A DNA stretch of 64,000 bases from Orbus hercynius (GTDB taxonomy: Bacteria; Pseudomonadota; Gammaproteobacteria; Enterobacterales; Orbaceae). A model generated the notes under the pieces. That model was not told the origin of the DNA and did not search any database. It was given only the letters and a program-made list of their open reading frames with translations. The translations under genes were made by a program, and so were the position numbers. The stretch lies in NCBI RefSeq assembly GCF_003634275.1, contig NZ_RBWY01000001.1, forward strand, positions 1,051,955 to 1,115,954, written 5' to 3'. Of the stretch, positions 1 to 64,000 are shown one piece after another (within the stretch, counting starts at the first letter, position 1; every line of letters begins with the position of its first letter).

Positions 1-783
1 GAATTAATGATTGCCAAATATGCGGCAAGCGTCATTGAGCACTCTGGCTATTTTAAAGATGGTTTCTCAATTCAAACAGGCTCAGGGGCATCATCAACCG
101 CCGCAACCCGTTTTTTAGAAGATAAAATGGTAGCGCAAAATATCACCGCGAGTTTTGCTTTAGGGGGCATCACGCAAAGTATTGTTGATTTGCATGAAAA
201 AGGCCTAATCAAAACCTTACTTGATACGCAAAGCTTTGATAATGCTGCAGGTGATTCATTAGCTAAAAATCCAAATCATATCGAGATCTCAACCAATGTC
301 TATGCCAACCCGGCTTCAAAAGCAGCTTGCTGTGATCAACTTGATGTGGTGATTTTAAGTGCACTTGAAATCGATTTGAATTTTAATGTTAACGTATTAA
401 CCGGTTCTGATGGCATTATGCGCGGCGCTTCAGGGGGGCACTGTGATACCGCCGCGAGTGCCAATTTAACCATTATTGTTGCACCATTAATCCGTAGCCG
501 AATTCCAACCGTGATTAATAAAGTGACCACAATCATTACGCCTGGCGAAAGTGTTGATGTTTTAGTGACCGACCATGGTATTGCCGTTAACCCAGCTCGC
601 CCTGAAATCGCTGAACGCCTAACCGCAGCAGGCTTACCGGTAATGACGATTGATGAACTTTATCAACGCGCTATTAATCTAACTGGTGAACCAACACCAT
701 TAGAATTTGACGATAAAATTGTTGGTGTCATCCGTTACCGTGATGGTTCAGTCATTGATGTCGTTAGACAAATTAAAGCATAA
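1..783 (+). CDS. citF: Citrate lyase alpha subunit, 3' part
   Basis: This is the C-terminal half (261 codons; the family is about 510 residues) of the citrate lyase alpha chain. It is the citrate:acetyl-ACP transferase of the citrate fermentation enzyme CitDEF in the cytoplasm. The frame is open to the left edge, so the start lies outside the window. Family-typical stretches are the Gly/Ser-rich FSIQTGSGASSTAATRF near the start, GSDGIMRGASGGHCDTAA in the middle and the C-terminal VGVIRYRDGSVIDVVRQIK. citX follows, as in cit operons, but after a hairpin terminator. Product identity is from recognition of the family; full length cannot be judged. Confidence 0.93.
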   Translation, partial: ELMIAKYAASVIEHSGYFKDGFSIQTGSGASSTAATRFLEDKMVAQNITASFALGGITQSIVDLHEKGLIKTLLDTQSFDNAAGDSLAKNPNHIEISTNVYANPASKAACCDQLDVVILSALEIDLNFNVNVLTGSDGIMRGASGGHCDTAASANLTIIVAPLIRSRIPTVINKVTTIITPGESVDVLVTDHGIAVNPARPEIAERLTAAGLPVMTIDELYQRAINLTGEPTPLEFDDKIVGVIRYRDGSVIDVVRQIKA

Positions 784-812
784 CAATGATTGCTTTACGG
801 TCAATAACACCT

Positions 813-845
813 AAAATGATAGGCATACTGCCTATCATTTTTTTA
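813..845 (+). terminator. Intrinsic terminator between citF and citX
   Basis: A 12-bp perfect stem (814-825 with 829-840, arms reading AAATGATAGGCA and its complement) with a 3-nt loop is followed by a run of T (838-845). It is a good rho-independent terminator, and lies only about 19 nt before the citX start codon. It would lower citX expression relative to the structural genes. Confidence 0.75.
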
Positions 846-863
846 TGCTGATACGGAATTAAT

Positions 864-1409
864 ATGACTCATCATACCTTACCAGATATCCGCCCTATTA
901 CGCTGCATGAACTATTAGATGCAAAAGAAAAGCGCGTTGCTTTACAACATCGCTTACTAAAACAATATCGGTTACCGCTAATCTCCTTAACGATTACGCT
1001 ACCCGGTGCCGTTAAACTAAATGGCTGCGCCCTATTTTTATTCCGGCAAGCTCAGCAGCAAATTATTCAATATTACCAACAGCATCACATTACCTGCCTT
1101 AAAACGATTGAACACATTCAAGCAACTGGCTCTGAAGGTTTTTTTGTCTTAGATATGCCAGAATTGAGCTTAAAACAAGCGTGTATTGATCTAGAACAGC
1201 AGCATCCTTTAGGCCGTCTTTGGGATATTGATGTGTTATCGCCGGCTACATTAACGAGTATTTCAAGAACCCAGCTTGGTTACCCGCCTCGCCAGTGCCT
1301 GATTTGTGATAATAATGCTAAAATCTGTGGCCGAGCACGTACGCATTCCCTTGATGAGCTCAACCAAACAATCATGACCCTTGCCACACAACACGGTTAT
1401 CGCGCTTAA
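864..1409 (+). CDS. citX: Apo-citrate lyase phosphoribosyl-dephospho-CoA transferase CitX
   Basis: 181 residues. CitX attaches the 2'-(5''-phosphoribosyl)-3'-dephospho-CoA prosthetic group to the acyl carrier subunit CitD. The family signatures are present: HPLGRLWDIDV at about 114-124 and the Cys motif PPRQCLICDNNAKICGR at about 141-157. It is a stand-alone CitX and not a CitXG fusion; no citG follows, so the triphosphoribosyl-dephospho-CoA synthase must be encoded elsewhere. A terminator-like hairpin separates it from citF, so it depends on read-through or on its own promoter. Confidence in the family is high. Confidence 0.92.
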   Translation: MTHHTLPDIRPITLHELLDAKEKRVALQHRLLKQYRLPLISLTITLPGAVKLNGCALFLFRQAQQQIIQYYQQHHITCLKTIEHIQATGSEGFFVLDMPELSLKQACIDLEQQHPLGRLWDIDVLSPATLTSISRTQLGYPPRQCLICDNNAKICGRARTHSLDELNQTIMTLATQHGYRA

Positions 1410-1568
1410 GTGGCAAGGAATTGCCATTATTACTGTGCTTTATTTCATCTTTGATCAAACTCTCACTAAGTAAACAATGAGCCATCATCGTATAAAGAAT
1501 TTGTATACGAGTTATTTAACTTGGATTAGCGCAATTTAATGATCGTTGTCCAAGTAATGGGCTAAATG

Positions 1569-1595
1569 AGTATTGTATGCGTATCAATACTTTTA
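1569..1595 (+). terminator. Weak terminator candidate after citX
   Basis: A 7-bp stem (AGTATTG, 1569-1575, with CAATACT, 1585-1591) with a 9-nt loop is followed by TTTT. It lies 160 nt after citX and just before the convergent tadG-like gene. The stem is AT-rich, so this is only a candidate. The rest of 1410-1616 shows nothing recognisable. Confidence 0.3.
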
Positions 1596-1616
1596 TCGTC
1601 AATATCTATCTGGCGA

Positions 1617-3455
1617 TTAATTGAATTCAATCACTTCTTGCTCATTATCTGTCATGATATTAAATAAAATATCTTTTAGATCTTCAATATTGGGGGAATA
1701 AAAAATATTGTTCTGGCCAGTACATTCAGCCCAGCGCTTAACATGTTTTTTATGCGCCCCTTTTGAAGCAAGCATAATAAAATAAATATTCACTTTTTTG
1801 GTATTTGGTGAATAAAGTTTATAACTATTAGGATCTTTGACTTTGTCACAAATCTGATATTTATCCATAAACACATCACGCATCTTTATATTACTATTAT
1901 CACCGCCGTCAGAAATTAAGATAATCGCTTTATTTTCTGATTTACCTTTAGTTATAACAGGAACTGCACGCATAAAACCTGACATTGATTCAGTCAAGCC
2001 GCCTGCCGATAAATCATCGATATCACTATCTTCAATGCCGCCCATATCCTCGTCATCTTGTTTATCCTCATCTTTTTCATCTTGATCGATCTCTTCATCA
2101 TCAATATCCTCATCGTCGTCATCGATAGGATCATCTGGCTCCATCGCATTTAAGTTGGATGATAATTCAATTAAATGAGTATGTATTTTAGCATTGGCAA
2201 ATGTTTTACGTTTTCCTTTAATCATACGGCACATTTTACGAAAAGGCCGATAGTAAGAGGCCGTTGATGTCCAAGCCATTGGAAAGGTTACCACAGCATG
2301 ATTTGATTCACCTTCAGGAATAAACAATCGATTGATGGTCGCTTGATAATCAATGGTAGAATCATTAGCAATATTACGATAGCGACCTTTAGCCGCTAGG
2401 CGACGAACTTCATACGCTGTTTTTAATTCATTTTTAAATAATGGATTAATGGTTTTATTCGTTAAATTTTGATAAGCCGTAATTCCATCAAATATCATTG
2501 CCAGAGGGGTTTGCGCATTATCATTACCATATTTATCGCTCAAACAACTATATTCATAGTTACCCGAAGCGTAATTCGCCTTGTTTTTATTGGTATAGCA
2601 ATAACTCTCGCGCGTATCTTCTAAGTCATTTTTATTCAGTGATGGGCTAACATAATGTTTGTAATAATAATAGCGGTAGCGATCGGCAAAATGGGCATTT
2701 TTCTCTAATTTTGAATAATTATTCGCTTTAACTAATGACCAATATTGATAATTAATCTGATATTTACTTTTTGGTACAAAGACAACAGAGCATCCATATA
2801 GTTCTCCCCCCCGCTCATTTTTACCTGCAAGTTTTGTTGGAACGCCATTACCATAAGGTACAATTGCAAAACGCGTATTTGGTGTTTTACTCCCTTCATT
2901 AACCAACTCTTTTAGTATCTCTTTTAACCGCTTAAGCTTTTTACCACGCATTGATGCAGACATATCAGTGACAAAGACATAATCACCATTAATTAACTTC
3001 GCTTTTTTTCGGCAGGCATCACTTTTGTAGCTCACATCTTCCACATCATCAAAGCTTGCTAACGCGCCAGAAGGTACAATGGTTGCAACAGAAGCGGTTG
3101 CTTGACCATCATAAGTCATACATCCATTACTACTTGTATAAGTCTTTACCGAGACATTTTTAAATTCTTTCGCTTGAGGTAAATAACCTTCTAAATAGAT
3201 TGTTAATAAAGCCTTATTTTTATCCTCATTAGTTTCCCCACGATTTGCAATGGTAATGATACCCTCGTTTATGGCATCAGCTAAACGTGCTTTTCGACCA
3301 ATTAATTGCATACTGTCAAAATAAAGCGCTAAGATAGCGAGCATAAATGGCAACAGCAAAGCAAAAATAATAACAACACTTCCACCACGCGCCAAAGTAA
3401 AACGTATTAATAGGTATTTTATAGAATTAAACAATCTCATTTTTCTCGCTCTCAT
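1617..3455 (-). CDS. TadG-like pilus-assembly protein with von Willebrand A domain
   Basis: About 612 residues. An N-terminal membrane segment (residues about 25-48, GGSVVIIFALLLPFMLAILALYF) has the Tad-type pseudopilin look. A vWA domain follows with the MIDAS-like VTDMSASM at about 164-171 and the later strand AIILISDGGDNSN. Between them, at roughly residues 440-490, is a very acidic stretch of nearly continuous Asp/Glu, unlike the neighbours. The end, FYSPNIEDLKDILFNI, is typical of TadG C-termini. It is third in a tadE-tadF-tadG row (gap of about 31 nt). The start could be TTG 3461, ATG 3455 or ATG 3440; none has a strong Shine-Dalgarno. No other tad gene is nearby. Confidence 0.8.
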   Translation of the reverse strand: MRARKMRLFNSIKYLLIRFTLARGGSVVIIFALLLPFMLAILALYFDSMQLIGRKARLADAINEGIITIANRGETNEDKNKALLTIYLEGYLPQAKEFKNVSVKTYTSSNGCMTYDGQATASVATIVPSGALASFDDVEDVSYKSDACRKKAKLINGDYVFVTDMSASMRGKKLKRLKEILKELVNEGSKTPNTRFAIVPYGNGVPTKLAGKNERGGELYGCSVVFVPKSKYQINYQYWSLVKANNYSKLEKNAHFADRYRYYYYKHYVSPSLNKNDLEDTRESYCYTNKNKANYASGNYEYSCLSDKYGNDNAQTPLAMIFDGITAYQNLTNKTINPLFKNELKTAYEVRRLAAKGRYRNIANDSTIDYQATINRLFIPEGESNHAVVTFPMAWTSTASYYRPFRKMCRMIKGKRKTFANAKIHTHLIELSSNLNAMEPDDPIDDDDEDIDDEEIDQDEKDEDKQDDEDMGGIEDSDIDDLSAGGLTESMSGFMRAVPVITKGKSENKAIILISDGGDNSNIKMRDVFMDKYQICDKVKDPNSYKLYSPNTKKVNIYFIMLASKGAHKKHVKRWAECTGQNNIFYSPNIEDLKDILFNIMTDNEQEVIEFN

Positions 3456-3486
3456 AGCCAAAATAGTAAAGCTATTTTCAGTTTAA

Positions 3487-4071
3487 TTAACGAATCATTC
3501 CTAGGCTTGAGGTTTGATACAGGCTAGGAAATAATGTATTGTCCAAAAAAGTAATCGGGATCAGATTGGTATTTTTAGCGCACAATGATAACCTTATAAT
3601 TGGAATCCAACCCTCTGCACTCCATGCGCTATAAAGATGTAATTCCTTAGTTGGCGGCAAATCAGAAAAGCATTCGCTATTGGGTAATTCTGTGTCTGTT
3701 TGTGAGATTAATTTAATCGTTTCTTTTATGATTCGATTATTTTCAGTACTTTTTTTATCGAAATATATTGCTTCAAGCTGAATTTGTAAGTGTTGACTTA
3801 AATTTTCGCCAAGCATTTGTTTCGTCGCAAGAAGTAGTTCATTAACCTCATTTTGATCAATCTTTTTAAGGCTATTGCCGTATAATTTTGTTCTTTCACG
3901 CATTAAAGTGAAAGATGAGTAATTTACTCGCTCGAGTTTATTATGTTGTAAAATAGCTATACCGATATTGGCTGAAAAGTAAATAATGACAAAAAAACAG
4001 AGGCACACAATGGCAAATTCGATAGACATCGAACCATTTTTTTCACGGAAAATACTTATTAGATTCATCAT
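3487..4071 (-). CDS. TadE/TadF-like minor pseudopilin
   Basis: 194 residues. The N-terminus has a short basic head (FREKNG) followed by SMSIEFAIVCLCFFVIIYFSANIGIAILQ, one hydrophobic helix with the conserved Glu of TadE/F pseudopilins. The rest is a periplasmic domain with Cys residues near the middle and end (ECFSDL, SLCAKN). It sits between the tadE-like gene (35-nt gap) and the tadG-like gene, all on the minus strand, so they are probably one transcript. In Tad systems such proteins are minor pilins of Flp pili; no Flp pilin or secretion ATPase is in this window, so whether it works in pilus assembly here is open. Confidence 0.75.
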   Translation of the reverse strand: MMNLISIFREKNGSMSIEFAIVCLCFFVIIYFSANIGIAILQHNKLERVNYSSFTLMRERTKLYGNSLKKIDQNEVNELLLATKQMLGENLSQHLQIQLEAIYFDKKSTENNRIIKETIKLISQTDTELPNSECFSDLPPTKELHLYSAWSAEGWIPIIRLSLCAKNTNLIPITFLDNTLFPSLYQTSSLGMIR

Positions 4072-4106
4072 AACGCCTATTCTATATTTTTAATATTGGC
4101 TATAAA

Positions 4107-4574
4107 TTAATGCTCTTGCACATAAACCAAACTGCTACTCAGCTCAGTACCTGAGAAATACTTTAAGCCAACGGCAAAAATTGAATTGGCACCCAGGTAA
4201 TTGATATTGTAAATGGCAATTTTCTTCGAACTATCGTTATTACAGAGATTAGCGCTGATATCGGATAAATTCTCGCAGTAGGTGATATGAATATTGATAT
4301 CATTTTTGGTCACTTCATCAAAAAATAACCACATGAAAGTAGAATTACTATCATGAATTTTTTTATTAAATAGCGACAGATACGTTTCATTATTCAAACG
4401 CTGCCTTGATACTAGTCTTCCAGCTTCGGCAACAGAAAGATCAAAAACGGCTGATAAAGCGATAAAACGACATAATTCAATTAAAAATAATAAAACGAGT
4501 AAAAACGGTACGATAACGATGGCAAATTCAATGCTCGTGACACCAGATCTGTTGGCGTAAAAATGTTTAATCAT
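4107..4574 (-). CDS. TadE-like pseudopilin
   Basis: 155 residues. It begins with a short basic segment then GVTSIEFAIVIVPFLLVLLFLIELCRFIA (residues about 10-38), a textbook TadE N-terminus with the conserved Glu after Ile. A Cys-containing periplasmic part follows (ITYCENLSDISANLCN). The ATG has a good ribosome binding site (AAGGGA seven bases upstream). It is the first gene of the minus-strand tadE-F-G-like trio and is divergent from mutS across a 610-bp spacer. Confidence 0.8.
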   Translation of the reverse strand: MIKHFYANRSGVTSIEFAIVIVPFLLVLLFLIELCRFIALSAVFDLSVAEAGRLVSRQRLNNETYLSLFNKKIHDSNSTFMWLFFDEVTKNDINIHITYCENLSDISANLCNNDSSKKIAIYNINYLGANSIFAVGLKYFSGTELSSSLVYVQEH

Positions 4575-5184
4575 TCACTTATCCCTTAAAATAATCAAGT
4601 GCTTTATTAATATGATAATATTAGCCTTGATGCACCTTATCGTGTTTAGCCACGCCATAGATGTCAATGCCAAAAGTGAGATGTTTGCTAAATCACTTTT
4701 AGTTAAATTAATACTTTTCAGTATCTTTTTTTACAGATAGATTATCTTTCTTTATGATGTCGTATCACATATTACGATTTGACAAAACACACGCATATTA
4801 CACGGTAATGATTAATCGGTACAGTGTATATTAGTTATTGAAATGCTAAATTACATTTTATAATATTGCTAAATATGTAAATATGATGATTTAGCCTCGT
4901 CGTTAGGGGATGAATAAAGCAAGTAACCCTTTATTAAGATATACAGTGTTAATTAACCATTCGTGATTGCTTAATATTGGCTAAAATAGGTCTCTACGAT
5001 AAAATAATAATCGGTTATAATGTGGTGAGTTATATGAGTCATTGAATAATAAAGAATAAACATAATAATAATGACAATTGTATTTTATTTAACCCATGCT
5101 TAAAACTCAGCCACATTTGATCATTTTAAGTTGAGCAAGTGGTTTTTATGAATTGAAATATCAATAATAAGTTGAAATATCACC
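4575..5184. other. Intergenic spacer between tadE-like gene and mutS
   Basis: 610 bp of AT-rich sequence between divergent genes. It must hold both promoters. A TTGACA occurs at 4779-4784 (plus) and a TATAAT at 5016-5021 (plus), but neither has a partner at proper spacing. I see no ORF with a ribosome binding site and no structured RNA. It could be where other tad genes were lost, but no recognisable remnant is left. Confidence 0.5.
5153..5182 (+). repeat. 11-bp direct repeat in the mutS translation-start region
   Basis: TTGAAATATCA occurs at 5153-5163 and again at 5172-5182, a 19-bp period ending two bases before the mutS ATG at 5185. The second copy occupies the place of the Shine-Dalgarno sequence, of which none is visible. 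The role is unknown. Confidence 0.6.
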
Positions 5185-7743
5185 ATGAATGAAAACGAAA
5201 AATTAACTCATCACACTCCCATGATGCAGCAGTATTTAAAACTGAAAGCAGAGAATCCCGATATTTTGTTATTTTATCGCATGGGTGATTTTTACGAATT
5301 ATTTTATGATGATGCCAAAAAAGCTTCGCAGCTACTCGATATCTCGTTAACTAAACGTGGCGCTTCAGCCGGAGAACCGATCCCAATGGCCGGCGTTCCT
5401 TACCATGCGGTTGAAGGATACTTGGCCAAATTAATTTCATTAGGTGAATCGGTGGCAATTTGTGAGCAAATTGGCGATCCCACAACTAGTAAGGGGCCGG
5501 TTGAACGCAAAGTGGTACGAATCGTAACACCGGGTACAGTCAGTGATGAGCAGTTACTTGAAGATCGCAAAGACAACTTATTAGCCGCAATTTGGCACCA
5601 AGCCGAAGGCTATGGTTATGCAACGCTTGATATTAGTTCCGGTCGATTTAATGTGTTTGAATGTCATAGTCAAGAAGCCATGCAAGCGGAATTACAACGC
5701 ACCAATCCTGTTGAAATTTTATATCCTGAAACCTTTGCTGTAATGCATTTAATCGATAATCGCCATGGCTTAAGGCGCCGACCGTTATGGGAGTTTGAGT
5801 TAAGCACCGCCAAGCAGCAACTGAATCTGCAATTTGGTACTAAAGATTTAATCGGTTTTGGCGTTGAGCAAGCGAGCAAAGCATTAAAAGCAGCCGGTTG
5901 CTTACTCCAATATGTCAAAGATACCCAAAAAACAGCGCTACCGCATATCCGCGCACTGACTAAAGTCTCTGCCGATAAATTTGTTGTGCTCGATGCCGCA
6001 ACCCGGCGAAATTTAGAATTAACTGAAAATTTATCGGGGGGCACAGAAAATACGGTAGCTGCTGTGTTAGACAAAACACAGACCGCGATGGGCAGTCGCA
6101 TGTTAAAGCGTTGGTTACATACCCCAATTCGCGATGTGGTTGTCTTAAACCAAAGACAGACCTCCATTGCTGAGCTACAAAATCAATACGACAATATTCA
6201 ACCCTTATTAAAGCAAATTGGCGATATTGAGCGTATCTTAGCAAGGTTAGCATTACGCTCAGCTCGGCCTCGCGACTTTGCTAGGTTACGTGATGCTTAT
6301 AATATTTTACCCACACTGCAACATGCACTCAGTGAATTAAACAATCCTTATTTACAAACCTTGCGCCAACATATTCATGTATTTAGTGATATCGCAACAT
6401 TGCTCAATCAAGCTATTATCGAAACCCCACCGGTATTAATTCGAGATGGCGGCGTACTTGCTCAAGGCTATAATACCGAACTTGATGAACTCAGAGCTCT
6501 ATCCGCCGGTGCAACAAGTTACTTAGATCAACTGGAAATACGTGAACGTAGTGCACTCGGCATTGATACGTTAAAAATTGGCTATAATGCGATTCATGGC
6601 TATTACATTCAAGTCAGTCGCGGGCAGAGTCACCTTGTTCCCATTCACTATACCCGTCGGCAAACGCTCAAAAATGCCGAGCGCTACATTATTCCTGAAT
6701 TGAAAGAGTATGAAGATAAAGTACTCACCTCAAAAGGCAAAGCGCTCGCATTAGAAAAAGCGTTATATGATCAACTCTTTGATCTGCTCTTACCCCATTT
6801 ATCTGCCATGCAAAGCAGTGCTGAATCATTAGCTGAGCTTGACGTATTAGCTAATTTAGCCGAACGTGCGGATAACTTAAACTATTGCGCCCCGAAACTT
6901 ATTAATAAAAAAGGTATTCATATCGAAAATGGTCGCCATTTGGTGGTAGAACAAGTGATGTCAAAGCCATTTATCGCCAATGCACTAAATTTATCGCAAG
7001 AGCGTAAAATGCTAATCATAACAGGGCCAAATATGGGGGGTAAAAGTACCTATATGCGTCAAACTGCCCTGATTGTTCTATTGAGTTATATCGGTAGTTT
7101 TGTGCCTGCTAGCGCCGCGATGATAGGGCCAATTGATCGTATTTTTACCCGTATTGGCGCTTCAGATGACTTAGCGTCAGGCCGTTCAACCTTTATGGTT
7201 GAAATGACAGAAACCGCCAACATCATGCATAATGCCACCGAACACAGTTTGGTTTTAATGGATGAAATCGGTCGTGGAACATCAACCTACGATGGCTTAT
7301 CACTCGCTTGGGCGTGCGTTGAAACATTAGTTAATCAGATAAAAGCCATGACACTGTTTGCCACCCATTATTTTGAACTCACGCAGCTACCTGAAAAAAT
7401 CACCGGTATCTACAATGTCCACTTTGATGCGATAGAACACGATAACACGATCGCCTTTCGCCATACTGTTGAGGAAGGCGCGGCAAGTAAGAGCTATGGT
7501 ATTGCCGTTGCTGGGCTTGCCGGTGTGCCTAATGCCATTTTAAAACGCGCAAAGCAGAAATTGAAAGAGTTAGAGTTGCTGTCACAGCACTCAAGCAATC
7601 TGCCTGTTGATAACACACAGTTATCGTTAATGAATCACACTGAGCCATCCGAAATTGAACAGGCGCTAAAGCAAATTGATCCCGATACACTAACGCCAAA
7701 ACAAGCGTTAGACATGCTATATCAACTCAAAAAATTACTGTAG
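5185..7743 (+). CDS. mutS: DNA mismatch repair protein MutS
   Basis: 852 residues, essentially the E. coli length. It recognises mismatches and small loops and recruits MutL. The mismatch-reading Phe-Tyr-Glu is at residues 36-38 (GDFYELF). The ATPase domain has Walker [10 protein letters not shown] at 614-622, the MutS signature [14 protein letters not shown], Walker [17 protein letters not shown] and FATHYFELT. The C-terminal tetramer/helix tail ([17 protein letters not shown]) is present. It is a single gene, divergent from the tad-like genes. The start codon has no obvious ribosome binding site but is supported by the alignment of the first residues with the family. Confidence 0.98.
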
Positions 7744-7768
7744 CCAAACCTGCCTCACCTAGATTATC

Positions 7769-7800
7769 GCATCCCAATTATTATTAAGTTGGGATGTTTA
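7769..7800. terminator. Hairpin between convergent mutS and the SorC-type regulator
   Basis: An 8-bp stem CATCCCAA (7770-7777) pairs with TTGGGATG (7789-7796) around an 11-nt loop. It lies between two convergent genes. The T tracts are short on both strands, so termination is plausible but not certain. Confidence 0.45.
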
Positions 7801-7819
7801 ATAATCGAATCAACTAGCA

Positions 7820-8770
7820 TCAAGGCTCCTGACTCAATCTCAGCGCAGTCTGTTCATCGGTGACCAAACCTTTTAGCCATCTTCCTTTTAATACTGCTTT
7901 AATCGACGGGTATTTATGTGCGCCGGCCGCAAATCCAATCACATTCATTGCCGAATTAGGCTTCAATCGAATACTGGTAGTTAAGGCCTCAAATTCACTC
8001 TCAATCGGCTGGCCATTTTCATTCAGGAAATGACCCAACAATTCAGCCACTGCGCCGAGCTGTTTCAAATGAATGGCTTGCTCATCGGTCAGGAATTGTT
8101 CGGTATTTAATGGACAGCCCAATCCCACATCGCCGATGCCGATAAATACCACATCAGACTGTAACGCTTTATCTTTCACAATTTGATAAGCCTTATGCTG
8201 GCACCAGGTTTGTTTATCTTCTGGAATTTCGGCATACAAGGGTGCTGGGATAATAAAATATTTGCAGGCGATTTTCTCAGCCAGTTTTAACGGCACATCA
8301 TAACGCGTGGCTGAGCCGTCTCTAGCAATCGCACCAATCAACGAGACACTAATATGTTGTGGGCGCTGACGTTGTGGTAAAACATCAATAATGTCGCGTA
8401 ATGTTTTACCTGAACCAATACCAATAATTTGCGGGGTTTCTTGATCAATAAACTGACTCATAACCTCCGCCCCTTCTTGCGATATCATGTCACGAATGCC
8501 TTGCTCATCGGCACCAATTGAAGGAACAACTCGCACCGTTTCGAGCTGATATTTATCCGCTAATATTTGTGCCAACTCTAAACATTCGCTAATGGGATGT
8601 ACAATATTGACATTCACCAGTCCCTGTTCTCTGGCTACCGACAGTAACCTTTGAGCGATTTGTCGAGATATGCCTAAAATTTTAGCAATTTCTAATTGCG
8701 TTTTGCCTGCCACATAATATAGCCATGCAACCCTAGCGGCTAAATCTTGTTTTTTGTGTTCTTTATACAT
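7820..8770 (-). CDS. SorC-family sugar-binding transcriptional regulator, probable arabitol regulator
   Basis: 316 residues. N-terminal helix-turn-helix (about 10-55: KTQLEIAKILGISRQIAQRLLSVAREQGLV), then the SorC effector domain, with IGIGSGKTLRDIIDVLP around residue 125 and AAGAHKYPSIKAVLKGRWLKGLVTDEQTA at the end. SorC proteins sense phosphorylated sugars or polyols and act as activators or repressors. It is divergent from dalD-dalK-dalT, which fits the DalR role in arabitol operons. The function as D-arabitol regulator is inferred from position; the family is clear. Confidence 0.85.
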   Translation of the reverse strand: MYKEHKKQDLAARVAWLYYVAGKTQLEIAKILGISRQIAQRLLSVAREQGLVNVNIVHPISECLELAQILADKYQLETVRVVPSIGADEQGIRDMISQEGAEVMSQFIDQETPQIIGIGSGKTLRDIIDVLPQRQRPQHISVSLIGAIARDGSATRYDVPLKLAEKIACKYFIIPAPLYAEIPEDKQTWCQHKAYQIVKDKALQSDVVFIGIGDVGLGCPLNTEQFLTDEQAIHLKQLGAVAELLGHFLNENGQPIESEFEALTTSIRLKPNSAMNVIGFAAGAHKYPSIKAVLKGRWLKGLVTDEQTALRLSQEP

Positions 8771-8948
8771 TGATTTGCTAACTCATATACCAAACATTTG
8801 ATACCTCAGATAGTTAATTCTAATCGGATTTATAGGCTTAATCAATCATGAAGAGTCATACCACTGAGTATTGACTAGCCCAATACTATCGTTACTTTTA
8901 CCTCTATTGATTATTTAATAAGCCAAATTGAACAAATCAACAGCTAAT

Positions 8949-9030
8949 GAGCAAATGTAAATAATGTGATCATGCTCGCAGACACCCATTCGCTGTTCAT
9001 CTAAACTAATCTAAAAATGAGCATTTGCTC
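8949..9030. promoter_or_regulatory. Repeated operator-like motif GAGCAAATG in the dal control region
   Basis: GAGCAAATG is at 8949-8957 and its reverse complement at 9022-9030. The second copy is part of a palindrome GAGCA-TT-TGCTC (9019-9030), and another half, CATGCTC, lies at 8971-8977. The spacing and symmetry suit a SorC-type regulator binding two sites in the spacer between its own gene and dalD. The assignment to the adjacent regulator is inference. Confidence 0.55.
8965..8980 (+). promoter_or_regulatory. CRP-like site upstream of dalD
   Basis: TGTGA-tcatgc-TCGCA matches the CRP consensus TGTGA-N6-TCACA at 9 of 10 positions and has AT-rich flanks. It is about 86 bp before the dalD start codon, with TAATCT (9007-9012) as a possible -10, which would place CRP near -46. 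Catabolite control of a polyol operon is expected. Confidence 0.6.
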
Positions 9031-9065
9031 TAAAACAAAACAAATACTCAACAAGGGAAATCATT

Positions 9066-10442
9066 ATGAAGCATAAATCTGTTTGGATGCACATTGGCGC
9101 AGGTTCTTTTCATCGAGCTCACCAAGCTTGGTATTTACACCGTTTAATTCAGCAAGGTGACGATAGCTGGTATATTGCTTTAGGCAATGTCCGTAATGAC
9201 GCAACACCAATGTTGACGGAGCTTGCCAAGCAGCACGGTGAATATGTATTAGAAACCGTGTCACCTGAAGGTGAACGCCATTATGAAACGATCACCTCGA
9301 TTAAAAAAATTCTGCCATGGGATGAAAAAATTAGCGCCCTGATTGAACAAGGCAGTCAGGAAAATACTAAAGTTATTGCCTTTACCGTAACCGAAGCGGG
9401 TTATTATCTGACACCCAATCATGAGCTCGATTTAACACAACCGGATATTCAAGCTGATTTAGCCGGTCAAGCTATCACCATTTACGGTGCACTGGAAAAA
9501 ATTCTGACTGCTAGAGTGGCCAAACATGGCAAACCGGTAACCTTACTCAACTGTGATAATTTACGTCATAACGGCGAACGTTTTCGGCACGGTTTTCTCT
9601 CTTTTCTAAGACAAAAAAATAATCACGATTTGTCTCACTGGGTGGAAAAAAACACCACATCCCCAAACACCATGGTCGATCGCATTACGCCAAGACCAAC
9701 GCCAGATGTGCGTGAGCGCGTAAAAGCGGCAACAGGGATAGATGATCACGTGCCCGTAATGGGAGAATCCTTTATTCAATGGGTTATTGAAGACGATTTT
9801 ATTAATGGACGACCAAAGCTTGAACAGGTTAATGTTGAAATGGTGGACTCGGTTCTTCCTTGGGAGGAGGCAAAAATTCGTATCCTCAACGCAAGCCATA
9901 GCTGCATCGCTTGGGCTGGTACCTTAATCGGGCTTAACTATATTGATGAAAGTACGGTTAAAGAACCTATCTATCAAATGGCTTGGCGTTATGTCACTGA
10001 CAACGTGATCCCATGTTTAACACCCAGCCCATTAGATCTTGCTAACTATCGCGATGTGGTACTGGCTCGCTTTAGTAATCCTTATATTAAAGATACCAAT
10101 CAGCGAGTTGCCGCCGATGGCTTATCTAAAATTCCGGGATTTATTACGCCAACATTAATAGAGTGTTATCAAAAAGGCATAACCCCTCAGGCAACAGCCA
10201 TACTACCGGCATTATTTTTTGTCTTCTTTGAACGCTGGGCACAAGGTAAGTTACCGTATACCTATCAAGATGGCGTATTAGATGAAGCCTTACACAAAAA
10301 AATGATGTTATCACCGGATGCCTTAACCCAATTTATCACTAATCCAACATTATTTGGTGAGTTAGCACAATCGACTGATTTTCAGCAATTAATGATAAAA
10401 ACGGTTGCAGATATTAAACAATGGGCGTTGAACAATCATTAA
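9066..10442 (+). CDS. dalD: D-arabinitol 4-dehydrogenase (mannitol dehydrogenase family)
   Basis: 458 residues, the length of Klebsiella DalD. It oxidises D-arabitol to D-xylulose with NAD in the cytoplasm. The N-terminal Rossmann part starts with [17 protein letters not shown] and has [10 protein letters not shown] at about 118-127. The family motif [15 protein letters not shown] follows and then the catalytic region [18 protein letters not shown] with the conserved Lys, Asn and His. AAGGGA lies 8 bases before the ATG. It is first in dalD-dalK-dalT, behind the regulator/CRP region. Alternatives within the family (mannitol, fructuronate dehydrogenases) are less likely given the xylulokinase and arabitol-type transporter next to it. 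Confidence 0.92.
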
Positions 10443-10524
10443 TAATCGAGTGAGTAATGCTGAGCCAGTCAACTAGTGGCTGATAGCATAAACTCACCAC
10501 AATATCAGACAGTAAGAGGTTATT

Positions 10525-11991
10525 ATGTACTTAGGAATCGATATCGGCACGTCAGAACTGAAATCACAACTGATTGATCAAACAGGTACTATTATTGCAT
10601 CAAGTCATGTCCCATTATTAGTTAAAAGACCATATGCCAATTGGGCCGAGCAATCACCACAAGCCTAGTGGGATGCAACAAATCAATCGATTGCCACCTT
10701 ACGCCAAAAGGCACCTGAAGCTTGGTCACAATTGCGTGCAATTGGCTTGTCTGGGCAGATGCACGGTGCAGTTTTACTCGATAAAAATCAGCAAGTATTA
10801 CGTGACTGCATTTTATGGAATGACACCCGCAGTGCCGCTGAATGTCAGTGGTTGATGCAGCATTACCCAGAGTTCAAATCGATCGGTGCAAACCTTGTCA
10901 TGCCAGGCTTCACCGCGCCTAAATTGCTATGGGTGCGTCATCACGAGCCCGATATTTTTGCCCAAATAGATAAAGTATTATTACCCAAAGATTACCTGCG
11001 CTGGTTATTAACTGGCGAATTTGTCAGTGATATGTCCGATTCGTCTGGCACCTTATGGCTTGATGTTGCTAAACGTGATTGGTCAGATCGATTGCTCGCG
11101 GCAACAGGCTTAACACGTCAACATATGCCAATTTTAGTCGAAGGTTCACAAAAAGGTGGCACACTGCGCAGCGAGCTCGCCTCAGCGTGGGGCTTAAACG
11201 ACAATATTATTATTGCCGGTGGCGGCGGTGATAACGCTGCATCAGCGGTTGGGGTTGGCGCGATTAATAATGATGATGCCTTTATTTCACTGGGCACTTC
11301 CGGCGTCATTTTTGTCGTTAACGATGCGCTGCAAGCAAATCCCGATAGCGGCGTGCACGCTTTTGCCCACGCCTTACCAAAACGATGGCATCAAATGAGT
11401 GTAATGCTAAGTGCCGCAAGCTGTTTAAAATGGCTGTGTAATTTGTTATCAACCACTGAAAATATTTTAATGGATGAGATTGCTGCGCTGACAGAAGAAC
11501 AAATAGCGCAAGCCCCCATATTCCTGCCTTACCTTTCTGGCGAACGAACGCCACACAATGATGCTGATGCGACCGGTTCCTTTTTTGCATTACGCCATGA
11601 AACTAACCGTGCCGCGCTTGGTTATGCCGTACTAGAGGGCGTCGCATTCGGTTTAGCTGATGGACTGGCGGTATTAGGTAATACCTGTATTAAACAATGC
11701 AGTTTGACTGGCGGTGGAGCCAGAAGCCCGATTTGGGCTCAGCTTATTGCTGATATCTTAAATTTACCAATCGTCACTCATCCCGCTAGCTCATCAGGTG
11801 CACTCGGCGCTGCGCGACTAGCCTGGCTTGCTGATGGCGGTAAAGAAAAGGAAGTGTGCCAAAAACCGCCAGTACAAGCGTGTTACTCGCCACAGCCAGT
11901 AAAACAAACCCAGCTAAAACGGCGGTATAGCGTTTATAAGCTGCTCTATCAGCAACAACGAACGGCGCGCTTAGCGTTAATCAATCCATAA
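10525..11991 (+). pseudogene. dalK: Xylulokinase, interrupted by an in-frame amber codon
   Basis: Reading from ATG 10525 (ribosome binding site TAAGAGG), the frame encodes a full-length xylulokinase of 488 codons, but codon 48 is TAG (10666-10668). The sequence is EQSPQA-stop-WDAT where XylB from memory has a Trp-Trp pair, so a single TGG to TAG change explains it. All other landmarks are intact: MYLGIDIGTS (phosphate loop), GLSGQMHGAVLLD, GGGGDNAASAVGVG, SLGTSG, LPYLSGERTPHN and GGGARSPIWAQ. Restarting at ATG 10732 would lose the first 69 residues, including the ATP-phosphate motif, so it should not give an active kinase. TAG serves as a normal stop in mutS and chuA, so recoding is unlikely. 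It is either a recent null mutation, a suppressed amber or a sequence error. Confidence 0.85.
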
Positions 11992-12001
11992 ATTATCAGG
12001 G

Positions 12002-12035
12002 ACCACCGGATAAATATGCCCTATTTGCCGGTGGT
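12002..12035 (+). other. GC-rich inverted repeat between dalK and dalT
   Basis: ACCACCGG (12002-12009) pairs perfectly with CCGGTGGT (12028-12035) across an 18-nt loop. There is no T tract, so it is more likely an mRNA-stability or processing hairpin inside the operon than a terminator. Confidence 0.45.
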
Positions 12036-12085
12036 AGGTCACGCTTTTGCCTAGATAGCAGAATATCGAATAAAGGATCATAATT

Positions 12086-13351
12086 ATGAATCATCAACAA
12101 TACTGGCTGGGTCTTCCAAAACACCTTATCTGGGGTTTTATTGCTATCGCCATTTTTATGAGCGGTGATGGTTTTGAAATGGCTTTTCTCTCTAAATATA
12201 TTACCGATCTCGGATTTTCACCGACACAATCAGCCATGGTATTTACAATTTATGGCTTTGCTGCCGCTATTGCTGCTTGGGCATCGGGCGTTGTCGCTGA
12301 AATTATTACGCCACAGCGAGCAATGACATTTGGCTTTATTTTGTGGATCGTAATGCATGCCCTGTTTATGTTGCTTGGCCTAGATCTTGAAAATTATTAT
12401 TTTATGTTGGTATTCTATGGCATTCGCGGTTTAGCTTATCCACTGTTCATTTACTCATTTATGCTCTTACTAGTACAAGTTGTTCCGCGCGTTCGTTTAG
12501 CCGCAGCAACAGGTTGGTTTTGGGCTATGTATTCAGTTGGAATTGGCGTCATCGGTAGCTATCTTCCAAGTTTTAGTATTCCTTTTATTGGTGAAGCCGG
12601 TACATTATGGCTTGCGATTGTATGGGTTGGATGCGGGGGGTTAATTGCTTATTTTAGTTTACGTCATGTACCGGTCGACCGCTCTAAAGTTGACTTACCT
12701 TTAAAAGACAAGCTGACTGAATTATCTCGTGCTGTCACCATTTTGTTTACCAACCGTAATATCTTCCTTGCCTGTTTGATTCGTATCATTAACACGATTT
12801 CTCTATTCGGTTTTGCCATTATCATGCCATTACTATTCGTTGGTCAGCTAAATTTTACCATTTCGCAATGGCTACAAATTTGGGGAGTCTTCTTTTTTGT
12901 CACCATTTTTACCAATATTCTTTGGGGCATTACCGGTGAATATATTGGTTGGATACGCCAAGTCAGATGGTTTGGCTGCATGGGTATGGCAATTTCGAGC
13001 TTAATGTTTTACTACTTGCCGCTCTATTTTGGTAATAATTTCTATATCGCGTTAATTCCGGCTATTTGCTTAGGTATTTTTGTTGCGGCATTTGTGCCAA
13101 TGACTGCAGTTTTCCCGGCTTTAGAACCTCATCATCAAGGCGCTGCTATTTCAATTTATAATCTTTCAGCGGGATTAAGCAACTTTGTTGCACCAGCAGT
13201 TGCATCATTGATATTGCCATTTTGGGGGATTGTTGGTGTCGTCTGGGCCTATACTGGACTCTATATGTTCGCCTTTATCCTGACTTTTATCATCAAAGTA
13301 CCACAACCGGAAAGAGCCAAAGTCACGGTGGCTGAGCCTGCCATGATTTAA
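12086..13351 (+). CDS. dalT: MFS polyol transporter, probable D-arabitol permease
   Basis: 421 residues, about 12 membrane helices. The start (GLPKHLIWGFIAIAIFMSGDGFEMAFLSKYI) and loop motifs such as SGVVAEIITPQRAM match the DalT/RbtT group of major facilitator polyol:proton symporters. AAAGGAT is placed well before the ATG. It is last in the dalD-dalK-dalT row, 94 bp after dalK. D-arabitol as substrate is inferred from the dehydrogenase and kinase beside it; ribitol transport is the main alternative. Confidence 0.85.
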   Translation: MNHQQYWLGLPKHLIWGFIAIAIFMSGDGFEMAFLSKYITDLGFSPTQSAMVFTIYGFAAAIAAWASGVVAEIITPQRAMTFGFILWIVMHALFMLLGLDLENYYFMLVFYGIRGLAYPLFIYSFMLLLVQVVPRVRLAAATGWFWAMYSVGIGVIGSYLPSFSIPFIGEAGTLWLAIVWVGCGGLIAYFSLRHVPVDRSKVDLPLKDKLTELSRAVTILFTNRNIFLACLIRIINTISLFGFAIIMPLLFVGQLNFTISQWLQIWGVFFFVTIFTNILWGITGEYIGWIRQVRWFGCMGMAISSLMFYYLPLYFGNNFYIALIPAICLGIFVAAFVPMTAVFPALEPHHQGAAISIYNLSAGLSNFVAPAVASLILPFWGIVGVVWAYTGLYMFAFILTFIIKVPQPERAKVTVAEPAMI

Positions 13352-13357
13352 TCATAC

Positions 13358-13389
13358 CGCCATTATAGTGCATATTGACTGTAATGGCG
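13358..13389. terminator. Hairpin between convergent dalT and rlmF
   Basis: CGCCATTA (13358-13365) pairs with TAATGGCG (13382-13389) across 16 nt. It sits 7 nt after dalT and 29 nt after the end of rlmF on the other strand. T tracts are weak in both directions. Confidence 0.4.
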
Positions 13390-13417
13390 TTAAAGCAAGA
13401 TTGAACCACACACCGAA

Positions 13418-14374
13418 CTATTTTTGTATAATCCGCTTACGCTCAGCTTGTGGCAAAAAGCTCCAGGCAATAAATCGGCTAATTTTTTGCCCTTGAGCCA
13501 TTGGTACCACTCTAACCTCTGCAACTGGCATCTGTTGCAATTTTTGCGTAAGTATTGGCAGCGTCTCTTTTTTAGACACAAATGAAGTAAACCAAGCACA
13601 TTGATGTTGATAATGCTGACTTTCCTCAATCATTTGACCAATAAATTGACTTTCGCCCCCTTCACACCACAGCTCATTATCTTGGCCACCAAAGTTGAGC
13701 TCGCCTAGGCTAGGCGATAATGACGACTTACCTAAATTATGTTGTTTTTTGTGATTGCTCAACTGTGCTTCGTGAGCAGAAGCATGAAATGGCGGATTGC
13801 ACAGCGTTAAAACATAGTGCTCATTGGCTTTAATCATCGTGGTAAAAATAGCAGAAGGATGTTTTTGTAATCGGCACACTAGTGCCCCTTTTAACGAGCT
13901 ATTGGCTTGCGCAATCATGGTCGCAATTTTTATTGAAGTTGGGTTAATATCACTGCCTACAAATGACCAGCCATACTTGGCATGACCAATAATGGGATAA
14001 ATCGCATTCGCGCCAACGCCGATATCCAACACTCTAACACCTTTACCGCAAGGGATCTCACCTTGATTATCATCAGCCAATAAGTCAGCCAAATAGTGAA
14101 TATAATCCGCTCTTCCTGGCACCGGAGGGCATAAATAGCTTGCTGGAATATCCCAATAGCTCAGCTGATAAAAATGTAATAATAGCGCTTTATTTAACGT
14201 TTTAACTGCTATAGCATCGGCAAAATCAATCGATAAATTACCATACACATTACGAGTGACAAAAGGCGATAATTCAGCACAGCTTGCTATTAGCGCAGGA
14301 AAATCATAACCATGACGATGGTCATTGCGTGGGTGTAATTGATGTTTTATTTGATCCGTTGAGTCAGTCTTCAT
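13418..14374 (-). CDS. rlmF: 23S rRNA (adenine(1618)-N(6))-methyltransferase RlmF
   Basis: 318 residues. Makes m6A1618 in 23S rRNA. Family features: the N-terminal HPRNDHRHGYDF, LSYWDIPASYLCPPVPGRADYIHYLADLL at about 82-110, the SAM-binding VLDIGVGANAIYPIIG and the target-base motif LCNPPFHASAHEA. It is a single minus-strand gene, convergent with dalT. Length and motif order agree with E. coli YbiN. Confidence 0.93.
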   Translation of the reverse strand: MKTDSTDQIKHQLHPRNDHRHGYDFPALIASCAELSPFVTRNVYGNLSIDFADAIAVKTLNKALLLHFYQLSYWDIPASYLCPPVPGRADYIHYLADLLADDNQGEIPCGKGVRVLDIGVGANAIYPIIGHAKYGWSFVGSDINPTSIKIATMIAQANSSLKGALVCRLQKHPSAIFTTMIKANEHYVLTLCNPPFHASAHEAQLSNHKKQHNLGKSSLSPSLGELNFGGQDNELWCEGGESQFIGQMIEESQHYQHQCAWFTSFVSKKETLPILTQKLQQMPVAEVRVVPMAQGQKISRFIAWSFLPQAERKRIIQK

Positions 14375-14499
14375 ATCACTTTAAGCATTAAAATTTGCAC
14401 AGCGGGTAGTATAAACAGATTTTTTCGTTAAGCTAAACTATTTTGCTTAGTCTACGGTTAATTGGCAAACAATGTTAGCAATAAGCCGATTTTCAACAT

Positions 14500-14523
14500 A
14501 AAAATGGCGCAATTACGCGCCAT
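14500..14523 (-). terminator. Terminator of the DUF4432 gene
   Basis: Stem ATGGCGC (14504-14510) with GCGCCAT (14517-14523), loop of 6 nt. Read on the minus strand it is followed by TTTTT. It is 25 nt after the stop codon of the DUF4432 gene. Confidence 0.75.
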
Positions 14524-14547
14524 CTATCTCACTCTTATAAGTAGGGT

Positions 14548-15756
14548 TTATTCATAGGCCATCGGCTTATTGACGACCTGAGTTTTACGATCGCCTTGTA
14601 TCGCTTTAATGTGGTTTTGATAGGCATCAACAGACTGTTTATTTGCTAATAAGCTATAAACTAAAGTGAATGTGGCACTCTGTCCTGGCGCTAATTGACG
14701 AACACGTTTTTGTTCACGCTCAATGGTAACAGGGTAAGCAAAACTGGTCCCAGGCTCAAGTCCGGTCACATAACCTTGCTTTAACGTATCGGTATTTTTC
14801 CATAACGATAACACCGGCAATTCCTGCACATTAAAGGCGATGCCGGCACCTTTATCACCTGCTTTGTTTGCTAACATAACTTGTGTTTGCCCTTGGGCAT
14901 CGGCATACGGATAAATATTGAATACCATTTCATCAAACCCTTTTGTTGGCCCTAAATAGGTTTGCCAATCTTTTAAGCCTTGCTTAGCATAATCATTAAA
15001 GGGCGATATCTCTTTAACTGGCGCCACAAATTTTGCGCCCTCTTGCAAAATAGGTTGACCATAATTACTGTGATAAATAATTTGATAATCACGCGTATAA
15101 TCCCCTTTATTCGTCACCACATCATGAACCGTAAACGATTGCTCGCCGGGCACATAACTTAATCCCGCCCATGTCTCTAAATGGCTATTTTTAAATGTGT
15201 TTTCTTTAATAAGGCCCTTAACCGTAATGGTATAGGGTGCTTGCTCATCAATCTCAACAATTAATTTAGAAACTGGCGTATTACCGGCACGTCCGTGTAA
15301 TGTATACATCATGCCATCGGCCGCAACAGCGTGCCCTGTCCACTCAAAACCACAACGTACCATCATTTCATTAAAACCATCGAGCCAACCAATGCCGCCT
15401 CGGCTTTCTAAATTGATATTAGCCGGATTGACAACCTCATTAACCGGCGAGTCCCAGCCCAAACGGATACCGTCACCTTGCGCAGATAAAATCCCCATGC
15501 CACGCGTTGGGCTAAGATTAATTGAGAAATTATCGCTAGAAATCGTAATAACCTGACTGCCCTCTTGCTTGCCACCTTTTAACACTGTGTTTTCGACTTT
15601 AAACGACTTGCCTTTGGCCTGCACATCTTTATCGCTAATCGACCAATTACCAACATTGATACCTTGCTCATTATCGATAAGCACAAATTCTTGCGCTACA
15701 CTACTAGCTGACACCATACCTAATATCACTGCAAAAGAGAGTAATTTGATTTTCAT
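14548..15756 (-). CDS. Secreted aldose-1-epimerase-like protein (DUF4432 type)
   Basis: 402 residues with a clear Sec signal peptide (MKIKLLSFAVILGMVSASSVAQE, cleavage likely after SVA). The body looks like the DUF4432 branch of the galactose-mutarotase fold: NLSPTRGMGILSAQGDGIRLGWDSP, RGGIGWLDGFNEMMVRCGFEW, LHGRAGNTP, and a late IYHSNYGQPIL. DUF4432 proteins are taken to bind a sugar or its lactone; the substrate is unknown. Export to the periplasm is the notable point. It is a single gene with its own terminator, between rlmF and gpmA, with no transport partner nearby. Confidence 0.8.
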   Translation of the reverse strand: MKIKLLSFAVILGMVSASSVAQEFVLIDNEQGINVGNWSISDKDVQAKGKSFKVENTVLKGGKQEGSQVITISSDNFSINLSPTRGMGILSAQGDGIRLGWDSPVNEVVNPANINLESRGGIGWLDGFNEMMVRCGFEWTGHAVAADGMMYTLHGRAGNTPVSKLIVEIDEQAPYTITVKGLIKENTFKNSHLETWAGLSYVPGEQSFTVHDVVTNKGDYTRDYQIIYHSNYGQPILQEGAKFVAPVKEISPFNDYAKQGLKDWQTYLGPTKGFDEMVFNIYPYADAQGQTQVMLANKAGDKGAGIAFNVQELPVLSLWKNTDTLKQGYVTGLEPGTSFAYPVTIEREQKRVRQLAPGQSATFTLVYSLLANKQSVDAYQNHIKAIQGDRKTQVVNKPMAYE

Positions 15757-15930
15757 ACTATTTCCTCAGGCTGTTAATTATTGTGTTTAAATGGACAACT
15801 GAATCGTTTCAGTTAATATGTCATGAAATGCCGAAAAAGTACAAATAGTAAACAATCATTCTGAGATGAAAATCACAGTTTAATGTAAAAAGGCCAACGC
15901 CTTAAATTAGCCTAATCGCGTTGAACAGAT

Positions 15931-15965
15931 AATAAAAAAGCCCAACTAATGTTGGGCTTTTATTT
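15931..15965 (-). terminator. Terminator of gpmA
   Basis: A 10-bp stem (AAAGCCCAAC, 15937-15946, with GTTGGGCTTT, 15951-15960) and a 4-nt loop. On the minus strand it ends in TTTTTTATT, 23 nt after the gpmA stop codon. The T run on the plus side is also fair. Confidence 0.85.
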
Positions 15966-15987
15966 AATAACCAAAGGTAAGATTCAA

Positions 15988-16740
15988 TTACTTCGCTTTG
16001 CCCTGATTAGCAACGGCAGCGGCTTTTGCCGCGATAGCCGCTTCATCACCTAAATAGTAATGTTTAATCACTTTCATATTATCATCAAACTCATAAACTA
16101 ATGGCACGCCAGTTGGAATATTGAGTTCGATAATATCGTCATCACTAATATTATCCAAATACTTCACTAAAGCACGTAGTGAGTTACCGTGTGCGGCGAT
16201 AATAACGCGTTCACCTTGTTGAATACGAGGAGCAATCGCTTCTTGCCAATAAGGTAATACACGTTTAATCGTCAGCGCTAAGCTCTCAGTTAAAGGTAAT
16301 TCAGCATCAGATAAATCGCTGTAACGTGCATCATGACCAGGATAACGCTCATCCGATTTTTCTAGCGCTGGTGGTGTAATGGCAAAACCACGACGCCAAA
16401 GTTTGACTTGATCATCACCATATTTTGCCGCTGTTTCTGCTTTATTGAGTCCTTGTAAAGCACCATAATGGCGTTCATTCAAGTGCCAGTTTTTTTCAAC
16501 TGGTAACCAAGCTTGCTCAACACCATCTAAAACATGCCACAATGTGTGAATGGCGCGTTTTAATACAGACGAAAAAGCAAAATCAAACTGATAGCCTTTT
16601 GATTTTAATAATTTTCCTGCATCAATCGCTTCTTGATTGCCTTTTTCAGAAAGCTCAACATCCGTCCAGCCACAAAAACGATTCTCTTTGTTCCACTCGC
16701 TCTCACCGTGTCTGATTAAAACTAATTTTTTTACTGCCAT
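15988..16740 (-). CDS. gpmA: 2,3-bisphosphoglycerate-dependent phosphoglycerate mutase
   Basis: 250 residues, equal to E. coli GpmA. Interconverts 3- and 2-phosphoglycerate in glycolysis. The phosphohistidine motif [10 protein letters not shown] is at residues 7-16; [24 protein letters not shown] and [14 protein letters not shown] (second catalytic His) follow. AAGGAG at 16747-16752 is six bases before the ATG at 16740; the upstream in-frame TTG at 16746 touches that Shine-Dalgarno and is not a plausible start. It has its own terminator. Confidence 0.97.
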
Positions 16741-16834
16741 GGACAACTCCTTAGTTAATCAATTTACTATTTTGTAAACACGCTCACACTTCATTTTGAA
16801 AATATTGTTATTATTGGATACGACTTAATTGTTA

Positions 16835-17878
16835 CTATTGTTTCGGTAAATATTTTAATGGATCAACCGATTTTGCTTGATAACGAATCTCAAAATGTAA
16901 CCGCACTGAACTAGTACCAGTATTACCCATGGTTGCAATTTGTTGACCTGCTTTTACATCTTGTTGCTCTTTCACTAAAATACTTTGGTTATGTGCATAC
17001 GCGGTTAAATAATCATCATTATGCTTAATAATGATTAAATTGCCATAACCTGGTAAGGCATTACCAGCGTAAACTACGCGACCATCAGCCGCTGACTCAA
17101 CGCGATCACCTAATGAACCGGCAATATCAATACCTTTTGAGGCGTTAGAGAATGTTTCAATCAGTTTGCCTTTAACTGGCCATTGCCAGCTAATATTAGC
17201 AACCGTTGTCGCTGGGCTAGTGCTATTTTTAACCGTCGTTGTAACTTTTGACGTTGGCTGCGTTTTACTTGACGTCGTGGTTGTGGTCGTTGTGGTCGTC
17301 GTGGCAACAGGCTTAGTTGTACCCGTTGGCGTTGTTGTTTTTTGCGTAACCACTACCGTCGTTCCGCCACTCACATCGAGGACTTGTCCAACACTAAGCT
17401 CATAAGGCGCTTTGACATTATTTTTAGCGGCTAATGAACGAAAATCATTACCCGTTATCCACGCAATATAGAACAACGTATCGCCACGTTGTACCGTATA
17501 AGTATCGCCTTGATAACCGCCTTTAGGAATTTCATCATATTTACGGTTATATACCATACGTTCTTGCGTCGTCGTAACCACATTGCTGCCCTCTTTAACG
17601 GTTGACGAGGAATAAGCATTAGCGGTATTGGGGTTGGCAGTATTGGCACTGGTAATATTTGAACGGCTGATATTCGTTGGTGGGGGCGTATAGGTCATAT
17701 CAGAATTAGAGACACTATTATCGACACTTGTCCGACTACTTGAAGACGGAGAATTAGAGAGATCTTTAATTTGTGCTGGATTGTTTTGCGTACAGGCCGC
17801 AATCGCCAAAGCAAGCACACTTACACAGACCACTTTAGCCAGTTGACCCTTTATTATTGGATTATTTCGCGCTATCAA
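16835..17878 (-). CDS. nlpD: Murein hydrolase activator NlpD
   Basis: 347 residues. Outer-membrane lipoprotein that activates the amidase AmiC during cell division. Lipobox at the end of the signal peptide (VSVLALAIAAC, Cys about 29), then a Ser/Asn/Thr-rich linker, LysM domain YTVQRGDTLFYIAWITGN (about 127-170), a Thr-rich low-complexity spacer (about 180-225), and a C-terminal LytM domain (GIDIAGSLGDRVESAADGRVVYAG, IIIKHNDDYLTAYAHN, SVRLHFEIRY) with the Zn ligands not kept, as in NlpD. The start is TTG: it has AGGAG seven bases upstream and there is no in-frame ATG before the signal peptide. rpoS, its usual neighbour, is absent. It is divergent from rsmI. Confidence 0.92.
   Translation of the reverse strand: MIARNNPIIKGQLAKVVCVSVLALAIAACTQNNPAQIKDLSNSPSSSSRTSVDNSVSNSDMTYTPPPTNISRSNITSANTANPNTANAYSSSTVKEGSNVVTTTQERMVYNRKYDEIPKGGYQGDTYTVQRGDTLFYIAWITGNDFRSLAAKNNVKAPYELSVGQVLDVSGGTTVVVTQKTTTPTGTTKPVATTTTTTTTTTSSKTQPTSKVTTTVKNSTSPATTVANISWQWPVKGKLIETFSNASKGIDIAGSLGDRVESAADGRVVYAGNALPGYGNLIIIKHNDDYLTAYAHNQSILVKEQQDVKAGQQIATMGNTGTSSVRLHFEIRYQAKSVDPLKYLPKQ
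17262..17310 (-). repeat. Thr-codon low-complexity run in nlpD
   Basis: A stretch of ACN triplets (seen as GTC/GTT/GTG on the plus strand) encodes about ten consecutive Thr in the NlpD linker. Length changes would stay in frame. It also creates a Val-rich antisense frame that is not a gene. Confidence 0.7.
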
Positions 17879-18128
17879 GGTAAGACTCCTAAACTTGTTT
17901 TTATTAATTAATCAATCTATTAGGTATAATACTCATCAACCCAAAAAAGTTGACTTTAGTTAAAATTATTATACACAAGTTCTATAAAAAAACATGATAA
18001 TCCATGTTAATAATAATAACGATGAACATTTAATGAAAATAAATGTCATTATTATATACAATAATTGCTCGGAACAATCTGTTTTTTGTGCTAACTTAAT
18101 GCCCAAATTGACCATATCACGATATCTT

Positions 18129-18986
18129 ATGACACCTGCTATCAACATCGAACCTTCTTGTTTATATATAGTTGCTACCCCAATTGGCAATTTAGGCGAT
18201 ATTACATTACGCGCCATTGAAGTATTAAAGCACGTTGATCTCGTTGCCGCAGAGGATACCAGACATAGTGGTCTGCTTTTGCAACACCTTGACATACAAG
18301 CTAAACTCTATCCATTACATGATCACAATGAGCAGCAAAAAGCCGCACTGTTGATTGAAAAACTCAAATCAGGATTATCAATCGCACTTATCTCCGACGC
18401 CGGCACACCCTTAATCAATGATCCGGGTTATCACTTGGTTAAGGCGTGCCATCAAGCACAAATTCGCATCATCCCGATTCCCGGCGCCTGTGCGGCAATT
18501 ACCGCACTATGTGTATCAGGCCTGCCGACTGATCGTTTTTGCTATGAGGGATTTTTACCGGCTAAAAGTAAAGCCAGAATTGATTACTTAACTCAATTAA
18601 TTCAAGAACCCAGAACATTAGTCTTTTATGAGTCAACGCACCGTATCATCGATAGTTTACAAGATATTGCACAGGTGTTTGGCGAAAATAAACTCGTGGT
18701 ACTGGCTAAAGAGCTGACAAAATCATGGGAAACCATTATCCGCTTACCCGTTAATCAACTATTAAGCTGGCTCACTGATGATGAAAACCGCCAAAAAGGT
18801 GAGTTTGTGTTAATGCTCGAAGGCTACCAAAAAGATCCCAACGATGAACTTGATCCAACGGCGATAAAATTACTACAACGTTTACAGCAAGAGTTACCGC
18901 TGAAAAAAGCCGCTGCCATTGTTGCCGAGGTTTATGGACTGAAAAAAAATCAACTTTATCAACTGGGATTAGAGGCAAAATCATAA
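18129..18986 (+). CDS. rsmI: 16S rRNA (cytidine(1402)-2'-O)-methyltransferase RsmI
   Basis: 285 residues. Methylates the ribose of C1402 in 16S rRNA. Motifs: [22 protein letters not shown] at the start, [62 protein letters not shown] and the C-terminal [22 protein letters not shown]. The frame is open upstream to 17994, but the family begins just before LYIV, so ATG 18129 is chosen. It is divergent from nlpD. Confidence 0.95.
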
Positions 18987-19002
18987 TACCCAAAGCCGTA
19001 CA

Positions 19003-19428
19003 CTATTTATCAGTCATGGTGTGCGCTTTGGCAAAGCTATGCCGTAGAACATAATTTAAACTGCGCCAATCTTGCCGGCTAAAACTATCATCCATTAAAA
19101 AAAGCACTCGGCGACAAGCATTGCGCTTTGATATAAGGTGAATAATGATAGCATAACGAAAATAGAGTGTATGTTTAATAATTTGCCACCGTTGGCGAGA
19201 CCAATACAATTCATCACTATCGAAAAAAATCGCAATTTCACCCCGTATGGTTTTAAAATAGCAGCACGCTTTCCACCACTCCAATACCAATAAAATCACA
19301 CTTATCGCAATCAGACTATCGAATATCGTCTCATATAACATGACAATGATCAGAGTGATAAAAGTAAGATAAAATAGCGTTGCTAACAGCCATTGTTTGG
19401 TGGAATCTACCACTTGAGTTCGCCACAT
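19003..19428 (-). CDS. YgfX-family inner-membrane protein
   Basis: 141 residues. Two membrane helices near the N-terminus (about 14-52), then a cytoplasmic part with RGEIAIFFDSDELYWSRQRWQIIKHTLYFRYAIIIHL and the ending FSRQDWRSLNYVLR, the YgfX/CptA pattern. In E. coli ygfX follows sdhE and is described in a membrane-toxin or flavinylation context. Here no sdhE is upstream (only 111 bp to the next gene), so it is an orphan. It is convergent with rsmI, 16 nt apart. The family call is moderate because YgfX is poorly conserved. Confidence 0.65.
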   Translation of the reverse strand: MWRTQVVDSTKQWLLATLFYLTFITLIIVMLYETIFDSLIAISVILLVLEWWKACCYFKTIRGEIAIFFDSDELYWSRQRWQIIKHTLYFRYAIIIHLISKRNACRRVLFLMDDSFSRQDWRSLNYVLRHSFAKAHTMTDK

Positions 19429-19539
19429 GATCCGTTCCTTAGAGGATTGATATAGATGACAAGCACAATAAGTTATCGCTAGAATTTAGCATACGGATTT
19501 AATCACAAATGGGATCCTTATCCCATTATTTCGCTAGAA

Positions 19540-20313
19540 TTACTGCGTTAAAAAAACTTGTGGAATACAGTGCTTAGGGTGCACTTGCACACACAAATCT
19601 GCTTTATACCATTTTGCCAGTGTTGCTGAAGTTAAGATCTCACTCGGCTTGCCTTGCGCCACTAATTTACCCTGGTCAATGAGGAAAATACGATCGGCAT
19701 ATAATGCCGCTAAGTTGAGGTCATGTAGAACGCAGCAAACGCTGTAGCTATCGGTCATTGTCAGTTTTTTTAATAAGCGTAACATTTGCTGTTGATGATA
19801 CAAATCCAGTGCCGATGTTGGCTCATCTAAAAAGAGCATTTTAGGCTGTTCATCGGGTGTCCATAACTGTGCCAATACTCTCGCTAACTGTACGCGCTGC
19901 TGTTCACCACCGGATAACTTTTGGTAATTTTTCGGGCAAAGTTCTTGGCAATGCGTTTTTTCGATCACCTCATCAAGCGCTTGCTGAAAATGTTTTTTAC
20001 CATAGGGCGAACGTCCCATGGCAATCACTTCTTGGACCGAAAAAGGAAAAGAGAGTGCACCATGTTGTCGCATCACGGTTCTCACCTGTGATAACTGTTT
20101 ACTGCACCAATGCTGCAAAGGTTTACCCAATAAACAGCATTCTCCGGCAGTCGGTGCTAAAAAGCCGGTCAACATACGTAATAAGGTGGATTTCCCGGCG
20201 CCATTGGTGCCAATAATTACCACCAGTTCACCGACATTAATTTCAAGGGAGAGGTTATCAATAATCGCTCGTTCTGCGACTTGATAACCGAGTTGCTGCG
20301 CAGTTAACATCAT
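19540..20313 (-). CDS. chuV: Haem ABC transporter ATP-binding protein
   Basis: 257 residues. ATPase of the haem importer ChuTUV (HmuTUV). Walker [12 protein letters not shown] at about 39-49, signature [18 protein letters not shown], Walker [14 protein letters not shown]-loop [18 protein letters not shown]. The reading frame is open further upstream, but ATG 20313 overlaps the chuU stop (ATGA) and gives the family N-terminus ([10 protein letters not shown]), so it is translationally coupled to chuU. Last gene of the minus-strand chuW-X-Y-U-V operon. Confidence 0.93.
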
Positions 20314-21293
20314 ATCAATGGCCCTCTTCTTAAAATTAACCACAGAAAATACGGTCCGCCAATTAAGCTGGTTAATAGGCCAACTGGTATTTCATTAGGC
20401 GCGACGGCAATGCGCGCAATGGTGTCAGCTAATAGCAATAAACTGCCGCCACCTAACACGGTAGCGGGAATTAATAAACGATGATCAGCGCCGAGTTGCA
20501 GCCTTAACATATGTGGCACAGCCAAACCAACAAACGCAATAATGCCGCTGACCGATACCGCCGTACCAATCAATAATGCACTTAACAATAACAAGCTTCG
20601 CTTGGTCTTTTGCACATTGACCCCTAGATAATGGGCATCTTCATCACCTAATTGCAAGATATTGAGTGAACGGCTCATCAGCATAATCACTATCGTTGTT
20701 GGGATAATAAAAACAGCCGAAATAATTACCGACTGCCATTGTCCTTTCCCCAAATGCCCCATCGTCCATAATGATAGTTGACGCAGCTCTTGATCATCAG
20801 CCACATAGCTAATTAGACCAATTAATGAGGCAGCTAAGGCATTAATGGCAATACCGGCAAGCAATAACTTGGTAATCGAACTGTTTTTGCTATGGCTTAA
20901 TAGATAAATAATGCAACACACCACCAGCCCACCAATAAAAGCGGCAATAATTTGCCCATATAGCTTAAAAAACCCGGGTAGATTAAAGGGTAAAATAATA
21001 AGTAATCCAACAAACAGCGCAGCGCCACTACTAATACCCAGCAAACCGGCATCAGCAAGTGGATTACGAAACACCCCTTGCATCACCACCCCAGAGGTAG
21101 CCAGTGCGATGCCAACTAGCACGGCTAACAATACCCTTGGTAAGCGAATATTGAGCCAAATATCCCAAAGTGGATCAGTCAAAGGCCTATCGAATAAATC
21201 GCGAAAAGACAACGATAATGCGCCCATATTCACCGAGCTAATCATTATCACGATAAGAATAAGACCTAATCCATAAAGCGAGTATTGTTTCAT
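20310..21293 (-). CDS. chuU: Haem ABC transporter permease
   Basis: 327 residues, a FecCD-type permease with about 9-10 membrane helices. Family motifs: [46 protein letters not shown] at about 48-93 and [17 protein letters not shown] near residue 250. It forms the inner-membrane channel for haem with ChuV. It overlaps chuV by four bases and lies 44 nt after chuY. Confidence 0.93.
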
Positions 21294-21337
21294 GTTAATA
21301 TCAATTTCATGCGTTAAAAATCTAACGAGCCTTATAA

Positions 21338-21967
21338 TTAGCTTCGTTCAACAACTAAATCAGGATCAATCACCGAGTATATATTGTTGCCTAACTGCGG
21401 TTGTTGTATTTTATCTAAAATCACTAACGCTAAATCATGACGTCTAATATAACCATGAACTTCGGTATTGGTATCGCAACGGGCATTGTGAGTTGCTTCG
21501 CCATTTGTTAAGCCGCCTGGTCTTAAAATGCAATAATCCAACAAGCTAGTTTGTAACCAAGCTTCAGCAAGCGTTTTTTCACGAACAGCATAACCAAAAG
21601 CGGCTTTTGCCCGTTCACTCAGCGTTGACCAACTGTCACCACAACCCAGTGATGTGATCAGTACCATGTGATTAATCTGGTGCTTTTCTGCTTGGTTGAT
21701 AATGTGCATCTGCGGCTGATAATTGGCTTGATTCCCCCCCAAGGTTGACACAATCGTACAGTCTTTACCAGCCAATAAGCAGGCCTTCTCAATAATATCA
21801 ATATCATTGGCATCGCCTAAAATGGGCTCTACACCTAACTCGAGTAAGGCATCATAATGAGCTTGCTGGCGAACAACTGCAACGCATCGATAACCTTGCT
21901 TGCGAGCGTGCTTGACAACTTGCTCACCAGTGCCGCGACTAGCACCAAAAATTAATAATGATTTCAT
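21338..21967 (-). CDS. chuY: Anaerobilin reductase ChuY (NAD(P)-binding)
   Basis: 209 residues. Rossmann start LLIFGASRGTGEQVVKHARKQGY (residues 3-25) with the GxSRGxG dinucleotide motif, then LGVEPILGDANDIDII and DYCILRPGGLTNGEATHNARC. By sequence alone this is an atypical short-chain dehydrogenase; its place between chuX and chuU equals that of ChuY in the E. coli O157 chuWXY operon, where it reduces the tetrapyrrole made by ChuW. The specific function is therefore from context plus length. The gap to chuX is 9 nt. Confidence 0.8.
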   Translation of the reverse strand: MKSLLIFGASRGTGEQVVKHARKQGYRCVAVVRQQAHYDALLELGVEPILGDANDIDIIEKACLLAGKDCTIVSTLGGNQANYQPQMHIINQAEKHQINHMVLITSLGCGDSWSTLSERAKAAFGYAVREKTLAEAWLQTSLLDYCILRPGGLTNGEATHNARCDTNTEVHGYIRRHDLALVILDKIQQPQLGNNIYSVIDPDLVVERS

Positions 21968-21976
21968 CTGTCATGC

Positions 21977-22459
21977 CTATTTGATTTGTGAAAGTTGACG
22001 GAAAGCACTGAGCTGCTCAGCTTGCAAATTACGCTGCTCATCACGACCAACAAAAATTTTGAACATCGCTTGTCCTGCATCATTTAAAAAGAGGATTGAT
22101 GCGGTATCAACGCCCATAAATTTTCTTTCAATAAAGGCGATATGCTGGCAGCGTTGGGCACTAATGTGACCACTAAAACCTTGTTTACCTTGCAAATTAT
22201 AATAACCATGACCGTGCTTACCGCTTGGCAAATTGCCGTAGAACTCAAAAATAATATCAGGCGTGTTAACTAAAATCGTCACATTCCCCCACTGCTCGAC
22301 AGCTTGGCATACCTGATCAAAATGTTGGCCCGCTAATAGGCGGCAATGTGGTAATGCTTGAATCACGGTTAATAATGACACTTGGTACTCCGCCGCGATT
22401 TTTTCTAATGCGCCATCTGGATTGGTTGCCATCAATTCGGTTAATGTTAATTTACTCAT
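21977..22459 (-). CDS. chuX: Haem utilisation cytosolic carrier ChuX/HutX
   Basis: 160 residues. Cytoplasmic haem-binding protein thought to pass haem to the ring-opening enzyme. Recognised from ALPHCRLLAGQHFDQVCQAVEQWG, ILVNTPDIIFEFYGNLPSGKHGHGYYNL and ISAQRCQHIAFIERKFMGVDTASILFLNDAG. It is the second gene of the minus-strand operon, between chuW and chuY. Confidence 0.92.
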   Translation of the reverse strand: MSKLTLTELMATNPDGALEKIAAEYQVSLLTVIQALPHCRLLAGQHFDQVCQAVEQWGNVTILVNTPDIIFEFYGNLPSGKHGHGYYNLQGKQGFSGHISAQRCQHIAFIERKFMGVDTASILFLNDAGQAMFKIFVGRDEQRNLQAEQLSAFRQLSQIK

Positions 22460-22509
22460 TACTACTATCCCCTAAATAATTTTTCTTACAAAATGAATAC
22501 TATGCAAGG

Positions 22510-23910
22510 CTATTGCGCAGCATGACTGTGTTTTGCCCTTGCAAGCCCTGCTGCTGAATCCGCCTTCATCATCACGGCGTGAGGGTGCTTAGTTGCGATC
22601 TGAGCTAATTGCGGTTCATTAATTTGCAACAATAATTTTTGTAGTGCACTTAATAAATTGCTCGCCCAAAATCGCCCTTGTGTTGTTAATCTAAAGCAGA
22701 GTTTATCTTCACATATCAGCCCCGCTTGATACCATTGGTTAATGAGTGGCGCTAATAATTCTGGCTGCGACGTTATCGCGTTGAGATCAACGCAGCCACA
22801 TTCAATGCCACCTTGTAGCAAATGTAGCCATTTCAATTGTTTATTACCTTGTAATAACATCGCTAAGGGCTTTTTACCTTGGTCAAGATTAGCGTAATAA
22901 TGATCTAAATTACGCTGCACCATAAATGATTTATCCTGTAATTTTCCCCCGGCACAAGAACCAAATGCTAAATAATCGGCTCCTTGTTTGATGAGAATAT
23001 TGTACAAGTTACGTTCGCGGGTCGTTTTACCCCAATGGCTATTAGAGAGCTGGTGCCAACCATAATCAGTAAGCGTATCAACGCCCATTTGATAAAACTG
23101 ATAATTATCAGTAACCGTCGGTAATGTAACGCGGTTATTTTCAACGCTTTTAAATAATGGCGTTGTCGGTAACAAGTTCAGCGCATAAAGATCCACGCCG
23201 TCGAGTGGTAAATCGCGCACAATCGCTAAATCTTCCTGCCAGGTCGCAACTGTTTGCTCAGGTAAGCCAAAAATTAAATCACACACTACCGTTGCTTTAT
23301 CTCTCAACCCTAATTTTTCAATAAAATTAATGGTTTGTTGCTTATCTGAGGTTCTGGCAAGTCGTTTCCTAATCGCAGTATCAAAAGTCTGTACGCCGAT
23401 AGAAAAACGATTCGCGCCAGCTTCAAGGCAAGCGTCAATCTTTTCATCGGTAAAATTAAGCACACGGCCTTCAATGGTAATTTCACAATCGGGGGTTAAT
23501 GGGTAATGTTTACGTAGCGTCGTAATAATTCGGTGCAGCTGATCAGCAGTCAAAGCACTAGGAGTACCACCACCAAAATAGACCGCATGAATCGGAGCTG
23601 ATTGATATAAAACGGAATCAGCATTAAGTAAAATATCCTGCAATAAATACTGGGTATAGCGCTCGGTATCATGTTTATGTAGTGGGTTTTGATAAAAACC
23701 ACAAAACGAGCAGTGGGTCGCACAAAATGGGATATGCACGTACAGCAAACGCTTGTTTTTGGTAATGGCATGTTGGTGTAGTTGCTGCCATGTATCGTTA
23801 ATTTTATCCGCGCCAACTGGCATCGCGCCACGAAATGGCATCACCGCCCAACGCTCGGTAAAAGGCGTACCATCAAGCTTTGCATAAAATGATTCAAGCT
23901 CTAATTTCAT
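22510..23910 (-). CDS. chuW: Anaerobilin synthase (radical-SAM haem methyltransferase)
   Basis: 466 residues. Opens haem without oxygen, releasing iron and giving anaerobilin. Radical-SAM cluster motif CATHCSFC (C-x3-C-x2-C) at about residues 64-71 after LLYVHIPF, followed by AVYFGGGTPSALTADQL, the HemN-like layout of ChuW/HutW. The frame extends to 23964 but ATG 23910 has GGAG seven bases upstream and gives the family N-terminus. First gene of the minus-strand operon; its promoter carries a Fur box. Confidence 0.93.
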   Translation of the reverse strand: MKLELESFYAKLDGTPFTERWAVMPFRGAMPVGADKINDTWQQLHQHAITKNKRLLYVHIPFCATHCSFCGFYQNPLHKHDTERYTQYLLQDILLNADSVLYQSAPIHAVYFGGGTPSALTADQLHRIITTLRKHYPLTPDCEITIEGRVLNFTDEKIDACLEAGANRFSIGVQTFDTAIRKRLARTSDKQQTINFIEKLGLRDKATVVCDLIFGLPEQTVATWQEDLAIVRDLPLDGVDLYALNLLPTTPLFKSVENNRVTLPTVTDNYQFYQMGVDTLTDYGWHQLSNSHWGKTTRERNLYNILIKQGADYLAFGSCAGGKLQDKSFMVQRNLDHYYANLDQGKKPLAMLLQGNKQLKWLHLLQGGIECGCVDLNAITSQPELLAPLINQWYQAGLICEDKLCFRLTTQGRFWASNLLSALQKLLLQINEPQLAQIATKHPHAVMMKADSAAGLARAKHSHAAQ

Positions 23911-23935
23911 CGTATTCTCCAAGTTTCCTAAATAT

Positions 23936-23964
23936 ATTAAACGATAATCATTATCATTTGGCAA
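23936..23964 (-). promoter_or_regulatory. chuW promoter with Fur box in the spacer
   Basis: On the minus strand, -35 TTGCCA (23964-23959) and -10 TTTAAT (23941-23936) are 17 bp apart. The spacer (23942-23958) contains CGATAATCATTATCA (23942-23956), which matches the Fur 7-1-7 consensus TGATAATnATTATCA at 14 of 15 positions. Iron-replete Fur would block this promoter directly. Confidence 0.8.
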
Positions 23965-23989
23965 TATAAAATTTAATTTCCTTTTATAC

Positions 23990-24037
23990 TTGATTTACTC
24001 CGCTCTTACAATATAATTGATAACAATTCTCATTTGC
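23990..24037 (+). promoter_or_regulatory. chuA promoter with second Fur box
   Basis: -35 TTGATT (23990-23995), 16-bp spacer, -10 TATAAT (24012-24017). A second, less perfect Fur-like box GATAACAATTCTCATTTGC (24019-24037) starts right after the -10, over the expected transcription start. Thus each divergent promoter appears to have its own Fur site. Confidence 0.7.
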
Positions 24038-24055
24038 ATTAAGTTAAGGTTAATT

Positions 24056-26221
24056 ATGAAACTGTTCCGTCAAGCTTGTGTTTCCTGTTTTATGCCATTA
24101 CTTGCCGCTATACCCATCACTGAAGTATCTGCTCAAGAAACCGTCAATAGTAAAGCGAAAAATAAAGTCGCCTCCGCCCTCGATACGATTATTGTCACCT
24201 CAGAGCGCAGTGAAAAATCAATCTGGGAGAGCCCAATGCCGGTTGCCGTTGTCAACTCGGATGAAATTAAAAAGCAAAATGGTGATTCCATTATTGAAAC
24301 ACTGCGGGATATTCCTGGTGTTGAGATTAGTGATAATTCATTAGCCGGGCGCAAACAAATTATGATTCGTGGTGAGGAGCCGTCTCGTGTTTTAATCTTG
24401 GTTGATGGCCAAGAACTTACCTATCATCGCTCTGGCCATGGTTCAAGTGCCGGAGTATTAATCGATATGGAGTCGGTTGAAAGAATTGAAGTCGTAAAAG
24501 GACCTAACTCAGTACTGTATGGCTCACAAGCCATCGGCGGCGTTGTTAATTTTATCACGCGCAAAGGATCTGAAGATCAAAAAAAATTCAATGCACATTT
24601 TAAATCCATTTATAACGGTGCAACCGATGGTTTTACCGAGCAAGGCTCGATTTATGGCACCGTTGATAATTTTGACTATCGACTCAGTGGTACTTATTCA
24701 GACCAAGGCGATCGTAAAACGAAAGAAGGACGACTTAAAAACACTGATTTTGACAATAACAGTGCCAGTGCCTGGTTAGGCTATCGCCTTGATCAACATA
24801 AGTTTGGCATGTCACTTGAGCATTATAAAGTCGATACTAGCACTTACTATAACTTAGCTTCCGGCTCACCTGAAATTAAAGAGTTCTCGCTCAAAATTCC
24901 TAAGCTGGCACGCGATAAAATTGGGTTATTTTATGACTACGATGTCGATAGTAATCTGATTGATAAAATTCATGTTGATGGTTATTATCAACGTTTGGAA
25001 CGTCAGTTTCGCAATAATATTTTAATTGTGCCGATTGCGACCATGAAAATTGGCACCAATACCCATACCGATGATACGCAAAATAGTGTTGGCTTAACCA
25101 GTCAAATCAACTGGAAGCTACATCCCGATATCAATCTCATCACTGGCGCGCAATATCAGCGAGATGATGTTAAACAAACCTCACTAACCCAAAATACCAT
25201 TAACACTCCGATTCCAAGTCGGGATTATGTCGAACGATCCTTACAAAATAATAAGTGGCAACAATCGACTATTGCCGTATTTGCTCAAAACGATTGGTCA
25301 CTCACCAAAGACATCAACTGGAATATCGGCATAAGACAATACTGGATTGAATCTGAACTGAAAAAAGGCCATAGCACACAAACCAAAACCCCAGTGTCTG
25401 GTTCGCAAACCTCAACCACGACCGTTGACTCGCCACGAACCGATCATCATCATAATTTTGTCGTTGCCACCGGCATGACCTATCAAGGTATTGAAAATAC
25501 GTTATTAAGAGCATCATTTGCGCAAGGTTATGTTTACCCAACTTTAGCTCATCTTTATGGTATCACCGCCGCCCACTCGCAAGTGCTATACGGGAATCCC
25601 GATCTTAAACCTGAAAAATCAAACAACTATGAAATAGGACTACGTTTTAATAATAATCGTTGGTTGATCGACTCGGCAATTTACTATTCAGATGCGAAAA
25701 ACTATATCACGGATCAATACTGTAATGGTTCGGCGATCTGTAATGGCGCAGTGGGTTCAACGAACCAATATTATATTAATGCGGATAAAGCCAGAACCTA
25801 TGGTGTAGAATTATCCATCGAGTATCTTGACTGGGATTTCGTGCCTTATCTGACGGCCAACTATATACGCCGCCAACTGCATACCTCAAGTTATCAAACA
25901 TTCGACAGTGGTAGTCCTGCTTTATCAAGTACGTTTGGGGTAAAAAATAGTACGATTTGGGATGCTATTAACACCGATTTTGATAGTAATCTATTTATTC
26001 GCGCAGCAACTGATACCGCTAAACGCAGTGGCGATGACACCTATCATTACTCGGGCTGGGCAACGCTTAATTTCTCGCTGACGGCATCATTTGGTCGTGA
26101 AAGACAGTATCAAATCGGTATCGATTTAAATAACTTGCTTAACAAAAATTATACCACGGCAAGGGAAACTATTCCGGCAGCAAAATTTAATACGGTTATT
26201 AGCGCGAGTTTGCTATTTTAG
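24056..26221 (+). CDS. chuA: TonB-dependent haem receptor
   Basis: 721 residues. Outer-membrane haem/haemoprotein receptor. Signal peptide MKLFRQACVSCFMPLLAAIPITEVSAQ; TonB box DTIIVTSER at about residue 44; plug domain (PMPVAVVNSDEIKKQ, LRDIPGVEISDN, IRGEEPSRVLILVDGQ, VERIEVVKGPNSVLYGSQAIGGVVNFIT); beta barrel ending in a terminal Phe (VISASLLF). The haem-receptor FRAP/NPNL region appears as FAQGYVYPTLAHLYG...GNPDLKPE, a variant of both boxes. ATG 24056 is chosen over an upstream in-frame ATG because it starts the signal peptide and has AAGG before it. Operon with chuT. Confidence 0.9.
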   Translation: MKLFRQACVSCFMPLLAAIPITEVSAQETVNSKAKNKVASALDTIIVTSERSEKSIWESPMPVAVVNSDEIKKQNGDSIIETLRDIPGVEISDNSLAGRKQIMIRGEEPSRVLILVDGQELTYHRSGHGSSAGVLIDMESVERIEVVKGPNSVLYGSQAIGGVVNFITRKGSEDQKKFNAHFKSIYNGATDGFTEQGSIYGTVDNFDYRLSGTYSDQGDRKTKEGRLKNTDFDNNSASAWLGYRLDQHKFGMSLEHYKVDTSTYYNLASGSPEIKEFSLKIPKLARDKIGLFYDYDVDSNLIDKIHVDGYYQRLERQFRNNILIVPIATMKIGTNTHTDDTQNSVGLTSQINWKLHPDINLITGAQYQRDDVKQTSLTQNTINTPIPSRDYVERSLQNNKWQQSTIAVFAQNDWSLTKDINWNIGIRQYWIESELKKGHSTQTKTPVSGSQTSTTTVDSPRTDHHHNFVVATGMTYQGIENTLLRASFAQGYVYPTLAHLYGITAAHSQVLYGNPDLKPEKSNNYEIGLRFNNNRWLIDSAIYYSDAKNYITDQYCNGSAICNGAVGSTNQYYINADKARTYGVELSIEYLDWDFVPYLTANYIRRQLHTSSYQTFDSGSPALSSTFGVKNSTIWDAINTDFDSNLFIRAATDTAKRSGDDTYHYSGWATLNFSLTASFGRERQYQIGIDLNNLLNKNYTTARETIPAAKFNTVISASLLF

Positions 26222-26234
26222 AGGATATGCAATT

Positions 26235-27068
26235 ATGATCTATCATTTAAGACAATTTATTATCATCACATTAACGATGTTTGCACCGCTGAGTTATTCA
26301 CAAGAACGTATTATTATCGCTGGCGGTTCAATTACCGAAATTATTTATCTGCTGCAAGCACAAGATGAGTTAGTTGGCGTCGATATGACCAGTACCTATC
26401 CGCCAGAAGTCAAATCATTGCCACAAATTGGTTATTGGAAACAGCTCAGTATTGAAGGGATTTTATCGCTCAAGCCAACGTTATTTATTACCTGGCAAGA
26501 TTCGGGCCCATCACCAATTTTTGCTCAGTTAGCCACAGCTGACGTGGATATTTTATCGCTACAACGCGTGCCAAATGATCTCACGTTGCTATTTAGCAAT
26601 ATCGAAAAAATTGGCGATAGGTTGCATAAAAGTGAGCAGGCAAAACAACTCATTAGCGCCATTGCGAGTGATGTCGCTATAGTTGAAGATAAAATTGTGC
26701 AAGAAGATCATGCACCAAATGTTTTATTTTTATTAAGTATGTCGGGCGTGACTCAAGTAGCAGGGAAAAATACCGTTGCCGATAGCCTAATCACACTTGC
26801 TGGTGGTAATAATATTGCCACACATAACAACTATAAAAACTACAGTAGCGAAGCCTTAATTGTTGCCAATCCTGATGTGATTGTCGTGACATCACAATCG
26901 ATCGATGCGATTGGTGGTATCGAAAATCTGGCACAATTTGCTGGTGTTAACCACACCAATGCCTGGAAAAATAAACGCATCGTCTTAATTGATCAAGCGC
27001 TGATTTTAGGCATGGGTCCGAGAGTGGGCCAGGCAGTAAATACTTTATACGCAGGATTTTACCCTTAG
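26235..27068 (+). CDS. chuT: Periplasmic haem-binding protein
   Basis: 277 residues. Signal peptide (MIYHLRQFIIITLTMFAPLSYSQ), then a type III periplasmic binding fold: RIIIAGGSITEIIYLLQAQDELVGVDMTSTYPPEVKSLPQIGYWKQLSIEGILSLKPTLF is shared with HmuT/ChuT proteins. It hands haem to ChuUV. It starts 13 nt after chuA with AGGAT upstream, so both are on one transcript. Confidence 0.92.
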   Translation: MIYHLRQFIIITLTMFAPLSYSQERIIIAGGSITEIIYLLQAQDELVGVDMTSTYPPEVKSLPQIGYWKQLSIEGILSLKPTLFITWQDSGPSPIFAQLATADVDILSLQRVPNDLTLLFSNIEKIGDRLHKSEQAKQLISAIASDVAIVEDKIVQEDHAPNVLFLLSMSGVTQVAGKNTVADSLITLAGGNNIATHNNYKNYSSEALIVANPDVIVVTSQSIDAIGGIENLAQFAGVNHTNAWKNKRIVLIDQALILGMGPRVGQAVNTLYAGFYP

Positions 27069-27080
27069 TTTCGCTTATTG

Positions 27081-27122
27081 GGTTAATCGTCTACTGTTGT
27101 TAGACCATTAACCTATTTTTTA
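27081..27122 (+). terminator. Terminator of chuA-chuT
   Basis: Long stem: GGTTAAT (27081-27087) with ATTAACC (27107-27113) and inside it GTCTA (27089-27093) with TAGAC (27101-27105), one mismatch between, 7-nt loop, followed by TATTTTTTA. It begins 13 nt after the chuT stop. Confidence 0.75.
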
Positions 27123-27214
27123 TCATCGCTAAGAGTTGTGATTGTGTTTTATGATAGAGAGCGATTATACTTATAAGATACTATTGCAGAAAATGATCAA
27201 TAAGGCGACTTATC

Positions 27215-28135
27215 ATGTTGTATACATCAAACTCACTGCCACTTAGCAAAATTCAATTAGATGATTGGCAACTTATCAAAGTTTCTGGTGCTGATAATCA
27301 TAAATTCTTCCAGGGTCAAGTCACCAATAATCTTGATCTGTTAAACGATACACATTTTTTATTTACTGCGCAGTGTGATCCTAAAGGGAAAGTGTGGAGT
27401 AATATGCTGCTGTTTAAACGTGGCGATGATATTTACTATATTGAACGCAAAAGTGTTGTCGAGGCTCAACTAAAAGAGCTAAAAAAATACGCTATTTTCT
27501 CAAAAGTTAGCTTTGCAATCGAAACAGATTTAACCATGATTGGCATTGCAGGTCAAACTGTGCAAACGGTCTTATCATCGATTGAATCATGCTTTGGTGA
27601 TGAACAAAACTGCCTAACCCAAGGCAATATTACCTACTTAAAAATCGATTTTCCAACCACACGCTATATCATCATCGGTCAGCCAAATGAACTTGCAGCG
27701 CTCCCTTTCGCGACCGAGCAATCAGTCACGAGTCAACAGTGGTCGTTATTAGATCTTGAAGCTAATTACCCCATTATTGATTTGCCGGTCAGTAACCAAT
27801 ACTTACCACAAGCCTTTAACTTGCAAAATTTTAACGCGATCAGCTTCGATAAAGGCTGCTATTGTGGGCAAGAGATGGTCGCCCGTGCCCAGTTTCGTGG
27901 TATGAATAAACGCGCATTATACCTGTTAACTGGCCATAGCGATTCATTGCCACAAATTGGTGATACGTTATTACAGCAAATTGATGACAATTGGCGCGAA
28001 ACAGGCTGCGTGCTCGCTACGCTACAATTAGATGACCACACGATCTGGGTTCAAGCCGTGTTAAATAATGACCTAGATGCAAATACCGTATTTAGTCTAA
28101 AAACAGATTCTGATAGTCGGCTACGTATTAAATAA
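27215..28135 (+). CDS. ygfZ: tRNA-modifying / Fe-S maintenance protein YgfZ
   Basis: 306 residues. Folate-binding protein needed for the activity of some iron-sulfur enzymes such as MiaB. The diagnostic motif KGCYCGQEMVARAQFRG is at about residues 213-229; the N-terminal GCV_T-like domain has KFFQGQVTNNLD and FTAQCDPKGKVWSNMLLF. Single gene after the chuA-chuT terminator. Confidence 0.93.
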   Translation: MLYTSNSLPLSKIQLDDWQLIKVSGADNHKFFQGQVTNNLDLLNDTHFLFTAQCDPKGKVWSNMLLFKRGDDIYYIERKSVVEAQLKELKKYAIFSKVSFAIETDLTMIGIAGQTVQTVLSSIESCFGDEQNCLTQGNITYLKIDFPTTRYIIIGQPNELAALPFATEQSVTSQQWSLLDLEANYPIIDLPVSNQYLPQAFNLQNFNAISFDKGCYCGQEMVARAQFRGMNKRALYLLTGHSDSLPQIGDTLLQQIDDNWRETGCVLATLQLDDHTIWVQAVLNNDLDANTVFSLKTDSDSRLRIK

Positions 28136-28176
28136 CGCACGCAGCATTACTGGCTCTAACTCATGCAATTTTTATC

Positions 28177-28210
28177 ATAAAGACCTTATCTACTTTGATA
28201 AGGCCTTTAT
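28177..28210 (+). terminator. Probable terminator of ygfZ
   Basis: A stem of about 14 bp with one mismatch (28177-28190 with 28197-28210) around a 6-nt loop. The T tract is short (TTTAT). Confidence 0.45.
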
Positions 28211-28315
28211 ACAGTACCTTGTTTATTTTCAAATCATCAACGGATTTAAAACAATCGTTTAATTTTAATATGCTAAAGCTGATTGGTTAACCCTACCGTG
28301 CAATCACATTAACTG

Positions 28316-29110
28316 CTAATCAATCAGCCGATGTTTACCTGAATAAACGACGCCTTTTTCGCCACGAAAAAAGCCGACCAGCGTCAAATTGCACTGCTCT
28401 GCCATCTCGACAGCCATTGAGGTTGCAGCCGATACCGCGAATAAAATTTCAACGCCACAATTGGCAACTTTTTGCACCATTTCATAACTCGCTCGGCTGG
28501 AAACTAAAATGATACCTTGCTGATCGTGCTGTTTAGCACGATAGCCTAGCAGCTTATCTAACGCAACATGACGACCGATATCTTCAAAGCCAGCAATAAA
28601 TTGCCCCTGAGTACTCAGCCACACCGCCGCATGCGTGCAACCAGTTTGTTCACCAACCACTTGTACTCGTTTTAAATTGTTGGGAGCATCGACAAAATGC
28701 TGCAACATAATTTGGGTGGTAGTTGGCAAATTTGCTGATAATTTACAGACTTGATCAATTTGCTCGGTACCACAGATACCACATCCCGTTCTACCGGTTA
28801 AATTACGCCGTTGCGCTTTAAGCTGCATAAAGCGACGTGAGGATAATTCGATATGTACTTCAATGCCTTTTGGCGTTTCTTCAATATCAATACCATAAAT
28901 TTCATTTGGATTATCAATAATTCGCTCTGTTAGCGAAAATCCTAACGCAAAGTGTGCTAAATCTTTGGGCGTGGCCATCATGACCACATGAGAAATACCG
29001 TTATAAATCAGTGCTACTGGTTTTTCTATCGCAATCATATCGAGTTGTGTGGGTTTGAAGATGTGATCATTAAATTTATTGACGTTAACTGTTTGCGTTG
29101 TCAGAACCAT
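28316..29110 (-). CDS. fdhD: Formate dehydrogenase sulfurtransferase FdhD
   Basis: 264 residues. Transfers sulfur from IscS to the molybdenum cofactor of formate dehydrogenases. The active-site Cys motif is [16 protein letters not shown] (C-x2-C) at about residues 102-117; [12 protein letters not shown] and [16 protein letters not shown] are family motifs. Minus strand, divergent from the DedA gene. No formate dehydrogenase is in the window. Confidence 0.95.
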
Positions 29111-29224
29111 GCTATTACCTTTAGCTTACTCAATTTTGCCGATATTTGTATATGTAATCATACGACTTTATTGTAAAATAGGAAAATAAATAAAGAAACA
29201 GAATCTATTTGAGCGAAGTAATTT

Positions 29225-29755
29225 ATGTCGATACATGAAATCACACAAACGATAATGACGTTCATCGAGCATAATCAGGTATGGTCCATACCGGTTATTT
29301 TTCTGTTAGCTTTTGGTGAATCGCTAGCGATTATCTCACTTTTACTGCCAGCAACCGCAATTTTACTCGCATCTGGTGCGTTAATCGGCGCCGATCTCAT
29401 TCCATTCATGCCGACATTTTTAGCGGCTTCAGCCGGCGCAATTATGGGAGACTGGGTATCATTTTGGCTCGGTAAACATTATCATCAGCAAATTATTCAT
29501 GCTTGGCCATTGAATAAACATCCAAAAACCGTTTACCGAGCGGAGCAGTTTTTTCATCGTTATGGTTTAACCGGTGTGTTTATCGGTCGCTTTTTTGGCC
29601 CGCTTCGAGCGGTCGTGCCACTTATCGCCGGTGCCATGCATATGCCATGGTTTAAATTTAATATTGCCAATGTGAGCTCAGCGCCAGTATGGGCATTTGT
29701 GATGCTAGCGCCGGGCGCCTTTGGTGTACAGTGGTTAGAAGCCCTATTTGGTTAA
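29225..29755 (+). CDS. DedA-family membrane protein
   Basis: 176 residues with about four or five membrane helices. DedA/SNARE-associated motifs: GESLAIISLLLPATAILLASGALIG near residue 30-55, GAIMGDWVSFWLGKHY, and FFHRYGLTGVFIGRFFGPLRAVVPLIAGAMHMPWFKF with the conserved Arg pair. DedA proteins are linked to membrane potential and lipid-carrier recycling. It is short for the family but has the complete core. Confidence 0.85.
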   Translation: MSIHEITQTIMTFIEHNQVWSIPVIFLLAFGESLAIISLLLPATAILLASGALIGADLIPFMPTFLAASAGAIMGDWVSFWLGKHYHQQIIHAWPLNKHPKTVYRAEQFFHRYGLTGVFIGRFFGPLRAVVPLIAGAMHMPWFKFNIANVSSAPVWAFVMLAPGAFGVQWLEALFG

Positions 29756-29781
29756 TCACCATCATATTAAATAGCAGACAT

Positions 29782-29813
29782 AAAAAAGGCGGTAAAAAAA
29801 CCGCCTTTATCAT
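29782..29813 (-). terminator. Terminator between convergent dedA and gnd
   Basis: Stem AAAGGCGGT (29785-29793) with ACCGCCTTT (29800-29808), A-rich loop. On the minus strand it is followed by TTT after the stem, for gnd; on the plus strand it also follows the DedA gene closely, so it may act both ways. Confidence 0.75.
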
Positions 29814-29835
29814 CAATCATTGGGACTAATATCGA

Positions 29836-31248
29836 CTAGCCTTCAATTCCCATCCAATCAGTATGGAACACACCGTCTTTGTCAGTGCGTTTATAAGTAT
29901 GAGCACCAAAATAATCACGCTGAGCTTGAATCAAGTTAGCAGGTAACACAGCACTCCGATAGCTATCATAATAAGCGATTGCTGCCGATAACGTTGGCAC
30001 AGGAATACCATTTTGCACAGCAAGTGACACAACGTCTCTTAATGATTGTTGATAGTCTTCAACTGTCTGTTTAAAGTATGGCGTTAAGAGTAGGTTCGCC
30101 ACATCATGATTGCCAGCATACGCGTCAGTGATTTTTTGTAAAAATTGCGCGCGAATTATACAACCAGCACGGAAGATTTTAGCAATCTCACCATAATTGA
30201 GATTCCATTGATAATGCTCTGAGGCCGCTTTTAATTGCGCAAAACCTTGTGCATAAGAGATAATTTTACCTAAGTAAAGTGCTTTACGAATTTTCTCAAT
30301 CAGGGCGTCTTTATCACCTTGAACAGTGATTTTTGGACCACTGAGTACTTTAGATGCAGCAACACGTTGATCTTTAATTGCAGATAAATAACGCGCAAAT
30401 ACGGACTCGGTAATCAATGATAATGGCTCACCTAAATCTAAAGCACTTTGGCTAGTCCATTTACCTGTTCCTTTATTACCCGCGGCATCTAAAATAACAT
30501 CAACTAAATGCTGACCCGATGGCTCTTTATAGTTAAAAATATCGGCCGTGATTTCGATCAAATAGCTATTAAGCTCACCTTGGTTCCACTGGGTAAAAAC
30601 ATGGGCCAATTCATCATTAGATAAGCCAGCAGCGTGTTTTAATAGTGAATAACTTTCGGCAATCAATTGCATATCACCATACTCAATACCATTATGTGCC
30701 ATTTTTACATAGTGACCTGCGCCATTTGGCCCAATATAGGCAACGCAAGGTTCGCCGTTAGCTTTTGCAGCAATTTTTTCAAGAATTGGCGCAACAAGTT
30801 GGTAAGCTTCTTTTTGACCACCAGGCATGATTGAAGGCCCTTTAAGCGCACCTTCTTCACCACCTGAAACACCGGTGCCAATAAAATTAAAGCCTGCATC
30901 AGATAGCGCTTGATTACGACGAATGGTATCTTCAAAGTAAGCATTTCCACCATCAATAATAATATCGCCTTTATCTAGCAGCGGTTTTAGCTCATCAATA
31001 ACCGCATCAGTGCCTTTACCAGCCTGAACCATAATCAGAACGCGACGAGGTTTTTCCAGTGAATTGACGAAATCTGGTAAAGAATAATAAGGAACAAGAT
31101 TCTTATCTGAATGCTCAGCCATCACTTCATCCGTCTTGTCTTTAGAGCGGTTATAAATAGAAACAGAATAACCACGACTTTCAATATTTAATGCTAGATT
31201 ACGGCCCATAACCGCCATGCCGATAACACCAATTTCTTGTTGAGACAT
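29836..31248 (-). CDS. gnd: 6-phosphogluconate dehydrogenase (decarboxylating)
   Basis: 470 residues. Oxidative decarboxylation of 6-phosphogluconate to ribulose 5-phosphate in the pentose phosphate pathway. NADP-binding start [22 protein letters not shown], then [46 protein letters not shown] with catalytic Lys and Asn, and C-terminal [26 protein letters not shown] precedes the ATG. Single gene. Confidence 0.98.
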
Positions 31249-31415
31249 TTTAAACCTCTTTTGTTCGCTCAGTATCGCGTATTCCCAAGATACTTAGGTA
31301 TGATAAAACACTTAAGCCAATACCGTGATAAGACCATGATAATAAAGTCATCAGAGTATAAAGAATGCGCACATAGTTGATTAATTTACTTGGCTATTAA
31401 ACCACATTTAAATCA

Positions 31416-31450
31416 ATAAAAAAAGCTGCTTAAATGAAGCAACTTTTTAT
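31416..31450 (-). terminator. Terminator of rho
   Basis: On the minus strand, AGTTGCTT and AAGCAGCT form an 8-bp stem with one G-U pair and a 5-nt loop, followed by TTTTTTATT. It lies about 55 nt after the rho stop codon. The remainder of 31249-31501 holds nothing I recognise other than the gnd promoter region. Confidence 0.75.
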
Positions 31451-31501
31451 GACTAACAATCATTAAGTTAAATTATTCGCTATACTTTTAATTGATAACG
31501 C

Positions 31502-32764
31502 TTATGAACGTTTCATCATATCGAAAAACTCTTCATTTGTTTTAGTCATTGATAACTTATCAATCAAGAATTCCATCGCATCGATTTCACCCATTGGGTT
31601 GAGGATCTTACGCAAAATCCACATTTTTTGTAACTCATCAGATGACGTCATTAACTCTTCTTTACGTGTACCAGAACGGTTAAAATCAATTGCCGGAAAC
31701 ACGCGGCGTTCCGCGATTTTGCGAGAAAGATGTAATTCCATATTCCCCGTGCCTTTAAACTCTTCGTAGATAACCTCGTCCATTTTAGAACCGGTATCAA
31801 CTAACGCAGTTGCAATAATTGTTAAGCTTCCGCCTTCTTCAACATTACGCGCTGCCCCAAAAAAGCGTTTTGGACGGTGTAATGCATTAGCATCCACACC
31901 ACCGGTTAATACTTTACCTGACGAAGGAACAACTGTGTTGTATGCTCGCGCTAAACGGGTAATGGAGTCTAAAAGGATAATTACGTCTTTTTTATGTTCG
32001 ACTAAACGTTTAGCGCGTTCAATCACCATTTCAGCTACTTGCACATGGCGCGCAGCGGGCTCATCAAATGTTGAGGCAATCACTTCACCTTTAACTAAAC
32101 GCTGCATTTCCGTGACTTCTTCTGGGCGCTCATCAATCAGTAACACCATTAATTCACATTCAGGGTAATTGGTTGCTAAGCTTTGTGCAATATTTTGTAG
32201 CAACATGGTTTTACCGGCTTTTGGCGGTGCAACAATTAAACCACGCTGACCTTTACCGATTGGTGATGCTAAATCTAATACGCGAGTCGTTAAATCTTCA
32301 GTAGAACCGTTACCGCGTTCCATACGAAGTCTTGAATTGGCATGGAGTGGCGTTAAGTTTTCAAATAGGATCTTGTTTCGGGCATCTTCAGGTTTATCAT
32401 GATTGACTTCATTGACTTTTAATAATGCAAAATAACGCTCGCCTTCTTTCGGTGGTCTAATCTTGCCTGATATTGTATCACCAGTTCTTAAATTGAAGCG
32501 TCTAATTTGACTTGGTGAAACATAGATATCATCAGGACCGGCTAGGTAAGAGCTGTCGGCTGAACGCAAAAAACCAAAGCCGTCTTGCAAAATCTCAAGT
32601 ACGCCATCGCCAAAAATGTCTTCGCCACTTTTTGCGTGCTGCTTTAATATAGCAAAAATAATATCTTGTTTACGTAAACGGGCTAAGTTTTCAAGCCCCA
32701 TTGTTTTTTCGCCTAGTGTAACAAGCTCTGATACAGGTTTAGTTTTTAGTTCGGTTAGATTCAT
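31502..32764 (-). CDS. rho: Transcription termination factor Rho
   Basis: 420 residues (E. coli 419). Hexameric RNA helicase that ends transcription. RNA-binding N-terminal domain ([39 protein letters not shown]), Walker [17 protein letters not shown], Walker [19 protein letters not shown]-loop [26 protein letters not shown]-loop and C-terminal [25 protein letters not shown]. Single gene; no trxA beside it. Confidence 0.98.
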
Positions 32765-33158
32765 AGTTTAATAGGTTCTTGAGGATAATTTCGATATGAT
32801 TAATTCGTTGTTTGTTTATATCCACGCAATTAACATTTTGTATTAATACACGTAATGAATAGTCTAAATGTCATCTCTTTATACAATAAAACGTTTTAAC
32901 TTAATTAACACAATTTGATATTACTTTAAAATATTGTACCGTCCACAAAGACTGATCACTAAAATTATTCAACTAGGTGGATAAACAGAGAGGAATCTCA
33001 TAAGAGATAGCAAACAATTTACACTAAAATTATTATGGTGTCTATGGTTAATCGTAAAATAGATGTTAAACCATTATAAATAAGTTATCAATTACGGGAA
33101 TGTTTACGCGCAGTCACGTTGTGAGCATGAACACTAGCATTTAAAAAATAAACGGCAT
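32765..33158. other. rho upstream region
   Basis: About 390 bp between rho and the tRNA-Asp terminator. In E. coli rho has a long autoregulated leader; a similar untranslated leader is possible here. I could not find a convincing -10/-35 pair, a leader ORF with ribosome binding site, or a strong hairpin. Confidence 0.4.
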
Positions 33159-33187
33159 AAAAAAAGGCGCTGAATTCAGCACCTTTC
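33158..33187 (-). terminator. Terminator of tRNA-Asp
   Basis: On the minus strand, AAAGGTGCTG and CAGCGCCTTT form a 10-bp stem (one G-U pair) around AATT, followed by TTTTATGC. It starts 24 nt after the tRNA 3' end. Confidence 0.85.
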
Positions 33188-33210
33188 TAAAAATCTATAT
33201 TTTATAAAAT

Positions 33211-33287
33211 TGGCGGAACGGACGGGGCTCGAACCCGCGACCCCCTGCGTGACAGGCAGGTATTCTAACCAACTGAACTACCGCTCC
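33211..33287 (-). tRNA. tRNA-Asp (anticodon GTC)
   Basis: 77 nt, with the 3' CCA encoded. Acceptor GGAGCGG pairs with CCGTTCC (one G-U). The anticodon loop reads CTGTCAC with GTC, and the T arm GCGGGTTCGAGCCCCG has the T-loop TTCGAGC. It is nearly identical to the E. coli tRNA-Asp as I recall it. It stands alone, with its own promoter and terminator. Confidence 0.97.
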
Positions 33288-33332
33288 GCGTTTTATTTCT
33301 TCACGACAAAACTGTGTCTTAAAGTAGGCGAG

Positions 33333-33361
33333 ATATTAAAGATTTATTTGAATATCGTCAA
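33333..33361 (-). promoter_or_regulatory. Promoter of tRNA-Asp
   Basis: -35 TTGACG (33361-33356), 17-bp spacer, -10 TAATAT (33338-33333), then a GC-rich discriminator CTCGCC, as in stringently controlled stable-RNA promoters. The start would be about 40 nt before the mature tRNA. Confidence 0.75.
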
Positions 33362-33422
33362 TAAAATTTTGCATTCCTAGCAATCAACTGCACATAAATT
33401 CATCACCAAAACATCCCTATGC

Positions 33423-34172
33423 TTATTTACGCCAAATCGCCCCACCGCTTTTTTTATCGATTTTATCTAACCATTCATTATGAATAACAAGCTCATCTTC
33501 AGTGGCTTTAATGACTTTTAGATTAAAATCATCACGATTGATTTTAGCTATTCGTTCTTGCATCACCGATGAATTAGCATTCCCCGCTTCATCGTGATTA
33601 AAAGTAAGTAATGTTTGTCCACCGGTCATCGCCAAATAAACTTCGGCTAAGATTTCAGCATCTAACAACGCGCCATGTAGCGTTCGATGTGAATTGTCAA
33701 TTTGATAGCGCTCACACAGCACATCTAAGTTATTACGTTTACCGGGGAAAATACGCCTAGCCATTGCTAAGGTATCGGTCACAACACAGTGCGCAGCGGT
33801 AACAAAATCTATGTTTGCCAGCCTAAATTCATAATCCATGAATCCCACGTCAAACGATGCATTATGAATAATTAGCTCTGCGCCATCAATAAACTGGATA
33901 AAGTCGTGTGCAATATGACTGAAAATCGGCTTATCTTTTAAAAAGTCATCGCTAATCCCATGCACGGCAAATGCGCCCTCATCAACAAGGCGCATCGGAT
34001 TAATATAGACATGAAAGTGATTGCCGGTCAAACGGCGATTAACAACCTCAACCGCACCGATTTCAATCACTTTATGGCCTTCATAATGATTTTTTCCGTC
34101 TTGATTCATACCCGTTGTTTCGGTATCAAGTACAATTTGTCTATTTGGTGTTATCATATTTTTACTATTCAT
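33423..34172 (-). CDS. dnaQ: DNA polymerase III epsilon subunit
   Basis: 249 residues. 3'-5' proofreading exonuclease of the replicative polymerase. Exo I VLDTETTGM (residues about 14-22), Exo II IIHNASFDVGFMDYEF, Exo III HGALLDAEILAEVY; the C-terminal tail after about 185 is the alpha-binding part. Divergent from rnhA with 84 bp between, as in many enterobacteria. ATG at residue 6 is an alternative start; neither has a clear ribosome binding site. Confidence 0.96.
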   Translation of the reverse strand: MNSKNMITPNRQIVLDTETTGMNQDGKNHYEGHKVIEIGAVEVVNRRLTGNHFHVYINPMRLVDEGAFAVHGISDDFLKDKPIFSHIAHDFIQFIDGAELIIHNASFDVGFMDYEFRLANIDFVTAAHCVVTDTLAMARRIFPGKRNNLDVLCERYQIDNSHRTLHGALLDAEILAEVYLAMTGGQTLLTFNHDEAGNANSSVMQERIAKINRDDFNLKVIKATEDELVIHNEWLDKIDKKSGGAIWRK

Positions 34173-34256
34173 TGGCGATTTAGGGTTTTTTAATCTAGAT
34201 TAATTCTGTAATATAGTTTACCGTTTATTTTGCAATTTAAAAAATGCTAATTGAGT

Positions 34257-34727
34257 ATGCTAAAAAAAATCGATATTTACACTGATGGTTCATGCCTTGG
34301 TAATCCAGGTCCTGGTGGATATGCTGCAATATTAAAATATCAGCAAAAAGAACGTATCTTAACTGAGGGCTATTTTTTAACAACCAATAACCGCATGGAA
34401 CTGCTTGCTGCAATTATTGCACTCGAAGCATTAACACAAAAATGTGCAGTAAAGCTCTATTCCGATAGCCAATACTTACGTAATGGTATTTTATCATGGA
34501 TTCATAATTGGAAAAAAAATGGCTGGAAAACCGCCAATAAAAAGCCGGTAAAAAATGCCGATTTATGGTGCCGCTTAGATCGTGTTGTAACTCAACATGC
34601 AATTGAGTGGATTTGGGTTAAAGGGCACGCAGGTCATATTGAAAATGAACGTTGTGATATTATTGCTAAAGAATCGGCCAATAATCCAAAATATCAAGAT
34701 GATGGTTTTATCGCTGATGCGTCATAA
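34257..34727 (+). CDS. rnhA: Ribonuclease HI
   Basis: 156 residues (E. coli 155). Degrades RNA in RNA:DNA hybrids. Catalytic acids in [15 protein letters not shown] (Asp about 8), [10 protein letters not shown] (Glu), [11 protein letters not shown] (Asp) and the late Asp in CDIIAKESA; the basic handle [24 protein letters not shown] is complete. ATG 34257 gives the family start MLKK; a TTG six bases earlier is possible but not needed. Divergent from dnaQ. Confidence 0.97.
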
Positions 34728-34749
34728 TTAGCATCATTAGGGAGGCACA

Positions 34750-35484
34750 GTGACTAAGTACAAATTACATATTATTCCATCTTTAACTGATAATTATATT
34801 TGGTTACTTGAAAATTCACAGCATCAAGTTATCATTGTTGATCCAGGTGAAGCATCGCCAGTCATTGATTACTTATCAACCCATCATTTATCACCAATAG
34901 CCATTTTGCTCACCCATCATCATCATGATCATGTTGATGGTGTGGGTAGCTTGCAGCAGCGCTACCCCAATTTGCCAGCATTTGGACCTGATGAAATTGA
35001 TTTACCGATCACAAAAATATCGCCAGACACATCAATCAACTTTGGTGAGTTAACATTTGAGATTATCCCAGTCCCCGGCCACACACTGGGTCATGTTGCT
35101 TATTACGCTAAACCGTATTTATTTTGTGGTGACACCCTGTTTTCGGCAGGCTGCGGACGGCTTTTTGAAGGGACGCATGCACAAATGTTGACTTCACTTA
35201 ATCGATTAAAAGCCTTACCTAATGATACCATCGTCTGTGCCGCCCATGAATACACGCTTAGTAATCTTAAATTCGCAGCAACCCTTGTACCAGAAGATAT
35301 GATAATTACTCAATATGAGCAACATATCAAACATCAAGCTATCACCTTACCATCGACAATTGTACAAGAAAAAGATATCAACCTGTTTTTACGTTGTGAT
35401 GAGGTAAATTTACAAAAAAAATTCAATTTTCATAATGAATTAGAACTGTTTAAATTTTTTAGGACACAAAAAGACAGTTTTTAG
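34750..35484 (+). CDS. gloB: Hydroxyacylglutathione hydrolase (glyoxalase II)
   Basis: 244 residues. Hydrolyses S-D-lactoylglutathione to lactate and glutathione. Metallo-beta-lactamase metal motif ILLTHHHHDHVDG (H-x-H-x-D-H), then PVPGHTLGHVAYY, LFCGDTLFSAGCGRLFEGTHAQM and AAHEYTLSNLKFA. The start is GTG 34750, supported by a perfect GGAGG four bases before. It begins 22 nt after rnhA, so it is likely co-transcribed. Confidence 0.95.
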   Translation: MTKYKLHIIPSLTDNYIWLLENSQHQVIIVDPGEASPVIDYLSTHHLSPIAILLTHHHHDHVDGVGSLQQRYPNLPAFGPDEIDLPITKISPDTSINFGELTFEIIPVPGHTLGHVAYYAKPYLFCGDTLFSAGCGRLFEGTHAQMLTSLNRLKALPNDTIVCAAHEYTLSNLKFAATLVPEDMIITQYEQHIKHQAITLPSTIVQEKDINLFLRCDEVNLQKKFNFHNELELFKFFRTQKDSF

Positions 35485-35523
35485 GTATAATGCGCGCCAC
35501 TGTATACTAACTGATTAGTCAAA

Positions 35524-36783
35524 ATGCGCATTGCTCTTCTTCTTTTACTCACGATTTTGATAAGTGGATGTCAAAATACGCAATCACCCAATACATTGGG
35601 CAGTGTGACCCAAAAACGAGTAAAAACAAATGTTACAATAGCTGATAATTCAAACTACACATTAATCACACAAGATCCTTGGTCATTTATTCAAAACCAG
35701 TTACAAATTAAAATTCCTGATAATAAACGGATCATGATTGAAAAAGATAAAATCATCAAAAATAAGAATTCGTTTGAAACCAATATATTACGCTCAGAGC
35801 CTTATATTTATTATATTGTAAACCAGCTTAATGAACGTAATATGCCTGTGGAGTTAGCTTTAATTCCTTTAATTGAAAGTGCTTATGATCCACTCGCAAC
35901 ATCTTATGCTAAAGCAGCAGGATTATGGCAGATTGTGCCAATTACCGCCAAACAATATGGTTTGACCAAAAATAATTGGTATGATCCAAGGCGAGATCTG
36001 ATTGAATCAACCGATACCGCTATTAATCTATTGCAATACCTCAACCAACGTTTTGATGGTGATTGGTTACTAACGCTTGCAGCTTATAATGCAGGCGAAG
36101 GCCGTGTACAAAAAGCGATAACCTGGAATAAATCAAAAGGTCTGCCCACCAATTTCTGGGCACTAAATTTGCCGAAAGAGACGATGCAATATGTGCCTAA
36201 GTTTTTAGCCATTACCAATATTATTCGTCACAATGACCAATATCGCATCTCGCTACCGAATTGCGTATATGCGAATTCATTAGTCAAGTTTGATTTGTCA
36301 GAACAAATTAGCCTCGATAAAATCGCTGATTATGCGGGTATTTCACTTGATGAATTACTGGAATATAACGCAGCTTATACCAAAAAAGTCGTTAAAGGCC
36401 CATATCACTTATTTATTCCAGCTAATTATGCACCTGCACTATATACCAAATTAAGCGCATCTCATTTAGTTAGCTCAGATATCATCGATTTACTGCAAGT
36501 TCAGCCCAATACAATCGAAACAAAATACACGAATGCCGATCCTAATTTAACGAATAATAAATACGTTAAAATTACTGATCGAGAGATTAATTATTACGAA
36601 AAAGAGCATAAACGTTATAGCCAGATTATCTATCGCGTAAAATCAGGCGATAACCTGTATTTAATTGCTAAAAATCATAAAGTTAGCGTCAGTGATCTTC
36701 TGCAATGGAATAAGATTCAAAACTCAAATAAACTTAAGCCGGGCGAGAAACTGACCATTAATATTAAAAATGGCAGTTCGTAA
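35524..36783 (+). CDS. mltD: Membrane-bound lytic murein transglycosylase D
   Basis: 419 residues. Lipoprotein signal MRIALLLLLTILISGCQ (lipobox LISGC). The transglycosylase SLT domain has the catalytic Glu in ALIPLIESAYDPLATSYAKAAGLWQIVPITAKQYGL and LAAYNAGEGRVQKAI. One clear C-terminal LysM (IYRVKSGDNLYLIAKNHKVSVSDLLQWN) and a degenerate one before it (residues about 260-300). It cleaves the glycan strands of peptidoglycan. It follows gloB directly, the same order as in E. coli. Confidence 0.95.
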   Translation: MRIALLLLLTILISGCQNTQSPNTLGSVTQKRVKTNVTIADNSNYTLITQDPWSFIQNQLQIKIPDNKRIMIEKDKIIKNKNSFETNILRSEPYIYYIVNQLNERNMPVELALIPLIESAYDPLATSYAKAAGLWQIVPITAKQYGLTKNNWYDPRRDLIESTDTAINLLQYLNQRFDGDWLLTLAAYNAGEGRVQKAITWNKSKGLPTNFWALNLPKETMQYVPKFLAITNIIRHNDQYRISLPNCVYANSLVKFDLSEQISLDKIADYAGISLDELLEYNAAYTKKVVKGPYHLFIPANYAPALYTKLSASHLVSSDIIDLLQVQPNTIETKYTNADPNLTNNKYVKITDREINYYEKEHKRYSQIIYRVKSGDNLYLIAKNHKVSVSDLLQWNKIQNSNKLKPGEKLTINIKNGSS

Positions 36784-36830
36784 TGATCACATTGAATAAT
36801 GCTAGTAGGCAGATCACGAAGTCACAATGA

Positions 36831-37619
36831 TCAAAGGCTAAAACTGACAAATAAGGGATTATGATCTGAGGTATTGGTGTGTAAAATTGAAGCCTGCTCA
36901 ATCTTTAGGCCACGATAAAAAACAAAATCCAGAGGCCGCCCCATAAATGTTTTGCGTAAATCCGTTGTGAAGTTAACGGGTTTTAAATTCATCATCCGAA
37001 CTAAATTATAGAGTAAATGTAGCCGCTGGCGGCTCCAGGCATTGAAATCACCGGCTAGTATCACAGGTCCTTCGTGCAATTGTATTCGATTTAGTAGCAT
37101 TCTTATTTGCTGACGATAAATCTTGACCCCAAAACTAAAGTTGACGGCATGAATGTTGGCAACTAATAAGCTCTGTGTAGTATTAGGTAAGCGATATTGG
37201 GTAACTAAAGCCGATTTAGGAATTCTTATCAACGGTTCTTTTTCTTTAAAAGCAATAGCAGAGATAGGTTTAGCATTGGCTATCGTCATCACACCAGCAT
37301 AGCTGTCATTAAAAAAGTAAGCAGGAACATGATCGGCAACTTTGTGATTTTTACGAATAAAATTCAGTAACCTTGGTGTAGTTTGCGCTTCTTGCAGCAA
37401 AATAAGTTGGGTTTGATCTAAATATTTTTCTAAAAAAGCCAAGCTATCGGCACGTTTTTGTTTGAAAATATTCCACACTAAGATACTTAATTGATTAGCC
37501 ACAATGAGTGGCTGATCAACAATAATCTGTTGGTGGGGCTCGATAAGTTCAATGTTATTATCACCAAGATAACGTATAACGTAATCATGATTAGGTAAAA
37601 GTCCGATAAACTTATTCAT
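36831..37619 (-). CDS. YafD-like endonuclease/exonuclease/phosphatase family protein
   Basis: 262 residues. Matches E. coli YafD along its length: LSILVWNIFKQKRADSLAFL, ILLQEAQTTPRLL (metal-binding Glu), VVNIHAVNFSFGVKIY-like VANIHAVNFSFGVKIY, VILAGDFNAWSRQRL (catalytic Asp-Asn), GRPLDFVFYRGL and the final TSDHNPLFV (His). Fold is that of Mg-dependent phosphodiesterases; the substrate is not known. ATG 37619 has AAGGGG four bases upstream; the in-frame GTG at 37634 lies before that site. It follows gshA by 24 nt. Confidence 0.88.
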   Translation of the reverse strand: MNKFIGLLPNHDYVIRYLGDNNIELIEPHQQIIVDQPLIVANQLSILVWNIFKQKRADSLAFLEKYLDQTQLILLQEAQTTPRLLNFIRKNHKVADHVPAYFFNDSYAGVMTIANAKPISAIAFKEKEPLIRIPKSALVTQYRLPNTTQSLLVANIHAVNFSFGVKIYRQQIRMLLNRIQLHEGPVILAGDFNAWSRQRLHLLYNLVRMMNLKPVNFTTDLRKTFMGRPLDFVFYRGLKIEQASILHTNTSDHNPLFVSFSL

Positions 37620-37643
37620 ATTACCCCTTATCACCCAGCACCA

Positions 37644-39215
37644 TTACCTCATCTGTTTAAGATAATCATCAAATGACAATGTTTGATTTTGCTCTTTTTG
37701 TTTCTGCTTAGCGATGGATTGGATTTTTTGATAATTAAAATCACCTTCAGTTAGAATACGTAAAGGTTCAGCATTAAGCTGCTGTTTATATTGCTTAGCC
37801 AATGCTAAACCAAATTTAGCCGTCCCAAGATCACTAATTGCCTGTAATGTTCTTGCTGATAATGTCAGTTCTGGATGATCGAACATAATGTTGAGCCGTT
37901 CACACACTCTACGATAAGATTTTTGTTCATCTTGATGATCAAGTACGTCTGCCACTTGCAATAAATCCTTAAATAGGTCATGCCCGACTTTCGCTAGAGG
38001 CTGATGATAACTCCCACATCCCATACTAATAATTTGATCAGGTTTTCGACCTTCCATAATCACTCTATTCCAATTCACTTTAGTACATTGCAACTCTTCA
38101 CTACTCATTTCCGGCGATGGTGCAAGTGCACACCAAATTAAAAACAGATCAACAAAACGGATCTGTTCTTCAGTAATACCAATTGGTGAGAATGGATTAA
38201 TATCTAAAGATCTCACTTCAATGTATTCAATTCCCGCTCTCAACAATGCGTCCGATGGTGTTTCGTCATTTTTCGGCACTCGTTTTGGTCTGATTGGTGC
38301 ATAGAACTCATTTTCAATCTGTAAGATATTGTCATTAATTTGTCGATATTGACCATCAACTTTTATGCCAATTTTACTAAACTCAGCCGATTTAGTGTGC
38401 GTTGCTTTGGTTAAGCCTTTCACATAAGTGGCTAAATCATTAAATGTAATACCAAGCTGTTTTTGTGCATTGTTGGTATAACCGATATCACTTAAACGTA
38501 ATGACGTCGCGTAAGGTAGATAACAGTTACCATTGGTCTGTTTAGTGAATTCTTTTAATTTTTCGGGATCTTTGATAAATGACCCACATGCCGATGGTGA
38601 AGCACCAAATAAATAAGGAATAACCCAACCAAATCGATAATAGTTACGAATAATATTGAAATAGCCGGCTGAAATGACATCTTTGCCTTCCTGAGCATCG
38701 TTGATGTTATATCTAGCTTGCCAAAATGCAGGAGGCAGCGAAAAGTTATAGTGCACTCCTGAAATCGTTTGCATCATTGCCCCATAACGATTCTTTAACC
38801 CTTGTCGATAAAGCGTTTTTAATAACCCTTCATTAGATGTGCCGTATTGCGCTAAAGTGATCTCATCTTCATTAGCGACAAAACATGGCATACTTAATGG
38901 CCACATCAATTCATCATCAATATGTACATTAGCATAACGATGTAAGTCCTTTAAAAAAGTCAGCATATAATCAATATTGGTATTAACTGGCGTTATAAAT
39001 TCAAGCATTGATTCAGCGAAATCAGTAGTAATCCATGGATGTGTTAAGGCAGAACCAATTTCAAGTGGAAAAGGTGTTTTTGATAAGGTTCCATCATGTA
39101 AAATACGTAGCGTTTCTCTTTCAACGCCTCGTTGAATTCCATCTAAAACGGTATAGTGTTTCTCTAACCAGCTTAATGCTTGCGATACATCAGGAATCAA
39201 AATGGCCTCCATCAC
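37644..39215 (-). CDS. gshA: Glutamate-cysteine ligase
   Basis: 523 residues. First step of glutathione synthesis. Family motifs: [114 protein letters not shown] and [17 protein letters not shown]. It lies downstream of rlmC-racD and upstream of the yafD-like gene on the minus strand. Two ATGs (39215, 39212) are adjacent; the difference is one residue. Confidence 0.97.
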
Positions 39216-39294
39216 GGCAACTATTACGACAATATTGACTCATCATACCATAACTTTATGGGCTTTTTATACTAGCCAATTAGGATAAATATTT

Positions 39295-39993
39295 TTACTT
39301 ATGTCGGCCAACCGCCTCAAGTGCTGCGTATTGCGCATGTATAAAGCAAGTATCAAATAAAGCAATCGCGGTATCGGTTTGTTTGATTAATAAGCCAATT
39401 TCGGTACAGCCTAAAATAATACCTTGTGCGCCATCGTTAGCTAATTTATGCATAATCGTTAAAAAAGCACGTTTAGACTCAGCCTTGATAAGGCCCAAAC
39501 ATAATTCCTGATAAATAATATTATTAATGATAGCCCGATCCTCTGGCGCAGGAATGATGACCTCAATACCATGATTCATGATGACTTGTTTATAAAAATT
39601 CTGTTCCATCGTATATTGAGTGCCCAATAGCGCAACTTTTTTAATGTGCTGTGTTTTTAATGATAGTGCCGTTGTTTCGGCAATATGTAAAATAGGGATA
39701 GTGATTGCCATTTGAATATCAGCGAATACTTTATGCATAGTATTTGTGCAGACAATAATAAAGTCAGCACCAGATTGCTGTAAGCTGGCAGCGGCTTGTG
39801 CTAAAATTTTGCCACTTTTATCCCAATTCCCATTGACTTGACACTGCTCTATTTCTTGAAAATCAACGCTATATATAATGCATTTTGCTGAATGTAAACC
39901 ACCAAGCTCCGCTTGAATGACTCGATTAATCACTTGATAATAAGTCACCGTGCTTTCCCAACTCATCCCACCAATTAAGCCAATTGTTTTCAT
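39295..39993 (-). CDS. Aspartate/glutamate racemase family protein
   Basis: 232 residues. PLP-independent amino-acid racemase fold with start KTIGLIGGMSWESTVTYYQVIN, first catalytic Cys in FIIVCTNTMHKV (about residue 83) and second in GIILGCTEIGLL (about 194). It resembles E. coli YgeA/RacD, a broad-specificity racemase. It overlaps the rlmC stop by four bases (ATGA), so translation is coupled; the functional reason is not evident. The amino-acid specificity cannot be told from the sequence. Confidence 0.88.
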   Translation of the reverse strand: MKTIGLIGGMSWESTVTYYQVINRVIQAELGGLHSAKCIIYSVDFQEIEQCQVNGNWDKSGKILAQAAASLQQSGADFIIVCTNTMHKVFADIQMAITIPILHIAETTALSLKTQHIKKVALLGTQYTMEQNFYKQVIMNHGIEVIIPAPEDRAIINNIIYQELCLGLIKAESKRAFLTIMHKLANDGAQGIILGCTEIGLLIKQTDTAIALFDTCFIHAQYAALEAVGRHK

Positions 39994-41132
39994 TTGATGT
40001 CCTTATTATATTGGGTATTTTTTAATAGTACGAGAATTTCCATATGTTCGGTATGAGGAAACATGTCAAATAACTGCACACATTGGATTTGATACTGTGT
40101 TAAGACCTTTAAATCAGCAACTAAACTGTCTAAATTACAACTTGAATATAAAATATATTGTGATGACATTTGATGTAAATAATCAGCTAACGCTTGACCT
40201 AAACCACGACGAGGTGGGTTAACTAAAACAAGATCAGGTTGCGAGTTTGGTTGTGAATAGGCAAATTTTGCCGCATCCAATGACTGGAAGCTAATTTTGT
40301 TGTAATCCATTAAACGAGCTGATAATTTTGCACACGCTATCGCTTCTTGATTAATTTCAATGCCCGTTAATTGCCTTTGCGCAGTAATACAATGTAGTCC
40401 AAATCCGCCCACGCCACAAAATAGATCCCAGATAGCATTAACATTTAATGAGTCTAACCATTGTTTAGCTGTGGCATATAACTGACTGGCGACAGCGGTG
40501 TTTGTCTGAAAGAAGCTGCCTTTTTGTATGAATAATGGGATATTATTCATCGTTATCGGGAACTGTTGTTGCTGCGTCAAAATAAATTCTTGTGGGCCTT
40601 CAAGAACCGCCGAATGCTCTGGCTGAATATTAATCGAGATCACGATCAATTGTGGCATATTTTGTTGTATTTCAGCTAAAGCATGAGTGATTTTTGATTG
40701 TTCTTTTTCTGAGCGCAAAACAATTCGCAGCATAAATTGACCTTTGGCCTCAGTTAGAATAATAAATTTAATTTCCCCTTTTTTCTTGCGAATGTTATAG
40801 GGAACTAACTGCAATTGCTTAATTAACGTTCTGAGTTGATATAGTGTTGAGCGCATTACGGGAGAATAAAGGGGGCAATCACATAAATCGACAGCATTAC
40901 CATCGGTCATTATGCCTAGTATTGGTTTTTCCACCGTACCTAAAACGGCCATTTTAGCTTTATTACGAAAAGCAACTTGCTCACTCATAATCGGATCTAA
41001 AATCACCTCAGGGTTAAACTCATTTAACTTTTGAGATAGCATTGCTTGTTTATCGTGTATCTGTCTGGCGTACGGTTTTTCTAACCAGGAGCAAGATCGA
41101 CATTGGTGAGAATTATAATAAGAACATATCAT
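39990..41132 (-). CDS. rlmC: 23S rRNA (uracil(747)-C(5))-methyltransferase RlmC
   Basis: 380 residues. Makes m5U747 in 23S rRNA. Fe-S cluster cysteines at CSYYNSHQCRSCSW (residues 3-15) and VDLCDCPLY; EKPILGIM and FRNKAKM are RlmC-like. SAM motif WDLFCGVGGFGLHC, LVNPPRRGLGQAL, catalytic Cys in YILYSSCNLDSL, C-terminal VQLFDMFPHTEHMEIL. It lacks the TRAM domain of RlmD. First of a likely rlmC-racD-gshA-yafD transcript. Confidence 0.95.
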   Translation of the reverse strand: MICSYYNSHQCRSCSWLEKPYARQIHDKQAMLSQKLNEFNPEVILDPIMSEQVAFRNKAKMAVLGTVEKPILGIMTDGNAVDLCDCPLYSPVMRSTLYQLRTLIKQLQLVPYNIRKKKGEIKFIILTEAKGQFMLRIVLRSEKEQSKITHALAEIQQNMPQLIVISINIQPEHSAVLEGPQEFILTQQQQFPITMNNIPLFIQKGSFFQTNTAVASQLYATAKQWLDSLNVNAIWDLFCGVGGFGLHCITAQRQLTGIEINQEAIACAKLSARLMDYNKISFQSLDAAKFAYSQPNSQPDLVLVNPPRRGLGQALADYLHQMSSQYILYSSCNLDSLVADLKVLTQYQIQCVQLFDMFPHTEHMEILVLLKNTQYNKDIK

Positions 41133-41255
41133 ATTTATTTTAATAAAATCATTTGGTTAATTTTTTTTTAAAAAAAAGTGTTTTTTTATGGAACTTCTAT
41201 TTTGTTTACCTGTCTTAATATGTGCCACTGCTTTATTTTTTCATTTTATAACCAT

Positions 41256-41282
41256 GCCATCTAATTTAGATGGCTTTTTTTA
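41256..41282 (+). terminator. Plus-strand intrinsic terminator overlapping the end of the EamA gene
   Basis: GCCATCT (41256-41262) pairs with AGATGGC (41268-41274), loop of 5, followed by TTTTTTT (41275-41281). The T tract is on the plus strand only. The stop codon of the minus-strand EamA gene is inside the hairpin. No plus-strand gene precedes it. Confidence 0.6.
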
Positions 41283-42132
41283 CGGTAACATGGCTCACAT
41301 ACTGTTGAACAGCTAGTGCTAAAACAATGATACCGCCACCGATTAGGAACCTTAACCAATCAATTTGCTGCTGCCAAATAATGACATTGACTAAAATTCC
41401 AGCAGGTATAAGTAAATTATTCATAATTGCCAGTGTACCAGAATCCACTTTTGTTGCCCCATAGTTCCACAAAAAGTAACAGACACCTGAAGCGACAATA
41501 CCAAGCCAAATTAAAATTGACCATTGTGTTAATGTTGTCGGTAAACGCGCCGAGTGACCAAACATAAACCAGCAAATAACAGCCACAATAGCGGCACCGA
41601 TATATACCCAAGCAAAAGCATATCGATGCGGTAAGTGATAAACCTCCATTATACGCTTATAGCCTACTTGTCCGATAGCAAAACTGATGTTTGCACCTTG
41701 AATCAATAAAAATCCCTGAACAAAGTCGGCGGAGATATGATCATAGCGAATAATTGCTGTGCCAACAACCGCCAAACTAGCGGTTAATAAATAGTAGGTT
41801 CTTAATTTGTGTTTCTGCAAAATATCGTAGATAAGTGTAATATAAATTGGGGTGAAAATGGTAAATAATAGTAATTCAGGCACTGTAATATAGTCAAAAG
41901 CACGATAATAAAAAATATACATTATACCTAATTGGCAAGCACCAACTAGCGCGAGCAAAGTAATTTGCTTAATCGAAAAATAACGTAAACGTAAGAAAGG
42001 TAAAAAAACTAACAAAGCAAGCATAATACGAACTAAAACAGCAAACCAAGTATCAACTTGACCGCTCAAATACACACCAATCAGACTAAATGAAAAGGAC
42101 CAAATAATCGTTACAACAATCAAATAAAACAC
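41266..42132 (-). CDS. EamA-family drug/metabolite transporter
   Basis: 288 residues, about ten membrane helices in two EamA repeats (first about 1-130, second about 140-280). Typical pieces are LIVVTIIWSFSFSLIGVYL at the start, ALVGACQLGIMYIFYYRAFDYITVPELLLFTIFTPIYI, and YFLWNYGATKVDSGTLAIMNNLLIPAGILVN. It resembles the carboxylate/amino acid/amine exporter group; the substrate is unknown. Single minus-strand gene between csp and rlmC. Confidence 0.85.
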   Translation of the reverse strand: MFYLIVVTIIWSFSFSLIGVYLSGQVDTWFAVLVRIMLALLVFLPFLRLRYFSIKQITLLALVGACQLGIMYIFYYRAFDYITVPELLLFTIFTPIYITLIYDILQKHKLRTYYLLTASLAVVGTAIIRYDHISADFVQGFLLIQGANISFAIGQVGYKRIMEVYHLPHRYAFAWVYIGAAIVAVICWFMFGHSARLPTTLTQWSILIWLGIVASGVCYFLWNYGATKVDSGTLAIMNNLLIPAGILVNVIIWQQQIDWLRFLIGGGIIVLALAVQQYVSHVTVKKAI

Positions 42133-42189
42133 ACTGACCTCATCATGTACACAAAAATAAAAAAAATAGTTTACATGTTTTTGTCGATA

Positions 42190-42217
42190 AAAAAAACCCG
42201 CTGCAAGCAGCGGATTT
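42190..42217 (-). terminator. Terminator of the cold-shock gene
   Basis: CCGCTGC (42198-42204) pairs with GCAGCGG (42207-42213). On the minus strand it is followed by GTTTTTTTTATC. It begins about 24 nt after the stop codon. Confidence 0.85.
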
Positions 42218-42236
42218 TCTCATCAAAGCGGTTTAT

Positions 42237-42446
42237 TTATAGTACAACAACTTCAGCAGCTGCTGGACCACGCGGGCTGTCTTGAATAGCAAACTCGACC
42301 TTTTGCCCTTCTGCTAATGTTTTGAACCCGTCTCCAGTGATTGCTGAAAAGTGAACAAACACATCTTTACTACCATCTGTTGGAGTGATAAAACCAAAAC
42401 CTTTACTTTCGTTGAACCATTTTACTTGGCCAGTTTTCTTAGTCAT
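42237..42446 (-). CDS. Cold-shock protein, CspA family
   Basis: 69 residues, the usual family length. Single OB-fold RNA chaperone: [17 protein letters not shown] carries RNP1 (KGFGFI), DVFVHFSAI carries RNP2, and the tail reads [20 protein letters not shown]. The frame is open upstream to 42515 but the family starts at [12 protein letters not shown], so ATG 42446 is chosen. A long untranslated leader (see promoter) is typical of cold-inducible csp genes. Which E. coli Csp it corresponds to cannot be decided. Confidence 0.95.
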
Positions 42447-42686
42447 TATTAAGTTTCCTGCTAAAATTAATTTCTTGCCTACTGAGGCTGTTTTTAAGAC
42501 TACTACAACAGCCAACTGAGTAAAACATAAGAAACCAATGAAAAATACATTTACAATCTTAATGCTAAAACAAAGTTCGTGCTGCGCAATTAATCTTCGT
42601 TATTATTACCTCATATATTGTAAAGATAATCAAGCAAATAATCATGATTTTGGTAACTGAGTTCACAATTTTTTTATCTAGTCTTT

Positions 42687-42717
42687 ATCATATAGTGGAA
42701 ATTTGACTTATGTCAAA
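42687..42717 (-). promoter_or_regulatory. Candidate promoter of the cold-shock gene with palindrome at -35
   Basis: Minus strand: -35 TTGACA (42716-42711), 18-bp spacer, -10 TATGAT (42692-42687). The transcript would have a leader of about 235 nt, as is usual for cold-shock mRNAs. The -35 lies in a perfect palindrome TTTGAC-TTAT-GTCAAA (42702-42717), close to FNR-type sites (TTGAT-N4-ATCAA) but with C/G at the inner position. The rest of 42447-42860 is AT-rich with no ORF that I support. Confidence 0.5.
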
Positions 42718-42860
42718 ACCTAATAAATAAAATTTATTATATTGATTATTATTAATAAATTATTTTAAAATAAAAATAAATAATCATAAAAATAAAATTC
42801 CATTTCTTTACAAATAGTTTACATGAAGAAAATAAATTTACACTTTCATAACAATTAAAA

Positions 42861-42890
42861 ACAAAAAAAGCGAACCTAAATTCGCTTAAA
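42861..42890 (-). terminator. Terminator of the 3HB-oligomer-hydrolase-like gene
   Basis: AAGCGAA (42868-42874) pairs with TTCGCTT (42881-42887), 6-nt loop; on the minus strand TTTTTTTGTTTTT follows. It is 26 nt after the stop codon. Confidence 0.8.
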
Positions 42891-42912
42891 TTTTATCCCA
42901 AAATAGTAAGTA

Positions 42913-45015
42913 TTAATTCGCTATTGGTAATTCGATTGTACCATTTGCGATGCGAATATAATCATTTTGTTTTGCCGTCTGCACAATTGGAACTAAATTT
43001 GCTTTAGTCACTGATGGTGCAAGTCCAATCTCGCCCTCTCTTGCTTTAGCGCGAATCATTTGACTATCTGGTAATGTGGTATTGGAATTTAAATTACTCC
43101 ACAACCAATTCATCGCACTTTCGCCGTAATAGTCCAGAGCAACTAACGTATTATCAAAAGGTAGCTCACCGCTAAGATAGCTGGCATTTTCAACTTCAAT
43201 ATAACGTAAGTTAGAAAAACTGCCTTCAACAAAGCTATTTAATGCCGCATAAGCTCGAGAAGAGTAGTCAGGTAAATTTTTCACATTTAATTGACCGTGT
43301 ACTATAATCGTTTTTATTTGATTTAATTTACCTGTCGCAGTCACAGCAGCTAAACCATCGAGAACTCGCCTTTCTGATAGTTTATCTCGCAGGCAAATTG
43401 CACCTGATAAATTATAATCAACATCACTTTCCCCCTTTGAACGAGAAAAGAATTCGCGATGAGCGCCTTTAGGATCTGTATCGTTAACCAAATCAATAAC
43501 AATAGTACGATCGTCAACTTTAATCGGTAAAGAGCCTGAATTTAGAGCCCATATTGCCGCAAAACTGGTCTTTGTTAATGGCTCAACTGACCCTTCATAA
43601 TACAATTCATCAGTATCAATACTGGCAACAGAATAATTACACAAATGTTCATCAACACCATAACGACCATATTCACTAATGTATTTATAGGGATAATTGA
43701 TGGATTCAACATGATAATAATAAGGCAACTGATAGGCCATTTCGGGAGTCCAGCCGTATTGATATAGTTTTTCTAACGCTTCTTTGGCTTGTTCTTTTGG
43801 CGTTAATTGAGCTAACAATCCGACTTTCTGTAGTGCAGCGCAGCGGTTTTCGGCAAAAAAGAATGCATCTTGCTCCGGCACACGAGTGCCAAAAGTCATC
43901 TCATTTAATTCTAACGCCGCGCAGGGAATGTAAAGAGCGCCATAGGAACTATAATCAATGAGCGACTTAATCTTGAGTGGCGCAATATTAGCTGTGCCTC
44001 GTTTGATAAATAATGGTATGTTTGGGTCATCGCTAATTTGTATTTGTGGATTGACAGCAACGATCCCATCAATAATCCCCTCTTTATCAAATTCTCCAGC
44101 TTTTAATGCAGCACCACCGCCATCAGCAGCACCATAAACTAGAACATACGTATTATTTTTATTTAATATTGCCTCACGAGTCGGTGAAAACATTTCATTG
44201 AGCTGATAAAATGCAAACTCGATTGAGTTTAAAACATATTCACCCCATTTCGCTTCTGGATTTTGTTTGGAATGTAGTTGCTTAATGGCATAACGATTAA
44301 GATAATTTTTTGCCGTTCCCGTTGTAGACAAATTGAATATGAGTTCATTATTATTTTCATCTTGATGACTTTTTCGACCATCCACTCGAAAGCCATCTTG
44401 ATGGTCTAAATCAAATATAGTGTTACCAAGTCCTTTATCATTGTAAACCACAGCGCAATTATGATTTAACCCCCAAAGCCCTCTTATTTGTATATCCTTG
44501 GCATTATAAATACCATCAGAATCAGTCGCGGGTACCGCAATAATACAGGGATTATTTTTATCAAAATCGAGGGGCACTTGTAACAAAAATGCAACGCGCT
44601 CATCGCCATTGACTAAAACAGCTTGAATCTCAGTCCCTGCAATTCGACCATCAAAAAGAGGTGTTAATGACTGTTTTTTAAACCCAAAAAACTCCCCTTC
44701 ACCATCTTTAGTATCAATGTAGCGATTTAATCTTGCTCTTTTAAGTTCAGTAAAGGTGGGATTTTGTAAATCAACAAATTTATTTTTAACTTTGATTTGA
44801 GAAAGTTGAGAAAATCCATACCCTGCCGTAGCAAGATCATCACTTTCACCATCATAGAAAAATGATTTACCAATCTCTAGCCATGCAGGTTGCGAATTAA
44901 TTGGTAATTCATCATTTTTTTTTATGAGCGGTGAATAATTGGCAAAGCTGATACTGTAATTCGATAAAACCACAAAAAAAACAATATATGTGGTGATATT
45001 TTTTAGTTTAATCAT
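42913..45015 (-). CDS. Secreted 3-hydroxybutyrate oligomer hydrolase-like protein
   Basis: 700 residues with a signal peptide (MIKLKNITTYIVFFVVLSNYSISFA). The body matches the large D-(-)-3-hydroxybutyrate oligomer hydrolase family: DGRIAGTEIQAVLVNGDERVAFLLQVP, NPCIIAVPATDSDGIYNAKDIQIRG, NHNCAVVYNDKGLGN, and DTDPKGAHREFFSRSKG with LKLSERRVLDGL-like region RDKLSERRVLDGL. Where the family, as I recall it, has a Ser nucleophile (S-x-S-N-G-G-G), this protein reads YGAADGGGAALKAGE, so the serine seems to be replaced. It may be inactive or use another residue. It lies downstream of the ner-like gene with a 76-bp gap. Confidence 0.78.
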   Translation of the reverse strand: MIKLKNITTYIVFFVVLSNYSISFANYSPLIKKNDELPINSQPAWLEIGKSFFYDGESDDLATAGYGFSQLSQIKVKNKFVDLQNPTFTELKRARLNRYIDTKDGEGEFFGFKKQSLTPLFDGRIAGTEIQAVLVNGDERVAFLLQVPLDFDKNNPCIIAVPATDSDGIYNAKDIQIRGLWGLNHNCAVVYNDKGLGNTIFDLDHQDGFRVDGRKSHQDENNNELIFNLSTTGTAKNYLNRYAIKQLHSKQNPEAKWGEYVLNSIEFAFYQLNEMFSPTREAILNKNNTYVLVYGAADGGGAALKAGEFDKEGIIDGIVAVNPQIQISDDPNIPLFIKRGTANIAPLKIKSLIDYSSYGALYIPCAALELNEMTFGTRVPEQDAFFFAENRCAALQKVGLLAQLTPKEQAKEALEKLYQYGWTPEMAYQLPYYYHVESINYPYKYISEYGRYGVDEHLCNYSVASIDTDELYYEGSVEPLTKTSFAAIWALNSGSLPIKVDDRTIVIDLVNDTDPKGAHREFFSRSKGESDVDYNLSGAICLRDKLSERRVLDGLAAVTATGKLNQIKTIIVHGQLNVKNLPDYSSRAYAALNSFVEGSFSNLRYIEVENASYLSGELPFDNTLVALDYYGESAMNWLWSNLNSNTTLPDSQMIRAKAREGEIGLAPSVTKANLVPIVQTAKQNDYIRIANGTIELPIAN

Positions 45016-45091
45016 GTTAACACTCTATATTTGATATGATCAAAATTTGGTCTATCGGTATTTGACCGGTATCAGAAGTATAACAATAAAA

Positions 45092-45340
45092 TCACGATAT
45101 TTTAATCTTATTTTCATATCGAGAAGGCCAGATTTCTTCTGGATTTAAACCGATCGCATCGGCAATAATTCTCTCGCCTTTCGGCCACTTACGATCTAAT
45201 ACATTACGAAGCGTATTTTCTGATAAGCCCGCCTCTCGCGAGAGTTTTCTTAAACTTAATCCCTGTTTTTCGAGTGCAGCTCGAATATCTGCTCGATGCC
45301 AATCTTGAATTTTTTTTTGATTTTCATTATGATTTTTCAT
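45092..45340 (-). CDS. Ner/Nlp-like DNA-binding protein
   Basis: 82 residues. A winged helix-turn-helix like phage Mu Ner and its bacterial relative Nlp (SfsB): QDWHRADIRAALEKQGLSLRKLSREAG, then TLRNVLDRKWPKGERIIADAIGLNPEEIWPSRYE. Ner represses early transposition and repressor promoters in Mu. ATG 45340 has GGAAG five bases before it; an in-frame GTG at 45352 precedes that site. It is divergent from a c/cI-type repressor, the layout of a Mu immunity region, but no transposase follows. Confidence 0.85.
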   Translation of the reverse strand: MKNHNENQKKIQDWHRADIRAALEKQGLSLRKLSREAGLSENTLRNVLDRKWPKGERIIADAIGLNPEEIWPSRYENKIKIS

Positions 45341-45483
45341 TTTAACTTCCACATTTTGGTAATTTACTCAGAATTTCATTATACGACGACAAATTATTTT
45401 AGGAAATTAAATTTCCAAAAAATAAAATATTATTAAATATAAATGAATATTGTTATACTTGGACGTTAACTAAATTTTTTACG

Positions 45484-45554
45484 TTATCTTTATATTTCTT
45501 AAATTATCTTTATTTTTTTGTGATTTTGTGACATTATATTGTTAAAAAAGATAA
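45484..45554. promoter_or_regulatory. Operator-like repeats between ner-like and repressor genes
   Basis: TTATCTTTAT occurs at 45484-45493 and 45504-45513 (20-bp period, two helical turns), and the inverse AAAGATAA at 45547-45554. The cluster is in the 280-bp divergent control region. It is a plausible binding array for the repressor or Ner. Which protein binds is not known. Confidence 0.5.
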
Positions 45555-45620
45555 TCTATACCGTTAATAAGAAAAATTTTCTTTTATTGTTTAATATGAT
45601 ATTTAAGACAACGGAAACTT

Positions 45621-46316
45621 ATGAAACAAAATTATTTTACCTTTGCTCAACGACTAAAATATATTATTGGTGACAGCTCTCTTCTAAGCTTCTCTAAAAA
45701 ATGTAATCTATCTGAGAGCGCCATTAGAAAATATATTAGAGAAGAATCTGAACCAACACTTCAAAATCTATTGACTATGGCAAAAGTAGGAAATGTGTCA
45801 GTTGCTTGGTTAGCAACTGGCCATGATCCATTCGTTTCTAATGCAGATCTCTTACCGCAAGATACCAAAAATATCGTTGTGACGGTTCCTGAAATTGAGT
45901 TTAATAATATATTAGCATTCACAAATAACACGCTTACCCCACTTGAAAAAAAGAGCAATATTATTACAGAATGGGTGTTAAGTCGTGACTGGTTATACCG
46001 TTCAGGTCTGATTAATGAAGATTTAGCAATTGTTCAAGTCCCTTATAATAATATGGCAAACACAATAAAATGCGGTGATATAGCCGTTATTAGTTTAGCT
46101 AAAGGAGACTTAACCCATGTATTAGCGGGGATCTATATTATTTTGCTCAATAATAAACTATTGATAAAACGTATCCAATATGATCCAATCGAAGATGGGT
46201 ATCACTTGATTAATGATAATGAAACGTTTAAAAACCATTTAATCAAACAAAATGACGTCACGCCATTTCATGTATTGGCAAAAATCGACCACATTTTAAC
46301 TAATATTTCTTATTAA
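45621..46316 (+). CDS. Phage-type repressor, XRE helix-turn-helix plus S24-like domain
   Basis: 231 residues. N-terminal helix-turn-helix (about 6-68: FAQRLKYIIGDSSLLSFSKKCNLSESAIRKYIREESEPTLQNLLTMAKVGNVSVAWLATG), linker, then a LexA/cI-like C-terminal domain (about 130-225). In that domain the position of the autocleavage Ser is Asn (PYNNMANTIKCGDIAVI, where SMxPTIxxGD is usual), while the Lys is kept (LLIKRIQYD). It should therefore dimerise but not self-cleave. It is divergent from the ner-like gene, with its own strong terminator. It is probably a domesticated prophage repressor. Confidence 0.82.
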   Translation: MKQNYFTFAQRLKYIIGDSSLLSFSKKCNLSESAIRKYIREESEPTLQNLLTMAKVGNVSVAWLATGHDPFVSNADLLPQDTKNIVVTVPEIEFNNILAFTNNTLTPLEKKSNIITEWVLSRDWLYRSGLINEDLAIVQVPYNNMANTIKCGDIAVISLAKGDLTHVLAGIYIILLNNKLLIKRIQYDPIEDGYHLINDNETFKNHLIKQNDVTPFHVLAKIDHILTNISY

Positions 46317-46328
46317 TCGAACATTAAT

Positions 46329-46357
46329 AAATACCGCATAAATGCGGTATTTTTTTG
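46329..46357 (+). terminator. Terminator of the repressor gene
   Basis: ATACCGCA (46331-46338) pairs with TGCGGTAT (46343-46350), 4-nt loop, then TTTTTTT. It starts 15 nt after the stop codon and could also end the small minus-strand ORF on the other side. Confidence 0.9.
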
Positions 46358-46390
46358 TATATCTAATCGTAATTTTTCAAAAACTGAATT

Positions 46391-46480
46391 TTACTTTACG
46401 CTATACATCGCTTGTAAATGATTTTTTTTGTCTTTTTTGGTTTTGATTAGTTTGATTAAATTTTTATGTGGAGTTCTCAT
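46391..46480 (-). CDS. Small basic ORF of 29 codons with strong ribosome binding site
   Basis: Translated MRTPHKNLIKLIKTKKDKKN plus HLQAMYSVK, 29 residues, strongly basic (about ten Lys/Arg), with no membrane segment. AAGGAG at 46487-46492 is six bases before the ATG, one of the best ribosome binding sites in the window. It is flanked by terminators: that of mgtA (46584-46606) upstream and the bidirectional hairpin at 46331-46350 downstream, so it would be its own transcription unit. I do not recognise the product. It may be a small RNA- or ribosome-binding protein, or a chance ORF. Confidence 0.5.
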   Translation of the reverse strand: MRTPHKNLIKLIKTKKDKKNHLQAMYSVK

Positions 46481-46579
46481 TTTAATCTCCTTATTTATGC
46501 ATAATATATCTCTTATTTTTCATATAATTGATTGATTAGATAATTAAATCATTTTTATCATATTATCAATCTCTTCAAT

Positions 46580-46606
46580 AATAACGGCTTATTATCAATA
46601 AGCCGT
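46580..46606 (-). terminator. Terminator of mgtA
   Basis: A 10-bp stem ACGGCTTATT (46584-46593) with AATAAGCCGT (46597-46606), 3-nt loop. On the minus strand TATTATT follows. It begins 10 nt after the mgtA stop. Confidence 0.65.
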
Positions 46607-46616
46607 TTGACTTAAA

Positions 46617-49313
46617 TTAAAACCATTGCCCAAATCGTTTGATATAAATTGTTTTCATCAACTGTGCAACAAGGCAGTAGCAAACTAATGTGCCAACTAA
46701 CCAAGGGAAATATGACCATGGTAACGGCTCAAGTCCAACTAATGCACCAAATGGTGAGAACGGAATATAAATACCCACAGCCATAATTAGAATCGTCATA
46801 ACAATAACAGGGAATGCGGCTGTACTTTGGATAAATGGTATTTTTTGTGTTCTTAACATATGTACAACTAATGTTTGTGATAATAAACCTTCAATGAACC
46901 AACCTGAATGGAATAGTGACTGTGCTTCTAGGTTATTTGCAGAGAAGACGAACCACATTAGCGCATACGTTGTAATATCAAAAATAGACGATGTCGGCCC
47001 AATCCAAACCATAAATCGGCCTATATTTGGTGCATTCCATTTTCTTGGTTTTTGTAAAAACTCCTCATCCATTTTATCCCAAGGTAAAGAAAGCTGTGAA
47101 ATATCATATAACAAGTTTTGAATTAGCAAATGAATGGCCAGCATTGGTAAGAATGGAATGAACGCACTAGCGACTAATACTGAAAACACATTACCAAAGT
47201 TCGAACTGGCCGTCATATTTAAGTATTTCATGATGTTACCAAAAGTTTCACGACCGCGAATCACCCCTTCTTCGAGCACCATTAAACTCTTCTCAAGTAA
47301 AATAATATCCGCTGATTCTTTCGCAATATCGGTTGCTGTATCAACCGATATTCCAACATCTGAATCACGTAATGCGGGTGCATCGTTAATTCCATCACCT
47401 AAGAAACCAACAGTATGACCATTATCTTGAAGTAATCGGATGATTCGTGATTTTTGTAATGGTGTCAACTTAGCAAAAATAGTGCGCATTTCCACTTGCT
47501 CTTTTAACTGCTCATCACTCATATCTTCGATTTCAGTGCCTAAAAGTGGCTGCCCCGGTTCAAGTCCAACCTCGCGGCAGATTTTGGTGGTAATAATTTC
47601 ATTATCGCCAGTAAGAACTTTAACCGCAACACCGTGCTCACTTAATGCACTGATGGCTTCACGAGCACTCTCTTTTGGTGGATCTAAGAAAGTTAAAAAA
47701 CCCCGAATTGCTAAAGCAGATTCATCAGCAACGCTGTATTGTGTTTTCGTTTCGCTAGCAGGGATATCTTTTAATCCAACCGCAAGTACCCTAAATCCAT
47801 CTTGGTTATATTGATATGCAAGTTCAATGAGTTGCTGTTTTCGTTCTTCTGTTAACGCAATGTATTCACCATCTTCATAAACATAAGAAGCAATTGATAA
47901 CATTTCCTCAACAGCGCCTTTACAAATCATTAGATGATTATCGTTACCATTTTGTACAACTACAGATAAACGACGGCGGATAAAATCAAAGGGTAATTCA
48001 TCGATCTTATTATATTGGCCAATACCGAGTTTACGAACGTTAGATTTTTGCTCAGCAAAATGAATAATTGCTTTATCCATTAGATTTTTCATGCCACTTT
48101 GGTAATGGCTATTAATCCAGGCAAGCTTTAATACCGATGGATCAACTTTACCTTTGATATCAAGATGTTGCTCTAAAATAATCCGATCTTGCGTTAGGGT
48201 TCCTGTTTTATCAGTACAAAGCACATCCATCGCACCAAAGTTCTGAATCGCATTTAATCGTTTAACAACAACTTTACGTTTAGCCATCCCAACCGCGCCT
48301 TTGGCTAAATTAGCACTAACAATCATTGGTAACATTTCTGGCGTTAATCCAACAGCAACGGCTAATGCAAACAGCGTTGCCTCGCCCCAATCACCTTTGG
48401 TTAAACCATTAATAAGCAGTACAATTGGTACCATAATTAACATAAAACGAATGAGTAACCAGCTAACGCTGTTAACACCTTTGTCAAATGACGTTTGTGA
48501 TCGCGTACCAATAATTGATTTGGCTAATGAACCAAAATAAGTATCAGCACCTGTTGCTACAACGACCGCTTTAGCTGTGCCACTTACAATATTTGTGCCC
48601 ATAAAACAGATGTTATTGGTATCTAATACATTCGATGATTCACTGCTATTTTCAGTTGAATTCTCACTTTTTTGTGATACCGCACCTAAAGTGTCATATT
48701 TTTCCACCGGAATTGATTCACCGGTTAATACGGCTTGACTGACAAATAAATCACGAGACTCGATAATTCGCACATCAGCAGGAATCATATCACCAGCAGA
48801 AAGAAAAATAATATCACCCGGTACAACTTCATCAAGCGGAACCTCCATTCGTTCAGAAGACATATTCTTATGAGGTCGGCGTGATACAGTCGCGGTTGTT
48901 TTTATCATCGATTTCAACGCTTCTGCTGCTTTATTCGATCGGTATTCTTGCCAAAAACGTAATAATCCACTTAACGTCACCATGACAAGGATAATAACAA
49001 CCCCCGTCAAATCAGTCTCTTCCCCACTTTCAAGAGGTAACCAATAATCAGTGAAAAAGCTAACTGCAGCTAATATGAGTAATACAAAAATAAATGGATT
49101 ATTAAATGCTATTAGTAACTGTACGAATGCTGATGGTACTTTTTCTCTTGCAACTTCATTTTTGCCATAACGCTCAATTCGAGATTTAGCATCAGCAGTA
49201 GTGAGTCCGGATAAATTCGATTGTAGATTTGCGAGCGTACCATCAAGGCTGTTTTTAGACTCAAGGAGCGCTTTAACGCGAGTATTATTTTTCGCTTTAA
49301 CTTGTTGTTTCAT
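46617..49313 (-). CDS. mgtA: Magnesium-translocating P-type ATPase
   Basis: 898 residues, the E. coli MgtA length. Mg2+ importer of the inner membrane. P-type landmarks: LTGESIPVEKYD, the phosphorylation motif VLCTDKTGTLTQDRI, KGAVEEML, GFLTFLDPPKESAREAI, VLTGDNEIITTKICREVG, GFLGDGINDAPALRDSDVGISVDTATDIAKESADIILLEKSL, and the MgtA-type helix ending FGNVFSVLVASAFIPFLPM. It is preceded by a long leader with its own promoter and small ORF, which suggests Mg2+- or translation-controlled elongation as known for enterobacterial mgtA. Confidence 0.97.
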   Translation of the reverse strand: MKQQVKAKNNTRVKALLESKNSLDGTLANLQSNLSGLTTADAKSRIERYGKNEVAREKVPSAFVQLLIAFNNPFIFVLLILAAVSFFTDYWLPLESGEETDLTGVVIILVMVTLSGLLRFWQEYRSNKAAEALKSMIKTTATVSRRPHKNMSSERMEVPLDEVVPGDIIFLSAGDMIPADVRIIESRDLFVSQAVLTGESIPVEKYDTLGAVSQKSENSTENSSESSNVLDTNNICFMGTNIVSGTAKAVVVATGADTYFGSLAKSIIGTRSQTSFDKGVNSVSWLLIRFMLIMVPIVLLINGLTKGDWGEATLFALAVAVGLTPEMLPMIVSANLAKGAVGMAKRKVVVKRLNAIQNFGAMDVLCTDKTGTLTQDRIILEQHLDIKGKVDPSVLKLAWINSHYQSGMKNLMDKAIIHFAEQKSNVRKLGIGQYNKIDELPFDFIRRRLSVVVQNGNDNHLMICKGAVEEMLSIASYVYEDGEYIALTEERKQQLIELAYQYNQDGFRVLAVGLKDIPASETKTQYSVADESALAIRGFLTFLDPPKESAREAISALSEHGVAVKVLTGDNEIITTKICREVGLEPGQPLLGTEIEDMSDEQLKEQVEMRTIFAKLTPLQKSRIIRLLQDNGHTVGFLGDGINDAPALRDSDVGISVDTATDIAKESADIILLEKSLMVLEEGVIRGRETFGNIMKYLNMTASSNFGNVFSVLVASAFIPFLPMLAIHLLIQNLLYDISQLSLPWDKMDEEFLQKPRKWNAPNIGRFMVWIGPTSSIFDITTYALMWFVFSANNLEAQSLFHSGWFIEGLLSQTLVVHMLRTQKIPFIQSTAAFPVIVMTILIMAVGIYIPFSPFGALVGLEPLPWSYFPWLVGTLVCYCLVAQLMKTIYIKRFGQWF

Positions 49314-49920
49314 AGTTTATACCTAATTTTCTATTCAAATATATTGCCACTAAAAAAATAGCAGATACTTAAATTCATTAGTTATGTGTAAATTAGATCA
49401 TCAGTTTATTTAAACTGATAACAGTAATGTTCACAGACAATAACTAATAATGATAAAATAATCGCTATATTTGAAAATAACCTACGAGCTAGCCGATCAA
49501 AACTGACTAGTTAATAACGTATTAAAATTTTCAATATAGAATATAAGAGTATTAGATATAACTTGGTGGTTCTAATAGTTGATTAGAATAACATGAAGAA
49601 TACAACACAAAATGTGATGCAATTAAATGATTGAGATGTGTTTGATAGCGTTTTAATAAATTGAATTGCATATCGTTCACCGTTACCGATTTTTCATTTG
49701 CCGGCAGTGAACTGAAAAAATAGATTATTTAGACAAGTTCATTAACCGATAATAATGATGCATTTAAAACTTACCCCCAAATAATTCGCGGGGGGACCCG
49801 ATTGAGTATCCATATAGCTCCTGTAAATTGAACTCAAATTACCTTCAATGATTTTTGGTTTTTTTAATCTGTACAAATAGTTAAAATTTATGTAAAGAAT
49901 ACGTGAAAACCCTAAAAGGC
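49314..49920 (-). promoter_or_regulatory. Long 5' leader of mgtA
   Basis: From the predicted start (about 49920) to the mgtA ATG is about 600 nt, twice the length of the E. coli mgtA leader. It contains a 23-codon ORF with Shine-Dalgarno (49742-49813), a C5/G5 hairpin inside that ORF (49774-49778 with 49790-49795), and a further stem with outer arms GTTCAC/GTGAAC (49678-49713 region). The last 350 nt are AT-rich without obvious structure. This is a candidate attenuator or Mg2+-responsive leader; the mechanism is inferred by analogy. Confidence 0.55.
49742..49813 (-). CDS. Putative mgtA leader peptide (23 residues)
   Basis: MDTQSGPPANYLGVSFKCII plus IIG. CAGGAG (49823-49818) is four bases before the ATG. 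Codons 7 and 8 are CCC CCC (Pro-Pro), located in the C-rich/G-rich hairpin of the leader. Salmonella and E. coli mgtA leaders encode the Pro-rich MgtL, whose translation speed sets the fate of the transcript; this ORF is in the matching place but shares no sequence with MgtL beyond prolines. A longer in-frame reading from 49927 starts upstream of the predicted transcription start and is rejected. Confidence 0.5.
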   Translation of the reverse strand: MDTQSGPPANYLGVSFKCIIIIG

Positions 49921-49926
49921 GCGCCA

Positions 49927-49956
49927 TTTATACCTTTTTTATTAATGCGTTGTCAA
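49927..49956 (-). promoter_or_regulatory. Promoter of the mgtA leader transcript
   Basis: Perfect -35 TTGACA (49956-49951), 18-bp spacer, -10 TATAAA (49932-49927) on the minus strand. It is the best sigma-70 match in this part of the window. No clear PhoP box was found upstream. Confidence 0.75.
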
Positions 49957-50023
49957 CCTTATTTTCGTATGATTACAAAAAACAGGATATTGATAACTTA
50001 ATGAGTAAGTTAAACGGTAAAAT

Positions 50024-50075
50024 ATACTGTTACAATTAACTGCAACCTTTCGATTTTAGTTAATTGTAACAGTAT
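50024..50075. repeat. 18-bp perfect inverted repeat downstream of rsmC
   Basis: ATACTGTTACAATTAACT (50024-50041) and its exact complement (50058-50075) flank a 16-nt loop. It lies between the end of rsmC (50101) and the mgtA promoter. It may serve as the rsmC terminator (ATTTTA follows on the minus strand), but the perfect long AT-rich stem is unusual beside the others here. Confidence 0.75.
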
Positions 50076-50100
50076 TTGTGGTCGTTAAGTCCATTTAAGC

Positions 50101-51132
50101 TTAGTTAGCTAAATATACTTTAAATTTTGTCGTTTGAGCAATCACGTCAACACGTTTGAAGTGCTCAGCAAGCAAACGATGGTAAGGTAAAAAAGAATTT
50201 GCGACAATGCACAATTTCCCATTAGCTGCTAAGTAGGCTCGACTTTGTGCAATTAATGTCTCTATAGCTGAATAATCAGTTTCTTTGCCATCATGAAACG
50301 GAGGATTGGAAACAATCAGATCAAAACGTCCATTAATATCACTAAATACATCACTCGCGATTACCTCACCATCAATTCCATTAGTCAGCAAAGTTTGTGT
50401 GGTTGAGGCTAGAGCTACAGCACTGACATCAACGCAGATTAACTCAATACTTGGATTAATTTTAGCGACAACAGCAGATAAAACGCCACATCCGCAGCCA
50501 ACATCTAAAACACGTCCTCTAATTAAAGATGTATTATCAATTAAAGCATTTAACAATAAGTCACTACCGGTATCTAATGTTCTTTGGCTAAAGACGCCAG
50601 GTAAATTATCTATCTTAATATTTAGCTTATCTAACTGTAATTCATACTGATGCCACCATTGCTTAATATCAAAGGCTAATCGACTATCGGCATTGAAATG
50701 ATACAAACTACAACGCCTTGCGGTATCTATTTTTTGAATAGTGCCAAACGACGTTAATAGTGTTTCTGCACTTTTCACGCCACTTCGATTTTCACCCACA
50801 ATAAAAATATCTGTCCCTTGGGCTAAATGATTAAGTAAGTAGGCAAGCTGAAACTGGGCTTCATGTTTATTTTTTGGCCAATAATAAATTAACGTGTTAG
50901 TATTTTCATAACAAGCATCTGTTGGCATCACACCAAATTCAATTAACTTATCTGAATACCGCTTTTTTAATTGTGAATAAAGATGGAATAATGTGCAGTG
51001 AATTTTAGTGGCTGCAGTCTCTAGTTGCAACACATAATCATCATGAAAATCACCAGCCACTAAAATGTTTTTGCCATAAAAGAGTGCTTCATGACGTTGT
51101 AGAACTTGACTCGATGGCGTAAGTGCCGACAT
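50101..51132 (-). CDS. rsmC: 16S rRNA (guanine(1207)-N(2))-methyltransferase RsmC
   Basis: 343 residues. Makes m2G1207 in 16S rRNA. Two tandem methyltransferase-fold halves; the active C-terminal half has GVFSQRTLDTGSDLLLNAL, VLDVGCGCGVLSAVVAKINP, and the target motif FDLIVSNPPFHDGKETDY. GAGG precedes the ATG by eight bases. Divergent from holD, the usual enterobacterial arrangement. Confidence 0.96.
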   Translation of the reverse strand: MSALTPSSQVLQRHEALFYGKNILVAGDFHDDYVLQLETAATKIHCTLFHLYSQLKKRYSDKLIEFGVMPTDACYENTNTLIYYWPKNKHEAQFQLAYLLNHLAQGTDIFIVGENRSGVKSAETLLTSFGTIQKIDTARRCSLYHFNADSRLAFDIKQWWHQYELQLDKLNIKIDNLPGVFSQRTLDTGSDLLLNALIDNTSLIRGRVLDVGCGCGVLSAVVAKINPSIELICVDVSAVALASTTQTLLTNGIDGEVIASDVFSDINGRFDLIVSNPPFHDGKETDYSAIETLIAQSRAYLAANGKLCIVANSFLPYHRLLAEHFKRVDVIAQTTKFKVYLAN

Positions 51133-51214
51133 GTATTTAACCTCAAATAAAAAATCTTTATAAAAAATAGGATAGATTATACAATTAACTTTTACGAATC
51201 ACTAATAAAACCCT

Positions 51215-51640
51215 ATGAATAATCAAGATTGGTATCTAAATCAGTTTGGCATTACGCAATATCTATTACGTAAACCGGCTGTACTTAAAGGCGAAGCATC
51301 AATAGATATTGCTGAAAATATTCAACTAATTGTCATTACCCAATCTGAGCCCATTCATAAAATATTTAGCGACATTCTAACAGCAATTGGGGTAAGTAGA
51401 GAAAACTGTCTAATTTTATCCCCTGCTCAACTTATTTTGCCGCTAGATCAGATTAAGCAAGCCGTTTGGTTTATTAATGAAATGCTACCAAATAATTGGA
51501 TTGATTCGCCAGTAATGAATGAAAAGATGATCATTGAAACACCCTCATTAGTTGAACTAGCCGCATCTCCTCATTTAAAACGTCAACTTTGGAATACACT
51601 TTGCCAATATGAAAATTATTTCAACACTCACTCATGCTGA
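51215..51640 (+). CDS. holD: DNA polymerase III psi subunit
   Basis: 141 residues. Links the clamp loader (through chi) to SSB. HolD is poorly conserved, but NQDWYLNQFGITQYLLRKPAVLKGE at the start, DILTAIGVSRENCLILSPAQLILL-like region DILTAIGVSRENCLILSPAQ, and SLVELAASPHLKRQLWNTLCQYENYF at the end align with E. coli HolD. It overlaps rimI by 32 bases, and the holD-rimI order is conserved in enterobacteria. Confidence 0.92.
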   Translation: MNNQDWYLNQFGITQYLLRKPAVLKGEASIDIAENIQLIVITQSEPIHKIFSDILTAIGVSRENCLILSPAQLILPLDQIKQAVWFINEMLPNNWIDSPVMNEKMIIETPSLVELAASPHLKRQLWNTLCQYENYFNTHSC

Positions 51641-52058
51641 TTTAGATGATGCTTATCGAATCGAAATACAGTGCCATCCCATTGCTTGGAGTAAAGCCAC
51701 GTTTCACTCCAATCAAGGTGAACGATACATCAACAAAAAAGTGACTATCAATCAGCAACTAGTGGGTTTTTTGATTTGTCAGCAAGTTGTCGATGAAGCG
51801 ACCTTATTCAATATCGCCATCCATCCTTGCATGCAAAAACAGGGGTTAGCAACGAGCTTACTTACGGATTTGATTGAGGAACTAGCAACAAAAAATGTTC
51901 ATACGCTATGGTTAGAAGTCCGGGCCTCAAATCATACCGCGATTCACCTTTATGAACGTTTAGGCTTTAATGAAATTACAGTGCGAAAAAACTATTACCC
52001 AACGGCTCATGGTCGTGAAGATGCCATTATCATGGCTTATACGATTTCACGATTATGA
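51609..52058 (+). CDS. rimI: Ribosomal protein S18-alanine N-acetyltransferase RimI
   Basis: 149 residues, GNAT fold. Acetylates the N-terminal Ala of ribosomal protein S18. Acetyl-CoA motif IAIHPCMQKQGLATSLLTDLIEEL (Q/RxxGxA/G), then LEVRASNHTAIHLYERLGFNEITVRKNYYPTAHGREDAIIM, characteristic of RimI. The start lies inside the end of holD (32-base overlap), so it is co-translated. Confidence 0.95.
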   Translation: MKIISTLTHADLDDAYRIEIQCHPIAWSKATFHSNQGERYINKKVTINQQLVGFLICQQVVDEATLFNIAIHPCMQKQGLATSLLTDLIEELATKNVHTLWLEVRASNHTAIHLYERLGFNEITVRKNYYPTAHGREDAIIMAYTISRL

Positions 52059-52080
52059 TAGAATAATTCGAGAGGAAAAA

Positions 52081-52695
52081 ATGGCAAAAGCATTACTTTT
52101 CGTCAATGGCGAGCCCCCAAAAAATTACCCAACCGATTTATCGCAATATCAATATATCGCATGTACTGATGGCGCTTACCATAATTATCTCACTCAGACA
52201 GATATTACGCCAAATTTTATTATTGGTGATTTTGATAGCTTGCAAAACCAACCTATCGATAATCGTATCGATATAATTCATACCCCAGATCAAAGTAAAA
52301 CTGATTTCGAAAAAGCATTATTGTTCTTGGCCAATAAAGGCATACATCAATTTGATATATACGGTGCTAATGGCCATGCTAGCGATCATTTCTTAGGTAA
52401 TATTTCAGTCGCCATGCGTTATTATCATATCTTTGAATTACGCTTTTATGATAACTATTGTGACTTCTTTTTCGCAAAAAAATTTACTACGTTAAATCAC
52501 GTTAAGGACAAAACGATCTCTTTAATTCCGTTATCTGAAGTAAAACATTTAACGATTACTGGATTTAAATATCCCTTAACAAATGAAACAATAAATTTTA
52601 ATGGATTAATAAGCCTTCGTAATCAGGCCATCGATGATCTTGTAACTATCTCATTTGAACAAGGCGATCTGCTTGTTTTTATTTCCACACTTTAA
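52081..52695 (+). CDS. Thiamine pyrophosphokinase
   Basis: 204 residues. Converts thiamine and ATP to thiamine diphosphate. Motifs: IACTDGAYHNYL, PNFIIGDFDSLQN, TPDQSKTDFEKALLFL and IYGANGHASDHFLGNISVAM. In the last, the usual GGRxDH Arg is not present (GHASDH), a variant. ATG 52081 has AGAGGAAA upstream and starts 22 nt after rimI, so it is third in holD-rimI-TPK. E. coli uses ThiK/ThiL instead; a salvage route from host thiamine is likely. Confidence 0.88.
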   Translation: MAKALLFVNGEPPKNYPTDLSQYQYIACTDGAYHNYLTQTDITPNFIIGDFDSLQNQPIDNRIDIIHTPDQSKTDFEKALLFLANKGIHQFDIYGANGHASDHFLGNISVAMRYYHIFELRFYDNYCDFFFAKKFTTLNHVKDKTISLIPLSEVKHLTITGFKYPLTNETINFNGLISLRNQAIDDLVTISFEQGDLLVFISTL

Positions 52696-52932
52696 TAAGG
52701 TTTACCTTACATTAATGGATAATGGCTAAAGACTGATTTTATATAAACAACTTACAAAACTAAATTTGACACTTACAATGCCTTACAGTATTATCCAAAC
52801 TATAATGAGATTATATTTTCAGTGAGTATAAAGCATAAATGATGCCCTTATTTACTAGGCAATATGATAGCTTACTCATTGAAAATTTTGAATAAAGATA
52901 TTTATCAAGGGTTAATAAAGGTCATTTTGATC

Positions 52933-53679
52933 ATGAAAAAAGTCTTCTTGCTATGCTGTTCGGCACTATTATCACAAGTTGCATATGCTAATAATAATAT
53001 CCAAAGTGTTATCGATGCTTTCACTAACTGCGATAGCAGTTTTTTTTATCAACTCAAGTCTAACGCGGAAAGTTTTGAGGATATAACGAATTTAGTTATC
53101 CAAGATGACATAGCTTATATTCCCGTTGATGATATCACCGCTGATGACGGCAATATTAACTATTTTTTACAGCCCCTACCCTATCGTGGATTGACCATTG
53201 TCGGATATCAAAATATTGCCATTGAAACATTATCTCTTGGTCAATATTACTATTGGGGATTTGTCATTGATGGCACTGTTGATAGCGTTAAACAATCCCT
53301 AGATCAGTTGTCATGGCAAAAATATAACATTACCAGTTATGTTGCAAATCCATTGACCTATGATCGTAAAAATAAACAGCAAGGTTGGCAAAATAACCCC
53401 TATGTTGTTGATGGTATTATTCCGCGTATCTGGACCATCGAGAAATCGTTATATCTAGAACCAATCAACGAGAATCAAGTTCACTTAGTGTGTTCGATGC
53501 AAGGTGATATTACAAAATCACTACTTGACTCTATTCACCCAGATATCAAATATATTCGTAATCAGCCCAATGAGAAGCAATCGGACACAGACGTACCACA
53601 AAATACACAAACCAATACACAAACCAATACAGATCAGAATTTATCCACTGATAATGCGCGAATTGAATCAGGAATATAA
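52933..53679 (+). CDS. Secreted protein of unknown function
   Basis: 248 residues. Signal peptide MKKVFLLCCSALLSQVAYA, cleavage likely after YANN or AYA. The mature part has two Cys (TNCDSSFFY near its start, HLVCSMQG late), many Tyr/Trp, and ends in a low-complexity tail with a NTQT tandem repeat. ATG 52933 is chosen because it begins the signal peptide; the frame is open further upstream. I do not recognise the family. It is followed after one base by a second secreted protein and then a terminator, so the two are an operon. Confidence 0.75.
   Translation: MKKVFLLCCSALLSQVAYANNNIQSVIDAFTNCDSSFFYQLKSNAESFEDITNLVIQDDIAYIPVDDITADDGNINYFLQPLPYRGLTIVGYQNIAIETLSLGQYYYWGFVIDGTVDSVKQSLDQLSWQKYNITSYVANPLTYDRKNKQQGWQNNPYVVDGIIPRIWTIEKSLYLEPINENQVHLVCSMQGDITKSLLDSIHPDIKYIRNQPNEKQSDTDVPQNTQTNTQTNTDQNLSTDNARIESGI
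53603..53630 (+). repeat. 12-bp tandem repeat in the tail of the secreted protein
   Basis: ATACACAAACCA occurs at 53603-53614 and 53615-53626, followed by a partial third copy. It encodes Asn-Thr-Gln-Thr units; expansion or loss would keep the frame. Confidence 0.75.
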
Positions 53680-53680
53680 A

Positions 53681-54181
53681 ATGCAAACAACACGCAAAAT
53701 TTTTCAATTTATTGGTGGGTTAGCTTTATTAACTATCACATACTCTGCATTAGCTGACGTAGCTGATACGAATAAAAACGACACTAATTTCGTCACTAAC
53801 GTTCCCGCTCAATATATTCCCCTAGAACGATCTACGTTTGGTCAATCAACCACGAATATGTATATCGACAGAACATCGATAAAAACGCACCCATATAATC
53901 GATTCATTCGAACTTATACTCAGATTACAAATTATGTGCCCGCTATTACACAAGAAGTGGACGGTAAACAAATTACCTATCACTCTGTTGTGATTGAACA
54001 GTACGCTAATTGTGATAAAAAAGAGTATGCTAAAGGTATAATTAAAGTTTATGAAAGTGATTTTGGCCAAGGTACATTACTTGATACCAATAATATGCCA
54101 AGACGTTGGGAAGAGACTAAGCCAGATAGCAAAAACAGGCAAAACTTAAGCATTATTTGCTCATTGCCAATTAACCCATAA
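53681..54181 (+). CDS. Secreted protein, surface-adhesin E-like
   Basis: 166 residues. Signal peptide MQTTRKIFQFIGGLALLTITYSALA. The mature part has the layout of the small surface-adhesin-E domain: YIPLERSTFGQSTTNMYIDRTSIKTHPYNRFIRTYTQITNY, a middle VVIEQYANCDKKEYA and final LSIICSLPI, with two Cys that could pair. The family call is tentative. Its ATG is one base after the stop of the upstream secreted protein, so translation is coupled. A strong terminator follows. Confidence 0.6.
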   Translation: MQTTRKIFQFIGGLALLTITYSALADVADTNKNDTNFVTNVPAQYIPLERSTFGQSTTNMYIDRTSIKTHPYNRFIRTYTQITNYVPAITQEVDGKQITYHSVVIEQYANCDKKEYAKGIIKVYESDFGQGTLLDTNNMPRRWEETKPDSKNRQNLSIICSLPINP

Positions 54182-54190
54182 TTAACTCAA

Positions 54191-54218
54191 AAATAAGGCA
54201 GATTTCTGCCTTATTTTA
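54191..54218 (+). terminator. Terminator after the secreted-protein pair
   Basis: An 11-bp stem AAATAAGGCAG (54191-54201) with CTGCCTTATTT (54206-54216) and loop ATTT, then TT. A- and T-flanks on both sides make it likely bidirectional with convergent ybgI. Confidence 0.8.
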
Positions 54219-54269
54219 CATTTCACTTAACGAATACATGTTTCCAATACGTAATCAGCTGGCACGATA

Positions 54270-55019
54270 TTAGGCTGGGTTATCAATATCAACAAATATT
54301 ACGTCAAGAGAATAACGATCAGCAAGCCAATCGCCTAATGCTTTAATGCCATACCGTTCAGTCGCGTGATGACCTGCCGCATAAAAGTTGATCCCATATT
54401 CTCGTGCAATATGAATAGTACGCTCAGATACTTCCCCCGTCATAAACGCGTCAAATCCTAACAAAGCAGCTTCTTCAATATAATCTTGCCCACCACCGCT
54501 ACACCAAGCTATGCGTTTAACTAAATTAGGGGCATTGTCGCCGCAAAATAGCACCGGTTGTTTTAATGTCTCTTCGATATAAGTTTTTAAGTGCATAGCA
54601 CTCAGCGGATGAGTAAGTGACCCTTTAAACAGTAAATCAGTGATATCTTGCCGCTCATCAACCGTGATCCCCAAGTTAGTCGCAAGTAAAGCGTTATTGC
54701 CGATCTGATTATGACCATCTAATGGTAAATGGTAAGCAAACAAATTGATATCATGAGTCAATAATGTTTTAATACGATGGTGCTTAATTCCTGTTATTGT
54801 TACGGGTTCATTTTTCCAAAAATAACCGTGATGAACTAAAACCGCATCAGCGTTAAGCCTCACCGCTTCATCAAGTAATCGCTGACAGGCAGTTACACCT
54901 GTGACGATCTTTTTGATCTCTTTTTTTCCTTCAACTTGTAATCCATTAGGCGCAAAGTCTCGGTAGAGCTTTACTTGCAAAAATGCATTAATAGCTTGTT
55001 CTAAATCGGTATTTATCAT
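54270..55019 (-). CDS. ybgI: Nif3-like dinuclear metal centre protein YbgI
   Basis: 249 residues. Forms hexameric toroids with a di-metal site; annotated in E. coli as GTP cyclohydrolase 1 type 2 homologue, exact role uncertain. Metal ligands: AVLVHHGYFWKNEP (His-His), AYHLPLDGH (Asp/His) and FYAAGHHATERYG. FAPNGLQVEG near the start is family-typical. Minus strand, divergent from fbp. Confidence 0.94.
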   Translation of the reverse strand: MINTDLEQAINAFLQVKLYRDFAPNGLQVEGKKEIKKIVTGVTACQRLLDEAVRLNADAVLVHHGYFWKNEPVTITGIKHHRIKTLLTHDINLFAYHLPLDGHNQIGNNALLATNLGITVDERQDITDLLFKGSLTHPLSAMHLKTYIEETLKQPVLFCGDNAPNLVKRIAWCSGGGQDYIEEAALLGFDAFMTGEVSERTIHIAREYGINFYAAGHHATERYGIKALGDWLADRYSLDVIFVDIDNPA

Positions 55020-55160
55020 TGTTTTTCCGCCATACTTTTTTTACTTAAAAAACTAACTAACGCGATGTGAATTATAGTCGATTTCTGATTTTAACTCACG
55101 TATATTTGTACTTCGTTATTATTACAACTCCCATAAGATTTGATTCAACAGGATCCAGAT

Positions 55161-56162
55161 ATGAAGACGTTAGGTGAATTCATCATTGAAAAACAGCACC
55201 AATTTCCCCATGCAACCGGAGAATTAACCGCCTTGCTTTCGGCGATTAAACTCGGCGCAAAAATTATTAACCGAGATATTAATAAAGCGGGTTTAATTGA
55301 TATTCTTGGCGAAAGTGGTCAGTCAAATATTCAAGGTGAAAAGCAGATGAAACTCGATGCCTTTGCTAATGAAGCTTTAAAGGCAGCTTTGGAAGCACGT
55401 GGCGTGGTCGCGGGTATTGCATCAGAAGAAGAAGATCATCTAGTGATTTTTGGTAAAGATAAAGCAACACATGGCAAATATGTTGTATTAATGGATCCGC
55501 TTGACGGTTCGTCAAACATTGATGTTAATGTATCTGTTGGTACAATATTCTCAATCTATCACCGAATAACCCCTATTGGCACGCCGATTACTGAAGAGGA
55601 TTTTCTACAATCAGGTCATAAACAAGTTGCAGCTGGCTATATTATTTATGGCTCATCAACGATGTTAGTGTATACAACCGGTTGTGGTGTGAATGCCTTT
55701 ACATACGATCCCTCTATCGGCGTATTTTGCCTTTCACATGAAAATGTCCAATTCCCATCAACAGGTAATATGTATTCAATTAATGAAGGGTATTACTCAA
55801 AATTCCCATTAGGGGTCAAAAAATACATCAAATACTGCCAAGAAGAAGATGATGCCACAAATCGCCCTTATACCTCTCGCTATATCGGCTCATTGGTTTC
55901 TGACTTTCATCGTAATTTACTCAAAGGCGGTATTTATATCTATCCAAGTACAGCGCAATATCCAATGGGTAAATTACGTTTGTTATATGAAGCAAATCCT
56001 ATCGCCCTACTTGCTGAGCAGGCGGGGGGTAAAGCAAGTAATGGCACCAAACGCATCTTAGATATTGAACCACGTAAATTACATGAACGCACCCCACTTT
56101 TTGTTGGGATGGAAAGTATGGTTAACGATGCAGAAAAATTTATGGCTGAATCAATAGAATAA
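55161..56162 (+). CDS. fbp: Fructose-1,6-bisphosphatase class I
   Basis: 333 residues. Gluconeogenic hydrolysis of fructose 1,6-bisphosphate. [40 protein letters not shown] at the start; metal-binding EEED and [61 protein letters not shown]. The frame opens at 55140, but ATG 55161 gives the family start and has AGGAT upstream. Single gene. Confidence 0.97.
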
Positions 56163-56306
56163 TTGTTTGTTATAACTGTTTGTTAATTCTTCAAGTTATA
56201 TCATAATAAGTCGATTATTTAGCTAGATACATAGATTTTACTCATGTTACATGATAAATTTAGCTTACAATTTCTTTATTTGACAACAACATAAGGACTG
56301 AGAACA

Positions 56307-57872
56307 ATGTATATAGGTATCCCAAAAGAAAGGTTACCGAACGAAGGTAGACTAGCGGCGACACCACAAACAGTGGGACAGTTGCTTAAACTAGGCTTCA
56401 GCGTATCGGTAGAAGAAGGGGCAGGCCAAGTTGCCAATTTTTCAGATCAAGCGTTTATTGATGCTGGTGCAACAATCCAAAATACGCACGATATCTGGCA
56501 AAATGATTTAATTTTAAAACTTCATGCGCCAACAGATGAAGAGATCGAGTTAATTAAATCCGGTGCGGCGTTAATCAGTTATATTTATCCGGCTCAACAT
56601 CAAGAACTGTTAACGAAATTAGCAGCAAAAAATGTGACGGTTATGGCAATGGACTGTGTGCCACGTATTTCCAGAGCACAATCATTGGATGCATTAAGTT
56701 CAATGTCAAATATTTCAGGTTATCGCTCAGTGATTGAAGCGGCTAACCAATTTGGTCGGTTTTTCACCGGGCAAGTGACCGCTGCCGGTAAAGTACCACC
56801 AGCCAAAATTCTTGTCATCGGTGCTGGCGTTGCCGGTCTTGCTGCTATCGGTGCAGGGGTGAGCTTAGGAGCGATTGTCCGTGCATTTGATACCCGCCCA
56901 GAAGTGGCAGAGCAAATTCACAGTATGGGCGCTGAATTCTTAGAATTAGATTTTGAAGAAGAAGCCGGTTCAGGCGATGGCTATGCCAAGCAAATGTCAG
57001 CAGCCTTCATTGAAGCTGAAATGGCATTATTTGCCGCGCAAGCTAAAGACGTTGATATTATTATCACCACAGCATTAATCCCGGGCAAACCTGCACCAAA
57101 ACTCATTTCAAAAGAAATGGTAGAGTCAATGAAACCAGGTAGTGTCATTGTTGACTTAGCGGCAATTACGGGTGGTAACTGTGAATTAACCCGTCCTGGC
57201 GAAGTGTACGAAACTGACAACAAAGTTAAAATTATCGGTTACACTGATTTAGCAAACCGTATGCCAGCTCAAGCTTCACAGCTTTATGGCACCAATATTG
57301 TTAACTTGCTAAAATTACTTGCCAAAGAGAAAGATGGCAAGATTAACATTAATTTTGATGATGTCGTTATCCGGGGCGTTACTGTCGTTAAAGATCAGGA
57401 AATCACATGGCCTGCCCCACCAATTAAAGTATCAGCACAGCAACAAAAACCTGCTGTAAAACCGGTTGCCAAACCAGCGCCAACACCAATGGCGCCACAG
57501 AAAAAATACAGCATTTTAGCATTAATATTAATTGCGTTTTTCTGGCTTGCATCGGTCGTACCTGATAGTTTCTTATCACACTTTACCGTTTTCGCACTAT
57601 CGTGTGTTGTTGGTTATTATGTCGTATGGAATGTCACGCACTCCCTTCATACACCGCTTATGTCGGTAACAAATGCAATATCAGGCATTATTTTGGTCGG
57701 TGCAATTCTACAAATGGGGCAAGATGATGGCGTTATTACATTTATCGCATTTATTGCCATACTCATCGCCAGTGTTAATATTTTTGGTGGCTTCTTTGTT
57801 ACTCACCGCATGCTTAAAATGTTCCAGCGTGGAAGCAATGATAACAAAGGCAAAAAAGGAAAAGGAGAATAA
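56307..57872 (+). CDS. pntA: NAD(P) transhydrogenase subunit alpha
   Basis: 521 residues. With PntB, transfers hydride from NADH to NADP+ using the proton gradient. NAD-binding domain [81 protein letters not shown]; then a Pro/Lys/Ala-rich linker (about 375-400) and four membrane helices (about 405-510). AAGGA precedes the ATG. It is followed by pntB after two bases. Confidence 0.97.
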
Positions 57873-57874
57873 AC

Positions 57875-59269
57875 ATGCTGAGTCAAGGAATTATTCAGGC
57901 CGCTTATGTTATTGCAGCGTTACTGTTTATTTTTAGTTTACAAGGATTATCTAATCAAGAGTCAGCCCGTTCAGGTAATATCTACGGTATTATTGGTATG
58001 GTTATTGCCTTACTTGCAACCGTATTTAGCATTACCGATGGATTTCATTGGATCTTCATCGCGATGATTATTGGTGCCGCTATTGGTTTATATCTGGCTA
58101 AAAAAGTTGAAATGACCCAAATGCCAGAATTAGTGGCATTATTACATAGCTTTGTTGGTATGGCAGCGGTACTCGTTGGTTTTAATAGCTTTTTAGATCC
58201 TCACATCGCGCTATTCACAGGTGGTGAGCTAACGGTACATTTAGTTGAAATTTTCATTGGTGTATTTATCGGTGCTGTCACCTTCTCAGGTTCAGTCATT
58301 GCCTTTGGTAAACTAAATGGCCGTATTAGTTCTAAAGCCTTAATGTTACCAAATAAACATTATTTAAACTTAGCGGCGATTATCGTATCAGTGCTATTAA
58401 TGTTTGCATTTGTTCATCTTGAAACCGGCTTTGTAGCATTTTTATGCCTATTCATTATGACCATTATTGCCTTTGCCTTTGGTGTGCATTTAGTTGCCTC
58501 AATTGGTGGCGCAGATATGCCTGTAGTTATTTCAATGCTAAACTCATACTCTGGTTGGGCTGCTGCTGCTGCCGGCTTTATGTTAAGCAACGATCTATTA
58601 ATTGTAACAGGTGCCTTAGTCGGTTCTTCCGGTGCAATCTTGTCTTACATTATGTGTAAAGCAATGAATCGTTCATTTATTAGTGTTATTGCTGGTGGCT
58701 TTGGTAATGATAGCCCAGCAGCTAGCAGTAGTGATGAAGAGATGGGTGAATACCGCGAAATGCAACCTGTAGATGTTGCCCAAGTACTGAAAGAAGCCCG
58801 CTCTGTGATTATCGTACCAGGTTATGGTATGGCTGTTGCGCAAGCACAAGGTGCGGTGAGTAATATCACTGAAAAGCTACGCAATATGGGTATTGAAGTC
58901 CGTTTTGGTATCCACCCGGTTGCTGGTCGTTTACCTGGTCATATGAATGTACTATTAGCAGAAGCAAAAGTGCCTTATGATATTGTGCTGGAAATGGATG
59001 AAATTAATGAAGATTTTCCTGATACGGATGTTGTGTGGGTTATTGGTGCTAACGATACCGTCAACCCGGCTGCAGAAGAAGATCCAAGTAGCCCAATTGC
59101 TGGCATGCCAGTACTTGAAGTGTGGAAAGCAAAAACCGTTATTATCTCAAAACGTTCAATGAATACCGGTTACGCTGGCGTGCAAAACCCACTCTTCTTC
59201 AAGGAAAACAGCTATATGTTATTTGGCGATGCAAAAGCAAGTGTTGAAAAAGTCTTACAAGATATTTAA
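57875..59269 (+). CDS. pntB: NAD(P) transhydrogenase subunit beta
   Basis: 464 residues. About nine membrane helices (to about 265) and the NADP-binding domain [124 protein letters not shown] lies six bases before the ATG within the end of pntA. It is terminated by the hairpin at 59291. Confidence 0.97.
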
Positions 59270-59287
59270 TACTTTATTTTCATCATT

Positions 59288-59320
59288 AAAAAACTCGCTA
59301 TAAAGCGAGTTTTTTATTTT
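59288..59320. terminator. Bidirectional terminator between pntB and cysZ
   Basis: AAACTCGCT (59291-59299) pairs with AGCGAGTTT (59304-59312), loop ATAA; TTTTATTTTT follows on the plus strand and TTTAATG on the minus strand. It ends both convergent genes. Confidence 0.9.
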
Positions 59321-59334
59321 TCATGAATCATATC

Positions 59335-60114
59335 TCACGGTTTTTTGACGAATAAATCAGTACTTTCACGCGTGGTTCGCGTGTAGACTTGATTTCGGTA
59401 ACGATCAACCCACATTGCCGTTGCACCACATACCGCAACCGGCATAATAATTAAATTTAAAATTGGAATCATCGTACATAAACTCACCAGTATGCCAAAC
59501 AAAGTATTATCCATTTTATCTTGCTGTAACAGTTGACGCATTTGATAAAAACTGACCTTATGATTATCAAATGCGTAATCAGCATACTGAATGTTAATCA
59601 TCCAAGCAGTAAATAAAAACCACAAAATGGGGGTAACAAACTGGCCAAAAACAGGAATAAAATAGCTCAGTAATAAAGGAATACTCCACAATATATAATA
59701 GACTAATTTTTTCAGCTCCCGATTCATTATTCGGGGAATATCTTTTACTAAACTCCACATTGTCGTATCGGGTGCCGGTGAGTCAGTTAAATACGCTTCC
59801 ACTTGCTCAGCTAACAAACCATTAAAAGGTGCGGCAATAACATTGGTTATTGTGCTAAAAAAATAACAAAAGAAAATGGAGAATGTTATAACAATGATCA
59901 ACGTTGCTAAATAACTTAGCCACTGTAACCAAGCTGGCATATACCCTAAGCCAAAATCAACTGCTGAGGTTATCATTGAAAAAAACCAATAAAATAATAA
60001 TGACATAATCAAGATATTGGCCAACATTGGCATAATCACATAATGCCGGATATTTGGTAGTTGAATTAACGACCAACCTTGACTAAAGTAATCTAGGCTT
60101 GTTTTTTTATTCAT
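59335..60114 (-). CDS. cysZ: Sulfate transporter CysZ
   Basis: 259 residues, about four membrane helices plus re-entrant hydrophobic hairpins. Sulfate uptake for cysteine synthesis. Family pieces: YFSQGWSLIQLPNIRHYVIMPMLANILIM, TITNVIAAPFNGLLAEQVEAYLTD, LKKLVYYILWSIPLLLSYFIPVFG, YADYAFDNHKVSFYQMRQLL and IMPVAVCGATAMWVDRYR. It overlaps the end of tmcA by 8 bases, so the two are co-translated. cysK, its frequent neighbour, is not present. Confidence 0.95.
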   Translation of the reverse strand: MNKKTSLDYFSQGWSLIQLPNIRHYVIMPMLANILIMSLLFYWFFSMITSAVDFGLGYMPAWLQWLSYLATLIIVITFSIFFCYFFSTITNVIAAPFNGLLAEQVEAYLTDSPAPDTTMWSLVKDIPRIMNRELKKLVYYILWSIPLLLSYFIPVFGQFVTPILWFLFTAWMINIQYADYAFDNHKVSFYQMRQLLQQDKMDNTLFGILVSLCTMIPILNLIIMPVAVCGATAMWVDRYRNQVYTRTTRESTDLFVKKP

Positions 60115-62125
60115 TTATGGATCCTTGCATAGCAATAAACTGATAAATTTCGGTACGTAATAATGTTAATAGTTGATTTTTACCAGATAACTGAAAACTG
60201 GCAATAACCGGTTTTTCATCAAACTGATTTAAAACCAAACTCATCAGCAACGGCAATCGTGATTGATGCTCAAGGCAAAAATGCTTTATCCAATTCGCTA
60301 GCCGAGATAAAACCGCAAAACTGGCCGAATAAGCATAATGGGTTGTAGCAAATAAAGATAATTCTGCCCAGTCTCTATCCGTCAATGCTTGCTCATCATC
60401 AATCATAATGGGTAAATCAATCGGAATAAATCGTTTTAACCAGTACCAATTTCGCGCTAAGCGTTGTTTTAAAGTATGACATAACTCTGTACCCGCCGGC
60501 GTTAGCGGATAAATCGCCATCACGGCATAACTACCGCTGCTCGCCTCTTTATTACTGCCGACATGCACAGGCACAAAACCGCAGTTTATCCAAAATGCCA
60601 GCATATCGGCACTATATGCAAAGCTGACTGACACAAAGGCGCAATCGCTCTGACGAGCATCATCGATTAACTCAGCTAAAAGAGTGCGCGCAATACCACG
60701 TTGGCGCAGTGCATTAACAACAGCGATGCGATTTACACGAATAGAGCGCAATATAGCGGCGGTAGGTTCACCAGCATGAGCAACTAACGATTGCGCAACT
60801 AAATTGCCTTTAGGGCGGCGATAGCCTTTTAATATTTGATCAATCACGTTAGCCGTGAGCCCGCCTTCGCAAATACCAATGAGTACCCCGGCCAACGAAC
60901 TACCGCCTAACGTTGCACGATACAGCCATAAATTTTTAGCATCAAGTAAACGCCTTAGGTCAATTAAAGTCGTACGATAGTGCGCCGTTTTGAGTAACCC
61001 AAAAAATGCCGCTAAGCTATCAGTTGATGCGACGAGTTCATCTTGTGTAATCTTTTTAACGAGCAATTGGTAATCGTAGCAGTTTGCTTGATTGTTTTGC
61101 CCAAGCGCAACGGTTAGATTATCAATAAAGTGCTCTAATGGATCATGGTTCTGCCAGCGAATAGGAGTGGTTAAATGTAGCATCGCCACTTGATCATGCT
61201 GCTGATACTTGGCAAGTAATTTCAGTAATAAACCTTGCCCTGTCCCTTCATAACCATCAGTGGTAGTTGTCAATAAAATGCGTTTGAACCCCTCAATTAA
61301 TTGCACTAGCATCGGCAGTGGAATCATTGCTGCTTCATCAATAATCAACCATTTGGGTTGAATGAGTGATGAATTTAATTGCATGATTAACTCATCGGGT
61401 GCAATAAACCGTGCTTTATCGGCAGCAAAGCGCATTAAGGTCGTGACAGACTGTCTATTAGGTGCGGTAATCCAACAATCATGATAAGTTGCAAATGACC
61501 CCGCTAAAGCCGATTTACCCCGTCCTCGTTTTGCTGTTATGACGATAATACGCTGTTCAAGCTTGAGAACACGCTCAAGCAACTGCTGTTGCTCAAAATA
61601 GTTTTGCGGCAGATCACATTTTTGATAAGTGAGATAATGCGGAGGTATCTGTTTAGTAAAATAGTCCTCATGTTGGGCAGTATTGAGTTCAAAGCAATCG
61701 ATACTATGAGGAGCTCGGCGCTGCTGCAATAAAATCATCTCATTTAGATGCTTAACAAAGTGAGGCACATTAATGGCAGCGGGTAATTCACTCCAACGTA
61801 AGCTATCTTGATCTTGCCAATGGGTAAATGACATCGGCAAGATTAATACACAAAGGCTTGATGCAACGAGTGTACCGGTTAATATCGCCAGCGCCTCTAG
61901 ATCAAAACCGTCTCGCGCATCAAAAATAGCGTGCTGAAATTCCTGTCCAAGTAATAATTTGGCTTGATTGGTCGAATAATAAGTGGCTGCGCTAACTGGC
62001 AATTTTTGCTCATCAGCGACCGCGATCCAATCACCAGCAATCGTTGTTGTCGTGTAATTAAGTTGGGTGGTAATTGATTGATTATCACCACGCAAAATGA
62101 TCAGATGGCGTGCAAAAGAACTCAT
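60107..62125 (-). CDS. tmcA: tRNA(Met) cytidine acetyltransferase TmcA
   Basis: About 672 residues. Makes ac4C34 in elongator tRNA-Met with ATP and acetyl-CoA. N-terminal DUF1726 part (GQEFQHAIFDARDGFDLEALAILTGTL), RecD-like helicase with Walker A ITAKRGRGKSALAGSF and Walker B LIIDEAAMIPLPML, LLTTTTDGYEGTGQGLLLKL, then the GNAT acetyltransferase (RSIRVNRIAVVNALRQRGIARTLLAELI). ATG 62125 is used; an in-frame TTG at 62149, inside the end of the DUF441 gene, is possible and would add eight residues. Neither has a well-spaced ribosome binding site. Confidence 0.94.
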   Translation of the reverse strand: MSSFARHLIILRGDNQSITTQLNYTTTTIAGDWIAVADEQKLPVSAATYYSTNQAKLLLGQEFQHAIFDARDGFDLEALAILTGTLVASSLCVLILPMSFTHWQDQDSLRWSELPAAINVPHFVKHLNEMILLQQRRAPHSIDCFELNTAQHEDYFTKQIPPHYLTYQKCDLPQNYFEQQQLLERVLKLEQRIIVITAKRGRGKSALAGSFATYHDCWITAPNRQSVTTLMRFAADKARFIAPDELIMQLNSSLIQPKWLIIDEAAMIPLPMLVQLIEGFKRILLTTTTDGYEGTGQGLLLKLLAKYQQHDQVAMLHLTTPIRWQNHDPLEHFIDNLTVALGQNNQANCYDYQLLVKKITQDELVASTDSLAAFFGLLKTAHYRTTLIDLRRLLDAKNLWLYRATLGGSSLAGVLIGICEGGLTANVIDQILKGYRRPKGNLVAQSLVAHAGEPTAAILRSIRVNRIAVVNALRQRGIARTLLAELIDDARQSDCAFVSVSFAYSADMLAFWINCGFVPVHVGSNKEASSGSYAVMAIYPLTPAGTELCHTLKQRLARNWYWLKRFIPIDLPIMIDDEQALTDRDWAELSLFATTHYAYSASFAVLSRLANWIKHFCLEHQSRLPLLMSLVLNQFDEKPVIASFQLSGKNQLLTLLRTEIYQFIAMQGSINE

Positions 62126-62135
62126 TGGTAAAATG

Positions 62136-62591
62136 TTAACCTTTACCAATCATCAATGACAGTATTCCACCAGCAATTAATGGCCCAACGGGAATGCCTT
62201 TGAAAAAAGCAACGCCAATCAGTGTGCCAATAATTAATCCGTTAATGATCGTCGGATTAGCCCCCATCAACGAGACGCCTCGTGTGCCTAACCAAGAGAC
62301 AATAATCCCAACCACAATCGCCAAGATTGATTGCCAAGTTGCAAACGATCTTAAAATATCTTTTATGCCAAGGGAACCATTAGCCAATGGCACCATCATT
62401 GCCGCAGTCAAAATAACAATGCCAACAGTTAAGCCGTATCGATTTAAAACGGGAAGGTATTGATTAAGCGGCGTGAGCTTAAAGAGCAGCAGTAATAGTA
62501 CCGCAAAGGTCACGGTATTATTATGCGTCAAATAGCAAAGTGCAGCTAAAGCTAATAAAATAAAAAAAGAAACATCAAACTGTGCCATCAT
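62136..62591 (-). CDS. DUF441 (YeaL-type) membrane protein
   Basis: 151 residues, about four membrane helices. Like E. coli YeaL: AQFDVSFFILLALAALCYLTHNNTVTFAVLLLLLFKLTPLNQYLPVL, GLTVGIVILTAAMMVPLANGSLG, GIIVSWLGTRGVSLMGANPTIINGLIIGTLIGVAFFKGIPVGPLIAGGILSLMIGKG. Function unknown. GAGGGG lies nine bases before ATG 62591, which is preferred over ATG 62600 that abuts the same site. First of DUF441-tmcA-cysZ, tightly packed. Confidence 0.9.
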   Translation of the reverse strand: MMAQFDVSFFILLALAALCYLTHNNTVTFAVLLLLLFKLTPLNQYLPVLNRYGLTVGIVILTAAMMVPLANGSLGIKDILRSFATWQSILAIVVGIIVSWLGTRGVSLMGANPTIINGLIIGTLIGVAFFKGIPVGPLIAGGILSLMIGKG

Positions 62592-62687
62592 TGTATTCAT
62601 CCCCTCATTTCGCCACTCAATCACTAGTCGCTAATTATCTGAGGTTGTTGACCTTATCAAGCACCCACTAGGTACCGAAAATGTCGA

Positions 62688-62707
62688 CTTTATCATCAAA
62701 GATAAAG
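62688..62707 (-). terminator. Possible terminator of purC
   Basis: CTTTATC (62688-62694) pairs with GATAAAG (62701-62707), 6-nt loop. It is 40 nt after the purC stop; the T tract (CATTTT) on the minus strand is offset by several bases. Confidence 0.35.
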
Positions 62708-62747
62708 CCGATAAATAGATAAGGCATTGATTAAAATAGATGACTAA

Positions 62748-63458
62748 TTATAGCGGAACACCGATACGGTGAGCAACCTCTTCATAAGCCTCAATCACGC
62801 CACCTAATCCTTGGCGAAAGCGATCTTTATCCATTTTTTTCAGCGTTTCTTTTTCCCACAGCCGGCAACCATCTGGTGAAAATTCGTCGCCTAATACGAT
62901 TTGCCCTTTAAACATGCCAAATTCTAATTTGTAGTCAATGAGAATTAAGCCGGCTTGATCAAAAATAGCACTGAGTATGGTATTAATCTTAAAGCTGAGT
63001 TCTTTCATTTGCTTAAGCTGATCTTCCGTTGCCCAACCAAAGGCACGGCAATGAGACTCATTGACCATTGGATCATGCAGCGCATCATTTTTTAAAAACA
63101 GTTCAAACGTTGGCGGATTAAGTACCATCCCCTCTTCAATCCCTAGTCGTTTGACCAATGAACCAGCTGCCCGGTTGCGCACTACACACTCAACTGGCAC
63201 CATATCGAGTTTTTTTACCAGCACTTCATTATCAGACAATAGCTGTTCAACCTGCGTTGGCACGCCAGCTTGAGCAAGCTTGGTCATAATAAAGTGGTTA
63301 AATTTATTATTTACCTCGCCTTTTCTGTCTAGCTGCTCAATGCACAGACCATCAAAAGCAGAGGTATCATTTCTAAACTCAAGAATCAGTAAATCAGGGT
63401 TACTTGTTGTATAAACAGTTTTGGCTTTACCACGATATAATTCAGCTAATTTTTTCAT
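62748..63458 (-). CDS. purC: SAICAR synthetase (phosphoribosylaminoimidazole-succinocarboxamide synthase)
   Basis: 236 residues (E. coli 237). Purine synthesis, joins aspartate to CAIR with [128 protein letters not shown] 63458 fits the family start; ATG 63470, four codons earlier, is also possible. It follows bamC, as in other gammaproteobacteria. Confidence 0.97.
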
Positions 63459-63505
63459 TTCCAGGTCCATTAATTAATCAATAAAACAGAAGAAACATAA
63501 AATAA

Positions 63506-63529
63506 TTAAGGCGCATTAATGCGCCTTAT
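63506..63529 (-). terminator. Hairpin between bamC and purC
   Basis: AAGGCGCAT (63508-63516) pairs with ATGCGCCTT (63519-63527). On the minus strand TTAATTATTTT comes after. It ends bamC or attenuates read-through into purC. Confidence 0.65.
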
Positions 63530-63530
63530 C

Positions 63531-64000
63531 CTAATTAACTGCTTGGTTTTGCGAGGGGACTACGGCTGATCTCATCAACAAATTAAAAAATTCATTGGTA
63601 TAATATTGACGCTCAATCGCACTCGGTATGTCTTGCCCCATTCGTTGTAATGACACAAGTTCAAGAGTGATGTACTCACGCCCACTCGCCAGTTTACGTT
63701 GCAATAAATAACTGGCTTCAACTGGCTGTGGATCATCCGTGCGGTAAACAAATCGTGTGCCAGTTTTAATCACAGAACTGTCATTACGTTCAGCACTGAT
63801 ATTATTAGTACTTAAAATAGCTGGAATTTGTGACCAAAAATTCGCATAACTCGGTGAGTCAAACTTAATCATACCCGATTGGTAAGTGACATAGCTATCA
63901 GCAATCGTTGGTAGTGGCAAAGATGGTGGACGAATGTCAACCGCTTTACCCACTTCGCCTTTCGTCGTGACAGGAAAAATATAGTATTCGTTTGATGCTG
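63531..64000 (-). CDS. bamC: Outer-membrane assembly lipoprotein BamC, 5' end outside the window
   Basis: The frame runs to the right edge, so the signal peptide is outside. The visible part starts with IFPVTTKGEVGKAVDIRPPSLPLP, which aligns with the E. coli BamC GKALDIRPP segment that follows its BamD-binding lasso, and continues through one helix-grip domain ending YYTNEFFNLLMRSA. It then stops (QNQAVN) where E. coli BamC goes on with a second helix-grip domain of about 120 residues. Only 60 bp with a hairpin separate it from purC, so no split second part exists. The identification is from the conserved segment and the bamC-purC order. Confidence 0.82.
   Translation of the reverse strand, partial: ASNEYYIFPVTTKGEVGKAVDIRPPSLPLPTIADSYVTYQSGMIKFDSPSYANFWSQIPAILSTNNISAERNDSSVIKTGTRFVYRTDDPQPVEASYLLQRKLASGREYITLELVSLQRMGQDIPSAIERQYYTNEFFNLLMRSAVVPSQNQAVN

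Follow-up and report, generated by a model that had tools for sequence, protein, structure and literature searches.

The mgtA gene and its long leader

The 64,000-nt stretch of DNA analysed here (the window) carries on its reverse strand a gene for an Mg-translocating P-type ATPase of 898 amino acids (mgtA, positions 46617–49313), identified by matches to TIGR01524 and NF011702. Among the named matches listed, those nearest to this mgtA were 22 Gilliamella loci and one from an Orbaceae bacterium (L003–L025, 79–84% identity), and the window was therefore assigned to the Orbaceae, whose members live in insect guts, as a relative of Gilliamella. The gene upstream of the leader is rsmC, and all window features described below lie on the reverse strand. 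The mgtA ATG begins at 49313 and is preceded by a leader of about 600 nt, the length that an earlier note on this DNA had given. The strong −35/−10 pair that the same note had placed at 49956–49927 was also found: the promoter reads TTGACA-18-TATAAA and is followed by a GC-rich start region, and boxes of similar form, together with the GC-rich start region, are kept across 41 aligned leaders of the family. G005 is an exception, with promoter-like boxes that lie closer to the first reading frame of the leader. A consensus promoter scan misses TTGACA-18-TATAAA because it requires T as the final base of the −10 box.

Between the promoter and mgtA lie two short ORFs, ORF1 and ORF2, and after the second an A+U-rich spacer (49314–49551) ends in the mgtA Shine–Dalgarno (SD) sequence, AGGT. 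The distance from ORF2 to the mgtA start ranges from 144 to 316 nt in the family leaders. In one genome (G005, reverse strand of locus L121), a possible third leader ORF was noticed by eye in this spacer, with GGGAGA followed by ATG GAC GAC GGG CCC (MDDGPSQSL...). Likewise by eye, Gilliamella leaders (e.g. L003 and L011) display a 5′ hairpin between the promoter and ORF1, CTTTTCTTA...TAAGAAAAG, for which some species have CTTTTCTTC...GAAGGGAAG instead, apparently by covariation; it was not seen in G005.

On the 3′ side of mgtA, a small basic ORF with a good SD sequence was found at 46480–46391 (MRTPHKNLIKLIKTKKDKKNHLQAMYSVK), which is present in 39 of the 44 family genomes and in Gilliamella takes the form MKTPHKNLIxLIKxRKQKKAQ. 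The peptide is lysine-rich and, judged by eye, not evidently membrane-bound. Scanning two of these peptides against Pfam and NCBIfam yielded no family, and the single chance-level Pfam match (E 0.12) fell below the cut-off. Further along the window, a cspA thermoregulator RNA element was detected above the Rfam gathering score at 42190–42591.

Two short reading frames in the leader

Leaders were extracted from the 41 mgtA loci of the family with a pattern that required AGGAG, a degenerate ORF1 start and a second ORF bearing EPP, and all 41 passed; the named loci L003–L025 were kept apart from these counts. ORF1 (MDTQSGPPANYLGVSFKCIIIIG) occupies 49813–49742 in the window and comprises 23 codons, of which codons 1–8 are the conserved part, with AGGAG at 49822–49818, ATG at 49813 and TAA at 49744–49742, as the earlier note had described it. 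Its SD and ATG are present in 41/41 leaders, a count to be read with the extraction pattern itself in mind, since that pattern required AGGAG and a degenerate start. The N-terminus reads M[D/N][T/A/S][Q/H]S, with Asp2 in 40 of the 41 leaders and Ser at codon 5 in every one, and codon 8 is CCC throughout, without any synonymous change. The leader peptide was thus correctly regarded as unlike MgtL: the form M[D/N][T/A/S][Q/H]S..P has no EPDP start.

A hairpin formed by a C-run and a G-run lies within ORF1 (49774–49795), where C6 at 49795–49790 can pair with G5 at 49778–49774. Scored by the presence of the runs and not by covariation, a C-run of 3–6 followed by a G-run of 4–6 was found in all 41 leaders, with a loop of 6–11 nt (24 nt in one). 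The tandem CCC codons that had been placed in this hairpin are indeed there in the window, but CCC CCC at codons 7–8 occurs in only 3/41 leaders. Past the hairpin the reading frame is lost, and ORF1 ends in differing frames, its stop lying 27–33 nt ahead of a GTTCAC motif (see below) in 32/41 leaders and 10–15 nt ahead of it in 9/41. The alignment suggested in the earlier note therefore upheld the start, the SD and one CCC codon of the small ORF, and not the Pro-Pro pair or the frame beyond the hairpin. The pN/pS ratio was 0.61 for codons 2–8 and 0.53 for codons 9–21 of the 21-amino-acid forms, with 1.3–2.1 in the other frames. Judged by this comparison, with the frame past the two runs not kept, it is the start and a structure that are conserved in ORF1, and the peptide more weakly.

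ORF2 (MQFNLLKRYQTHLNHLIASHFVLYSSCYSNQLLEPPSYI, 39 amino acids, 49671–49552) was found by motif search and family comparison. Its ATG at 49671 lies 2 nt past GGTGAACG (region d, below), an element that ends 2 nt ahead of the ORF2 start in 41/41 leaders, and an SD-like GGTGA ends 5 nt ahead of the ATG. The length varies from 28 to 40 amino acids (37 in 33/41) and the N-terminal part diverges, but the end is conserved: in the window a LEPPS motif (49575–49561) stands right before the stop, EPP is present in 41/41 ORF2 sequences, followed by S or G, two or three further residues and the stop, and LEPP in 40/41. The residues after EPP are SCI in 36/41 and otherwise SYI, SSI, SYF, SCL or GITL, directly followed by the stop. 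EPP begins at residue 32 or later in 38/41 sequences, and at 31, 26 and 22 in the remaining three.

The codons of this motif vary freely across the 41 leaders, with GAA (30) or GAG (11) for Glu, CCA (33), CCC (5) or CCG (3) for the first Pro, and CCG (20), CCA (12), CCT (8) or CCC (1) for the second; among 12 representative leaders, EPP was found in 12/12 in seven codon combinations. For the 26 distinct 37-codon sequences, which stem from 33 of the 41 genomes, pN/pS was 0.34 in frame versus 0.85 and 2.32 when read out of frame, and it dropped to 0.02 in the final nine codons. The synonymous-only variation of EPP and the frame-specific pN/pS indicate, at the level of sequence comparison, that selection is acting on the end of the ORF2 peptide that adjoins the stop codon, as would be expected of a regulatory nascent chain. 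Scans of two ORF2 peptides and one ORF1 peptide against Pfam and NCBIfam were negative at E up to 1. TnaC is a leader peptide on which the ribosome stalls at the stop codon; by description only, ORF2 is similar in that its conserved residues also adjoin the stop, while TnaC is a Trp sensor and Rho-dependent.

The earlier note had treated the Pro-Pro pair of ORF1 as the MgtL-like element, a role that its occurrence in 3/41 leaders does not bear out; the conserved Pro-Pro sits in ORF2 instead. Its expectation that the extra leader length would hold a second element was nevertheless sound, since this length contains both ORF2 and a potential hairpin over the ORF2 SD, neither of which it had noticed.

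Possible competing pairings and distribution of the leader

Four segments around the two ORFs may pair in competing ways. The ORF1 SD, ACAGGAG (49818–49824), contributes ACAGG as the first segment (SD1). The second, region b (TGAACTTGTCT, 49731–49741), lies directly 3′ of the ORF1 stop and may pair with SD1 or with region c; the switch segment within it is TGAACCTGT in most leaders and TGAACTTGT in the window. Region c (CAGTTCAC, 49707–49714), in which GTTCAC is present in 41/41 leaders, may pair with b or with d. Region d (GGTGAACG, 49681–49674, found in 41/41 leaders) contains the ORF2 SD and, together with CGG at 49688–49686, makes up the 3′ side (49674–49688) of a potential sequestering hairpin, the 5′ side of which lies within 49712–49702. 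Nucleotide conservation is strong around b, c and d. In 38/41 leaders, six consecutive T also separate b and c (49721–49712 in the window), maybe as a binding site or as a spacer in the b:c loop.

The pairing statistics, which ignore kinship among the sequences, differ between the three helices. For c:d, six pairs are invariant in 30 distinct sequences and the inner helix has 87.5% of its cells paired; because the six pairs never vary, they give no covariation evidence. The b:c helix pairs in 96.2% of 209 cells, with 16–43% for slid controls, and its mean duplex energy of −4.9, versus −1.5 for permuted c, was equalled by 2/300 permutations; it contains just one double compensatory change, which was matched by 54/500 shuffles of the 3′ letters. 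SD1:b pairs in 98.9% of 185 cells (slid controls 3–58%), with changes confined to one side and a duplex energy that was matched by 7% of permutations, and in the window the SD1 and b segments pair best through GTTCA and TGAAC instead of ACAGG and CTTGT. In RNAalifold, the core displayed zero double changes among 19 pairs. The compensatory changes that the earlier note had proposed to look for are thus represented by the single one in b:c, with none in the RNAalifold core and an invariant c:d.

Local folding selected c:d as the minimum-energy choice in 32/41 leaders and not in 9/41; when d was blocked, c paired upstream in 32/41 and not in 9/41. The 174-nt core was not more stable than its shuffles (z +0.40). 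The 9/41 leaders in which the ORF1 stop lies 10–15 nt before GTTCAC fit a switch less well, since a terminating ribosome could there also touch c. Comparison across the family thus establishes both ORFs and the conserved ORF2 end, together with the co-occurrence with mgtA described next, and points to competing pairings that may form.

To follow the leader, an 89-position model (R1) was derived from the b-c-d part of 30 of the leader sequences. The mgtA gene is present in 41/44 family genomes, and R1 found one strong copy in exactly those 41; G002, G004 and G008 are without both. The old mgtA site was read in the latter two, where R1 finds no leader and the small ORF downstream of mgtA has survived the loss of the gene: in G004 (L158, 3336–3850) the last mgtA codons and the small ORF are still present next to a tRNA-Val gene, and in G008 (L159, reverse strand 3100–3900) rsmC and the small ORF remain, mgtA and its leader being gone. 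A weak second R1 match in G019 (E 0.04) was taken as chance, no leader ORFs being seen on reading. Against 394 genomes of the order, the family included, R1 matched 33, namely 32 of the family and G363 (E 0.002); the G363 match lies inside a coding gene, presumably for an H-NS-like protein, and was taken as chance. Among 369 genomes of the class, the only match was the window's own, and none was obtained in 57 mgtA loci from outside the Orbaceae, where L083 served as the positive control. Because the filters were stricter in the searches of many genomes, weak relatives may be missed.

A profile of ORF2 matched 45 of the 394 order genomes at E up to 0.05, comprising 31 of the family at E at most 1.2e-14 and 14 weak matches (E 0.005–0.05) outside it; its sensitivity is limited, as it missed G005, whose leader has ORF2. 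The 1200 nt upstream of each of the 57 mgtA loci from outside the family contained assorted Pro-Pro frames, none of them ORF2-like. A recurrent ALE(L/P)(D/E)APP-stop frame (15 Pseudomonas matches) was discounted as a leader peptide, since inspection by eye showed no start codon (ATG, GTG or TTG) in frame. The leader had no match in Rfam 15 at the gathering score; at E up to 10 there were chance-level matches only (best E 3.6). In the open-licence PMC literature, no paper was found that deals with Gilliamella together with mgtA and magnesium, or with riboswitches in Orbaceae, and among the titles listed for the wider leader-peptide literature none concerned Orbaceae.

A candidate serial attenuator of mgtA

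In enteric bacteria, genes for Mg2+ transporters are repeatedly under the control of tiny ORFs (mgtL, mgtM, mgtP, mgtQ, corL). Salmonella mgtQ is an 8-amino-acid ORF between mgtC and mgtB, in which control of the mgtB SD depends on Asp2, on a CCC codon within stem 1 and on whether 1:2/3:4 or 2:3 pairing forms, as supported by reporter mutants (PMC8092293). The Orbaceae leader has the same Asp2 and a CCC that can lie in a stem, its next ORF has an SD that may be hidden by a 3:4-type hairpin and freed by a 2:3-type one, and it too precedes a gene for an Mg2+ P-type ATPase. It differs from mgtQ, which frees the mgtB SD itself, in that the SD to be hidden would belong to a second leader ORF, and in that ORF1 has Ser5 in 41/41 leaders where mgtQ has acidic codons at both 2 and 5 (PMC8092293); its sequence and its place are also different, the upstream gene in the window being rsmC, not mgtC.

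The mgtCBR leader contains the tandem ORFs mgtM and mgtP, which are reported to act independently, sensing ATP and proline, the latter through three consecutive Pro codons among the 17 codons of mgtP (PMC3641672). Two short ORFs, one with Pro codons, in a long leader of an Mg2+ transporter are common to both systems, as may be alternative stems, and no intrinsic terminator is described for mgtCBR either. In contrast to the independence of mgtM and mgtP, ORF1 here appears to gate ORF2, and unlike mgtP, ORF2 has two consecutive Pro codons, within an EPP at the end of 28–40 codons (PMC3641672). With MgtL the Orbaceae system shares a small ORF in the mgtA leader and the presence of acidic and Pro residues (PMC6460261, PMC11282234, PMC11552253). 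The MgtL leader is nevertheless 264 nt long, with one ORF and an EPDP start, as against about 600 nt, two ORFs and no EPDP start, and the present leader stands apart from the MgtL type also in having no Rfam match and in the lack of PhoQ_Sensor matches in the family (see below). MgtL is described as acting through drop-off induced by acidic and Pro residues, with Rho in Salmonella (PMC11282234, PMC11552253, PMC6460261), and for E. coli mgtA one of these papers reports no evidence of Rho (PMC11552253).

Termination of the leader transcript, the outcome proposed in the earlier note, found no support: a simple scan (loops of 3–8 nt only) detected no terminator-like site on the leader strand of the window leader, and the ORF2-to-mgtA spacers displayed no clear rut-like bias of C over G (C 0.10–0.15, G 0.11–0.18). 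The PhoQ sensor domain (PhoQ_Sensor, PF08918) was found in 0/44 family genomes, with the E. coli control detected (1/14 controls); the family may have a divergent sensor kinase or an unrelated sensor.

In the reading that we favour and regard as somewhat probable, the Orbaceae leader of about 600 nt attenuates mgtA serially, through two peptides. For this we infer that both ORFs are translated, that mgtA responds to an Mg2+ signal, that each step runs in the direction given here and that ORF2 is linked to mgtA; sensing of Mg2+ is suggested by the gene downstream, mgtA. In the resting state, the ORF1 SD would pair with b, and c with d, so that the ORF2 SD would be hidden. A ribosome slowed or lost early in ORF1, at Asp2 and the C-run/G-run hairpin, would occupy the SD1 region and free b, which could then pair with c and open the ORF2 SD, while a ribosome that reaches the ORF1 stop would cover b, allowing c:d to close ORF2. 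Once open, ORF2 would be translated as far as its EPP(S/G) end, at which Pro-Pro may slow the ribosome, and occupancy of this end would set mgtA expression by keeping the RNA 3′ of ORF2 translatable or protected. The likely signal is low Mg2+, which weakens ribosomes. Counting against such an attenuator, ORF1 has neither the EPDP of MgtL nor the Glu5 of mgtQ. Moreover, the EPP of ORF2 fits an EttA-type dependence poorly, since it starts at residue 32 or later in 38/41 leaders and acidic residues are reported to matter for this dependence within the first 30 residues (PMC11282234).

A single-peptide attenuator, in which the Pro codons of ORF1 alone would set mgtA expression in the manner of MgtL, could draw on the 41/41 leaders that retain the ORF1 start, its SD and one of its CCC codons, and on the Pro codons of MgtL at positions 3, 5, 7 and 9 (PMC6460261); with Pro-Pro of ORF1 in 3/41, a CCC that can sit in a hairpin and never changes synonymously, and the stronger peptide-level selection on ORF2, it is considered quite unlikely. 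About as improbable appears a sensing step that is specific to this codon, in which the ORF1 CCC would read tRNA-Pro m1G37 (TrmD needs Mg2+) and ORF1 would be slowed at low Mg2+. A model of this kind is published for Salmonella mgtL (PMC6335274), and the 41/41 conservation of CCC in ORF1, while ORF2 uses CCA, CCG and CCT freely, is what it would predict. The C-run/G-run stem could, however, account for the same constraint: the frame after the stem is not kept, and a silent CCC-to-CCG change in mgtQ indicated that the stem, not Pro, was important (PMC8092293). On this analysis, the invariant CCC may be constrained by the stem rather than by proline.

The in-frame purifying selection on ORF2 would also suit a small protein that acts in trans on MgtA or elsewhere, like the small regulatory peptides of Mg2+ transporters, instead of a cis-acting leader peptide. 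This is considered unlikely, as ORF2 varies between 28 and 40 amino acids with a diverging N-terminal part, its conservation is concentrated right before the stop, and an invariant potential hairpin adjoining ORF1 contains its SD. Least probable of all is an RNA-only Mg2+ riboswitch to which the ORFs are incidental: although the nucleotides around b, c and d are strongly conserved and the full leader is more stable than 20 shuffles (z −3.28), EPP varies synonymously only, pN/pS is frame-specific, no Rfam family was matched, and the core is no more stable than its shuffles.

Returning to the serial attenuator, mgtQ-type wiring and tandem leader ORFs are already known, and what would be new is an mgtA leader with two ORFs in which the first gates the second. 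A bolder form of it, which is possible but doubtful, is a two-stage relay. In it, ORF1 would gate the ORF2 SD and not the transporter, mgtA expression would be set by EPP(S/G) as a new motif for nascent-chain arrest, and, given that no PhoQ sensor domain was found, the family would sense Mg2+ for mgtA mainly or exclusively through this relay. The EPPS/G end beside the stop and the three RNA segments offer defined targets for simple reporters. If the attenuator is true, ribosome-based Mg2+ sensing arose or was rewired more than once, here in a family in which no PhoQ sensor domain was found, and such leaders can be chained. The rule would moreover cover an ecologically important group, since Gilliamella is a core symbiont of the bee gut.
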